From: Planctomycetota bacterium
Lineage (GTDB): Bacteria; Planctomycetota; Phycisphaerae; Sedimentisphaerales; Anaerobacaceae
Direction of reading: 5' to 3'
DNA: 42,851 nt
Assembly: GCA_020351025.1 (NCBI GenBank)
Contig: CP070728.1
Coordinates: 976,091-1,018,941, forward strand
The position numbers and the translations under genes are program-made. The notes below the pieces were generated by a model. It did no database searches. It was not told where the DNA came from and saw only the letters and a program-made list of their open reading frames with translations. Positions 1-42,851 of this stretch are shown here, piece by piece; position 1 is the first letter of the stretch, and the number at the start of each line of letters is the position of its first letter.

Positions 1-449
1 AACGCGGCCTCTCTGTCACGCGGGCGGTTCATAGCTCTCCTCGCCTTGATAAGTGAATCAATGGTAAGAACGCGTATTCGCAGACCGCCCCCTAAGTCCC
101 TGGTTTCGCTCGAGCGTTCGACTTCTTTGTAATTACCAAGTCCCTGGATGGAGGCAAGACAATCCACCTGACCAATGTCAGTATCAAGATAAAGGTTCTT
201 AAACTGGGTACAACTTTCGGTCGTCAGCTTCAGTTTGGACCGCTGCGGCGTCATCCGGTGGACTGGGTGCAGGTTTTTCAACGCTTTCTGAAGCGCCAAC
301 AAATTATCGACTGAAAAATCACAGCAAATATCGATGTCCTGTGTCACGTAAGTGCATCCATGCACGACTCCGGCAAAGCCGCCAACGAGGACAAACTCGA
401 CGCCGCCCTTAGTCAGCCGTTCAATGAGTTCGAGAAAGCCGTCTTTCAT
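1..449 (-). CDS. Nucleotidyltransferase-fold protein, partial (3' end outside window)
   Basis: Reading leftward from the ATG at 449-447, about 149 codons stay open to the window edge, so the C-terminus is missing. Residues near 15-40 carry a Gly-Gly pair (LVGGFAGVVHG) followed by DID in a TQDID context. This is the GG...DxD signature of the nucleotidyltransferase fold seen in MNT antitoxins, AbiEii-like toxins and related proteins. The start codon overlaps the stop of the 65-aa gene upstream as ATGA, so the two are probably translationally coupled. The substrate cannot be told from sequence. The family includes toxin-antitoxin members, but no HEPN partner is visible here. I am confident of the fold signature and unsure of the role. 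Confidence 0.7.
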   Translation of the reverse strand, partial: MKDGFLELIERLTKGGVEFVLVGGFAGVVHGCTYVTQDIDICCDFSVDNLLALQKALKNLHPVHRMTPQRSKLKLTTESCTQFKNLYLDTDIGQVDCLASIQGLGNYKEVERSSETRDLGGGLRIRVLTIDSLIKARRAMNRPRDREAA

Positions 450-643
450 ACACGCTTTGCCTTGCGAAGCGCCCTAAATGTTTCCAGTGCAATCTGATGC
501 CTCCTGATGCGCTCGGCGGGGGTTCTGGCCAGATTGGCAATCAGCATAGGGATATCAATACCGTAATCCGCCGCAGCACGAATTGGATCTTTTCGCGGCC
601 TGGGTGGGGAAATTCCGGCAATTTTGTTTTTCCGCTGGTTCAT
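446..643 (-). CDS. Small 65-aa conserved protein coupled to nucleotidyltransferase
   Basis: This short basic protein lies between the aldolase-family gene and the nucleotidyltransferase gene, with ATGA overlaps at both ends (640-643 and 446-449). That placement is the best evidence that it is a real gene. It has a Pro/Arg/Lys-rich N-terminus, then [12 protein letters not shown] and a helical segment with [10 protein letters not shown] and an Ala/Leu-rich end. From memory, short proteins with a YGID...TPxERxRxHQ pattern often precede nucleotidyltransferase-fold genes in diverse bacteria, which suggests a two-gene module. It has no signal peptide, membrane segment or recognised catalytic motif. 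An antitoxin-like or adaptor role is only a guess. Confidence 0.65.
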
Positions 644-1434
644 AGCTCGAACATTTCAATCGCGTCTTTGACGCTGGCGCCTTCGTGGACCATTTTGCAA
701 AGAGCGGCGACAATTTTGTCCGGCTTTTCGTGCTGGAAGGCATTTCTACCAATAGAAACACCATCCGCACCCGCTTTCAGCGCACCTTCCACCATTTCGA
801 ATATATCTTTGTCGCTATTCATCTTCGGCCCACCTGCTATAACCACCGGCACCGGACAGCCCTGAACCACCTCAGTGAAACTTTCGACGCTGCCGGTATA
901 AGGTACCTTGACAATATCGGCTCCAAGTTCAGCCCCAACTCTCGCTGCGTGCTTGACATACTCAACATTAAACTCGTTCTTGATTTTCGGTCCGCGTGTA
1001 TACATCATAGCAACAAGCGGCATCTGCCACTCTTGACATCGCTCGCTGACCTGCCCTAACTGCCGCAGCATCTCATTGTCGGTTTCGGCACCAAGATTTA
1101 TGTGTACCGAAACCGCATCAGCACCAAGTTTAATGGCTTCCTCTACGGTGCAGACAAGCTCTTTTGCGTTCGGGTCGGGGCTTATTGACGTTCCAGCTGA
1201 AAGGTGAATAATCAGACCAACATCTCTACCTGCGCCTCTATGGCCTGCGCGGACCATCCCTTTGTGCATCAGGATAGCGTTTGCACCGCCTGCCACAACT
1301 TTACTTACCGCATCCCGCATATCCGTCAGCCCTTCAACCGGCCCGACTGTCACACCATGGTCCATCGGAATAATCACCGTTTTGCCGGAATTGCGGTTGA
1401 TTATTCTCTCAAGCCTTATCTTCTTTCCTATCAT
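640..1434 (-). CDS. 2-amino-3,7-dideoxy-D-threo-hept-6-ulosonate (ADH) synthase / class I FBP aldolase family
   Basis: This 264-aa TIM-barrel protein belongs to the archaeal class I aldolase (DhnA-like) family. The three catalytic positions of the Methanocaldococcus ADH synthase (Asp33, Tyr153, Lys184) all appear at a constant offset of 8: Asp25 in MDHG, Tyr145 in MMYTRGP and Lys176 in IVKVPYTG. The Lys would form the Schiff base. In archaea the enzyme makes the precursor used by the alternative dehydroquinate synthase (AroB'). The divergent neighbour is an AroD-AroE fusion, which favours the shikimate role over fructose-bisphosphate aldolase. A clear AGGAGG (complement of 1441-1446) precedes the ATG by six bases. 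The stop overlaps the next gene as ATGA. No AroB' gene is in the window, so the pathway assignment is an inference. Confidence 0.8.
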
Positions 1435-1452
1435 TGCAAACCTCCTATCTTT

Positions 1453-1490
1453 GCGTCACTGCGAGCGCAACGAAGCAATCTCACACTCTG
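1453..1490. repeat. REP-like dispersed repeat in the 5' leader of the ADH synthase gene
   Basis: The stretch begins GCGTCACTGCGAGCGCAA and continues with CGAAGCAATCTC. Text of the form GTCAYTGCGAGCG...CGAAGCAATCTC recurs as an extragenic dispersed repeat in many unrelated bacterial genomes. The element contains a short self-complementary pair (TTGCG at 1451-1455 and CGCAA at 1466-1470). It sits on the 5' side of the ADH synthase gene, just outside its AGGAGG. Only one copy is visible in this window, so its multi-copy status here is inferred. Confidence 0.5.
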
Positions 1491-1674
1491 CTGCCGGCCT
1501 CGCCCGATGATTTCCTGTAAAATCTACTCAAAGCCGCCCAAAACGCAAGAAAAAAAACATCCAATTAGATATCTCAACTCTCCAGGCCGATTTAGTTATG
1601 AGACATTGTAGCCATGTGGCTTACCTATTTTAGGTCTTGCTTTTGGGGCTAATCGCTGCTATATCTTCAGGATT

Positions 1675-3270
1675 ATGGAGACAAAATTAGCCGTTCCCAT
1701 AGCTGCCACGAGTTTGGAGCAAGCAAAGCAACAACTCAACACTGCAAAAGCTGCAGGTGCCGAGATACTCGAACTAAGAACAGACTACCTCGAGAACCTA
1801 AGCGTTGATTTGGTTCGAAAACTGATTGACAAAGTCAAAACCGCCGTTCCCTCCATACCTATTATCGTAACTTGTCGGGATAAAAAAGAAGGCGGCGCAA
1901 TTGACCAGCCGCTGCAACTGCGAATTGATATACTCACTAGCGCTATAAAAGCAGGGGCAGAATTTATCGATTTTGAATACGAAAATTTCCTCCTCCTACA
2001 AAATCAAGAAAAGATAAGACAGGCATTATCGCAGATGCCCAATGGCCGACTCATTTTGTCCACGCACAATTTTATTGGAAAATTTGATGATATCATAAAA
2101 TTGCATAGCGACATATCGGCTTTATATCCGACTGCGATACCCAAGCTAATTTACACTGCAAATCACATCAATGATTGCTTTGAAGCCTTCGATTTACTGC
2201 ACAATACCAGCGGCGCTGCGGTAGTTTTTTGTATGGGCAAAGCAGGCCTAATCAGCAGAATTATTGCAAAAAAGCTCGGCAGTCTCGTTACCTTCGCAAG
2301 TATAGACGACAAAAGCGCAACCGCCCCCGGCCAGTTGACCGTTGAACAGCCTAAAACAACTTATCGCTGGGATTCCATAAATTCCAATACCGAACTCTAT
2401 GGAGTAATTGGTTCACCGATTGCTCATTCTCTAAGCCCTATTTTGCATAACACCTGTTTCTCCGATATCGGAGCTAATAAGTTATACCTGCCTCTTCTTG
2501 TCGAAGGCGGTAAAGATGAATTTTATACGTTTATGAAAAATATTCTCGATAGACCCTGGCTCGACTTCCACGGCTTTAGTGTAACAACCCCTCACAAGCG
2601 AAACGCCTTAAATTATGCTAAACAAAAAAACGGTGTAATCGAACCTCTCGCCGAAACAATCGGCGCCGCCAACACTCTCATTGTCGAGTCACGAGCTACG
2701 GGCGACGAGCGACGAATATCCGCCTACAATACAGACTATGCCGGTGCTATGGGTGCAATTACTAAAACACTGGGTATAAGCAGAAGCGATTTGAAAGATT
2801 GGCCTGTCACTGTTATCGGCGCAGGAGGCGTCGCAAGGGCAATAGTCGCTGGCTTAACCGACGCCGGCGCTAAAATTAAAATCTACAACCGTACCATCGA
2901 AAAGGGTAAAAAACTCGCAGCAGAGTTTGGCTGTGATTTTGCACCTTTGGATGATTTGCCAAACCTTAATGCTAAACTTGTCATAAATGCTACAAGCATA
3001 GGTATGTATCCAAATGTCGATGAAACGCCTTTGCCGCAGCAGTATCTAAAAAAGGATATGGCGGTATTCGATACCGTTTACAACCCCGCAGAGACTCTAC
3101 TGCTAAAGCAGGCCAAGCAAGCTGGTGCCAAAACAATAGATGGCCTGTCCATGTTCATAAACCAGGCCGCCGCACAATTCAAACTCTTCACCGGTAAAAA
3201 CCCCAAGCCTGACCTCATGCGAAAAACTATTTCTAATCGGCTTGCTCTGAAAAAGGCTGATATGACATAG
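1675..3270 (+). CDS. aroDE: Bifunctional 3-dehydroquinate dehydratase (type I) / shikimate dehydrogenase
   Basis: This 531-aa fusion catalyses two consecutive shikimate-pathway steps. Residues about 1-225 are a type I dehydroquinase. VTCRDKKEGG lies at 65-74, the catalytic His is His131 in LSTHNF, the Schiff-base Lys is probably Lys157 in PKLIY, and the closing MGKAGLISR...TAPGQ motif is present. Residues about 238-525 are shikimate dehydrogenase. They show GSPIAHSLSP, the catalytic Lys308 in VTTPHK, YNTDYAG with Asp354, the NADP-binding GAGGVARA at 382-389 and NATSIGM at 438-444. The same domain order occurs in plants and in PVC-group bacteria. Residues about 337-347 (SRATGDERR) form an extra loop between the GAANTLI and YNTD motifs. 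That loop is encoded by a 7-nt-period repeat at 2684-2718. Only a weak promoter-like pair was seen upstream. Confidence 0.93.
   Translation: METKLAVPIAATSLEQAKQQLNTAKAAGAEILELRTDYLENLSVDLVRKLIDKVKTAVPSIPIIVTCRDKKEGGAIDQPLQLRIDILTSAIKAGAEFIDFEYENFLLLQNQEKIRQALSQMPNGRLILSTHNFIGKFDDIIKLHSDISALYPTAIPKLIYTANHINDCFEAFDLLHNTSGAAVVFCMGKAGLISRIIAKKLGSLVTFASIDDKSATAPGQLTVEQPKTTYRWDSINSNTELYGVIGSPIAHSLSPILHNTCFSDIGANKLYLPLLVEGGKDEFYTFMKNILDRPWLDFHGFSVTTPHKRNALNYAKQKNGVIEPLAETIGAANTLIVESRATGDERRISAYNTDYAGAMGAITKTLGISRSDLKDWPVTVIGAGGVARAIVAGLTDAGAKIKIYNRTIEKGKKLAAEFGCDFAPLDDLPNLNAKLVINATSIGMYPNVDETPLPQQYLKKDMAVFDTVYNPAETLLLKQAKQAGAKTIDGLSMFINQAAAQFKLFTGKNPKPDLMRKTISNRLALKKADMT
2684..2718 (+). repeat. Degenerate 7-nt tandem repeat inside aroDE
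   Basis: Five units stay in exact 7-nt register. The clearest are ACGAGCT at 2691, ACGGGCG at 2698, ACGAGCG at 2705 and ACGAATA at 2712, and TCGAGTC at 2684 is a weaker first unit. The repeat is in frame and encodes the loop around residues 337-348 of the shikimate dehydrogenase half. It is not part of any known catalytic motif. Confidence 0.65.
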
Positions 3271-3294
3271 GCCAATTTAATTGTTGCTCTACTT

Positions 3295-3315
3295 CTCTGT
3301 GCTCTCTGTGGCTAA
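3295..3315. repeat. 7-nt-period intergenic repeat upstream of argG
   Basis: Three heptads lie in register in the aroDE-argG gap: CTCTGTG (3295), CTCTCTG (3302) and TGGCTAA (3309). It is one of several 7-nt-period loci in the window. It lies just upstream of the argG promoter candidate. Confidence 0.5.
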
Positions 3316-3341
3316 ATTATTGCGTTTTCCTCCGCTTTTAA

Positions 3342-3369
3342 TTGTCTTTAGTGGTAATTGCCGATATAA
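3342..3369 (+). promoter_or_regulatory. Sigma-70-type promoter candidate for argG
   Basis: TTGTCT at 3342-3347 and a perfect TATAAT at 3364-3369 are separated by 16 bases. Transcription would start near 3376, inside the palindrome at 3375-3394 and about 30 bases before the argG ATG. Confidence 0.55.
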
Positions 3370-3374
3370 TTCCC

Positions 3375-3394
3375 AGAAGTTGCGAATAACTTCT
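3375..3394. promoter_or_regulatory. Palindrome at the predicted argG transcription start (operator or leader hairpin candidate)
   Basis: AGAAGTT (3375-3381), a 6-base spacer and AACTTCT (3388-3394) form a perfect 7-bp inverted repeat. It immediately follows the TATAAT at 3364 and immediately precedes the AAGG-containing ribosome-binding region of argG. Position suggests either a repressor operator overlapping +1 or a small RNA hairpin. It does not match the E. coli ARG box. Confidence 0.45.
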
Positions 3395-3405
3395 AAGGTA
3401 CAAAG

Positions 3406-4632
3406 ATGGCAAAGAAGGAAAAAATAGTATTAGCCTATAGCGGCGGTCTGGATACAAGTGTAATCCTGCCCTGGCTCAAAGAGACCTATGGGTATGAGGT
3501 AATAGCATTTGCAGCAGACCTCGGCCAAGGCGATGAACTTGCCGGTATAAAGAAAAAAGCATTAGCCAATGGTGCTACCAAGTGCATAGTTAAAGACATC
3601 CGCGCAGAATTTGTATCCGACTACCTCTGGCCGATGCTAAAATCCGGGGCAGTATACGAGGGTGGTTATCTGCTCGGTACCAGTATAGCCCGGCCCTTAA
3701 TTGCAAAGCATCAGGTTTTGGTCGCCCACGCCGAAGGTGCAACTGCAGTCGCGCACGGTGCGACTGGCAAGGGCAACGACCAGGTCCGCTTTGAACTGAC
3801 CTATATGGCACTGGACCCATCGCTGAAAATCATAGCGCCCTGGAAGGACCCCAAATTCACACTCACCAGCCGAGAAGCAGCCGTTGATTACGCTAAAAAG
3901 CACAAAATTCCAATCGAGCAGACAAAGAAACAAATCTACTCTCGTGACCGCAACCTCTGGCACATCAGCCATGAAGGTGCCGACCTTGAAGACCCAGCCA
4001 ATGAGCCGAAAGACAGCCTCTTTGTCCTAACCCGGCCGGTCTCAAAAACACCGAACAAACCAGATTACGTCAAAATTGCTTTCAACCACGGTGTACCTAC
4101 AAAACTTAACGGCAAAAAAATAAGCGGCGTAAAGCTAGTTGAAGAACTGAACCGGCTCGGTGGCAAACACGGGGTCGGACAAATCGATTTAGTCGAGAAC
4201 CGCCTCGTAGGCATAAAATCGCGCGGCATTTACGAAACTCCCGGTGGAACAATTCTTGTTGAAGCCCATAAAACCCTCGAAATGCTAACACTCGACAGAG
4301 AGACAATGCACTACAAGCAGCAGATTGCTCTAAAATATGCTGAGCTGGTTTACTATGGGCAATGGTTCTGCCCATTGCGTGAGGCCCTTGATGCATTCGT
4401 AAATGTCACTCAGCAAAATGTAACCGGCGAAGTAAAAATGAAACTATTCAAGGGACGGTGCACACCTGCAGGTGTAAAAAGTCCCAACAGTCTATATTCG
4501 ACCGATTTGGCAAGCTTTAAGATGGGCGCCGAATACAACCCAACTGATGCGACCGGCTTTATTCGTCTGTTCGGCTTGCCCATCAAAGTTGCCTCTGCAA
4601 TCAAAAAAACTAAGAAAAGTAAAAGCGATTGA
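3406..4632 (+). CDS. argG: Argininosuccinate synthase
   Basis: This 408-aa protein ligates citrulline and aspartate with ATP to form argininosuccinate in arginine synthesis. The N-terminal PP-loop [15 protein letters not shown] (about residues 10-24) binds [19 protein letters not shown] (about 115-130), the aspartate/citrulline region, is typical, as are the downstream [12 protein letters not shown] and YETPGGTIL motifs. Length matches the family (about 400). The C-terminus ends in a Lys-rich KKTKKSKSD tail. The start ATG follows AAGG and is preceded by a good promoter and a palindrome. No other arginine gene is adjacent, although the GNAT gene at 16390 resembles short N-acetylglutamate synthases. 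Confidence 0.97.
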
Positions 4633-4636
4633 TTTC

Positions 4637-4657
4637 ACGAACTATGAACTAACAGTT
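4637..4657. repeat. 7-nt-period repeat between argG and the prepilin peptidase gene
   Basis: ACGAACT (4637), ATGAACT (4644) and AACAGTT (4651) lie in 7-nt register in the 40-base gap after the argG stop. Confidence 0.5.
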
Positions 4658-4665
4658 ACTAATGC

Positions 4666-4672
4666 AAGGAGG
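4666..4672 (+). promoter_or_regulatory. Shine-Dalgarno AAGGAGG fixing a GTG start
   Basis: AAGGAGG at 4666-4672 lies four bases before the GTG at 4677. The only upstream ATG in frame (4662) would place this perfect ribosome-binding site inside the coding region, so GTG 4677 is the better start. Confidence 0.75.
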
Positions 4673-4676
4673 CGTC

Positions 4677-5873
4677 GTGGCAGTACCGGATTGGATTTGG
4701 TTTGTCTTTATCTTCGCATTTGGCTGTTGTATCGGCAGTTTCCTTAATGTTGTCGCTTATCGCCTACCCCGCGACCAGTCGCTGGTAAAACCACCTTCAG
4801 CTTGCCCCGCCTGTGGCAGGCATATTCGCTTCTATGACAACATACCGCTGATTTCATGGCTGCTTTTGGGCGCTAAGTGTCGGTACTGCAAAGCCCCAAT
4901 CTCACCACGTTATTTTGTCATTGAACTGCTGACGGGCCTGGTTTTCACCGCTCTATTTACCGTCTATTTTCGCACCAACTTACGTACCGGAATACCCTCG
5001 TTCCTCGATGGCGGCTGGTTCATTTATCTCATCTCGCTCATTTTGTCAGCTGCCCTAATTGCCGCTTCAGCGATTGACCTGCAACTTTGGGTTATCCCCG
5101 TATCAATTTGCTGGTTTGTCACCATAGTGGGATTGATTGGCTCGACACTCGGCTGCTATATAATCGACCCTGCTTTAATCCGCGGCTATGCGCTTTTACC
5201 AAGTACTTCGACCTTCCTTTTCAAAGAAGCTACCATCGCTTCCCTGGCCATCGGCGCGGCAATTGGATTGGTAATATCCTGGATACTCCTGGCAACGGGC
5301 TTAATCAAAAGAAGCTACGAATCCGAAAATATAAATCATAGCTCGGAACAGGCATTTGAGGCCTCGAGTGAGCCGCCATCCGCAAACCACGAATCACAAA
5401 TCAACCACCGCTTGGAAATGTCCAAGGAAATCATCTTTTTACTGCCAATCATCATCTGTTCACTCGCAGCTTTCTATATAGCCCGAAAAAATCCCACAAT
5501 ACACACTTGGTGGCTAAATCTTACGCAATATCCTGCAATTGCAGGACTTCTGGGCAGCCTGTGGGGCTACTTTATCGGCTGTGGTATCGTCTGGATAACC
5601 CGCATCCTTGGTACGCTGGGCTTTGGAAAAGAGGCTATGGGGCTCGGTGATGTGCATTTAATGGGTGCCGTCGGTGCGGTAGTAGGGCCGACCCCTGTCG
5701 TCGTCGCATTTTTCATCGCACCTTTCTTAGGATTAGGCTGGGCGGGCTTGCGAATGTTTGTCAAAAAAAGTCGACAGATTCCTTACGGTCCTTTCTTGTC
5801 TTTGGCTGTATTTACTGTTATGATTTTCCACGATAGGATTTTCAACCGTCTAATCGGATTGTTTTACCAATAA
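4677..5873 (+). CDS. pilD: Prepilin peptidase (type IV leader peptidase), long form
   Basis: This polytopic membrane aspartyl protease cleaves prepilin leaders and methylates the new N-terminus. The N-terminal domain starts FGCCIGSFLNVVAYRLPRD and has the two Cys pairs of the cytoplasmic zinc loop (C43/C46, C68/C71). The catalytic Asp residues are in SAIDLQLWVIP (near 134) and GLGDVHLMG (near 325). The protein is 398 aa, against about 260-290 for typical family members. The extra length is a hydrophilic linker between membrane segments, roughly residues 205-250, partly encoded by a 7-nt-period repeat. The start is GTG at 4677 (ATG 4662 is the alternative). A likely substrate in this window is the pseudopilin at 36781-37746. 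Confidence 0.93.
   Translation: MAVPDWIWFVFIFAFGCCIGSFLNVVAYRLPRDQSLVKPPSACPACGRHIRFYDNIPLISWLLLGAKCRYCKAPISPRYFVIELLTGLVFTALFTVYFRTNLRTGIPSFLDGGWFIYLISLILSAALIAASAIDLQLWVIPVSICWFVTIVGLIGSTLGCYIIDPALIRGYALLPSTSTFLFKEATIASLAIGAAIGLVISWILLATGLIKRSYESENINHSSEQAFEASSEPPSANHESQINHRLEMSKEIIFLLPIIICSLAAFYIARKNPTIHTWWLNLTQYPAIAGLLGSLWGYFIGCGIVWITRILGTLGFGKEAMGLGDVHLMGAVGAVVGPTPVVVAFFIAPFLGLGWAGLRMFVKKSRQIPYGPFLSLAVFTVMIFHDRIFNRLIGLFYQ
5378..5405 (+). repeat. 7-nt-period repeat inside the pilD linker
   Basis: ATCCGCA (5378), AACCACG (5385), AATCACA (5392) and AATCAAC (5399) are in 7-nt register. They encode part of the hydrophilic linker (SANHESQIN) that makes this prepilin peptidase longer than usual. 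Confidence 0.5.
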
Positions 5874-5907
5874 AAAATAATTGTATAAATTTTAAAGGAG
5901 ATATCTA

Positions 5908-6564
5908 ATGCGAGCAATTAACAAAAAAGTAATCTTCCTAATCGGTCTGGTGTCAATTGTTTCTCTTGCTGGCTGTACTAACTGGAAGAAAAAGTATCAG
6001 GCCCTAAATGTGGAGCATCAGAACCTAAAAGGCCTGTACGAACGTGAAATGGCCGAGAAAGGCCAACTCACCGACCAGATTTCACAAGACCAGCAAACAA
6101 TAAAACAGCTTCAACAACAGATTTCTGAACGACACATAACTGCTGCCGAAGCTGCCGGTTTCGGAGAGGGCTATGATGTCTCAATCGACGCACAGGCAGG
6201 AACAATAACAGTAACACTGCCGAATACGGTACTCTTTGACCCGGGAAAAGCCACTTTGAAAAAGGGCACCAGTAGCGAGCTTAATCACATTCAGTCGGTA
6301 TTAAACCAGCAGTATGCTAACAATCAAATAGATGTCGTTGGCCATACCGACTCTGACCCTATAAAGAAATCAAAATGGAAAGATAACTGGGAGCTCTCGG
6401 CCCAACGCGCTCTTTCAGTTGTTAGATACGTAGTTGCACAGGGTATTACAGAAGATAAAATTAGAGCTGTCGGCTGCGGCCCAGCCAGACCAATTGCTTC
6501 AAATGCAACTGCCAGCGGCAAAGCAAAGAACCGTAGAGTCGAAATCGTTGTTCATCTGAGATGA
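5908..6564 (+). CDS. OmpA-family peptidoglycan-associated lipoprotein
   Basis: This 218-aa protein begins with a lipoprotein signal peptide ending in the lipobox LAGC (Cys near residue 23), so it should be lipidated and membrane anchored. Residues about 28-75 are Gln/Glu-rich and predicted to form a coiled coil. Residues about 100-218 are an OmpA C-terminal domain with VVGHTDSDP, the [13 protein letters not shown] helix, GCGPARP and NRRVEIVV at the end, which bind peptidoglycan. AAAGGAGATATCT before the ATG is a strong ribosome-binding site. The domain set matches Pal-type or MotB-like lipoproteins, but there are no Tol genes nearby. The gene converges with the 70-aa gene at 6624. The 59-base gap holds no clear terminator. 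Confidence 0.92.
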
Positions 6565-6623
6565 CTTTCATTGTCCTCTCGCGGCAGTGAATAGTTCGGC
6601 TAATCTTCGACAAAAACCTATGG

Positions 6624-6836
6624 TTAAATCAAATTCTGCTTAGCTGCCGAGACCACAACAATGAATTCGTGGCTCTCGGCGTCAAACGAAACGATTTTGA
6701 CAGCCCCGCATATCGGAGATGTTACAGAACCGCCCGTTTTACTATTTACACCGACCCTGTCTCCTCGGCGCACTTCATCGCCGACCTTCAATTTCAAGCC
6801 AAAAGTAGCGTCTGTTCTTAAGATAATCTCAGCCAT
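6624..6836 (-). CDS. 70-aa barrel-sandwich (biotinyl/lipoyl-like) protein
   Basis: This small protein reads as a single barrel-sandwich hybrid repeat: LKVGDEVRRGDRVGV, then SVTSPICGAVKIVS and a closing strand EFIVVV. The arrangement resembles the N-terminal domain of RnfC/NqrA and lipoyl domains, in which VkxGDxVxxGxxxg and xSPxxGxV mark the two halves. The Lys-bearing hairpin (EAMKM or DK-type) of biotin or lipoate carriers is not evident, so it is unlikely to be a carrier. It starts five bases after the alkaline phosphatase stop and is probably in the same transcript. Function is unknown. Confidence 0.65.
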   Translation of the reverse strand: MAEIILRTDATFGLKLKVGDEVRRGDRVGVNSKTGGSVTSPICGAVKIVSFDAESHEFIVVVSAAKQNLI

Positions 6837-6841
6837 AGTAT

Positions 6842-8086
6842 TTATTTTATTGTCCTGGGAAATCTTTTTGTACCTAGTAATTGTGCTAATTTCTTTGCTA
6901 CTTCCGTATTGTCATACACCCCGCTAAATATATCTGCTCTGGGTCCGAACGCATAAATAGGTACTGGCAAGCCCGTATGCCCTGTTGTTGCCCAGTCTAT
7001 GTCCAATTCGCTACACTCAAGATTTCCGCCCTTGACAGTGAGCCCACCAGTTTCGTGGTCTGCAACGACAACCACCAGAGTGTGCTTATCCCTCAAAGCA
7101 AATTCCAAGGCACATTCAATTGCCTCATCAAAACATAGTAACTCTTTGACAGTGTTGTCTGCGTTGTTATCATGGCAGGCCCAATCAATCTGACTGCCTT
7201 CGACCATCAAAAAGAAGCCTTTACTCTTACCAAACAGTCCCCTTTTTCTGTCGTTGAGAACCTCGATAGCTTTTTTCATAAGTTCACCTAAAGTCGGCTC
7301 TGGTGACTCAGTGACCAATGGTCCAACCTGAAACAGGCCAAGCAGATACGGCCCTTGAGCTGACCGCAGTTCTTCGGCTGTCTGAATATATGAGTAACCG
7401 GCTGTTTCTGCCTCACTTATCAGATTTCGTTCATCGGTTCTTGCGCTATCAGTATTGGATTTAGGCAGAAAATAACCTCTCCCGCCGCCAAGCAAAACAT
7501 TTATTTTATTTGCAAGCAAATGTTCAGCTATCTTATCCTGCATCCCACGAGATTTTACATGCGATCCGAAAGCTGCTGGGGTTGCGTGAGTTATCGAAGA
7601 AGTGGCAACAAGTCCGGTTCTCATCCCTTTCTTCTTGGCCAGCTCCAAAACAGTCTGATACTTTTTACCATCAGGGCCCATGCTAAGCATACCATTCATG
7701 GTCTTAACACCTGCTGCCAGCGCCGTACCAGCTGCTGCTGAATCCGTCACAAGTGAATCCGCTGAATGCGTCCTAACAATCCCGGTAACCGGCATTCGCT
7801 CCATATATAATTTACCGTACAAACCTGCCGCTTTCATGCGCGCAAGCACAACTTGACCCAGCCCCATCCCATCACCAATGCAAAGTATTACATTCTTCAC
7901 TTTCTTGGTCCGCAGAAGTGGATAGGATTTTATACCGGGTGACGCTTGATAACCGCTTATGTAATTCACACCCTCTTCCCCATTACGGTAACTGGAAACC
8001 CCCTGTGACAGGCTAATGCTGCCAAGAACTATTAAGAAAACAATGACTAAATTTTCGATCGTTAGACTTTTTCTTCTCTTTTTCAT
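6842..8086 (-). CDS. phoA: Alkaline phosphatase (PhoA family), exported
   Basis: This 414-aa protein starts with a basic region and a hydrophobic signal or anchor (about residues 12-30), so it acts outside the cytoplasm. PhoA-family metal and catalytic positions are present: Asp72 in IGDGMG, nucleophile Ser116 in VTDSAAAGTAL, Thr in THATPAA, the Glu/Asp/His set in EGSQIDWACHDN, Asp-His in ADHETGG and the final His in TGHTG. It should hydrolyse phosphomonoesters with two Zn and one Mg. The gene lies downstream of comEC after a 109-base gap and is followed five bases later by a 70-aa gene. I saw no obvious Pho box. The signal peptide type is not resolved. Confidence 0.94.
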   Translation of the reverse strand: MKKRRKSLTIENLVIVFLIVLGSISLSQGVSSYRNGEEGVNYISGYQASPGIKSYPLLRTKKVKNVILCIGDGMGLGQVVLARMKAAGLYGKLYMERMPVTGIVRTHSADSLVTDSAAAGTALAAGVKTMNGMLSMGPDGKKYQTVLELAKKKGMRTGLVATSSITHATPAAFGSHVKSRGMQDKIAEHLLANKINVLLGGGRGYFLPKSNTDSARTDERNLISEAETAGYSYIQTAEELRSAQGPYLLGLFQVGPLVTESPEPTLGELMKKAIEVLNDRKRGLFGKSKGFFLMVEGSQIDWACHDNNADNTVKELLCFDEAIECALEFALRDKHTLVVVVADHETGGLTVKGGNLECSELDIDWATTGHTGLPVPIYAFGPRADIFSGVYDNTEVAKKLAQLLGTKRFPRTIK

Positions 8087-8195
8087 GACGTTGGACCTTT
8101 CTCAAAAAATTTTGACTTTGCGGCTATTGAATTCCTGACTCTTTGCACTATTCATTTGGCAAAATCCCTGCGATAAAGACTATTGATTTCGTTTT

Positions 8196-10775
8196 TCAAT
8201 TTCGCAAAAAGGCCTCTGTATCTGTTAGGCCCTTTTTATCAACACGGACAGTGATTGCTCCGTCTCGGGCTGTGTAAAATAACTTTGCTTTGTTTTCTCT
8301 CATAATCACTTGTTGTCTATCGTATTCTCCTCTGCCACAGCTACATATCAAAATTTCCGCATCAAGATTTTTGATAAAATCGGTTGCTAATGTCCTGACT
8401 GAGCCGTGATGAGGAACTACAACTATATCTACCTTTAAATCCGCAAATGCTCCTAAAAGCTCTTCCTGAGCAAACTTCTCAATATCCGAGCACAAAACTA
8501 TTCTTCTGCCAGCAAATTCAATCAACGAAACCGTCGATCTGTCGTTATCACTCAACTGGCTTATATTACCTGCCTCCTCATTTGGCCAGATAAATTTTAT
8601 TCCGGAATTACCGCCTAAGTTTAAGTTTCTACCCACAGCTTGTACCTCAAGCTCTTTTCGACGAAGTGATTCGTTTAGAAACTTCGCTGCACCCCATTTG
8701 TCTGCTTTATCAAAAAATGCCTCATTGGCATAAATACTGCCGACTTTGCAGTGCTCGGCAATCTCCACTATTCCATTGATATGGTCTATATCACTGTGGC
8801 TTATGATAATTGAATCGATTTCAGTTATTCCTATATAGTCCAGAAAGGGTGTTACAATTCGTCTGCCTATATCATTTTTATGCAGCGAACCTCCGTCAAG
8901 CAAAATATTGCTTGGGCCCGGAAGCCGCGCCAATATGGCTTGCCCATGGCTAACATCCAGACAGGTTATAACCAAACCATCCCGATTCGTCCTTTGCCAT
9001 TTCAAAGCTCCTAAGCAGATAATCAATGCAAGAATCATTGCCGTACAAATTGCCCTTTTCACGATAGGTCGCTTGAAATAAACAAAACCGGCAAAAATAA
9101 CTAAGACATAATAAAAAACCACCGGGACAATGGATACATGACCTATAAGAATTTGTGAAATATCTAAATGTGCCAAAAGCTTCACAACCAAAATCAATAA
9201 ATCAGCCAATATCGTTACGGTCGCACCTAATATCATTGCCGCTGTCGGCAGCAAAAAGGAAATAACTATCTTCAAAAATCCGGTTGTCAAAATACCCACC
9301 ACCAGGGGAAAAGCAAATACCGTCCAGATACTTGCAAGAGGATTAATCGTATAAAAGTGGTATAGTAAGATGCCAGCTCCACCCAGCCATGCTGCAAGAC
9401 CTACCGAAAATAATCTTAATAAATATGACCCCGGTTTTGATATTATCCGAAAAAACGGCCTTGTCCTTGGCAATTTCTTAAACCAAGGCTGCTCTGTTAT
9501 CTTCTCATATATAAAAAAGTGAATTCGGTTTGCAAAAAGCAAAATCCCAAGCACGGTCGCAAACGACAATTGCCAGCCAGCCTCGAACAACTGCGTTGGC
9601 CTTATCAGCAGCAAAATTATTGCCGCTAACGATAATGTGTTAAGAGAGTTGGATTTCCTGTAAAATAAAAATGATACACAAAAGACACAGCATATAATAG
9701 CAGTCCTTAGCGTCGGCGCTCGAGGTGGAACAATCAGCAAAAAAACACCTATCGCAATTATACAAATAATCGCACGTGTGCGTTTCATTAAACCAGCCGT
9801 TTTACATAACCACCAGATTACTCCCATTAAAATACCCAGATGCAGGCCGGATAAGCTGATAAAATGCAAGAGTCCTGTCTTGCGAAACGCCTCATAAGTC
9901 TCGCTGTCAATATTGCCTCTATAACCCAGCAGCAATGCCTCCAGCAGCCCACGGCTTTGGTCTTCTGGCGAGATACCGCCCAATAATGCTTGCGCAGCCT
10001 TTTCTCGCACTTTCCTTTTTATTTTAGTAAAGATACCGGCGCTGCCGCTTTGCAGAAATTCAATGCCATCTCGCGATTCGATAGATGCTGCTATAAAAAC
10101 ACCCCTTCTCGCCAAATACCGTGCTATGTCGAATTGCCCCGGATTAGTAGCACCTTTGAATCTGTCCAGCCAGCAATATGCCTGTATATAATCGCCGTCT
10201 TTGAGGTCAAGCACGGGTTCGCCAACCTGCACCCGCACTGTACCGCTCGCTTCAGCCCAGCTGCTCATAGTTTCTACTTCTTTGACTTTAAGGTAAAAAC
10301 TACTAACAGGGTCGGTGTACATAAACTTTGCAAATTCCCAGTCTTGTTCCCTGTTAACATACGGCTTAGTGACTATCAGCCCGCGAATTGTTGCCAGCTT
10401 TCTCTCTCCGCCAATAAAATTACAAATATCATTAGTCTCCGGTCGCTCAAAGCTTATAAGCCGCATCGCTCCCAAACACAAAAAGCAAAGCAAAACTACA
10501 TATGCCATCACATAAGAAAGATTCTCCTCCTTAATGAGATGCGAGATACGAGATACGAGATACGAAAAAACTACTAATGTTACGGCTATAGCCAGTAGTA
10601 TCACCCACAGCCAGATTGATAAGCCTGATAAAGCCTGTATAATAATCCCTGCTATCAAGCCCACTGCTACAAATAGCAGGGGAGTTGTGCTTATTAATTT
10701 CTTGTGAAGATTTGCAAGATACCCCCCAGCCAGTTGCCTATCAATCAACTCTAATTTCCGCTGTATTTCATCCAA
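8196..10775 (-). CDS. comEC: DNA uptake channel protein ComEC/Rec2
   Basis: This 859-aa polytopic protein is the inner-membrane channel for single-stranded DNA in natural transformation. It has the full architecture: an N-terminal membrane pair (about 30-75), an OB-fold DUF4131 region (about 115-215), the competence membrane domain (about 270-590, with FISLSGLHLGIL and PPRAPTLRTAI) and a C-terminal metallo-beta-lactamase-like domain with SHSDIDHINGI (near 659) and VVPHHGS. The gene starts 21 bases after the serS stop. Codons 71-80 lie in a perfect heptamer tandem repeat (10536-10563), where gain or loss of one unit would shift the frame. Pilus genes needed for uptake are not here, apart from the prepilin peptidase and a pseudopilin. 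Confidence 0.94.
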   Translation of the reverse strand: MDEIQRKLELIDRQLAGGYLANLHKKLISTTPLLFVAVGLIAGIIIQALSGLSIWLWVILLAIAVTLVVFSYLVSRISHLIKEENLSYVMAYVVLLCFLCLGAMRLISFERPETNDICNFIGGERKLATIRGLIVTKPYVNREQDWEFAKFMYTDPVSSFYLKVKEVETMSSWAEASGTVRVQVGEPVLDLKDGDYIQAYCWLDRFKGATNPGQFDIARYLARRGVFIAASIESRDGIEFLQSGSAGIFTKIKRKVREKAAQALLGGISPEDQSRGLLEALLLGYRGNIDSETYEAFRKTGLLHFISLSGLHLGILMGVIWWLCKTAGLMKRTRAIICIIAIGVFLLIVPPRAPTLRTAIICCVFCVSFLFYRKSNSLNTLSLAAIILLLIRPTQLFEAGWQLSFATVLGILLFANRIHFFIYEKITEQPWFKKLPRTRPFFRIISKPGSYLLRLFSVGLAAWLGGAGILLYHFYTINPLASIWTVFAFPLVVGILTTGFLKIVISFLLPTAAMILGATVTILADLLILVVKLLAHLDISQILIGHVSIVPVVFYYVLVIFAGFVYFKRPIVKRAICTAMILALIICLGALKWQRTNRDGLVITCLDVSHGQAILARLPGPSNILLDGGSLHKNDIGRRIVTPFLDYIGITEIDSIIISHSDIDHINGIVEIAEHCKVGSIYANEAFFDKADKWGAAKFLNESLRRKELEVQAVGRNLNLGGNSGIKFIWPNEEAGNISQLSDNDRSTVSLIEFAGRRIVLCSDIEKFAQEELLGAFADLKVDIVVVPHHGSVRTLATDFIKNLDAEILICSCGRGEYDRQQVIMRENKAKLFYTARDGAITVRVDKKGLTDTEAFLRN
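10536..10563 (-). repeat. Near-perfect 7-bp tandem repeat (4 units) in the comEC coding region
   Basis: On the plus strand the units are GAGATGC (10536), then three identical GAGATAC copies (10543, 10550, 10557). The coding strand reads GTATCTC. The repeat encodes SYLVSRISHL near residues 71-80, just after the second membrane segment. Because 7 is not a multiple of 3, any single-unit slip would frameshift comEC. Confidence 0.8.
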
Positions 10776-10796
10776 AGCAAAACAGCCGACGCTCTT

Positions 10797-12071
10797 TTAT
10801 TTCTTCGTTATCTCTTCCTTGCCATTCATATAAGATCGAAGGGCTTTCGGTATTGTTACCGAGCCATCTGCGTTTTGGTAAAGTTCCAGAATAGGTATCA
10901 ATATCCGAGGGCTTGCAATTACCGTATTATTAAGCGTATGGCAGAAAAAATTTTTCTTCGTTGCAGGGTCTTTATATCGCAGGTTCAGTCTTCTAGTCTG
11001 AAACTCATAATACTTACTTGCGCTGTGTGTCTCGCAGTAGTTTCCTCGCGATGGCATCCACGTCTCTATATCAAATTTCTTTGCCTGGCCTCTTCCCAAA
11101 TCGCCGGTGCAGACATTTGCAACACGGTAGGGCAGTTCCAACGCCTGCATTACTACCTCAGCATTAGCTAAAATCTCTTCGTGGAACTTATTGCTTTCCT
11201 CGACACTGTTTTTACAAATCACCACCTGTTCAACCTTATCAAACTGATGGATTCTGTAAAGCCCGTATGTATCCTTACCCGCTGCCCCTGCCTCACGTCT
11301 GAAACAGCTTGATAGCGCCACGTATTTTAACGGAAGTTCATCTATATTTAATATCTCACCCATATGATAGGCAGTCACAGGCACCTCAGCAGTCCCCGCC
11401 AGGTTCAGCTCATCTTTCTCCATCCGGTATGTCTGGTCTTCTGAGCCCGGAAACCAGGCCGTCCCCTGCATCGCCTCATCGCGCATCAAAACCGGTACTG
11501 CCAACGGCACATAATCTTTTTGAAGCATGTAATCCATCGCCAACTGCAAAACCGCCCAGTGCAGCAGTGCTCCATCACCTTTTAGAAAATAGTTTCTTGT
11601 CCCTGCTAATTTCACACCTCGCTCTATATCTATAATGCCTAAATCCAGCCCCAACTGCACATGGTCTTTCGGCTCGAAGTCGAATTTGCGTATCCTGCCC
11701 TCTTTTCTTATCTCAATATTTTCAGTATCATCCTTCCCGAGCGGCACATCCTCATCTGCCGGCTGCGGAACCTGCAACATCAGCTCGTCAAACTCCGGCT
11801 GTAGTTTTTTTATTTCATCCTGAAATTTTGCTTCGTTTTTCTTGTGAATACTCAGCTTACCTATGGCATTGGTTCTTTCGTCTCCAGATAGCTTCGGTAT
11901 TGATTTACCGAGTTTGTTTTTTTCGGTGGTGATATGCTGTAGTTGCTTTTTGTTCTCCTGAATATCAGCATCTATGGTCAGCAGGTGGTCAATATCCACA
12001 TCGAAATGCTTATCCACTGCTGCCTTTTTAAATCTATCAGGATTTTCGCGAATTAGCTTTATATCTATCAT
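10797..12071 (-). CDS. serS: Seryl-tRNA synthetase
   Basis: This 424-aa class II synthetase charges tRNA-Ser. The N-terminal long coiled coil (about residues 25-105, rich in Lys/Glu/Gln) grips the tRNA. The catalytic core shows GSEDQTYRMEKDELNLAGTAE, motif 2 as FRREAGAAGKDTYGLYRIHQF and motif 3 as NTVIASPRILIPILE. Length is normal. It starts four bases before the fabF stop region upstream (12075) and is followed by comEC after 21 bases, so this housekeeping gene sits inside the acyl-chain/comEC gene run. No T-box or other leader element fits in the 3-base junction. Confidence 0.96.
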   Translation of the reverse strand: MIDIKLIRENPDRFKKAAVDKHFDVDIDHLLTIDADIQENKKQLQHITTEKNKLGKSIPKLSGDERTNAIGKLSIHKKNEAKFQDEIKKLQPEFDELMLQVPQPADEDVPLGKDDTENIEIRKEGRIRKFDFEPKDHVQLGLDLGIIDIERGVKLAGTRNYFLKGDGALLHWAVLQLAMDYMLQKDYVPLAVPVLMRDEAMQGTAWFPGSEDQTYRMEKDELNLAGTAEVPVTAYHMGEILNIDELPLKYVALSSCFRREAGAAGKDTYGLYRIHQFDKVEQVVICKNSVEESNKFHEEILANAEVVMQALELPYRVANVCTGDLGRGQAKKFDIETWMPSRGNYCETHSASKYYEFQTRRLNLRYKDPATKKNFFCHTLNNTVIASPRILIPILELYQNADGSVTIPKALRSYMNGKEEITKK

Positions 12072-12074
12072 AGC

Positions 12075-13400
12075 CTAATTTTCTCTGAAACGTTTGATGA
12101 TGACAACATTATTCTGGCCGCCGAATCCGAAAGACTCATTCATAGCAACATTAACCTGCATCTTTCTCGGCTTATTCGGCACATAGTCCAAATCAAGCGC
12201 CGGGTCAGGGTCATTCAGATTTATCGTCGGCGGAACAACATTGTCCCGTATTGCCAGAACGCACGTAATCAATTCAGCCGCTCCCGCAGCCCCGATTAAA
12301 TGTCCCATCATACTCTTGACACTGCTGGCAGGTACACTTTTGGCTTTTTCCTTGAAGACTGCTTTGATTGCTTTAGTCTCTATTGAGTCGTTCTCCGTCG
12401 TCCCTGTGCCGTGCGTATTGATATAATCCACATCCTTGTAACTAATCCCGGCATCAGCTAACGCCCATCTCATTGCCTGTATCGGCCCTCTGCCTTCTTC
12501 ATGCATATCGGTAACTCTGAATGCATCGCTGCTGCTGCCGTACCCTATAACCTCAGCCAGGATTTGTACACCTCTTTTTTTCGCAGAACCAAGCGTTTCA
12601 AGAATAAGTATTGCCGCCCCCTCACCCAAGACGAAGCCGTCCCTACTGATTGTGAAGGGCCTTGAAGCTGTCTCGGGACTATCATTTCTTGTCGAAAGGG
12701 CTGTAAGGCGATTAAAGCCTGTAATACCTAACGGGTGTATCATCGAATGTGCTCCCCCAGTTATCATTGCGTCTGCATCACCCCTGCGAAGCATCATCAT
12801 CGCTTCACCCACCGCCTGTGTGCTCGCCGCACAGGCTGTAAGGCAGCTCCTTGTCGGCCCACGTGCACCGGTTAGCATCGCTACATGGGCAGCTGGCATA
12901 TTCGGCTCCTGTTCAAGTTCCCGCATTGGTTTCATCCCGCCAAACGCAACCTGTGCCCACTTGCCCCAGTCCATCTCATTGTTCTCTGCATTCCACGCTT
13001 TAGCCAGGCAATCAAAAAATACATCGTTGTCAACAGTACCCTCACCTGCGCCGAGATAAATCCCTAATCTGCCGCGGTCTATCCCATCTCCGGCTTCATC
13101 TGTCTCGACATTAATCTTCGCCTGTCTGCACGCTTGAACCGTCGCGCCGATAACAAAACCGCTGCCTCGATTGCCGTCCTTATGAAGCTCTGGATATTTT
13201 GTATATTTTGACAGGTCGTAATCTTTAACCTCCGCACTAAATGTCGATGGAAATGTCGAAGCGTCAAAAATCGCGGTCCTAGCAATTCCACTCTCACCCG
13301 CTAACATCGCTTCCCACACGTTCTCAACATCGTGCCCCAAAGGACAGACAATCCCCATTCCCGTTATTACTACCCGCTCAGTTGTATTTTTCTCAATCAT
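12075..13400 (-). CDS. fabF: Beta-ketoacyl-ACP synthase II (catalytic KS partner)
   Basis: This 441-aa thiolase-fold protein condenses malonyl-ACP with an acyl chain. The catalytic triad is intact: Cys190 in SCLTACAAS, His330 in NTHGTGT and His367 in VKSMMGHLIGAAG, with Lys362 conserved. The C-terminal SFGFGGQNN motif is present. Its ATG abuts the stop of the chain-length-factor-like gene with no spacing, and serS follows after three bases. The tandem arrangement with a degenerate KS partner resembles KS-alpha/KS-beta pairs of type II polyketide and aryl-polyene systems. A plain fatty-acid role remains possible. Confidence 0.93.
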   Translation of the reverse strand: MIEKNTTERVVITGMGIVCPLGHDVENVWEAMLAGESGIARTAIFDASTFPSTFSAEVKDYDLSKYTKYPELHKDGNRGSGFVIGATVQACRQAKINVETDEAGDGIDRGRLGIYLGAGEGTVDNDVFFDCLAKAWNAENNEMDWGKWAQVAFGGMKPMRELEQEPNMPAAHVAMLTGARGPTRSCLTACAASTQAVGEAMMMLRRGDADAMITGGAHSMIHPLGITGFNRLTALSTRNDSPETASRPFTISRDGFVLGEGAAILILETLGSAKKRGVQILAEVIGYGSSSDAFRVTDMHEEGRGPIQAMRWALADAGISYKDVDYINTHGTGTTENDSIETKAIKAVFKEKAKSVPASSVKSMMGHLIGAAGAAELITCVLAIRDNVVPPTINLNDPDPALDLDYVPNKPRKMQVNVAMNESFGFGGQNNVVIIKRFREN

Positions 13401-14732
13401 TTAGTTGGTCGTCTTTCCATCAAGGTTTTTTAAGACAATCGCAGCCGTTTGTCCACCATATGTATAACTGCAGCAAAGAACATAGCCAATTTGCCTCTTT
13501 TGTGACTGCATTACGATATTCAGGTTACAACCGTCAGCTTTCTTGTCACAGTTTTTAGCAGCCGGTATCATCCCCTCGTTCATAGCACATAACGCCGCGA
13601 TAACATCAAGTGCTCCACTTGCCGCTCCTGTGTTACTTAGCATACTCTTGGTTGGCCAAACAGGAATTTCTTTGGCCGATTCACCGAGGGCAGCTTCAAT
13701 CGCGCTCGCCTCAGCTAAATCATCAACTGCTATCCCCGTCCCATGCGGGATAATCAAGTCCAAATCCTCCGGTTCTATCTGCGCATCTGCCAACGCCTTT
13801 TCTATCGCCATTTGAATACCCCTACCATCCGCTTCAAGGTTTTCGTACCTCGTATTGATGTTATTGCTTTGCCCAACTCCTGCTAATTCAGCGTAAATCT
13901 TGGCACCTCGCCTTTTGGCATTTTCAAGGTTCTCTAATATCACAACGCCCGCTCCCTCACCGAAAACCGAGCCTTTAGCGTCGGCGTCGAAAGGCCGGCA
14001 GGCTCCAGCGGGTTCGCGGTTATTTTCACTGATAGCTCGTCTTAAAAGACACTGCCGAATCATAACTATCGGGTTCACCTTCGCCTCAGCACCACCAGCC
14101 AATGTAATGTCGCTGCCGCCACGAGCAATAATCGCAGCCGCTTCGCCTATCGCCAAATGTGCACTTGCCTCAGCACAGGTGATGCTGTTGCTTGGACCTT
14201 GAATGTCATGAATAATCCCTATATGGCAGGCAAGCATATTAGGTAAGTACTTTAACAACCATAGAGGTGTCACCTGCTCAAGACCCTCTTTGCCCCACTT
14301 ATGGATATCAAATTTACCATCGGTAACACTTACCGCTACCGCAGGAGCCAACTCGACCAAATCACAACTTATAAGACCAGCACCCAAATTGATTGCCACA
14401 CGCTCAGGCTCTATATTGATATTGTCAGGGTCGATGCCCTTTGTAACAAGTCCGCTGCTGAGCAAAGCGCCGTTTGCCGCAATTATCGACAGCTCGATGT
14501 CCCTGGACATCAGTTTAACTGCTTTACGATAGGTCTTCGGAACGTATTGCTGTATCTTGTACTCAGGGACTTGACCCGCTAATTTGCAACTAAAACCCAC
14601 CGCGTCAAAGGCCGTTATTTTATCTATCCCACAACGACCTGCACAAAGACCCTCCCACATATCCTGAACCGTCAATCCAAGTGGGCTTATTGCACCAAGG
14701 CCTGTTATTACCACGCGAGACGAACTCACCAC
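13401..14732 (-). CDS. Ketosynthase-like protein lacking the active-site Cys and second His (chain-length-factor-like)
   Basis: This 443-aa protein aligns along its length with the adjacent FabF but is degenerate at the active site. Anchoring on the shared IGEA/VGEA motif, the FabF nucleophile Cys190 corresponds to Glu188 (in TCAEASAH). Cys186 lies two residues too early to be equivalent. The first His is kept (His330, PHGTG) and Lys362 is kept. The second His is Asn367 (TKSMLSNTGAASG where FabF has KSMMGHLIGAAG). Loss of Cys and His is the hallmark of KS-beta or chain length factors, which pair with a catalytic KS. In classical CLFs the Cys is Gln, and here it is Glu. The gene overlaps the upstream dehydratase by 7 bases and abuts fabF. 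Confidence 0.88.
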   Translation of the reverse strand: MVSSSRVVITGLGAISPLGLTVQDMWEGLCAGRCGIDKITAFDAVGFSCKLAGQVPEYKIQQYVPKTYRKAVKLMSRDIELSIIAANGALLSSGLVTKGIDPDNINIEPERVAINLGAGLISCDLVELAPAVAVSVTDGKFDIHKWGKEGLEQVTPLWLLKYLPNMLACHIGIIHDIQGPSNSITCAEASAHLAIGEAAAIIARGGSDITLAGGAEAKVNPIVMIRQCLLRRAISENNREPAGACRPFDADAKGSVFGEGAGVVILENLENAKRRGAKIYAELAGVGQSNNINTRYENLEADGRGIQMAIEKALADAQIEPEDLDLIIPHGTGIAVDDLAEASAIEAALGESAKEIPVWPTKSMLSNTGAASGALDVIAALCAMNEGMIPAAKNCDKKADGCNLNIVMQSQKRQIGYVLCCSYTYGGQTAAIVLKNLDGKTTN

Positions 14733-15223
14733 TCTGCCTCCGACCCTTTGTTGCTATCGACAGAAACCATACCACGCAGAAGTGACATGAACGTATCGGT
14801 GAACACAAAGTTTTCCTGTGGAAATTCTTTACCAGCCAGGTTCTGGTCTATATGGCTGAACATCAAATCTATCTCGGCGATTAGCTTCTCACCACAGGTA
14901 ATCCTGCCGCTTGTACTGGCTGCTTCAGGGGCGATGGATTCGATTTTAGCGGCCAGCTTCAATGTGTCACCGGGCTTTACGTAGTCGAAGAAAACTGCCT
15001 TTTTAATTTTTGCGAGTATAACCTTTTCACCAAAATTCTTTGCCTCACCAACAAGTATTCCTGATGTCTGGGCCATTGCCTCAATCATTAGACTCTCCGG
15101 CATAACGGCAAAGCCGGGGAAATGGTCGTGTAAATGCTCCTCAGCAAGGGTTACATTTTTCACCGCCACGGCACTCTTACCGCTCGTGAACTCGATAAAT
15201 TTATCTATCCAAATCCAGCGCAT
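14726..15223 (-). CDS. 3-hydroxyacyl-ACP dehydratase, FabZ/FabA-like hotdog protein
   Basis: This 165-aa single-hotdog protein begins MRWIWIDKFIEF. The FabZ catalytic His/Glu pair is present at the right spacing: His34 in HDHFPG and Glu48 in LMIEAMAQ, 14 residues apart as in E. coli FabZ (His54/Glu68). The usual PGV after the His loop is PES here. It should dehydrate 3-hydroxyacyl-ACP to enoyl-ACP. It is clearly a paralogue of the gene at 15788-16252 (shared VKNVxLAEE and HFP blocks). Two paralogues in one cluster suggest either a heterodimer or different chain lengths. Its end overlaps the CLF-like gene by 7 bases. Confidence 0.85.
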   Translation of the reverse strand: MRWIWIDKFIEFTSGKSAVAVKNVTLAEEHLHDHFPGFAVMPESLMIEAMAQTSGILVGEAKNFGEKVILAKIKKAVFFDYVKPGDTLKLAAKIESIAPEAASTSGRITCGEKLIAEIDLMFSHIDQNLAGKEFPQENFVFTDTFMSLLRGMVSVDSNKGSEAEW

Positions 15224-15301
15224 TTGCAGCTCATATCAAAACTATCGGCAGGATTGCTCAATGTCAACCTGCCGACACCATATCAATCAAAGTTTATCCT
15301 A

Positions 15302-15697
15302 TTATGCAGCGTTTAACTTGCCCTCAACGTAATTTACAATCGCTCCCACCGTGAACAAATCGCCCAGCTTGTTAATATCAGGGTCATTCTCAAATGCTGT
15401 AAGGTCGGTATGCGGTACCTTCTCTCGCAGCTCAGTCAGTCCTGTTTCGGTCAATTTGCCGTTGCTGACAAACTCAGGATTATTCATAAGACTCTCAGCC
15501 GGAAATAACTCCTCTCGCGGAATCTTTATTCCAAACGCCTTCTCCAGCCGAAATACTATATCCAGAAAGTCAATGCTTTCAGCCCCCAAATCTCCCATCA
15601 AAGTCGCCTCAGTCTTAACCTCATCGTCGTCAACTCCCAGTGCATCGACCAGAACTTCCTGAACCTCGCCAAATATCTCATCCCGACTCATTCCCAT
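15302..15697 (-). CDS. Acyl carrier protein, long form
   Basis: This 131-aa acidic protein has an ACP fold. The phosphopantetheine site is Ser41 in LGAESIDFLDIVFRLE, with Glu in place of the usual Asp before the Ser. Ordinary bacterial ACPs are near 80 aa. Here an acidic insertion of about 45 residues (roughly 65-110, PAESLMNN through ENDPDIN) separates helix II from the closing helix (FTVGAIVNYVEGKL). The first ATG is chosen because AGGAGG lies nine bases upstream, against 15 for the second ATG (MSRDE). The gene sits between the two hotdog dehydratases and upstream of the KS pair, so it is probably their dedicated carrier. Confidence 0.9.
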   Translation of the reverse strand: MGMSRDEIFGEVQEVLVDALGVDDDEVKTEATLMGDLGAESIDFLDIVFRLEKAFGIKIPREELFPAESLMNNPEFVSNGKLTETGLTELREKVPHTDLTAFENDPDINKLGDLFTVGAIVNYVEGKLNAA

Positions 15698-15770
15698 TCT
15701 TTCTTACCTCCTGTTGTAACTATCTTTTCTTTATATGTTTTTAATTCTTACATCTTTGTCTATGAAATAA

Positions 15771-15791
15771 GAACTACCGACTACAAACTAC
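15771..15791. repeat. 7-nt-period repeat overlapping the 3' end of a dehydratase gene
   Basis: GAACTAC (15771), CGACTAC (15778) and AAACTAC (15785) are in 7-nt register. The complement of CTA at 15788-15790, within the last unit, is the TAG stop codon of the minus-strand dehydratase gene, so the repeat supplies the gene end. Confidence 0.6.
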
Positions 15792-16252
15792 ATTAACAGT
15801 TTCCACCGCTGCTTCATACCTTCTATTATTTTGGCGTCAGCCGCCGCCAAGGCAGAATTCTCATCACAAAGGTTAAAATGTCTCAAGCCAAATCTACCTT
15901 CCACGATTCGCTCGCCGGCTGACTCACCAAAACCGCTAAAGCTGCTGATGTTCTCCTCGATAGTTTTCGCCTCAACCGTATATTCTACCATTGAGCCAGG
16001 CGCCAGAAAACTCTTATATTTTACATTCCGCGCTTCTTCAAGCAATATCATACTGTGAGCAAAATTCTCAGACTCCCGCACCAGCCAGGATGCCGATTCA
16101 ATCAACCCTTCTAAAAGAAGCACGCCCGGCAACACAGGAAACGTCGGAAAATGGTCCGCCAAATATTCTTCTGCCAGCGAAACGTTCTTGACCGTCTTTA
16201 TTGCCTTACCACTATCCAGCGAAACAATCCTGTCAATGAGTATAAATCTCAT
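15788..16252 (-). CDS. 3-hydroxyacyl-ACP dehydratase, FabZ-like hotdog protein (second paralogue)
   Basis: This is a 154-aa hotdog protein when started at the ATG at 16252 (MRFILIDRIV). That start is chosen because it aligns exactly with the start of the paralogue (MRWIWIDKFI). An upstream in-frame extension to 16363 is Arg/Lys-rich and not family-like. The catalytic pair is His34 (ADHFPTFPVLPG) and Glu48 (LLLEGLIES). It differs from its paralogue in keeping the PGV turn and in a C-terminal extension (about 125-154). It is the first gene of the minus-strand acyl-chain run, followed by ACP after a 90-base gap. No clear ribosome-binding site precedes either candidate start. Confidence 0.82.
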   Translation of the reverse strand: MRFILIDRIVSLDSGKAIKTVKNVSLAEEYLADHFPTFPVLPGVLLLEGLIESASWLVRESENFAHSMILLEEARNVKYKSFLAPGSMVEYTVEAKTIEENISSFSGFGESAGERIVEGRFGLRHFNLCDENSALAAADAKIIEGMKQRWKLLM

Positions 16253-16349
16253 AATTGCAGCCATTGTAGTAATGAACAAATAATTTTCCAGCCTTTTTTC
16301 CCTTTTTTGACGCCTCTCATACCTAATCTCAAGCCCAGCAGGATTGGTG

Positions 16350-16378
16350 TTGGAAAATCTCACACAATAGAATATACT
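16350..16378 (+). promoter_or_regulatory. Promoter candidate for the GNAT gene
   Basis: TTGGAA (16350-16355) and TATACT (16373-16378) are 17 bases apart. The predicted start site near 16385 is only about five bases before the ATG at 16390, so the transcript would be almost leaderless. Only a weak Shine-Dalgarno is present, consistent with that reading. Confidence 0.35.
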
Positions 16379-16389
16379 TTCTAATAAGT

Positions 16390-16854
16390 ATGAAAATACG
16401 AAACGCTAAAATTTCAGATGCCAAAGCCATCTATTCTCTGATTAACTCCTATGCCGAACGCGACAAAATGCTGTTTCGTTCGATGGCCGATATTTACGAG
16501 AACTTGCTGTCTTTCATTGTCGCCGAACATGAAGGCAGTGTGCTTGGATGCTGCGCCTTGCAGATTATCTGGTCCGACCTGGCTGAGATAAAATCACTAT
16601 CTGTCGATGAAACAAACACAGGCACCGGTGTCGGCAAAATGCTCGTAGCCGCTGCCGTTGACCAAGCCAAGCTGCTTGGTCTGCCAAGGGTCTTCGCACT
16701 TACTCTAACACCCAACTTCTTTGAAAAAATGGGCTTTAAGGTTATTGAAAGAGACGCCCTGCCAATGAAGGTCTGGAGCGACTGCGCCAAGTGTCCAAAA
16801 CAGCAACATTGCGATGAAATAGCGGTCATTAAGAAATTAAAAGCTGAGAGCTAA
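16390..16854 (+). CDS. GNAT N-acetyltransferase, short ArgA-like
   Basis: This 154-aa GNAT-fold protein has an N-terminal MKIRNAKISDAKAIYSLI block. The acetyl-CoA loop is in TGTGVGKMLVAAAV (about residues 76-89), and a late FFEKMGFKVIERDALPMKVW segment follows. The Cys-rich DCAKCPKQQHC stretch near residues 136-146 is a feature I recall in short N-acetylglutamate synthase-like proteins. Acetylation of glutamate for arginine synthesis is therefore plausible, and argG is present 12 kb away, but no arginine gene is adjacent. Its stop codon lies inside a 7-nt-period repeat, so the last residues (KAES) come from the repeat. It converges with the permease gene at 16947. Confidence 0.85.
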   Translation: MKIRNAKISDAKAIYSLINSYAERDKMLFRSMADIYENLLSFIVAEHEGSVLGCCALQIIWSDLAEIKSLSVDETNTGTGVGKMLVAAAVDQAKLLGLPRVFALTLTPNFFEKMGFKVIERDALPMKVWSDCAKCPKQQHCDEIAVIKKLKAES

Positions 16855-16890
16855 AAGCTAAAAACCATAGTGTAAAACTTAAAATTAGGT
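16842..16890. repeat. Array of seven degenerate heptads at the end of the GNAT gene
   Basis: Units AGCTGAG (16842), AGCTAAA (16849), AGCTAAA (16856), AACCATA (16863), GTGTAAA (16870), ACTTAAA (16877) and ATTAGGT (16884) hold a 7-nt register for 49 bases. The GNAT stop TAA (16852-16854) falls within the second unit. Confidence 0.7.
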
Positions 16891-16931
16891 AAGTTTTGAA
16901 TTTTAAGTTCTGGTTTTGCATTTTTAGCTTT
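16853..16931. repeat. Nested inverted repeat between convergent genes (possible bidirectional terminator)
   Basis: AAAGCTAAAAACCA (16854-16867) pairs with TGGTTTTgcaTTTTTAGCTTT (16911-16931), and AACTTAAAATT pairs with AATTTTAAGTT (16899-16909) inside it. The result is an AT-rich, long stem between the ends of the GNAT and permease genes. It could stop transcription from both sides, but the stem is weak in GC. It may simply be two heptad arrays in opposite orientation. Confidence 0.5.
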
Positions 16932-16946
16932 GAGTTTTACGCTTTT

Positions 16947-17909
16947 TTATCCTACCTCCCGCCTCTGGAACAGAGCAATAGCCAGCAGAAGTATTGCTGC
17001 CGTGTAGCAAAGGGCATAGGAGCCGCTTATTAAAATATATTTTAACGGAACCTCGCTGCCTTCGTAAATGGCATCGCTTATCCAGAAAATCTGCAAATTG
17101 GGTACCAAAAACCTGCCTATTCGGGCCCAAATGCTGGTCTCAGCAAATCTGCCGAATACGTAATCATTTATAAGGCCAAGCAGAAATATACCAACGCAGG
17201 CCGAAAGCGTTACTACTATGTTAAACCGGGCCGAGATTGCCACCGCCAGTGCTACAATTATAACAGCAGCCAACAGCAGTAATACTGAACCGTACACGTC
17301 AAGGGCGTTAATACCATTCTCTTTTGGATTAAATTGCCACGTTCGGTCGATAAAATACAAAAATACTATGCAAAATGTAGCAAATATGCCAAGCAAAACT
17401 ATCGCCGTTGAAGAAAACTTCCAGTCATAAACATAGTTGAAAAAAGAACTTAGCAAAAATGCTGACACCACGGCAACTATTGTGCAGCCCAAAACTGTCC
17501 AGTCATGTGTATCACTTAGCGACTCAGGCACACCGTGTCTGACTGTCATAAGTAGCCCGATAGTGCAAATATAATGTGCCAGTGCCACCGCTGCTGCAAC
17601 ACCAAAAAATTTCGCAATAATGAATATCGGACGTTGAACCGGTTTGCTCAGAACGGTGGTTATAGTTTTATTCTCTATCTCCTCCGCCACAGCACCGGAT
17701 GCGGAAAAAATTGCTATGAACAAGCTGGTTAGAAATAACGTAGATAACCCTATCTCGCGCAGTAGTTTATTGTCGTCGCCCATAGTGTACATCGATAGGG
17801 ACGGACTTATAAAAAATAATAGCAGCGCAGCAAAAATAATTACTGCATAGACCGGTTTTCGTAATGTTTCTATGAACGTATTTTTTGCAATTGTCAATAG
17901 TTTACGCAT
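16947..17909 (-). CDS. ABC-2 type transporter permease
   Basis: This 320-aa protein has about six membrane segments (near residues 20-38, 55-75, 105-125, 140-165, 175-190, 205-245 and a final one near 295-315). The cytoplasmic motif KTITTVLSKPVQRPIFIIAKF (about 80-100) is typical of ABC-2 permeases that form export channels. The same motif appears as IYTVITKPIRRYQLLLGK in the permease at 25614. The two N-termini are also similar (IAKNTFIETLRK and VAKNTIKQAVRM), so they are paralogues. No ATPase lies next to this gene on its strand. The nearest is the ATPase at 24389 across the SPFH run. A good promoter lies upstream at 17996-17967. The substrate is unknown. Confidence 0.85.
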   Translation of the reverse strand: MRKLLTIAKNTFIETLRKPVYAVIIFAALLLFFISPSLSMYTMGDDNKLLREIGLSTLFLTSLFIAIFSASGAVAEEIENKTITTVLSKPVQRPIFIIAKFFGVAAAVALAHYICTIGLLMTVRHGVPESLSDTHDWTVLGCTIVAVVSAFLLSSFFNYVYDWKFSSTAIVLLGIFATFCIVFLYFIDRTWQFNPKENGINALDVYGSVLLLLAAVIIVALAVAISARFNIVVTLSACVGIFLLGLINDYVFGRFAETSIWARIGRFLVPNLQIFWISDAIYEGSEVPLKYILISGSYALCYTAAILLLAIALFQRREVG

Positions 17910-17966
17910 TGCTCACTACCGTCTTACTCGGTCTTTGGGCTCCAAAACCATCGGTATTGGGACACA

Positions 17967-17996
17967 GTAATATTTTTTCGCAGTTGCTTCTGTCAA
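17967..17996 (-). promoter_or_regulatory. Sigma-70-type promoter candidate for the ABC-2 permease
   Basis: On the minus strand TTGACA (17996-17991) is followed after 18 bases by TATTAC (17972-17967). The predicted start near 17960 leaves a leader of about 50 bases before the ATG at 17909. The -35 box is perfect. The -10 box matches four of six positions. Confidence 0.5.
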
Positions 17997-18109
17997 AATA
18001 ACATATACTTTTATATTATATTACTTTTAATTCGTAAAGGACTTTTGCTCTAGTGGATTTATACTAAACTTGTGTTGCTTTTGTTCAAAGTGCAAAACCA
18101 GGTTAAAAA

Positions 18110-20176
18110 ATGACAATATCATCCAAACGTGCTGAATACATAGCTCGGGTATCCCTCATCTTGAGCGTTGCATTTTTCGGTATTGCCTTTTTTGTAGGCC
18201 GCTGGAGCGGTTTTTTCCCAATCTCCGCTATCTGCTGGCTTATCCTCTCAGCCGCACTCGTCTGGCTGGTCCTCACGATTCAGTTTCACCAACGTGCTTT
18301 AGCCGAACAGGAAAGGCTCGATATGAGCCAACTGGCCGAGAGTAAGCAGGCTTCCACAATATTCCAAGCCAAGGGCGAACGTGCCGCTATGTTTGCCGTC
18401 GCTCAACGCCGGCTCGAATTACTCGAAAAGTGGTTCATTCCCATTTTTTCAGCATCCATAGCAGCCTACCAAATAGCAATCGGACTGTACTTATTAAAAA
18501 TCATTCCTGCAGACCCCGATATCCAGGCAAAACAACCTTTGATTTGTGCAACCTCTATGACGGCGATAGCATTTATCTGCTTCATTGTCTCACGCTACGC
18601 CACCGGTATGTCAGCCCAGATGCACTGGAAACCCTTAAGAGCAGGAGGAAGCATCTTTCTGGGAATTGCTGTCTTATGTTTTGCACTGGCCATCTCTTTG
18701 GCTCTTGCACAATTCAAGATTTTCGCAGGTATAACTGCAATTAGCCTTGCTGCTCCCATCCTCCTAATCATCCTTGGAGCAGAAAACGCACTCAATATCG
18801 TCATGGACATATATCGCCCAAGGCTAAAGGGACAATATAGTCGAAGCGCATTTGACAGTAGACTACTCGGAATTATAAATGAACCAGGCGGAATACTTCG
18901 CACCGCCGCAAGTGCTATCGATTATCAGTTCGGCTTCAAAGTCTCCCAAACCTGGTTTTACAAACTTCTTGAAAAAGCGATTATACCGCTGGTCTTATTC
19001 GCCGCCGTTACTCTGCATCTGTTAAGCTGCATTGTCGTAGTAGCCCCAAATGAACAGGCGATAATAGAACACTTTGGCAATCCTATAAAACAAACCGGCG
19101 AAAAGAGAATCATCGGTCCAGGACTATCCTTCAAATGGCCCTGGCCAATCGATATTACCTACAAACATCCCACGGAAAAAGTTTCAGAAATTTACATCGG
19201 ATATGCTCCCAAAATCGACCCAAAAACTAAGGAAGTTATACATGAGAAGTCGCTGCTCTGGGGCAAAGCCCATTACGAGGAAGAATACCTTCTTCTTGTA
19301 GCCAGTGAACAGACATCCGGCAAGTTGGCCCCCGGAGCTGTGCCGGTAAGTCTCGTAATCGCTACTATACCGGTTCAGTACAAAATAAAGGATTTGTATT
19401 CGTTTCTCTATAATCATAATCAGCCTGAGAAGCTGCTTGAGTCTATTTGTTATCGCGAACTTACGAAGTTTGCTGCCAGCGCAAAAATTGAAGTCGATAG
19501 CGAAGCTGATATGAATCAGAGTCTGCTTGGAGCAGGCCGCGCAGAAGCCAAACGCATCTTAACAAACAACATCCAGACCGCTGTCGACAAAGCCGAACTG
19601 GGCGTCGAAATCATCTTCCTCGGCCTCCAGGGAATCCACCCTCCACCCGAAGTTGCGGTAGACTATCAAAAGGTCATCGGCGTTGTGCAAAAAAAACAGG
19701 CACTTGTCCTCGCTGCACACTCACAACGCAACAAAACTTTGAGCTCCCTTGCAGGCTCTGTCAATGATGCCAACAAACTCTATACTCTTGCGTCCGAATA
19801 CCAGCACGCCAAAGAGAACAATCAACCTGAAAAAATTGAAAAACTTGGCAACGAATTGGATTCGGCTTTTGCTCAGGCAAAAGGAGATATCTTTAACACA
19901 TTACGACAAGCACAAAGTTATGCCTTTGAAAAGGCGACACTTGCCAGGGCAACAGGACAGCGCTTCGCCAGCCAGCTTAAGGCATACCAGGCTGGGGGGC
20001 AAATCTACAAACGCCAGCTTAGATTAGCAGTATTCGAAGAGGCCCTCGAGAATATAAGAAAATTCGTCGTCGTTGCCGACCAAAACGACACGCAGGTCTT
20101 CATAATCGATGTTCAGGAAAAACTAACCCCCAGTCTATATGATTTATCGGGATTTGAGGAGAGTAGCCAAAAATGA
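18110..20176 (+). CDS. SPFH/Band 7 protein with a six-helix N-terminal membrane domain (HflK-like)
   Basis: This 688-aa protein has two parts. Residues 1-235 contain six hydrophobic segments (about 13-30, 35-57, 108-131, 144-161, 179-201 and 205-228), with a charged Ala/Glu-rich cytoplasmic stretch at 60-105 between the second and third. A seventh segment (about 290-311) leads into a Band 7 domain starting VVAPNEQAIIEHFGN, with GPGLSFKWPWPID typical of HflK/HflC. The C-terminal third is Ala/Gln/Lys-rich and probably forms a coiled coil. Ordinary HflK is near 400 aa with one anchor, so the membrane domain is an addition. It begins the run of three SPFH genes and its stop overlaps the next start as ATGA. 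A scaffold role in membrane microdomains or protease control is a family inference. No ftsH gene is nearby. Confidence 0.87.
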   Translation: MTISSKRAEYIARVSLILSVAFFGIAFFVGRWSGFFPISAICWLILSAALVWLVLTIQFHQRALAEQERLDMSQLAESKQASTIFQAKGERAAMFAVAQRRLELLEKWFIPIFSASIAAYQIAIGLYLLKIIPADPDIQAKQPLICATSMTAIAFICFIVSRYATGMSAQMHWKPLRAGGSIFLGIAVLCFALAISLALAQFKIFAGITAISLAAPILLIILGAENALNIVMDIYRPRLKGQYSRSAFDSRLLGIINEPGGILRTAASAIDYQFGFKVSQTWFYKLLEKAIIPLVLFAAVTLHLLSCIVVVAPNEQAIIEHFGNPIKQTGEKRIIGPGLSFKWPWPIDITYKHPTEKVSEIYIGYAPKIDPKTKEVIHEKSLLWGKAHYEEEYLLLVASEQTSGKLAPGAVPVSLVIATIPVQYKIKDLYSFLYNHNQPEKLLESICYRELTKFAASAKIEVDSEADMNQSLLGAGRAEAKRILTNNIQTAVDKAELGVEIIFLGLQGIHPPPEVAVDYQKVIGVVQKKQALVLAAHSQRNKTLSSLAGSVNDANKLYTLASEYQHAKENNQPEKIEKLGNELDSAFAQAKGDIFNTLRQAQSYAFEKATLARATGQRFASQLKAYQAGGQIYKRQLRLAVFEEALENIRKFVVVADQNDTQVFIIDVQEKLTPSLYDLSGFEESSQK

Positions 20177-21066
20177 AAAATATAGCCGTCACAATCTTCA
20201 TCGTACTTGTAGTTGCCGTTATGGGCCTATATCTTGTTTCCTTCCAGGTCAGGGAAACAGAATCAGCCCTATTAACGACATTCGGCAAGCCAACCCGCCA
20301 AATCACCGAGCCCGGCTGGTATTTCAAATGGCCCATGCCTGTCGAGAGGGTTCACAAATTTGATTCCCGTATGAGAGTTCTTGAAGCCGAACTTGGCGAG
20401 ACAACAACAAAAGGAGCTGTGCCGATTATCGTAAATACTTTCATCGTCTGGAAAATAGCCGAGCCGCTCGAGTTCTTTAACGCCGTCGGAACCATCAAAG
20501 AAGCCGAAAGCAAGTTGCGCAGCCAAATCAGCGACACTCAAAACAAAGTCGTCGGTCAACATTCCTTCGGTGAATTCGTAAACAACGATTTGGAAAAAAT
20601 AAAATTTAAGCAAATTGAAGAGGAAATGCTTGCCAACCTAAAACAGGCTGTCAGAACCGACTACGGCATTGAAATTATGGCGTTCGGCATCAAACAGCTC
20701 AAAGTCAGCGAGGATGTCAGCAAAGATGTCTTTGAGCGCATGAGAGCCGAAAGAAACCGCAAAACTGAAGCCATTATTGCAGAAGGCAACGCCGAGGCAA
20801 CTAAGATAAGAACTGACGCCGATTCAAAAAAGACAGAGCTGCTTGCTGCCGCTGAGGCAAGAGCAAAGGCAATAAGAGGAGAGGGTGACGCCGCGGCCGC
20901 TAAATATTATAAGTTGCTCGAAGAAGACCCGGAACTTGCAATGTTCCTACGAGACATCGAAGCCCTCAAAAAAACTCTTGAGGAAAGGTCGACCATCGTG
21001 ATAAGTGCCGACACCGAACCTTTCAAACTACTGAAAAAAGTGCCGGATATTAAACCCAAAAAATAA
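20173..21066 (+). CDS. hflC: SPFH/Band 7 protein, HflC-like
   Basis: This 297-aa protein has one N-terminal membrane anchor (about residues 5-22). A Band 7 domain follows, starting QVRETESALLTTFGKP, with PGWYFKWPMPVERVHKFDSR, the standard HflC layout. Residues about 190-260 (RAERNRKTEAIIAEGNAEA through AEARAKAIRGEGDAAA) form the long Ala/Glu-rich helix typical of the family. Its ATG overlaps the previous stop (ATGA at 20173), so it is translationally coupled to the larger SPFH protein. In other bacteria HflC pairs with HflK to cage FtsH. Here two HflK-like partners flank it, so a heteromeric cage is likely. Confidence 0.9.
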   Translation: MKNIAVTIFIVLVVAVMGLYLVSFQVRETESALLTTFGKPTRQITEPGWYFKWPMPVERVHKFDSRMRVLEAELGETTTKGAVPIIVNTFIVWKIAEPLEFFNAVGTIKEAESKLRSQISDTQNKVVGQHSFGEFVNNDLEKIKFKQIEEEMLANLKQAVRTDYGIEIMAFGIKQLKVSEDVSKDVFERMRAERNRKTEAIIAEGNAEATKIRTDADSKKTELLAAAEARAKAIRGEGDAAAAKYYKLLEEDPELAMFLRDIEALKKTLEERSTIVISADTEPFKLLKKVPDIKPKK

Positions 21067-21092
21067 TTTCGCCGGATGGAATCTTGCTCGCT

Positions 21093-22382
21093 ATGGCAGA
21101 AAAAAATCGAAAAAACAACCAAAATTTAAAACCGCAATCGGCAGCAAACACACACGACGACCTTGATGCCACCGGCAAATCACTTTCCGAAGCATTGCGA
21201 ACCAGCTTCTTTATCCTCAAGATAATTATGATTGTGCTTGTTATCGTTTTCCTCGCCTCAGGACTTAGAACCGTCGGGCCTGATGAACAGGCGCTGGTTT
21301 TGAGATTTGGAAAAATCCGAGGCATAGGCGAAGAAAGACTCCTCGGGCCTGGGCCTCACTGGGTCTTCCCATATCCAATAGATGAAATTATAAAAATACC
21401 TGTAGCAAAAAAAACAAATCTGCCAATCAACTCATTCTGGTATTATCAGGAAAAAAAAGAATTACTCCCCGAAGGCCCCAAACCCCCTACTCGCATACCA
21501 CAGAAGTTAGAGCCTATAAAAGACGGCTATTGCATTACAAGAAGCGAAAAACAAAGCCAAACCACCCCCGGCGCTACAGGAAGTGACTACAATATTGTAC
21601 ATTGCAAGTGGCAGCTAACTTATAATATCGAGCACCCTGAACGCTTCTTTAAAAATGTATATACCGAAGATGTAAAACCTGGACAACAATTTTCTGATGT
21701 CATAGCAAAAAGTATAACTCCGCTTTTAGAGCATCTGTTTGATACCGCCGTCGTAACAGCAATGGTCAATTATACAATTGATGAAGCAATCTCCAGCCAG
21801 GATAGAATCCCCAAACACGTCAAAAAATTGTTGCAGCAAAAACTCGACGAAATCGAAAGCGGCATAGCCGTTGTATCCGTCCAGCTCACCGACATAACCT
21901 GGCCTCGACAGGTTGATAGCGCATTTTGGGCCTCCATCAGAGCAAGCCAGGAAAGCCAAAAGGCCATTAGTGAAGCCAAAGGTTACGCCGAAAACACACT
22001 CAACGAAGCTGCCGGACCCATCGCCACCAAGCTGCTCGCAGCTCTTGATGACGAAACTATCACCGAGCAGGAAAAAGAGATGCTATGGTCACAGTTGGCA
22101 GGCACTGCCCAGGAAAAAATCGCTCAGGCACGGGCTTATCGAACAAAAGTTCTGGAAACAGCCAAAGCAAATGCCGAATACCTGCAAAAATTACTGCCTG
22201 AATATCGCAAACATCCCGAGCTTGTTATCCAGGAAATCTACCAGGACACTATAGAGTACGTCCTTAACAACGCAGATGAAAAAATGATAATCCAACCTAC
22301 TGAAGGTACCAAAGGCAGAGAGATTAGGGTCCTTTTAAACAGAGACCCCACCATAAAACCAAAATCCGAGAAAGAGAAATAA
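21093..22382 (+). CDS. hflK: SPFH/Band 7 protein, HflK-like
   Basis: This is a 429-aa protein when started at ATG 21093. A TTG at 21084 is an alternative, but the GGA-rich stretch at 21074-21080 lies only three bases from it. A hydrophilic N-terminus (about 1-40) precedes one membrane anchor (about 42-63) and the Band 7 start TVGPDEQALVLRFGKIRG, followed by LGPGPHWVFPYPIDE. An insertion of about 50 residues (KELLPEGPKPPTRIPQKL and following) lies within the Band 7 region. The C-terminal helix is Ala/Glu-rich (AKGYAENTLNEAAGP). It is third in the SPFH run, 26 bases after hflC, and is followed by the P-type ATPase. Confidence 0.88.
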   Translation: MAEKNRKNNQNLKPQSAANTHDDLDATGKSLSEALRTSFFILKIIMIVLVIVFLASGLRTVGPDEQALVLRFGKIRGIGEERLLGPGPHWVFPYPIDEIIKIPVAKKTNLPINSFWYYQEKKELLPEGPKPPTRIPQKLEPIKDGYCITRSEKQSQTTPGATGSDYNIVHCKWQLTYNIEHPERFFKNVYTEDVKPGQQFSDVIAKSITPLLEHLFDTAVVTAMVNYTIDEAISSQDRIPKHVKKLLQQKLDEIESGIAVVSVQLTDITWPRQVDSAFWASIRASQESQKAISEAKGYAENTLNEAAGPIATKLLAALDDETITEQEKEMLWSQLAGTAQEKIAQARAYRTKVLETAKANAEYLQKLLPEYRKHPELVIQEIYQDTIEYVLNNADEKMIIQPTEGTKGREIRVLLNRDPTIKPKSEKEK

Positions 22383-22427
22383 CCCATGTTGAAACCGTAA
22401 TGTTTAGAATGTGAGATAAAAAAACTA

Positions 22428-24377
22428 ATGGCTCACGAACACTTACATTTTAAAGATGATATCGCCGCTGAACATACTCACGGCAAGCAGTTTCGAGTAA
22501 GTATGGCCCTCGTTGGGACGTTGGCGGGCGGGATGCTCCTGTTAAGTAACCTTATAGCCAGATCCAGGTTCCTCTATGGAAGCGTCAGTTTCCATACCGA
22601 GTTTCTCGCTATGCTTGCTGCAATACTCCTCGGCTCACCTGTTGTCCTGCACGCAATAAAAAGCCTCTTAAAAAAAGAAATGCATATGGACGAACTGGTG
22701 GCTCTTGCCATAATTGCCGCCTTTGCTACACAAAATTACGCCACCGCAGGTGCCGTTGGCTTCTTTATGCTTCTAAGCCAGCTTATTGAAAGCAGAACTG
22801 CCCTCGGAGCTCGTGCCTCCATCGAATCGCTTATTAAACTCACTCCAACAAAAGCAAATTTAATCGAACAGGATGCGTCTGAAATAGAAGTAAAAGTTAG
22901 CAAGCTTAAACCTGGTGACCATATCCGTGTTCGGCCGGGTGATAACATTTCTGCCGATGGGGAAGTTATCAAAGGACTTAGTTCCGTTAATGAAGCTACA
23001 ATAACCGGCGAATCTTTACCCGTCGACAAAGTGCCCGGTATGCAGGTCTTCGCCGGTACAACTAATCTTACCGGCGCACTGGACATCGCTGTAACAAAAG
23101 CCGGAAAAGATACTACCCTTGGCAAGGTCCAGTCACTGATTATGCAGGCTGAGCGGACTAAAATACCAATTATGCGGATAATTGACCGATATGTTAAGTG
23201 GTACACCCCAACCATACTGATGATTGCCGGTATCGTCCTGTTTTTCACACGTGATATTAGCAGAGCAATTACAATACTTGTTATTTCGTGTCCCTGTGCC
23301 TTGATCCTGGCGACGCCTACCGCGATGGTAGCTGCAATTTCGGCTTCTGCTCGGCTCGGTATTCTGATAAAGAATGTCGCTGACCTTGAGATTGCAGGCA
23401 AGATGACTGCAATGGTATTTGACAAGACCGGAACTGTTACAACTGGTCGGTTGTACGTCACGAAACTAACACCTGCTGAAAACGTCGAGCCAGCCGAACT
23501 ATTAACACTTGCTGCTTCTGCGGAACTGATGAGCAAACACCCCGCAGCAAGAGCACTAAAGGAGGTAGCAAAAGAGGTAAATCTCTCTTTACCGCCTCCT
23601 GACGACTTCAAAGAAACACCCGGAAAAGGGGTAACAGCTAAGGTTGATTCCGCCAAAATAACCGTCGGAAGAGACACCTTCCTGAAGGAAAACAATGTCG
23701 ATATTGGCAACGTACCCGACCCGGGCCTACACGAAGAGCAGGGTTTTAGCACACTTTATGTAGCAAAAGACTCAAAATATATTGGCTGGATTGGATTGCA
23801 GGACAAAACCAGACCAGAAGCCCAGCAGGCCGTCGGCGATTTACTCGGCATGGGTATAAAAAGGGTAACTATGCTCACCGGTGACAGAGATGAGGTCGCC
23901 AGCCGCGTCGCTGCTGAACTGGGCTGTACCGATTTCAAATCGAAATGTTTGCCACAGGACAAACTATCGATTGTTGAGCAAATCAAAACTGACGGCCACA
24001 TCGTCACTGTCGTCGGAGATGGCATAAATGATGCACCAGCACTGGCTGCCGGCGACCTCGGTATTGCTATGGGTGCTGCCGGAAGCGATGTGGCTATAAA
24101 TTCCGCTTCTATTGCTCTTATGAGTGATGATTTAAAGCGCCTGCCTTTCCTCGTTCAGCTCTCAAGAAAAACCAGAAGCGTTATAAACCAGAATCTCTCC
24201 TTTGGAATTCTTTTTATTATACTTGGCGTTGCTGCCGCTGCTGCTGCATGGCTGCCTGCCATCTACGCCGCATTTTTACATTTCGTGGGCTCTTTAATTG
24301 TCGTTTTTAATAGTGCCCGACTTGTCCGGTACGGAGAGGAACTCGACCACGGACATCCGCTGCAAGATGGAATTTGA
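22428..24377 (+). CDS. P1B-type heavy-metal-translocating ATPase
   Basis: This 649-aa ion pump has all catalytic motifs: TGES at 193-196, the CPC ion-binding motif at 288-290 in TM6, the phosphorylated Asp332 in DKTGT, His371-Pro372 in SKHPAARAL, TGDRDE at 484-489 and GDGINDAPA at 530-538. Eight membrane helices are predicted. There is no HMA metal-binding domain. Instead the first 20 residues are His-rich (AHEHLHF...EHTHGK). TM8 reads LHFVGSLIVVFNSARLVR, with a His where Zn/Cd pumps often have Asp, so the metal (Zn, Cd, Cu or other) is not assignable. It lies between the SPFH run and an ABC system, probably in one transcript. The start ATG follows GTGAG. Confidence 0.93.
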   Translation: MAHEHLHFKDDIAAEHTHGKQFRVSMALVGTLAGGMLLLSNLIARSRFLYGSVSFHTEFLAMLAAILLGSPVVLHAIKSLLKKEMHMDELVALAIIAAFATQNYATAGAVGFFMLLSQLIESRTALGARASIESLIKLTPTKANLIEQDASEIEVKVSKLKPGDHIRVRPGDNISADGEVIKGLSSVNEATITGESLPVDKVPGMQVFAGTTNLTGALDIAVTKAGKDTTLGKVQSLIMQAERTKIPIMRIIDRYVKWYTPTILMIAGIVLFFTRDISRAITILVISCPCALILATPTAMVAAISASARLGILIKNVADLEIAGKMTAMVFDKTGTVTTGRLYVTKLTPAENVEPAELLTLAASAELMSKHPAARALKEVAKEVNLSLPPPDDFKETPGKGVTAKVDSAKITVGRDTFLKENNVDIGNVPDPGLHEEQGFSTLYVAKDSKYIGWIGLQDKTRPEAQQAVGDLLGMGIKRVTMLTGDRDEVASRVAAELGCTDFKSKCLPQDKLSIVEQIKTDGHIVTVVGDGINDAPALAAGDLGIAMGAAGSDVAINSASIALMSDDLKRLPFLVQLSRKTRSVINQNLSFGILFIILGVAAAAAAWLPAIYAAFLHFVGSLIVVFNSARLVRYGEELDHGHPLQDGI

Positions 24378-24388
24378 GATATAAAAAT

Positions 24389-25621
24389 ATGGAATATGCG
24401 GTTCAAACTTTTTCTTTGACCAAAATTTTTTCCGACTGGTGGGGACGGGCCAAGGTTATTGCCGTCGACAACCTGAATTTGCAGATTCGCTACAATGAAG
24501 TATTCGGCCTGCTCGGACCCAACGGCTCAGGGAAAACTACCACTCTGAAAATGCTGCTTGGATTGCTCTTTCCAACAAAGGGAAAAAACATCGTTCTGGG
24601 CGGCGACTGCAGCAACCCTAAAATCAGCGCCAGGATAGGTTTTCTGCCTGAAGAGTCATACCTCTACAGATACTTAACTGCCCGCGAAACATTGGATTTC
24701 TACGGCAGATTATTCGGCTTGCCGCCAAAAGTGCGAAAAATGCGCACCGAAGCCCTGCTCGAGATGGTAGGACTAAAGGCCGTCGCAAACAGACCCGTTG
24801 GAACATATTCAAAAGGTATGGCAAGAAGAATTGGACTGGCACAAGCCCTGATAAACGACCCAGACCTGTTAATGTTAGACGAGCCGACAACAGGCCTTGA
24901 CCCCATCGGTACAAGGCAGATAAAGGATTTGATTTTGGAACTCGTTAAACGCGGTAAAACAATCCTGCTTTGCAGTCACTTGCTTGCTGACGTAGAAGAT
25001 GTATGTGATAGAATTGCAATCCTCTACGGAGGCAAAATCCAGTCTGAAGGCAAAGTCAAAGACCTCCTGCAACAAACAAACAAAAAGCAAATTACTATCG
25101 ACTCCATAAGCGATACCGCCGTAGAGAAGATTAAGAAGATAATACAAGATGAGCAGACCGAGTGTGTCGTAACATCCCCGATGGACAAGCTTGAAACATT
25201 CTTCATTAAAACAGTTGCCGCCGCCCAGCAACTTGCTTCAACTACCAGCGGAGCTGTCAGTACCACACAAATCGGTGATTTCCTCACCGCTAAAACGCCC
25301 GTGGAAAACATACTCGATAAACTTGTCGCTGCTCCGGTATTTCCCGAAACCCACGCAGAACCTACAAAAACAAAGCAGGTCGTTCCTCTTGATGACTCCG
25401 TTTCCAAACCCGATGACAAATTGCTTGGCAAACTAACCACCCCTCCCGAATCCGTCCAACCCAAACCCGTTATAAAAACAAAACCTGTTGAGGATAATGC
25501 CACAAAAAAGCCCGAACAAATTAAAAAAAACATCTTAGACCAACTCACTGACCACGCAACACCTCAAAAAGAGGATAAAGAGCAGACCCATAAACGTGAG
25601 GGAGATTCCAAAGATGCATAG
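24389..25621 (+). CDS. ABC transporter ATPase with a long C-terminal tail
   Basis: Residues about 1-240 are a standard ABC ATPase: Walker A GPNGSGKTTT, signature YSKGMARRIGLAQAL, Walker B LLMLDEPTTGLDP and the switch His in LLCSHLLAD. The ATG at 24389 (MEYAVQTF) is preferred because GAGAT lies eight bases upstream. A TTG at 24374 overlapping the previous stop is the alternative. The remaining 170 residues are unusual, rich in Thr, Pro, Lys and Gln and probably disordered. A short motif recurs there three times: NILDKLV (near 304), KLLGKLT (near 343) and NILDQLT (near 380). The gene overlaps the permease at 25614 by eight bases, so the pair forms one exporter. The substrate is unknown. Confidence 0.92.
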   Translation: MEYAVQTFSLTKIFSDWWGRAKVIAVDNLNLQIRYNEVFGLLGPNGSGKTTTLKMLLGLLFPTKGKNIVLGGDCSNPKISARIGFLPEESYLYRYLTARETLDFYGRLFGLPPKVRKMRTEALLEMVGLKAVANRPVGTYSKGMARRIGLAQALINDPDLLMLDEPTTGLDPIGTRQIKDLILELVKRGKTILLCSHLLADVEDVCDRIAILYGGKIQSEGKVKDLLQQTNKKQITIDSISDTAVEKIKKIIQDEQTECVVTSPMDKLETFFIKTVAAAQQLASTTSGAVSTTQIGDFLTAKTPVENILDKLVAAPVFPETHAEPTKTKQVVPLDDSVSKPDDKLLGKLTTPPESVQPKPVIKTKPVEDNATKKPEQIKKNILDQLTDHATPQKEDKEQTHKREGDSKDA

Positions 25622-26975
25622 TATCTGGGCCGTTGCTAAAAATACCATCAAACAGGCCGTCCGAATGAAAATCGCTGCCGTCTTTATCATACTGCTGCTT
25701 ATTCTGTTGCCCCTTATGGCCGTCTCTATGACCGGCGATGGAACTCTCAAAGGCAGGCTCCAAACATTTATAAGCTATGGCCTTTCACTCACCACCTTTC
25801 TACTCTGTTTCCTTACGATTATAATCTCAATTTATTCTTTAACCAGCGACATCGACCAGAGACAAATATATACTGTCATTACCAAACCCATTCGTCGCTA
25901 TCAGCTGCTTCTCGGCAAACTGCTCGGCGTAATACTATTAGATGTGGGCCTGCTCGCTCTCTTCTCGGCTATAATATATGCTACAGCTATTTACATACCG
26001 AAATTTAGTGAAGCCTCAGACACCGAACTTACAAAACTCAACAACGAGTTTTTCACTGCCCGCGCAAGCATAATCCCTCCCAAAACCGATGTCTCTCAGG
26101 AAGTAGATGATACCTATAAAAAACTTGAAGACAGCGGTCAATTGCCTCCTGATGTCCTTGACAGTAAACTCGCCAGAGATAGTTACAAAAAAGGGCTCGC
26201 CAAGCGGATAGAACTTAGTAAACGAGCTGCCTCTGTCGGGCATGAACTCGTTTGGGAATTCAAAAATGTTAAACCTCTCGATCCAAACCAGAGCTTGTTT
26301 GTAAGATTCAAATATGATGTCTCGCTAAATCCTCCGGACTCGCAGGTCTATAGCAGGTGGGTCGTAGGGGATATCAGGCAGATGCCCTTCGAAATCTATA
26401 CTTTTGACCGCAAAGACTTCATTAGAACTTTTTACGAGATAGAAGTTCCTGCCGATGCTGTGGCCGATGACGGCTACCTCGCTGTCGCATTTCTAAATGT
26501 CCCACTCAACAACACCGTAGTAATCTTCCCTCCTGAGGATGGCCTCGAGGTCCTGTACAAAGCCGATACCTTCACCGCCAATTTTATAAGAGCTGTTCTT
26601 TTAATATTCCTCCGGCTGATTTTTCTCGCCTGTTTGGGAACATTAGCTGCCAGCTTCCTCTCGTTCCCTGCAGCATTGCTGTTTTGTCTGGTCGTTTTCC
26701 TCACCGGCACTATTAGCGGCTTCTGTTTAGAATCCTTCGACTTGATGGGTGAGAATTTAAGCAGGTTCTACTCTTACACCGTCAGGCCTATTGTCCAGCT
26801 CCTGCCCCAGTTTGATAAATTCAGCCCTACTAAATTTCTCGTCCCAGCGAGGTTATTGAATTGGTCACTATTAGCCAAAGTTGCCGTTTCTTTGATTTGT
26901 ATTAAAGCGATTTTAGTCGGGCTCCTTGCCTTTTTGATTTTTAATTTCAGAGAAATTGCAAAAGTCGTAATCTGA
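25614..26975 (+). CDS. ABC-2 type transporter permease with a large extracytoplasmic loop
   Basis: This is a 453-aa protein when started at ATG 25614. The strong ribosome-binding site GAGGGAGA (25598-25605) lies eight bases upstream, whereas the GTG at 25596 would lie before it. It has an amphipathic N-terminus and membrane segments near residues 20-45, 55-75 and 100-130. A hydrophilic region of about 190 residues (about 135-320, predicted outside) follows, then several helices in the C-terminal part (about 325-450). The coupling motif VITKPIRRYQLLLGKLLG is shared with its paralogue at 16947. It overlaps the ATPase stop by eight bases. The large loop distinguishes it from the smaller paralogue. 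Confidence 0.87.
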   Translation: MHSIWAVAKNTIKQAVRMKIAAVFIILLLILLPLMAVSMTGDGTLKGRLQTFISYGLSLTTFLLCFLTIIISIYSLTSDIDQRQIYTVITKPIRRYQLLLGKLLGVILLDVGLLALFSAIIYATAIYIPKFSEASDTELTKLNNEFFTARASIIPPKTDVSQEVDDTYKKLEDSGQLPPDVLDSKLARDSYKKGLAKRIELSKRAASVGHELVWEFKNVKPLDPNQSLFVRFKYDVSLNPPDSQVYSRWVVGDIRQMPFEIYTFDRKDFIRTFYEIEVPADAVADDGYLAVAFLNVPLNNTVVIFPPEDGLEVLYKADTFTANFIRAVLLIFLRLIFLACLGTLAASFLSFPAALLFCLVVFLTGTISGFCLESFDLMGENLSRFYSYTVRPIVQLLPQFDKFSPTKFLVPARLLNWSLLAKVAVSLICIKAILVGLLAFLIFNFREIAKVVI

Positions 26976-26980
26976 AAAAA

Positions 26981-27001
26981 GCGCGAAGCACAAAGCTAAA
27001 T
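26981..27001. repeat. 7-nt-period repeat after the permease gene
   Basis: GCGCGAA (26981), GCACAAA (26988) and GCTAAAT (26995) are in 7-nt register in the 54-base gap before the next gene. Confidence 0.4.
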
Positions 27002-27029
27002 ACGCTTCAAAAAACAAGAGATGTAAGTT

Positions 27030-28844
27030 ATGCGTTGGCGCAATACAATAATTTTGGCCGTTTGCATTACATTTGCTGCCGCTTTACTCATCACCGTTGG
27101 TATGCACCTTGATTTCATAAACACTCAACGACAAGACATGAAGCTGATTAGCAATGAGCCTCTGGAAAATGCACCTCCCTCTTTGGCATTTGCAACTGTT
27201 GCAATGGGAGCATTTCGCGGTCTTGTTGTGGATATACTATGGATGCGGGCGGACAAACTAAAAGAGCAAGGACAATTCTTTGACGCAAAACAGCTCGCGG
27301 AATGGATAACCACACTACAGCCTCGTTTCGCAACTGTCTGGGAGTTCCAGGCATGGAATATGGCTTATAATATTTCTGTTGCAATACCCGCAAATCAGCC
27401 GGACCAACGCTGGCACTGGGTCAAGAACGGCTATGAGTTGCTTCGCGACCAGGGAATACCCCTAAACCCAAAAAGTATCCTCCTTTACCGCGAACTTGCA
27501 AGAATATTTCAGCACAAAATCGGCAGCGCTTCAGACGATGCACACAAGTATTACAAAATACAACTGGCTATGGCGATGGAATCGCTAATAGGCCCTGCTG
27601 ACAACGAATATTTCAAGGCACTTGCCGAAGCACCAACTCATTGGCCCCAAATCGTAAACGATGCCAATGTGGCACCACTTATCGCAGCTCTCAAAGCCGC
27701 TGACAAAGCCTTTGCCGACGATGGCAAGTTCGTCAGTAATTATTTAGCCTTAAGGCAAAACCCCGCAAGGTTTCTTCCCGATGCCTTTAGGATAATAGAT
27801 AGTTTCAGGGGCACAAAAGCACTCAAAAAACTTGATATTTTTGCAAAAGCTTATCAGCTCCGCACAGTCTGGAAACTCGACCCGCTCTTAATGCAGCAGT
27901 TGAACAAAACCTATGGGCCTATCGACTGGAATGACCCTAACACTCATTTGCCCTTGGACTGGATGCACCCCGACACCCACGCAATCTACTGGGCCGTCAA
28001 AGGCCTGCAAACAGCCGGCAGCGAGGATCTCTCCGAAGATGGAATTCACGCCGACCGCATCGTAAACCACAGTTTGCAAAACCTCTTCCGCAACGGAAAA
28101 ATATTTATCTATGACCTACCAGCCGACCAAACCGCAAATCTCTATGGCCCCCCCCCCAAGAAAGGAATGCTGATTAAGGATACCACACAAGAAACGACAA
28201 GACCAAAAAAAGAAATATTCTTGCGACCGGACTTGAGAATGTTTAAGCCGTACAACATATCCGCACTGGATAGAATAGAAAAATACGAAAACACAAAAGC
28301 CATACAAAAGGGCAGTCTCGAATCCTTGAAAATAGGCCACCGAAATATGCTCAAAAACGCCATCTTTTCTTTCTACCAGGCAGGCCATAGTCACCAAGCA
28401 GAAAAAATGTACAAGCAGCTAAGACAATTGTATCCTTCCGACGATTTTAAAGTCCCTCTGGTTATCTTTGTAAGAAACCGACTCCGCGAAGAACTCAGAA
28501 ATATAGGCCTGAACAACGCAAAAGAAATCGTAGCATTGATGCTCCGCGAAAGTTACTTCAGGTATGCCCTCCGTGATGACGACGAGGCATTCGGTAGAGA
28601 AAAAATGGCAAAAGAAGTATATCAACACTATAAATCAGCTTATTCTGATGAGCACAGGATTGACCTGCCTGACTTTAAGGTATTAAGATACCTTGCACTT
28701 ATCGATTTCCTTAACGACAGGCAGTACCCGCTCAACCTTAGACTTAATCTGCGCGGACGCATAAAAATTGAAAGGCCTGAACTCGCTGAGCTCTTAGAAC
28801 AGCAGGAAAAAGAATTGTTGAAACAATCTGAGAATGACGAATAA
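27030..28844 (+). CDS. Conserved membrane-anchored protein of unknown function, helical (TPR-like)
   Basis: This 604-aa protein has one N-terminal membrane anchor (about residues 8-24) and an otherwise hydrophilic, helix-rich body. The block about residues 52-115 (AFATVAMGAFRGLVVDILWMR, LQPRFATVWEFQAWNMAYNIS) looks highly conserved in type, and I recall similar proteins in planctomycete genomes beside ABC-2 permeases. Paired helices near 395-460 (IFSFYQAGHSHQAEKMYKQL) look like TPR units. No catalytic motif is recognised. It lies 54 bases after the permease and probably belongs to the same transport unit, for example as a periplasmic or assembly subunit. A run of ten C bases at 28148-28157 encodes three consecutive Pro. 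Confidence 0.8.
   Translation: MRWRNTIILAVCITFAAALLITVGMHLDFINTQRQDMKLISNEPLENAPPSLAFATVAMGAFRGLVVDILWMRADKLKEQGQFFDAKQLAEWITTLQPRFATVWEFQAWNMAYNISVAIPANQPDQRWHWVKNGYELLRDQGIPLNPKSILLYRELARIFQHKIGSASDDAHKYYKIQLAMAMESLIGPADNEYFKALAEAPTHWPQIVNDANVAPLIAALKAADKAFADDGKFVSNYLALRQNPARFLPDAFRIIDSFRGTKALKKLDIFAKAYQLRTVWKLDPLLMQQLNKTYGPIDWNDPNTHLPLDWMHPDTHAIYWAVKGLQTAGSEDLSEDGIHADRIVNHSLQNLFRNGKIFIYDLPADQTANLYGPPPKKGMLIKDTTQETTRPKKEIFLRPDLRMFKPYNISALDRIEKYENTKAIQKGSLESLKIGHRNMLKNAIFSFYQAGHSHQAEKMYKQLRQLYPSDDFKVPLVIFVRNRLREELRNIGLNNAKEIVALMLRESYFRYALRDDDEAFGREKMAKEVYQHYKSAYSDEHRIDLPDFKVLRYLALIDFLNDRQYPLNLRLNLRGRIKIERPELAELLEQQEKELLKQSENDE
28148..28157 (+). repeat. C10 homopolymer in the coding region
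   Basis: Ten C in a row fall in the sequence GGC CCC CCC CCC (Gly-Pro-Pro-Pro). Long C tracts are slippage-prone, and one base gained or lost would truncate the 604-aa protein. It is the only such tract noticed in the window. Confidence 0.9.
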
Positions 28845-28904
28845 CACTGGCTTACCATCTTGCAAAACGCCGCAAAATGGAGTCTCACACACGTAGCTCC
28901 TACT

Positions 28905-31022
28905 ATGAACGATACACTCTCGCAACAACTAACCCCTTCACAAAAAAAAGCTGTCTTTCACCTTGAAGGCCCCTTACTTGTCATTGCAGGACCAGGCAGC
29001 GGAAAAACACGCGTTATTACATACAGAATCGCCGCACTAATCGACACTGGAATTCGACCATTTAATATCTGCGCAATTACTTTCACCAATAAAGCCGCTG
29101 ATGAAATGCGACAAAGGACAATCACGCTCGAAACTCCCGCCGGTGCACATATCAGCACCTTTCATTCTTTATGCGTAACAATATTGCGACAATTTGCCGC
29201 CAAAGCAGGCATACACCCCAACTTTACCATCTACAATGAGTCTGACCAGACCAGATGCATAAAGCAGGCAATCAAAGATTGCGGACTTGATACCACAAAT
29301 TTCCCGCCGGCTCGATGTCTTGACGCCATATCTAATCGCTTGAAAAATAATCTGATTGATGTTGATTCCTTCAAAAGTCAGGCTGATGACTTCTTCTCCG
29401 AAACGTTAGCCAGAATATACGCCCGCTACCAACAAATTCTAAGCCAAGCAAACACCTTGGATTTTGATGACTTGCTAATGAAAACCGCTTTCTTACTTCG
29501 GGACCATCCTGATGTATGCTCCGAGCTCGGAAATCGCTTCAGATTCCTGCTTATTGATGAATACCAGGACACCAATTACGCACAGTATAAAATCGCAAAA
29601 GCCCTCGCTTCAGCCCACAACAATATTTGCGTAACAGGCGACCCTGACCAGTCCATCTACCGATGGCGCGGCGCAGACATTCGCAACATTTTGGCCTTTG
29701 AAGACGATTGGCCTGATGCCACAGTCGTCAAACTCGAGGAAAACTTTCGCAGCACTGCTAATATCCTCGAAACCGCCGACCGCTTAATTTCTTGCAACCT
29801 CAATCGAAAGCAAAAAAGGCTCGTCCCCACAAAGCCTCCCGGCCAGGATGTTATCGTAAATGCCTTCGCCGATGAGCTCGAAGAGGCCCAGGCCCTTGCT
29901 AATCAGGTCAAACAATTAACCGATAATGGCGCCTCACTAAACGATATCGCCGTATTCTACCGCGTTAACGCCCAAAGCCGCGCCATCGAAGAGGCTCTTA
30001 TCCAAAATCAAATACCATACCAGATTGTCCGTGGAGTCGAATTCTATAATAGAAAAGAAATTCGCGACATGCTCGCCTACCTGAAAATACTTGTAAATCC
30101 CGATGACGAAATTGCTCTATTACGTGTCATTAACACCCCAGCCCGCGGCATAGGAAAAACCACAGTTGATAGACTCCGCACCTATGCCTCCCATAAGAAT
30201 ATCACTCTCTACGAAGCCCTCAAAAAGGTAGGTAGCATCGACTCTCTTTCAAAGGCCCCAAAAGCCAAAATTGCTGCCTTTGTCAATATGCTCGAGCAGT
30301 TCAAAACTGATTTGACCGGCCAGGTTGCACCACTTGCTGAACGTCTCTTTATTGAATCTGGCTTGCAGCAGTATCTAAAAGCTGCCGGAGAAGATGGCAA
30401 AAATGCTCTTGAAAACGTCAACGAACTTATAAATGCTGCCGCACAATATGACCACCAAGCAGAAAAGCCTACACTCCTCGATTACCTACAGCAAATCTCT
30501 CTTGTCAGCGATGTTGATGCCTATGATACATCCATCGACCGCGTTGCTCTGATGACACTACACACAGCAAAGGGGCTCGAATTTGAAAATGTCTTTATAG
30601 TTGGAGTCGAAGAAGGCCTCCTGCCTCACGAAAGAACTAATACCGATGATGCAGATGACCTCGAGGAGGAACGCAGACTCTTCTTCGTTGGCATAACACG
30701 TGCCAAATCAGGCCTGTATATAAGTTACGCCAGATACCGAACAATAAGAGGACAGCTCCTCCGAACAATACCCTCGCAGTTCCTTTTTGAACTCGGAATC
30801 AACTTCGCTGAATTGACCCAAGAAGATGATGGTTTCTCTGTTATTACACAATATGATTTTAACCCCGGCCAGATGGTTCAGCACGGGTCTTTCGGCCTCG
30901 GCACCGTCACCGAATTCATCGATATGGGAGAAAACAGCATCGTCGTCGTCAAATTTAACACAGGACAGACAAAATCTCTTATGCTAAAATACGCCAACCT
31001 TTCAAAAATAGATAATATTTAG
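28905..31022 (+). CDS. uvrD: UvrD/PcrA-type 3'-5' DNA helicase
   Basis: This is a 705-aa superfamily 1A helicase, starting at ATG 28905 (MNDTLSQQLTPSQ). An in-frame TTG at 28860 would add 15 residues not typical of the family. Motifs in order are Q-motif LTPSQKKAV, Walker A GPGSGKTR, Ia TFTNKAADEM, motif II DEYQDTN, motif III GDPDQSIYRWRGAD, motif IV LEENFRS, motif V HTAKGLEFENVFIVG and motif VI ERRLFFVGITRAK. It should unwind DNA in excision and mismatch repair or remove proteins from DNA. The C-terminal FNPGQMVQHGSFGLGTV segment resembles the PcrA Tudor-like end. pgi follows after 48 bases. Confidence 0.94.
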   Translation: MNDTLSQQLTPSQKKAVFHLEGPLLVIAGPGSGKTRVITYRIAALIDTGIRPFNICAITFTNKAADEMRQRTITLETPAGAHISTFHSLCVTILRQFAAKAGIHPNFTIYNESDQTRCIKQAIKDCGLDTTNFPPARCLDAISNRLKNNLIDVDSFKSQADDFFSETLARIYARYQQILSQANTLDFDDLLMKTAFLLRDHPDVCSELGNRFRFLLIDEYQDTNYAQYKIAKALASAHNNICVTGDPDQSIYRWRGADIRNILAFEDDWPDATVVKLEENFRSTANILETADRLISCNLNRKQKRLVPTKPPGQDVIVNAFADELEEAQALANQVKQLTDNGASLNDIAVFYRVNAQSRAIEEALIQNQIPYQIVRGVEFYNRKEIRDMLAYLKILVNPDDEIALLRVINTPARGIGKTTVDRLRTYASHKNITLYEALKKVGSIDSLSKAPKAKIAAFVNMLEQFKTDLTGQVAPLAERLFIESGLQQYLKAAGEDGKNALENVNELINAAAQYDHQAEKPTLLDYLQQISLVSDVDAYDTSIDRVALMTLHTAKGLEFENVFIVGVEEGLLPHERTNTDDADDLEEERRLFFVGITRAKSGLYISYARYRTIRGQLLRTIPSQFLFELGINFAELTQEDDGFSVITQYDFNPGQMVQHGSFGLGTVTEFIDMGENSIVVVKFNTGQTKSLMLKYANLSKIDNI

Positions 31023-31070
31023 CCTGCAGTTTTATCGCAGGTTCAGATTTTCAATTAAGGAATATACCCG

Positions 31071-32501
31071 ATGGCGCAATCGCAAATCAAACTCTACTAC
31101 AAAAATGCTACTGCAGATGTCATCGGCCATGAGCATGGTATTACCAATTCGCAACTAAAAGCCCTTGCCGAAAAAACCTTGCCGTTAATCTCCCAGCTAA
31201 ACAAGGAAAGAAAAGCCGGGGAAACTGCCTACAGAGACCTCCCTTATAACGTGAAAACCGTTCAAAAAGTTAAAGAACTGACTGCCGAACTCAAAGACCG
31301 GTGTGAAAATCTTGTTGTGCTTGGCATCGGCGGCTCTGCCCTTGGCAACATCGCGCTGCAAACAGCGCTAAATCCCTATATGTACAACCTTGACGATGCC
31401 CAGCGGCGAGCGCCGCGTCTCTTTGTCTTCGATAACATTGACCCTCCGCAACTCTCTTCTTTCCTTGACTGGCTTAGCAACAAGCTCGACAAGACTATAT
31501 TTAATGTCATCAGTAAGTCTGGACGAACCACCGAAACAGCAGCTCAATTTATGGTTATCCGCAAATTGCTTTCAGACAAGCTCGGTCCTGATGGCTGCAA
31601 AAATCAGGTGGTTGCTACCACCGACCCGAAGCAGGGTGTTCTTCGCAAAATCGCTGCCGATGCTTCTTTGAGATGTCTCGAAATTCCACCGGGCATCGGC
31701 GGCAGATTTAGCGTCCTAAGCACAGTTGGCCTATTCAGTGCCGCTATGTGCGGAATTAATATCGATTTGCTCCTCGAAGGCGCATGCGATATGGATAAAA
31801 GAGTTAGCAATGAGGATTTTTTAAAAAACCCCGCTGCAATCAATGCCGCAATAAACTACCACTTCTATAATCACGGCAAAAAAATCTCGGTAATGTTCCC
31901 ATATAGCTTCCACCTCAAAGACTTGGCCGATTGGTTCCGCCAGCTCTGGGCAGAAAGCCTCGGCAAAGCCAAAGATTTGACTGGCAATGAAGTCCACATC
32001 GGCCCCACACCCGTCAAAGCACTTGGCACCACTGACCAGCACAGCCAAGTCCAGTTATATCGCGAAGGACCTAATGATAAACTATTCACCTTTCTGCAGG
32101 TCAAAAATTTCAAAAAAGACCTCAAAATAGGCCCAGCCTCCGCTTGTGCTTCGGAACTCGGCTTTCTTGCAGGTAAAAAACTAAGCGAACTGTTTAATCG
32201 CGAAAAGCAGGCCACCGAATTTGCACTCCTCCAGGACAAACGCCCATGTCTTACTATCATCTTTCCTGAAGTTAATGCCTACACCGTTGGGCAGTTTATT
32301 TATCTCTTTGAGGTCACAACTTCTATCGCAGGTGAACTGTTTAACGTCAATACTTACAACCAACCTGCCGTTGAACTCGTAAAAGTTGCCACTTCCGCAC
32401 TTATGGGAAAATCCGGTTACTACAAGCGTAAAAAAACTTACAAAAGTTTGGCAAACAAGATTCGAAGCTTAACCAAGATCGATAGAAAGTTTCTGGTTTG
32501 A
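31071..32501 (+). CDS. pgi: Glucose-6-phosphate isomerase
   Basis: This 476-aa protein interconverts glucose-6-phosphate and fructose-6-phosphate. Family motifs include VLGIGGSALGNIAL near 85-100, ISKSGRTTETAAQF near 144-157, the signature GPTPVKALGTTDQHSQVQLY near 309-330 and FEVTTSIAGELFNVNTYNQPAVE near 424-445. It is shorter than the E. coli enzyme (549) and similar to the compact bacterial type. AAGGA lies about nine bases before the ATG. The stop overlaps the next start (TGATG). With manC downstream it suggests sugar-nucleotide supply. Confidence 0.95.
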   Translation: MAQSQIKLYYKNATADVIGHEHGITNSQLKALAEKTLPLISQLNKERKAGETAYRDLPYNVKTVQKVKELTAELKDRCENLVVLGIGGSALGNIALQTALNPYMYNLDDAQRRAPRLFVFDNIDPPQLSSFLDWLSNKLDKTIFNVISKSGRTTETAAQFMVIRKLLSDKLGPDGCKNQVVATTDPKQGVLRKIAADASLRCLEIPPGIGGRFSVLSTVGLFSAAMCGINIDLLLEGACDMDKRVSNEDFLKNPAAINAAINYHFYNHGKKISVMFPYSFHLKDLADWFRQLWAESLGKAKDLTGNEVHIGPTPVKALGTTDQHSQVQLYREGPNDKLFTFLQVKNFKKDLKIGPASACASELGFLAGKKLSELFNREKQATEFALLQDKRPCLTIIFPEVNAYTVGQFIYLFEVTTSIAGELFNVNTYNQPAVELVKVATSALMGKSGYYKRKKTYKSLANKIRSLTKIDRKFLV

Positions 32502-33502
32502 TGCTCGCAACTACCTCTAATTGTCTAATGACCACCCCTGAGATACATGCCCGCACACGCCTTGTAGCAATGTTTACAATTTTAGTCGCAGGACTCGTCT
32601 TAGGTTATCTTGCAAGCAACCGATTTAGTCTGCCTGAACGCTTCGCTAAAAAAATAATGACTGCCGTTTTGGTCTCTTTCAATTGGCCAATTGCACTACT
32701 GGTAATCTGGCCAATGCAGTTGACAAGGCAGCTCATTTGGCTGCCGATTCTCGGTCTATTCCTAATGTTGTCAAGTACTGCGCTTTCAGCGATGCTTTTT
32801 TCCTTCCTTGAAAAAAACCGAAAAAGCCGATTAACACTCATCCTTGCTGGTGGCCTTAGCAATATCGGATATACCGGTGGAGCTTTCGTCTGTTACGCCT
32901 TATTTGGCACTCAAGGACTCGCAATGGCACATATATACCTGTTGATATGTTTACCCACTTTTTATCTCATCTATTTACCACTCCTGAAGGTTTACGAACT
33001 TCACACAGAAAAACATAGCTCCAAATCGAAGCTAAACTTCCTCTTGGATTTCCGAATGCTCGCGATACCGGCAATGGTAGCTGCTATAATCCTGAACTTA
33101 ACAAATGTTAAACCTCCCTGTTTTATAGCAAAATTGCACATCATCGATGTCTTGGTTTACATTGCCTCAAGTCTGTCATTTTTTGCAATCGGTCTGCAGG
33201 TAAATTTATCCCGGCTCAAAAATTATACGAGCTTGTATTTTCCGCTCGCGGTGGTAAAATTTATCTTATCGCCAGCTTTGGCTCTTTTTATGATTTGGCT
33301 ATTGCTATTGAAAGGGCAAAACCTAACTATCTTGGTTCAAAGAGTAATTATTGTTTTATCAGCAACACCCTCTGCAGTGCTTATGGTAACTATGAGCAAT
33401 GTTTTCGACCTGGATGGACCCTTAGCAAGTGCTCTATGGGTCGCAACCATGACAATCTTTGCCGTAATTATTGTGCCTCTATTATTCATCATCTTTACTT
33501 GA
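32501..33502 (+). CDS. AEC (auxin efflux carrier) family transporter
   Basis: This 333-aa membrane protein has about ten hydrophobic segments in two five-helix halves, as in the AEC/BART group. The motif GGLSNIGYTGG (about residues 118-128) resembles the conserved N(I/T)G(F/Y) crossover of AEC proteins. The late LSATPSAVLMVTMSNVF segment is the matching region of the second half. The ATG at 32501 overlaps the pgi stop as TGATG. An internal ATG at 32528 (MTTPEIHARTR) is a possible alternative. Transport substrate is unknown. Members move organic acids, amino acids or auxin-like molecules. The stop lies just before the manC ribosome-binding site. Confidence 0.82.
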   Translation: MLATTSNCLMTTPEIHARTRLVAMFTILVAGLVLGYLASNRFSLPERFAKKIMTAVLVSFNWPIALLVIWPMQLTRQLIWLPILGLFLMLSSTALSAMLFSFLEKNRKSRLTLILAGGLSNIGYTGGAFVCYALFGTQGLAMAHIYLLICLPTFYLIYLPLLKVYELHTEKHSSKSKLNFLLDFRMLAIPAMVAAIILNLTNVKPPCFIAKLHIIDVLVYIASSLSFFAIGLQVNLSRLKNYTSLYFPLAVVKFILSPALALFMIWLLLLKGQNLTILVQRVIIVLSATPSAVLMVTMSNVFDLDGPLASALWVATMTIFAVIIVPLLFIIFT

Positions 33503-33515
33503 AAAAGGTGAAAAT

Positions 33516-34604
33516 ATGGATTATGCAGTTATAATGGCGGGGGGCACCGGAAAAAGATTGTGGCCCCTCAGTCGCGAAAAACGACCAAAACAAATCCTAA
33601 AACTCCTAAATGGACAAACACTTCTGCGCCGCTGTTTTGAACGACTTGCGCCTATATTTGACAAAAGAAACATTATCATCTTTACCAACGCAGGCTATGC
33701 AGACCTCGTCCGCCAAAACATCCCTGAATTACCATTTAATAACGTCATCGCCGAGCCGGTCGTTCGCGATACCACTGGCGCAATTGGACTGGCCGCTACC
33801 GTCCTCACCAAGTATGACCAACAAGCCACAATGGCTGTCATAACCGCAGACCAGCTAATTGAACCGCCACAGGTCCTCCAGCAGGCACTAAAAGATGCGC
33901 TCGTCTTCGTAAATAATAATCCGGACGATATGATTACTTTCGGTATCAAACCAGGCTTTCCAAGCACACAGCTCGGGTATATAAACTTCGCTGAACCAAA
34001 GGACTGTCCCGGCTGCAAAAACACCATATATTCCGTCCAGGCCTTTAAGGAAAAACCCGATGACAAAACCGCTAACGAATACATTAACTCCCGACTCTAT
34101 CTATGGAACTCAGGTATGTTCGTCTGGAAAGCAAAAACAATCTTAAACAATCTTCAAAAGTTCCTACCACAAGCTACTGAACCTCTACAAAAAATCAAAA
34201 CCGACTGGGACAGCCCAAATCAGCAAAAAACACTACAGAAATGGTTCCCCAAACTACCAAAAATCAGCATAGACTACGCCGTTATGGAAAAAGCTGATAA
34301 TGTTTATACAATAAAGCTGGATTGTCGTTGGCTCGATATGGGTTCGTTCGCCGCACTCGCTGATATCATTAGCTCAGACAAAAACAACAATATTGTCGTA
34401 GCAACCCTGAGCGAGCTGCTTGACTGCAAAAACAACATCATAGTCACCGAAGACAACGGCCATCTAATCGCCGCAATTGGCCTCGAAAATATTGTTATAG
34501 CTCACAGCACCGATGCCACACTCGTCTGCCCAATAGACCAAACATCGAGATTGAAAGAACTACTCGAATTGATAAAGCAACACTCCGCCAAAAAATTCTT
34601 ATAA
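33516..34604 (+). CDS. manC: Mannose-1-phosphate guanylyltransferase
   Basis: This 362-aa nucleotidyltransferase makes GDP-mannose from GTP and mannose-1-phosphate. The start ATG at 33516 gives MDYAVIMAGGTGKRLWPLSREKRPKQ, the family signature, and is preceded by AAGGTG with five-base spacing. A longer in-frame opening at 33471 lies inside the previous gene. Other motifs are VITADQLI, FKEKPD near 184-189, LWNSGMFVWKA near 200-210 and LDMGSFAALAD near 272-282. It lacks the C-terminal isomerase cupin found in bifunctional ManC proteins. It sits in a run with pgi and an AEC transporter. GDP-mannose would feed surface polysaccharide or glycan synthesis. Confidence 0.94.
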   Translation: MDYAVIMAGGTGKRLWPLSREKRPKQILKLLNGQTLLRRCFERLAPIFDKRNIIIFTNAGYADLVRQNIPELPFNNVIAEPVVRDTTGAIGLAATVLTKYDQQATMAVITADQLIEPPQVLQQALKDALVFVNNNPDDMITFGIKPGFPSTQLGYINFAEPKDCPGCKNTIYSVQAFKEKPDDKTANEYINSRLYLWNSGMFVWKAKTILNNLQKFLPQATEPLQKIKTDWDSPNQQKTLQKWFPKLPKISIDYAVMEKADNVYTIKLDCRWLDMGSFAALADIISSDKNNNIVVATLSELLDCKNNIIVTEDNGHLIAAIGLENIVIAHSTDATLVCPIDQTSRLKELLELIKQHSAKKFL

Positions 34605-34626
34605 CCTCACATATGCTCCGTGCTTA

Positions 34627-34654
34627 ATCAAAAACCTAAATACTAACGACTAAA
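34627..34654. repeat. 7-nt-period repeat upstream of ruvX
   Basis: ATCAAAA (34627), ACCTAAA (34634), TACTAAC (34641) and GACTAAA (34648) lie in exact 7-nt register in the 54-base gap between manC and ruvX. The array ends four bases before the ruvX ATG, where a ribosome-binding site would be. Confidence 0.55.
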
Positions 34655-34658
34655 AAAA

Positions 34659-35066
34659 ATGCGATACTTAGCAATAGATTACGGCGATAAACGAACAGGT
34701 CTGGCAATATGCGACCACGCTGAGACCATTGCTTCACCACTTGCTGTAATAGAAGGTCAAAAAGAGCTCATAAAAAAAATTAACGAAATAGTCACAAGTG
34801 AAAATGTTGAAGCTATTGTGCTCGGCCTGCCCCTCAATATGGACAACTCACACGGACCACGCGCAAAAATTATCTTCCAGTTCGCAGAAAAATTAAAAGC
34901 TAACCTACAAATACCTATACACTTTCAGGATGAACGATTAACCAGCTTCGCCGCTAAAGAAAGTTTAGCCCCCGCTGAGCTCACAAGGGAAAAAAAGAAA
35001 AAGAGACTCGATGCCATCGCCGCCGCTCAAATCCTGCAAATCTTCCTCAATAGCAAAAAAGACTGA
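34659..35066 (+). CDS. ruvX: Holliday junction resolvase-like protein RuvX/YqgF
   Basis: This 135-aa RNase H-fold protein matches the family in size. Motifs are YLAIDYGDKRTGLAI at the N-terminus, with the first acidic residue Asp7, VLGLPLNMD near 60-68, DERLTSFAA near 93-101 and KRLDAIAAAQILQIF near 115-129, with the final Asp. The family acts in pre-16S rRNA 5' end processing in E. coli and may resolve Holliday junctions elsewhere. A repeat-derived leader gives no visible Shine-Dalgarno. The gene converges with trxA. The 81-base gap shows no hairpin terminator. Confidence 0.93.
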   Translation: MRYLAIDYGDKRTGLAICDHAETIASPLAVIEGQKELIKKINEIVTSENVEAIVLGLPLNMDNSHGPRAKIIFQFAEKLKANLQIPIHFQDERLTSFAAKESLAPAELTREKKKKRLDAIAAAQILQIFLNSKKD

Positions 35067-35147
35067 CCACGCCTTCATATAAATTGAGAAAGCCTCCTTG
35101 ATACTTCTTGTTACGCCGATTACAAATTCGACGAGATTTGAACAATA

Positions 35148-35474
35148 TTACAGCAGTTCTTTAATTGCCCCAGAAAGCTCCTTTTTGCTCGTTAAGCCCA
35201 CCCATTTCTTCTGTACTTGGCCACCTTTGAATAAAATAATGGTTGGTATACTCGTTATCCCGAACTCCATAGCACTGTCACGAGCGTCGTCCGTATTAAG
35301 CTTGCATATCTTGGCCTTGTCCGCATATTCTTCTGCAACTTCCTCAATAATCGGCCTCATCATCTTACATGGCCCGCACCAGGGTGCCCAAAAATCAACC
35401 AAAACCGGAACCTCCGACCCGTGAACAAGCTCATCAAATGCTGCGTCGTTCAACTCAATCACATTACCAGCCAT
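35148..35474 (-). CDS. trxA: Thioredoxin
   Basis: This 108-aa protein has the canonical redox motif WCGPC (near residues 32-36) after DFWAP and the cis-Pro in SIPTIILF, so it should reduce disulfides in cytoplasmic proteins. The N-terminus MAGNVIELNDAAFDELV and length fit TrxA. AAGG lies upstream of the ATG. The reductase gene trxB lies 151 bases upstream on the same strand, giving the complete NADPH-thioredoxin pair. The gap contains AT-rich promoter-like sequence but no clean -35/-10 pair. Confidence 0.97.
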   Translation of the reverse strand: MAGNVIELNDAAFDELVHGSEVPVLVDFWAPWCGPCKMMRPIIEEVAEEYADKAKICKLNTDDARDSAMEFGITSIPTIILFKGGQVQKKWVGLTSKKELSGAIKELL

Positions 35475-35625
35475 TACCTTATCCTTTCATACAAAACTTA
35501 CCAGTTAACCTCTGCCTATCCATCCCGGAGAGCTGGACCGGACTAAACCAGTTCTAATAATATAAAATAATACCCGACTCAGCTACACAAATCCACCCTG
35601 TTTTTGTAAATCTCGAAATCTTGAC

Positions 35626-36618
35626 TCACCACCCCCCTGGTTGAAGAAGCTCACTGACCGGTTCAGTCCACCAGTTAGCGTCTCTGAAATACTGTTTGAG
35701 CATCATTGCAGCAACAACACCATCTCCAACCGCCGTCGCTAACTGCATCGCCGCCCCGATTCTGCAATCACCTGCCACGAAAACACCAGCCACCTTTGTA
35801 CGAAGATAGGCGCAGTCGCACTTAATAAATCCCTTATCAGTTAGCTCAACAAAACCTTTCAAAAAGCCGGTATTCGGAACCATGCCTATAAATATAAATA
35901 CCCCCTCGCAGGGATAACTTTCCTCTTTACCACTTTTGACATCTTTGAGCCGAACCGTTTGCACCTTGCCTTCACCCTCTATAGCGGTCGCCACAGTGCT
36001 ATATTTAATAGTCAAATTTGAACCCTGCTCGTTGCCTTTTTGCAAAAGCTCTTCCGTCAGCACTCGCGCCGCTCTGAATTCATCTCGCCGATGTATCAAC
36101 GTCACCTTCTTGGCAAATTTAATCAGGTGCAGCGTTTCTTCAACCGCCGTGTTACCACCACCGACGGCAACTACTTCTTTACCCTTGAAAAAAGGCGCAT
36201 CGCACGTCCCGCAATAGCTCACACCCGAACCGGCAAACTCTTCTTCACCGGGCACCCCCAGTTTGCGATAGTCACTGCCCGGCGCCAGAATAACTGCCCT
36301 CGTTCTGAATCTCTCCTTATCACAATAAACAGCAATATCGCCGTCTTTTAGCTTCTCCAGATTAGTAACCTCACTGCTGGTCTTTACCTCAGCCCCGAAG
36401 TTCCCAGCCTGCTTTTGCATCCGCTCAATCAGGCCAGGCCCATCAATCCGTTCTATGCCAGGATAATTTTCTATCCTGTCTGTCGTGCTGATTTGTCCGC
36501 CAGGCACTAACTTCTCAAGCACCAGCGTCTTGAATCTGTCACGCGAGGTATAAAGTGCCGCCGCTAACCCCGCCGGGCCGGCACCAACAATAATAACATC
36601 ATACACAGCATCGCTCAT
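35626..36618 (-). CDS. trxB: Thioredoxin reductase
   Basis: This is a 330-aa flavoprotein when started at ATG 36618 (MSDAVYDVIIVGAGPAG). A TTG 36 bases upstream would add a non-family extension. It has the FAD-binding GAGPAG near residues 11-16, the redox-active pair in CGTCD (Cys-x-x-Cys near 134-137), the NADPH-binding GGGNTAVEE near 153-161 and the C-terminal GVFVAGDCR with the ATAVGDG loop. It reduces the adjacent thioredoxin. Ordinary TrxB has CATC or CAVC, and CGTC is a mild variant. The tail after the usual end (DANWWTEPVSELLQPGGW) is slightly extended. Confidence 0.95.
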   Translation of the reverse strand: MSDAVYDVIIVGAGPAGLAAALYTSRDRFKTLVLEKLVPGGQISTTDRIENYPGIERIDGPGLIERMQKQAGNFGAEVKTSSEVTNLEKLKDGDIAVYCDKERFRTRAVILAPGSDYRKLGVPGEEEFAGSGVSYCGTCDAPFFKGKEVVAVGGGNTAVEETLHLIKFAKKVTLIHRRDEFRAARVLTEELLQKGNEQGSNLTIKYSTVATAIEGEGKVQTVRLKDVKSGKEESYPCEGVFIFIGMVPNTGFLKGFVELTDKGFIKCDCAYLRTKVAGVFVAGDCRIGAAMQLATAVGDGVVAAMMLKQYFRDANWWTEPVSELLQPGGW

Positions 36619-36653
36619 CTTAAATCCATCAAGATTGATTATCTCGAATAACA

Positions 36654-36688
36654 ATTATCAATCATCAGCAATTAATAATCAATTAAAT
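36654..36688. repeat. 7-nt-period repeat upstream of trxB
   Basis: ATTATCA (36654), ATCATCA (36661), GCAATTA (36668), ATAATCA (36675) and ATTAAAT (36682) hold 7-nt register over 35 bases in the gap between the pseudopilin gene and trxB. Confidence 0.55.
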
Positions 36689-36723
36689 TCCTGCCTTCTA
36701 ACAATCTTAAGGAGAAAAAAAGT

Positions 36724-36789
36724 ATGACATTTAGAATGGAATTCTACAAAGATTGCAGTATTTACGCCAACTATAAGCTCTCAACGTAA
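36724..36789 (+). CDS. Possible 21-aa small ORF with a strong ribosome-binding site
   Basis: AAGGAG (36709-36714) lies nine bases before an ATG that opens 21 codons ending in TAA. The peptide starts MTFRMEFYKDC. It overlaps the 3' end of the minus-strand pseudopilin gene by nine bases and points away from trxB. It resembles no family I know. Apart from the ribosome-binding site there is no support, so it may be a chance or decayed gene start. Confidence 0.25.
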   Translation: MTFRMEFYKDCSIYANYKLST

Positions 36790-37746
36790 TGCATTCCGCG
36801 GTATGTAGAAAATCCCCGGTCCCAAGTCGCTCGGATATGGGATACTACCATCAGGTGTTTGTGATACCCTCATTGGCACTACTTCTGACGCCGTGTAACG
36901 CTCCACATGCCCATCCATGTAACCGGCGTGTAGTTCAATCTTAAGCACATCCAAATTGATTTCTTCATCCCCACCCCGGCGAGACCAATAAGCCGATGAA
37001 ACCCACGTCCCCGGTGTAACTCCCGCACCCCTAAATTTCTCACAGCTGCCGTAAGCCTTGCAGTCATCGTAAACCAGCCTGTTCCGCCAATGACCGTAAC
37101 CGAAATAATCACTTACAATCAAGCTGCTCTTTCCTAGCTCATGTCCCAAAGAGCCCGGCCCTTCAAATGGCACATCACGACCATCAAGGAAACCTATATA
37201 GTTCCAGTAAAAACAGTAGCTCCCCTTCGCCGGATCACGTACCGGTGGTGTCTCCGGATTATTCCACGCATCGCCGGCTTTCCAAACTTCCCGTAGATAT
37301 TTATATCTTTCTGGCGCATTCGGGCAAAACATAATGCTCGCCTCCCGTATATAGCTGCCCAAGTATGAACTCATCGACCGATGAAATCGGGGACTTCGTT
37401 GCTCATAAGTTGTCAGCATCGTCGGTTCTTGCCAATTCCAGTAATCACCCAACTGACCTACGGTCGCCACCGATTCCGGATAACGATAGTCGTTGTCGGC
37501 TGCAAAAGAGCTTAAACCCAGAACAACCTTTCGCTGGTTATCCATGCACCACACCGACCGAGCGTCTTGCCTGATTCCAATCGATGCCGGCACCATAATT
37601 GCCAGCCATACTGCAATTATACCCATTACCACCAAAAGTTCGACCAAACTAAATCCTCCGATATGCTTAGAGCTTGTAATATATTTATGAGCATTTAGGC
37701 TTAAAAGCCGCTCCCCCACGTAATGAGTACCTCCCGACCCCGACAT
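36781..37746 (-). CDS. Type II secretion-style pseudopilin
   Basis: This 321-aa protein has a long positively charged leader followed by G-FSLVELLVVMGIIAVWLAIM, the type III signal cleaved by prepilin peptidase at Gly31 before Phe32, with Glu at position 5 after the cut. The C-terminal part has no repeats and ends in a planctomycete-style pattern (ELHAGYMDGHVERY) like the G-x-x-D-G-H-V ending of the large pseudopilin families expanded in Planctomycetota. It starts 40 bases after the sigma factor gene and is probably in the same transcript. The cognate prepilin peptidase could be the one at 4677. A role in secretion or surface display of polymer-degrading enzymes is likely but unproven. Confidence 0.88.
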   Translation of the reverse strand: MSGSGGTHYVGERLLSLNAHKYITSSKHIGGFSLVELLVVMGIIAVWLAIMVPASIGIRQDARSVWCMDNQRKVVLGLSSFAADNDYRYPESVATVGQLGDYWNWQEPTMLTTYEQRSPRFHRSMSSYLGSYIREASIMFCPNAPERYKYLREVWKAGDAWNNPETPPVRDPAKGSYCFYWNYIGFLDGRDVPFEGPGSLGHELGKSSLIVSDYFGYGHWRNRLVYDDCKAYGSCEKFRGAGVTPGTWVSSAYWSRRGGDEEINLDVLKIELHAGYMDGHVERYTASEVVPMRVSQTPDGSIPYPSDLGPGIFYIPRNALR

Positions 37747-37786
37747 TTATCTACCTTCTGCTCGTTAAAATCCAGCCTTTAAATAA

Positions 37787-39688
37787 TTAATACAGACTAT
37801 CTTCTACTAACTTCAAAAGCCACAATACCCCTAATCCTTCTTCCCGCGGCGCCACAGAATCTTTCACCCTCGGCTCGGCAAATTCATCGCCCGCCTTCTC
37901 TACGTCCTGCAGGTATGAAAACCTCAGCTCTCCCCCTCGACGCCCACCTGCCGAAAATCCTATCTTCTCAATGACATCTCTCTTCATATCAATAGTATAG
38001 ATTAGCGTATTGTTCTCTTTAGTCAGAATAACTTCTGCCTTTCCGCTATCTTCCATATAGCTCGTCTCGAACCACATCTCTTCTTCTGCTGCATCCCGCC
38101 GTACCGTATCGATACTATGAAGCCCCATCCAGGGCCTTGTCAGCCCATTAAAGAAACTGTACGCAGGGTACGTTGGAAATCTTCCCCTCCTATAGTCATA
38201 GACGCGGCCACCATCGATGCCATCTATAATCTTTAATCCGTCACCAACTTTTAATTTCAACCAGGCAGACGCATCCTTACTGGCAGAATAGACAAAAGGT
38301 ATCCTCCCGACACCTGTTACCTCCTCTCCATTTATCTCACCCGAAATCCGAAAATACGTCCAGCCGCGCTTATGCATCGCATCACGATTGTCAACAACTT
38401 CAGCTCCTGTTGGCCAATCGTATCGAAAGTATTCCTCGTCAAGAACATTATAGTGATAAGCTGTCCGCAAATGGCTACGGTTTCCCTCCCGCTTGACAAT
38501 GGCCAGCAGACCATCACCGCCACTCGAAACATATTCCATCGCTTTAGTCCTGCCTTCGACCATCGAAAGAAAATCTCTCAATTTTGCCTTGTCGGTAGGC
38601 AGCCGCCGAACAGTCAGGTCACGGTCCCACATATGTGAGTTTTCGATATATATCGCGTTCTTCTGCTGGTCGAAGTAGTAGTTGGCAACGTCATTTCCCA
38701 AACGTCGGCAGCAAAATTGCCTCCCCTGCGAACTTAACTTTACCTGTCGTATCATCACCGGCCCTTTCGCCCCCTGCGGATAGTAATACCAATATTCCTC
38801 GATATCGGTCCCGGCCGACGTACTTACACTTACTTCTCTCGACAGCTTCTCACGAATCACTATCGCCGTCTTATCAGCTAAAGAAACCGTCTTCTCAACC
38901 CATGAAGGCGCTACAACACTACTCACACTCAACACTCCGACTGCTGTCAGAGCTAAAAGGCTTGTTCTGCTCGTTACAGTCCCCACCAGGCTCGCTGCCA
39001 CACCAACCCCTGCGCTGCCACCTGTTACCGTAACTTCCGCTGCTGCCGCTTCGCTCGGGGCGGTCATCTTCCCAAATAGGGCCAATACTGTCAGTAACGC
39101 CCCCTTACCATATCCCCGCCGTGAAAGACGCCTGTGCAATGCCTTTTTCGCTCGGTAGAACAGTACCCTAACGTTTAGCTCAGTACTACCCATCAATTCA
39201 GCTATTTGGTCATAACCCATATCCTCATAGCACCGCATCGAGAGAACTGCTCTATGTCGCGGCTTCAGATCCCACATCGCATTAAATATAATCTGCTTCA
39301 ACTCCTGACCGATAAGGACTCCGATACCTGTCCGCGCGAAACGTAGCTGCTCTGCTGACCAATCCCCCTCTGGCAGCTTCGATATTGACACCGTCCTGAA
39401 TCGTTGTGTCTTAAGGTAGTAACGGTTGATTCTGTTAAAAGCGATTTTACGGAGCCAAGGCCAAAATCGCTCCGCTTCCTCTAAATTACCTATACTTTTA
39501 ATCATCTCGAGCATACTTTCCTGTACTATATCCTGCGCTAAATCCTCCTCCAACACTATCCTATAAACGTATGAATACAACCTCCCCCGAACCAGTTCTG
39601 CCAAATCATCCAGGCTCTTTTTATTACCGACCTGGGCCTTTTCGACCAGTTCAATATAATCTCTGTCATTATTCATATGAGATACCAT
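37787..39688 (-). CDS. ECF sigma factor with membrane anchor and large C-terminal domain
   Basis: Residues about 5-180 (633-aa form) are an ECF sigma-70 factor: region 2 with DLAQDIVQESMLEMIKSI and WPWLRKIAFNRI, and region 4 with LKPRHRAVLSMRCYEDMGYDQIAELMG and a helix-turn-helix followed by LFYRAKKALHRRL. Ala/Val-rich hydrophobic segments (about 195-275, ALLTVLALFGKM and SLLALTAVGVLSVSSVVAP) follow and could cross the membrane. The last 350 residues are a hydrophilic, beta-rich domain with no family recognised. Such a protein could sense outside signals and regulate transcription itself. The start is uncertain: ATG 39688 or 39676, with GTG 39700 less likely. The pseudopilin gene follows after 40 bases, so it may be autoregulated with it. 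Confidence 0.85.
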   Translation of the reverse strand: MVSHMNNDRDYIELVEKAQVGNKKSLDDLAELVRGRLYSYVYRIVLEEDLAQDIVQESMLEMIKSIGNLEEAERFWPWLRKIAFNRINRYYLKTQRFRTVSISKLPEGDWSAEQLRFARTGIGVLIGQELKQIIFNAMWDLKPRHRAVLSMRCYEDMGYDQIAELMGSTELNVRVLFYRAKKALHRRLSRRGYGKGALLTVLALFGKMTAPSEAAAAEVTVTGGSAGVGVAASLVGTVTSRTSLLALTAVGVLSVSSVVAPSWVEKTVSLADKTAIVIREKLSREVSVSTSAGTDIEEYWYYYPQGAKGPVMIRQVKLSSQGRQFCCRRLGNDVANYYFDQQKNAIYIENSHMWDRDLTVRRLPTDKAKLRDFLSMVEGRTKAMEYVSSGGDGLLAIVKREGNRSHLRTAYHYNVLDEEYFRYDWPTGAEVVDNRDAMHKRGWTYFRISGEINGEEVTGVGRIPFVYSASKDASAWLKLKVGDGLKIIDGIDGGRVYDYRRGRFPTYPAYSFFNGLTRPWMGLHSIDTVRRDAAEEEMWFETSYMEDSGKAEVILTKENNTLIYTIDMKRDVIEKIGFSAGGRRGGELRFSYLQDVEKAGDEFAEPRVKDSVAPREEGLGVLWLLKLVEDSLY

Positions 39689-39720
39689 TACTATGAGCAC
39701 ACAAAGTGGTTATTTGTTAC

Positions 39721-39770
39721 ACTTTTTTTCCGAATTTTTCGCATTTTTTCCAATATTTCTCAAATTTCCG
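39721..39770. promoter_or_regulatory. Phased T-tracts upstream of the sigma factor gene (bent DNA candidate)
   Basis: Runs of T centre near 39726, 39737, 39746, 39757 and 39766, about 10-11 bases apart and each followed by C. Helically phased A/T tracts bend DNA. The stretch lies 33-82 bases upstream of the sigma gene start. The whole 39701-40007 gap holds only this, a GH2 terminator and a tail reading frame. No standard -35/-10 pair is clear. Confidence 0.5.
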
Positions 39771-39878
39771 CAAAATCTCGCCATAATCCGCGTTTAAAAA
39801 ACATAAAAATTCCCATCACTTGACATATTCTCGCCGGCAACCTCATATCCGCCAATACTTTTGTCTGAGTCGAATCTT

Positions 39879-39917
39879 ATAAAAAAAAGCGTGGCGGCTT
39901 GTATGACCGCCACGCTT
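39879..39917 (-). terminator. Intrinsic terminator of the GH2 gene
   Basis: An 11-bp perfect stem, AAGCGTGGCGG (39887-39897) and CCGCCACGCTT (39907-39917), has a 9-base loop. On the minus strand it is followed by a run of T (complement of A at 39881-39888). It is the strongest terminator in the window and lies 21 bases after the stop of the alternative tail frame at 39938. Confidence 0.9.
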
Positions 39918-39937
39918 ATAGGTATTGATAACATCGG

Positions 39938-40015
39938 TTAAGCAGCTCTTTTAGTAGCTGTCGCAACTTTCAGCATCGTCTTCGCCTTCGGCTCCGGCAG
40001 GGCAAGCTCAAGTAC
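39938..40015 (-). other. Out-of-frame coding tail after the GH2 stop
   Basis: One base out of frame with the GH2 reading, codons at 40015-39938 read VLELALPEPKAKT and end at TAA, about 25 codons in all. The tail starts within the last codons of the GH2 protein. It ends just before the terminator, as expected if it were the original C-terminus. The G-run at the junction (GGGCGG) is where one base gained or lost would join the two frames. It could also be chance. Confidence 0.4.
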
Positions 40016-42851
40016 CGCCCATCTCGGATAGAATATACATACGGTCAATATAAATCGTATCTATCTCCTTGTTGCCTGCAGTCCGGTCGGTATCCTTAAC
40101 CCGGATGTAAATCGTGCCGTTCGTGCCACTGGGCAGCTCATAACTCTGATATGTATTGTCGTCGCTGGTCTTGGTAACGGTGACCATATCTGTATAGCTC
40201 AAATCGTCCGTCGAATATGCAAAAATAAAGTCATCGCCTTCCTTGTTATAGCTGTGGTACGCCTCAACATAGAACGTCACTGTATCGCCACCCGTTACGT
40301 AGACCGTCCACTTGTGTTCCACATATCTGTAACGACCCCCAAGCAAACTAAGTGACTGAACCTCCTCAATAGATTCATAACTGTCGTCGCTGCCCCATGT
40401 ATCAGCAAAGATACCCATTACTGTACCAGATACTGCCTTATCGCTGGTAGCTACTCCAACTATGTCTCCCTCCGGCACGCTGCCTGAACTTGTAATCTCT
40501 ACACTCGCAGGACTCAATCCGATTGATGTCGCCGTTACGGGTATTGTTCCCGGCGTCAGTAAAGACTGGACAAGGACGGCAAGCATCCCGCCTTCAACAT
40601 CCAGCGGAGGCACGACATCAGGGTTGCCCCCTATCAATATTCCAGGCCCCGTTATGGATAGTTCCACTGTATTATTTGCATCAGGTACGACCGTCCCATT
40701 GGCATCAACTACTTTAATTACAACACGCGCAAAATCACTGCCGTCTGCCGTTATCGCCACAGGTTCTGCCTCTAATTGCAGACCAGCCGCCTGACCCGGT
40801 GTCCTTACCGTATGGGATGCTGCAACTTCGCCTCCTATTAACCCCTCTGCTCTTAGCTCGCCTGCCTCAAACAAAACGGAAAAGGTAAATGGCGGATGTT
40901 CAAGAGTCCTGATGTCCGGGCCTTGGACTCCCTGAGATACTTCATTGATAAAAAGTTCAATCTGCTCACAGTTGCTGTAGACCTTCACATCCACATTTAC
41001 CTTCGTCGGCAACGATGATAACCAGCGGTTGGCAATAAACACCATCGGCTCATTCGGGTCTCGCTGAGACTGATAAAAATAGTAGGCGTATTTAGGAATA
41101 CGGAACAAATCCACCACACCCTTATACATAACCCCGTCCTCCCACCTGTTTTGATAATCAAATGGCGTTTGATAGTCGAACATACACCAGCCATGACCGC
41201 CCGCAGCCCAGGCAAGCTCGTTAAGGGCCTCGATTCCATCTTCGTACGTCTCAGCAAAAGAAATGCTCTCCGCATCGCTATCGTAGCGATGGCTCGTAGT
41301 CTTCCAATCCGAATACTCACATTCGATAAAACCCTCTGTATTAGGGTCGGGATTGGAGCTATGACCGTAGTTCCGACCATAGATGTCGTAGATGTTATTG
41401 CTCGTGTCGTAGTTACGGGCTTGCGACGTGTACCGCGTCGGGTCCAGCGAATGCGCTATGTCATTGAGTATAGTTTCCAGCTCATCGTCTTTTTTGGCCT
41501 CGTTGATACCTGCGTAGATTATCACGCTCGGGTGGTTGCGGTTCTGTAGTATCATGTCTCTCATGTTTTGGGCACATCGTTGTCTCCACACAGGGTTAGC
41601 GGATGGCCCTTGCCACCCGGGTATCTCATCCCATAACAAAATCCCCAACTCATCCGCCGCATCATAAACCGATGGGTCATGAACATAATGTGATAACCTG
41701 ACAAAATTCATCCCACCATCTTTCATCATCTTCATATCACTATAATGCGCGGAATTCGGAACGGCGCTGCCGACAAATGGCCAGGTCTGATGACTGTTGG
41801 AACCGATAAGTTCCAGAGACTCGTCATTTAAATAAAAGCCCGTATCACGGTCGAACAAAATACTTCTTATCCCAATACGCGTCTCATAATCGTCTACAGA
41901 CGTTGCCCCATCCCGTACCGCTGTATAAACCATATAAAGATACGGATTCCACGGAGACCACAAATTAGGGTTACTTATATCTGTGCTCTGGCTGAATTCA
42001 TGGCTCGTACCGGCAGCAATTGATGCCAAACTCTGCATCGTCGCAACTACCTCATTGCTCGAATCCGCTATTCTCGTAACAACTGTACAATCCTTCGCCG
42101 TGTCCGATGCGTTATGTACCCATGTCCTCACATTAACCGTTGCCGAACTCGACGATACGCTCGGATAAGTAACAAACGTCCCACCACCCGTATCACCTGC
42201 ATAAACAGCATCCTGAATGTGAAGCTCGTCTGTAATTACTAAGTAAACATCTCTGTAAAGACCGCCAAATAGGGCAAAGTCGGGCTTGCTCGTACTGATA
42301 CCTTCGGGTGGAACCTCTTCCTGATAAGTATTATCAACTTTAACCGCTATCACATTCTCCGAACCACCTAAAACGACACTGTCGGTAATATCAAAGGCAA
42401 AAGGTGTATAACCCCCGTAGTGCGTACCCAAATGGTTACCGTTCACCCAGACATCCGTCACCGTCATAGCGCCCTCAAACTCTATATACACCCTCCTGCC
42501 GGCATACTCCGAGCCAACTGTAAAATGTTTACGGTACCATCCTATCCCTCGATAGAACGCATCGTACACCGAAGGAAAATGATACGGAACCCACTCCATC
42601 GTATGCGGTACGTGTGCCTCCTGCCACCCGGAATCATCGAAAGAAGGACTCTCAGCGTCCGCTACATCACCTTTGTAAAACCTCCAGCCGATATTGAAGT
42701 TTAGGGTGACTCTGTGTGTATCCTCCGGCACATACTGAGCCGCCTCAACCTCTATTGCCTCTTCAACTGCTGTCGTCGCCTCTGTAATTGCATCTTCACT
42801 CTGAGCTGCCGTCGCCAATGCGGCAATAAATAAAAATCCAATAATCAAAAT
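40008..42851 (-). CDS. Glycoside hydrolase family 2 (beta-galactosidase-like), exported, 5' partial
   Basis: At least 946 aa, running to the window edge. The only in-frame start is a TTG at 42848, so the true N-terminus is probably cut off. A hydrophobic signal peptide (IIGFLFIAALATAAQS) leads into a GH2 jelly-roll (about 45-205), immunoglobulin-like (about 210-325) and TIM-barrel core (about 330-610). The catalytic acid/base is probably Glu450 in YAGINEA, and the nucleophile Glu511 in IECEYSDW. Beta-rich domains follow: a GH2 C-terminal domain (about 625-800) and a sandwich (about 805-946) with many Tyr/Asp residues. It likely cuts beta-linked sugars in extracellular polysaccharide. A C-terminal tail may be lost by frameshift. 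Confidence 0.92.
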   Translation of the reverse strand: MLIIGFLFIAALATAAQSEDAITEATTAVEEAIEVEAAQYVPEDTHRVTLNFNIGWRFYKGDVADAESPSFDDSGWQEAHVPHTMEWVPYHFPSVYDAFYRGIGWYRKHFTVGSEYAGRRVYIEFEGAMTVTDVWVNGNHLGTHYGGYTPFAFDITDSVVLGGSENVIAVKVDNTYQEEVPPEGISTSKPDFALFGGLYRDVYLVITDELHIQDAVYAGDTGGGTFVTYPSVSSSSATVNVRTWVHNASDTAKDCTVVTRIADSSNEVVATMQSLASIAAGTSHEFSQSTDISNPNLWSPWNPYLYMVYTAVRDGATSVDDYETRIGIRSILFDRDTGFYLNDESLELIGSNSHQTWPFVGSAVPNSAHYSDMKMMKDGGMNFVRLSHYVHDPSVYDAADELGILLWDEIPGWQGPSANPVWRQRCAQNMRDMILQNRNHPSVIIYAGINEAKKDDELETILNDIAHSLDPTRYTSQARNYDTSNNIYDIYGRNYGHSSNPDPNTEGFIECEYSDWKTTSHRYDSDAESISFAETYEDGIEALNELAWAAGGHGWCMFDYQTPFDYQNRWEDGVMYKGVVDLFRIPKYAYYFYQSQRDPNEPMVFIANRWLSSLPTKVNVDVKVYSNCEQIELFINEVSQGVQGPDIRTLEHPPFTFSVLFEAGELRAEGLIGGEVAASHTVRTPGQAAGLQLEAEPVAITADGSDFARVVIKVVDANGTVVPDANNTVELSITGPGILIGGNPDVVPPLDVEGGMLAVLVQSLLTPGTIPVTATSIGLSPASVEITSSGSVPEGDIVGVATSDKAVSGTVMGIFADTWGSDDSYESIEEVQSLSLLGGRYRYVEHKWTVYVTGGDTVTFYVEAYHSYNKEGDDFIFAYSTDDLSYTDMVTVTKTSDDNTYQSYELPSGTNGTIYIRVKDTDRTAGNKEIDTIYIDRMYILSEMGGT

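Follow-up and report, generated by a model that had tools for sequence, protein, structure and literature searches.

Among the closest described counterparts of the protein studied here are the Sigma-E/RseA/RseB and AlgU/MucA/MucB systems, in which an ECF sigma factor is controlled across the membrane with a LolA-like periplasmic regulator and the task is divided among three proteins. Domains fused to ECF sigma factors are also known. For example, SnoaL-like domains fused to ECF41 modulate the sigma domain directly, IutY of Pseudomonas putida carries a FecR-type part, and WD40 repeats occur in planctomycete ECFs of a group that we take to be ECF01-Gob. Among pseudopilins, the prepilin-type proteins of the Verru_Chthon cassettes (TIGR02596/TIGR02599) are found in multi-copy cassettes in PVC bacteria, and we know of no sigma factor in these cassettes. 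From the periplasm, RseB regulates sigma-E and MucB regulates AlgU, and lipids are sensed by the hydrophobic cavity of MucB (PMC7400510, in part). Many ECFs have C-terminal extensions, and these are spread over the ECF groups (PMC8103513, in part). IutY (ECF243) is a sigma factor fused to a membrane-bound regulator and is cut by Prc/RseP in an iron cell-surface signalling system, and members of ECF48/52/53, e.g. SCO4117 from Streptomyces coelicolor, have C-terminal extensions of up to 400 residues with a zinc-finger (ZAS) module, transmembrane helices that come after this module, and an outside domain, to which SCO4117 adds a carbohydrate-binding domain (PMC8999054, in part). The WD40-repeat ECFs, like the protein described here, belong to Planctomycetes and possess a lineage-specific added C-terminal domain (PMC8567305, in part). 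As a precedent for pilin sensing, PilS-PilR comes nearest; there, a membrane sensor reads the pilin PilA and controls pilin expression (PMC6058289, in part). PilS, however, is a histidine kinase with six transmembrane segments and acts through sigma-54, whereas in our case the sigma factor would act in one step, a link that we infer.

Comparison with these systems showed both likeness and difference. The sigma factor, the anchor and the LolA-like regulator are separate proteins in the Sigma-E and AlgU systems; here, the sigma factor, the probable anchor and a putatively LolA-like domain lie in one chain, and an RseA-like anti-sigma domain was not found in the window protein with Pfam. FecR and zinc-finger families gave no Pfam match in it at E 1. 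Carbohydrate-binding and WD40 families were likewise unmatched in Pfam, and instead of WD40 repeats there are a LolA-like fold in the model and a link to a pseudopilin. The words LolA, RseB and pilin are absent from the main text of PMC8999054, and a term search of a paper on genomes of the class (PMC11266412) found neither "sigma" nor "pilin". In the collection of papers searched, none joined an ECF sigma factor, a pseudopilin and Planctomycetes, nor a sigma factor, Phycisphaerae and a pseudopilin. Membrane-anchored ECFs are known already; against the descriptions covered here, this sensor and its cassette look new.

The window, i.e., the whole stretch of 42,851 nucleotides that was analyzed, lies on a single 2.27-Mb contig. 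It contains the sigma-linker-CTD gene at 37787-39676 on the minus strand, as delimited by the ORF scan, Pfam and the starts of homologues in alignment A1. The longest reading of the ORF (37787-39700, minus) encodes 637 residues, and its numbering is used below for sigma regions 2 and 4. ATG 39676, where the homologues begin, is the likely start and gives a protein of 629 residues; the alternatives are ATG 39688, which was the end point of the initial annotation and directly abuts a promoter-like motif, and GTG 39700. Sigma-70 region 2 (39401-39598, minus; residues 35-100; PF04542, E 7.7e-10, 38.9 bits with a cut-off of 24) and region 4 (39137-39268, minus; residues 145-188; PF08281, r4_2, E 2.6e-9, 37 bits with a cut-off of 25.7) were identified. 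The Pfam models r2, r4_2 and r4 all scored above cut-off, which marks the protein as an ECF (group IV) sigma-70 factor, and regions r3 and r1.1 gave no Pfam match at E 1. The NCBIfam sigma70-ECF model matched with 73.7 bits (cut-off 42.9), and the sigma part of the structural model matched AlgU, SigE and SigW in Foldseek. Full-length homologues with 32-49% identity to the window protein (23-row alignment) are present in other genera, and its architecture is therefore no chance event.

The C-terminal domain (CTD; 37862-38809, minus; residues 298-613) comprises ~320 residues. It had been described as belonging to no known family, and this holds at the level of sequence families: the window protein had no Pfam (E 0.1) or NCBIfam match in this part, and its sequence had no match in the PDB at E 1. 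When 23 CTDs were searched with Pfam at E 0.1, three chance-level hits were obtained, none of them to the MucB_RseB or LolA families. The AlphaFold model of the CTD alone, however, had a pLDDT of 89.5 and a pTM of 0.89 and displayed a recognizable fold; in the full-length model, the CTD was also confident, and the linker was of low confidence. The top Foldseek match was LolA, whose fold has lid helices on an open half-barrel of antiparallel beta strands, in both of two runs (E 6.2e-5 and 1.8e-5), with a probability of 1.00 and a TM-score by target of 0.45 in the second. RseB (E 2.4e-3) and MucB (E 4.5e-3) were found in the first run and were not among the best 50 matches listed in the second, in which the unrelated AttH and Fsa2/pericyclase-type folds had good E-values, probabilities of at most 0.66 and TM-scores below 0.2. 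In VIA, LolA matched with Z 8-9 and 4-5 Å over about 130-155 residues at about 10% identity, a Z only just above the values that unrelated models often give; RseB reached Z 8.2 (150 residues, 4.5 Å) and MucB 7.4. These values are modest, and similar ones were obtained for an uncharacterized Thermus protein (9.1), for VioE (9.0) and for ependymins (8.3 at most). As the CTD model resembles LolA/RseB/MucB and the sigma part AlgU/SigE/SigW, a fold that elsewhere serves to regulate ECF sigma factors is, as far as the models go, probably fused here to an ECF sigma factor.

Between the sigma regions and the CTD lies a hydrophobic linker (38933-39127, minus; residues 192-256) that is strikingly conserved in the column conservation of 65 homologues. 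It includes LFGKMTAPSEAAAA, with Ala 218 (95%) and Ala 220 (93%), and the start of a likely single transmembrane segment predicted from hydrophobicity (38906-38968, minus; residues 245-265). The best 19-residue window of the window protein, residues 246-264, has a Kyte-Doolittle value of 1.93, which is borderline for a transmembrane segment, and the two segments before it are weaker in this protein. Among the homologues, the best segment of this region scored at least 1.6, i.e., transmembrane-like, in 58 of 65. Net charge was higher in the N-flank than in the C-flank (N-inside) in 44 of the 65, with no difference in 13 and the reverse in 8; the K/R count alone, higher in the N-flank in 23, equal in 12 and lower in 30, had no N-inside preference. 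A single-transmembrane topology with the CTD outside is likely in the linker family on this sequence evidence. We also considered that the linker is a re-entrant or hairpin anchor with two inserted segments, so that the CTD would be cytoplasmic and would modulate the sigma domain directly in the manner of ECF41. The linker indeed has three hydrophobic stretches, of which segment B reaches 1.8-1.9 in three homologues of the 23-row set, the charge asymmetry is modest, and VioE, with the same fold score as LolA, is a cytoplasmic enzyme. However, the CTD-adjoining segment surpasses the other two in hydrophobicity in 19 of 23 homologues and has a value of at least 1.5 in 22 of 23. In addition, LolA/RseB relatives are extracytoplasmic, and neither SnoaL nor TPR gave a Pfam hit at E 1, so that the ECF41-like type named beforehand as the counter-case gave way to a LolA-like model. 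We consider the hairpin arrangement quite unlikely.

The initial annotation, which proposed sigma regions followed by hydrophobic segments, is thus borne out by Pfam r2 and r4_2, hydrophobicity and the homologues. The architecture, the fold and the conservation lend good support to its idea of a single polypeptide that connects a probable extracytoplasmic sensor with transcription. The observation was real, and there is more to it than the annotation had described; missed were the multi-copy cassettes with their secreted beta-helix/LamG cargo, the promoter motif and the likeness of the CTD fold to LolA/RseB. Within the linker, residues 202-221 (39038-39097) consist of a positive start, a short hydrophobic stretch and the nearly invariant Ala-X-Ala. 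By the rule for signal-peptidase-type sites, this segment resembles an internal signal peptide, and its Ala-X-Ala could be a signal-peptidase-like cleavage site and a possible point of release.

A scan of named genomes confirmed 155 relatives, of which the best 80 were kept as 79 loci; the records carry the names Planctomycetota, Phycisphaerae, Phycisphaerales or Sedimentisphaerales in their titles. The CTD was present in 29 of the 60 relatives searched, with up to five copies per genome, and in 3 of 294 genomes across the phylum, namely that of the window and two others from this order. Among these best 80 of the 155 relatives, CTD, sigma part and linker were in one ORF in 77 of the 80 CTD ORFs. 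Of three apparent exceptions to the fusion, the gene in L141 is cut by the contig end, and that in L094 runs into a masked stretch. In the third, L075, the CTD stands alone and the upstream sigma part is missing. The contig that carries one of the sigma-CTD genes (L127; JAFGRF010000298.1) is short and bears the label candidate division WOR-3, and it is likely misbinned Planctomycetota DNA. Proteins of about 280-316 residues with sigma part and linker and no CTD were also observed. One is a paralogue in the genome G001 (L208:7040-7990), which is 59% identical to the window protein over sigma and linker, and a second is encoded in the window's genome, G000 (L073:7004-7852; G000:C1:2199581).

The gene for the cognate pseudopilin (36781-37746, minus; 321 residues) begins 40 bp 3' of the sigma gene. 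It matched PF07963 N_methyl (E 6.1e-6, 26 bits with a cut-off of 21.2) and TIGR02532 (17.6, cut-off 16.3), as is expected of type II/IV pseudopilins with their prepilin cleavage motif and hydrophobic N-terminal helix, and the Verru_Chthon NCBIfam models gave chance-level scores with it (E 0.04 and 0.11). A terminator-like hairpin with 12 pairs and a T run (39887-39917, minus) separates the cassette from an upstream gene, and the same scan found no terminator-like site between the sigma gene and the pseudopilin; the two are therefore probably one transcript from the sigma gene's own promoter. The upstream gene (40008-42851), which has the same orientation and runs off the window end, encodes a GH2 beta-galactosidase-like protein that contains DUF4982 among further domains; this strong terminator-like site excluded it from the cassette. 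In the homologous loci, the recurring order is the sigma-CTD gene, zero to two large secreted beta-helix/LamG genes, and then one pseudopilin subfamily with 42-56% identity to the window's pseudopilin (alignment A3). The middle gene is absent from the window cassette, as it is in L069, L071, L072, L099 and L106. The middle proteins are large and beta-helix or lectin-like, many with signal-peptide-like starts by eye and by a crude count of hydrophobic runs. Pfam scans of 48 of the 90 large downstream ORFs gave Disaggr_assoc in 35, Beta_helix in 31, NosD in 24 and Laminin_G_3 in 8.

When a downstream pseudopilin was counted if it came before the first opposite ORF of at least 150 residues, it was found 3' of 32 of the 53 sigma-CTD genes for which 5 kb or more of sequence was available (two by weak scores) and of 2 of the 24 with less. 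A search of 60 genomes, with up to 38 candidates scored per genome, yielded 43 strong pseudopilin hits (>150 bits; the next had 109) in 23 genomes. All 23 genomes have the CTD, and none of the 31 CTD-less genomes had such a hit (Fisher p 2e-11). With the same number of candidates per genome, 29 of the 43 lay, in the same orientation, within 8 kb 3' of a CTD, and 14 were unlinked, counts that are partly built in because the profile was made from cassette members. The pseudopilin had been named as a likely target of the sigma factor, and the conserved cassette, the genome co-occurrence and the co-variation described below strongly support, at the sequence level, that the sigma-CTD protein is tied to it; the pseudopilin may be both target and sensed partner. 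In G001, one pseudopilin of the cassette subfamily stands in frame behind a protein that is HEAT-repeat-like by eye, across a masked stretch (L177:5995-9678), and these are probably two genes joined by the mask.

Directly 5' of the sigma-CTD gene, at 39689-39721 (minus; G000:C1:1015779-1015811), is the promoter-like motif TGTAAC-N16-TGCTCATAGTA. Upstream of the homologues, a two-part motif was found that consists of CGTTAC, CGTCA or TGTAAC, about 16 bases, and then GGCACTTA, GAACTTA or TGCWCATAGTA. The search used 72 upstream regions, those of the window and of 71 of 77 homologues, the others being too short or containing N. The log-likelihood of the motif was 473 vs. 79-93 in five mononucleotide shuffles; the count of occupied regions (61 of 72 vs. 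55-61 in shuffles) was uninformative and was set aside in favor of the likelihood. In the 79 loci, 42 of 53 sites above 14 bits lay at most 300 bp 5' of a sigma-CTD gene, with 7 sites in all in shuffled loci, the matrix having been trained on the same upstream regions in which these sites were counted. Exact CGTTAC-type sites with N16 numbered 16 in 8 of the 60 genomes, all eight with the CTD, and five of the 16 were at sigma-CTD genes; the reversed control gave 0. The same pattern with N18 gave three hits, none at a CTD hit, and five in its reversed control. With up to two mismatches, the window-type motif had 11 sites in five genomes, four of them with the CTD, and the control gave 1.

Sites away from the cassettes point to candidate members of a regulon. 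In the window's genome, a perfect match was found 271 bp 5' of a 670-residue LamG protein and a 3-mismatch site 92 bp 5' of a 566-residue LamG protein; each of these proteins begins with a signal-peptide-like stretch. A third non-sigma site (2 mismatches) had no clear target, and the control gave 1. Two more 3-mismatch sites, C1:281927 and C1:839613, were left out of the target count, the reversed control giving 2. Besides LamG, the two LamG candidates (L165:3718-5730 and L166:4209-5909) have a common charged, probably helical module of ~85 residues with 42% identity. The single-contig genome G001, which is 84% complete, has five window-type sites: one 10 bp 5' of the sigma-linker paralogue without CTD, one each 5' of a beta-helix protein (189 bp) and an RCC1 protein (120 bp), one 267 bp 5' of a protein that is beta-helix-like by eye (partly masked, no Pfam hit), and one without a target. 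Two non-CTD CGTTAC sites in G001 precede a beta-helix and a LamG protein. Together, seven of the nine non-sigma sites in these two genomes lie 92-271 bp 5' of likely secreted proteins of the LamG, beta-helix or RCC1 kind, whose N-termini resemble signal peptides. Since the sigma-linker gene of G001 keeps the window-type motif and the genome keeps its apparent regulon, the sensor domain seemingly can be lost. In five other genomes, a crude ORF scan found no secreted beta-helix or LamG gene directly 3' of nine non-sigma CGTTAC sites, two of which are less than 0.8 kb from a contig end. One of the nine, an exact CGTTAC-N16-GGCACTTA site in G007, is 87 bp 5' of gspC-gspD (L174:841-1950), a hint that the regulon could include this operon for type II secretion; the motif site in G015 is inside a reading frame.

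Co-variation was analyzed in 45 hand-picked cassettes, with one record per genome where two collections overlapped; loci in which a gene is cut were excluded, as were L069, L071 and L072, whose pseudopilins are divergent. The promoter followed the sigma domain (r 0.62) rather than the CTD (r 0.28), with partial correlations of 0.58 vs. -0.10 (35 of the 45 had a usable motif). Similarly, among the 55 of 72 regions that could be classified, the promoter subtype was common to sigma-domain nearest neighbors in 55 of 55 cases and to CTD neighbors in 50 of 55, with at most 33 in shuffles. These results bear on the notion that the motif is an operator or a lineage housekeeping promoter that does not belong to this sigma factor, its co-location being incidental. 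That notion would accommodate the sites away from cassettes that lack an obvious secreted gene, as well as the one 2-mismatch window-type site in the CTD-less genome G036. It does not fit the confinement of exact CGTTAC-type sites to 8 of the 29 CTD genomes, with none in the reversed control, or a promoter subtype that follows sigma and not the CTD, and we regard it as unlikely.

At the other end of the protein, the CTD and the pseudopilin correlated with r 0.82, compared with 0.64 for the sigma domain and the CTD of the same chain (bootstrap difference 0.08-0.29). When pseudopilins were exchanged at random between the cassettes within each genome (25 cassettes in 10 genomes), none of 5000 shuffles reached the observed r for the CTD, and the fraction for sigma was 0.0006. 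Earlier runs differed in r by at most 0.02 from that with clean domain borders in the 45 cassettes, and an earlier run with 33 cassettes gave 0.49, 0.52 and 0.80. The nearest-neighbor test did not separate the two domains in following the pseudopilin (CTD 24 and sigma 23 of 45; own partner picked in 19 vs. 18 of 25). This similarity would be expected if the cassette genes were merely co-inherited, so that co-variation and co-occurrence reflected linkage and descent with no functional contact. Linkage, however, predicts that sigma and CTD are at least as tightly correlated as CTD and pseudopilin, which is the opposite of the order observed, and co-inheritance by itself seems rather unlikely. 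Another alternative is that the CTD is an RseB/MucB-like sensor of lipids or lipoproteins in envelope stress, with the pseudopilin and the secreted proteins as its stress regulon and the pseudopilin not sensed. The match of the CTD model to LolA/RseB/MucB and the lipid-sensing cavity of MucB (PMC7400510, in part) are in line with this proposal. A general stress signal is nevertheless hard to reconcile with several cassettes of different promoter types in one genome, e.g. the VRUL loci, and with a CTD whose divergence follows the pseudopilin of its own cassette even within a genome; a stress sensor is possible in our view, and doubtful. Our reading of the co-variation is that the sigma domain would recognize its own promoter and the CTD would be functionally tied to its own pseudopilin.

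Taken together, we favor, with some confidence, a one-chain, autoregulated transmembrane signalling sigma factor that controls its pseudopilin and secreted surface proteins. The architecture, the model fold, the cassette, the motif, the regulon candidates and the co-variation support this reading. The N-terminal ECF sigma domain would reside in the cytoplasm, held by the conserved hydrophobic linker as inner-membrane anchor, and the LolA/RseB-like domain in the periplasm would meet or lose a ligand, most likely the cognate pseudopilin or a lipid or export intermediate linked to it. The sigma domain would then be freed or unblocked, probably via intramembrane proteolysis, and would transcribe from the TGTAAC/CGTTAC/CGTCA-type promoter. 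This promoter would drive its own operon, consisting of the sigma gene, often a gene for a large secreted beta-helix/LamG protein, and the pseudopilin gene, in addition to scattered genes of secreted proteins, and the pseudopilin may serve the export or display of the cargo. Within this scheme, we infer the topology, the autoregulation, the ligand, the release mechanism and the role of the pseudopilin in cargo export or display.

More tentatively, each cassette may be an orthogonal secretion plug-in, in which the LolA-like CTD would directly read how much of its own pseudopilin is in stock or how far it is assembled, and the sigma domain would drive, from a private promoter type, the pseudopilin together with private large secreted surface proteins, so that several parallel channels would run in one cell. 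If the favored reading of a one-chain signalling sigma factor is true, an ECF sigma factor has an RseB/LolA-like sensor in the same chain, and a three-protein pathway has collapsed into one. For the expanded pseudopilins and the secreted beta-helix/LamG proteins of Planctomycetota, it would also offer a way into both regulation and function. Because the sigma-promoter and CTD-pseudopilin co-variation are separate, sensing and target specificity become testable by domain swaps between cassettes, and the several mutually distinct-looking sigma-promoter pairs could be useful tools.

Outside the cassette, the window encodes a prepilin-peptidase-like protein at 4662-5873, of the GspO/PilD type by eye, and six secretin-domain matches were obtained in the window's genome.
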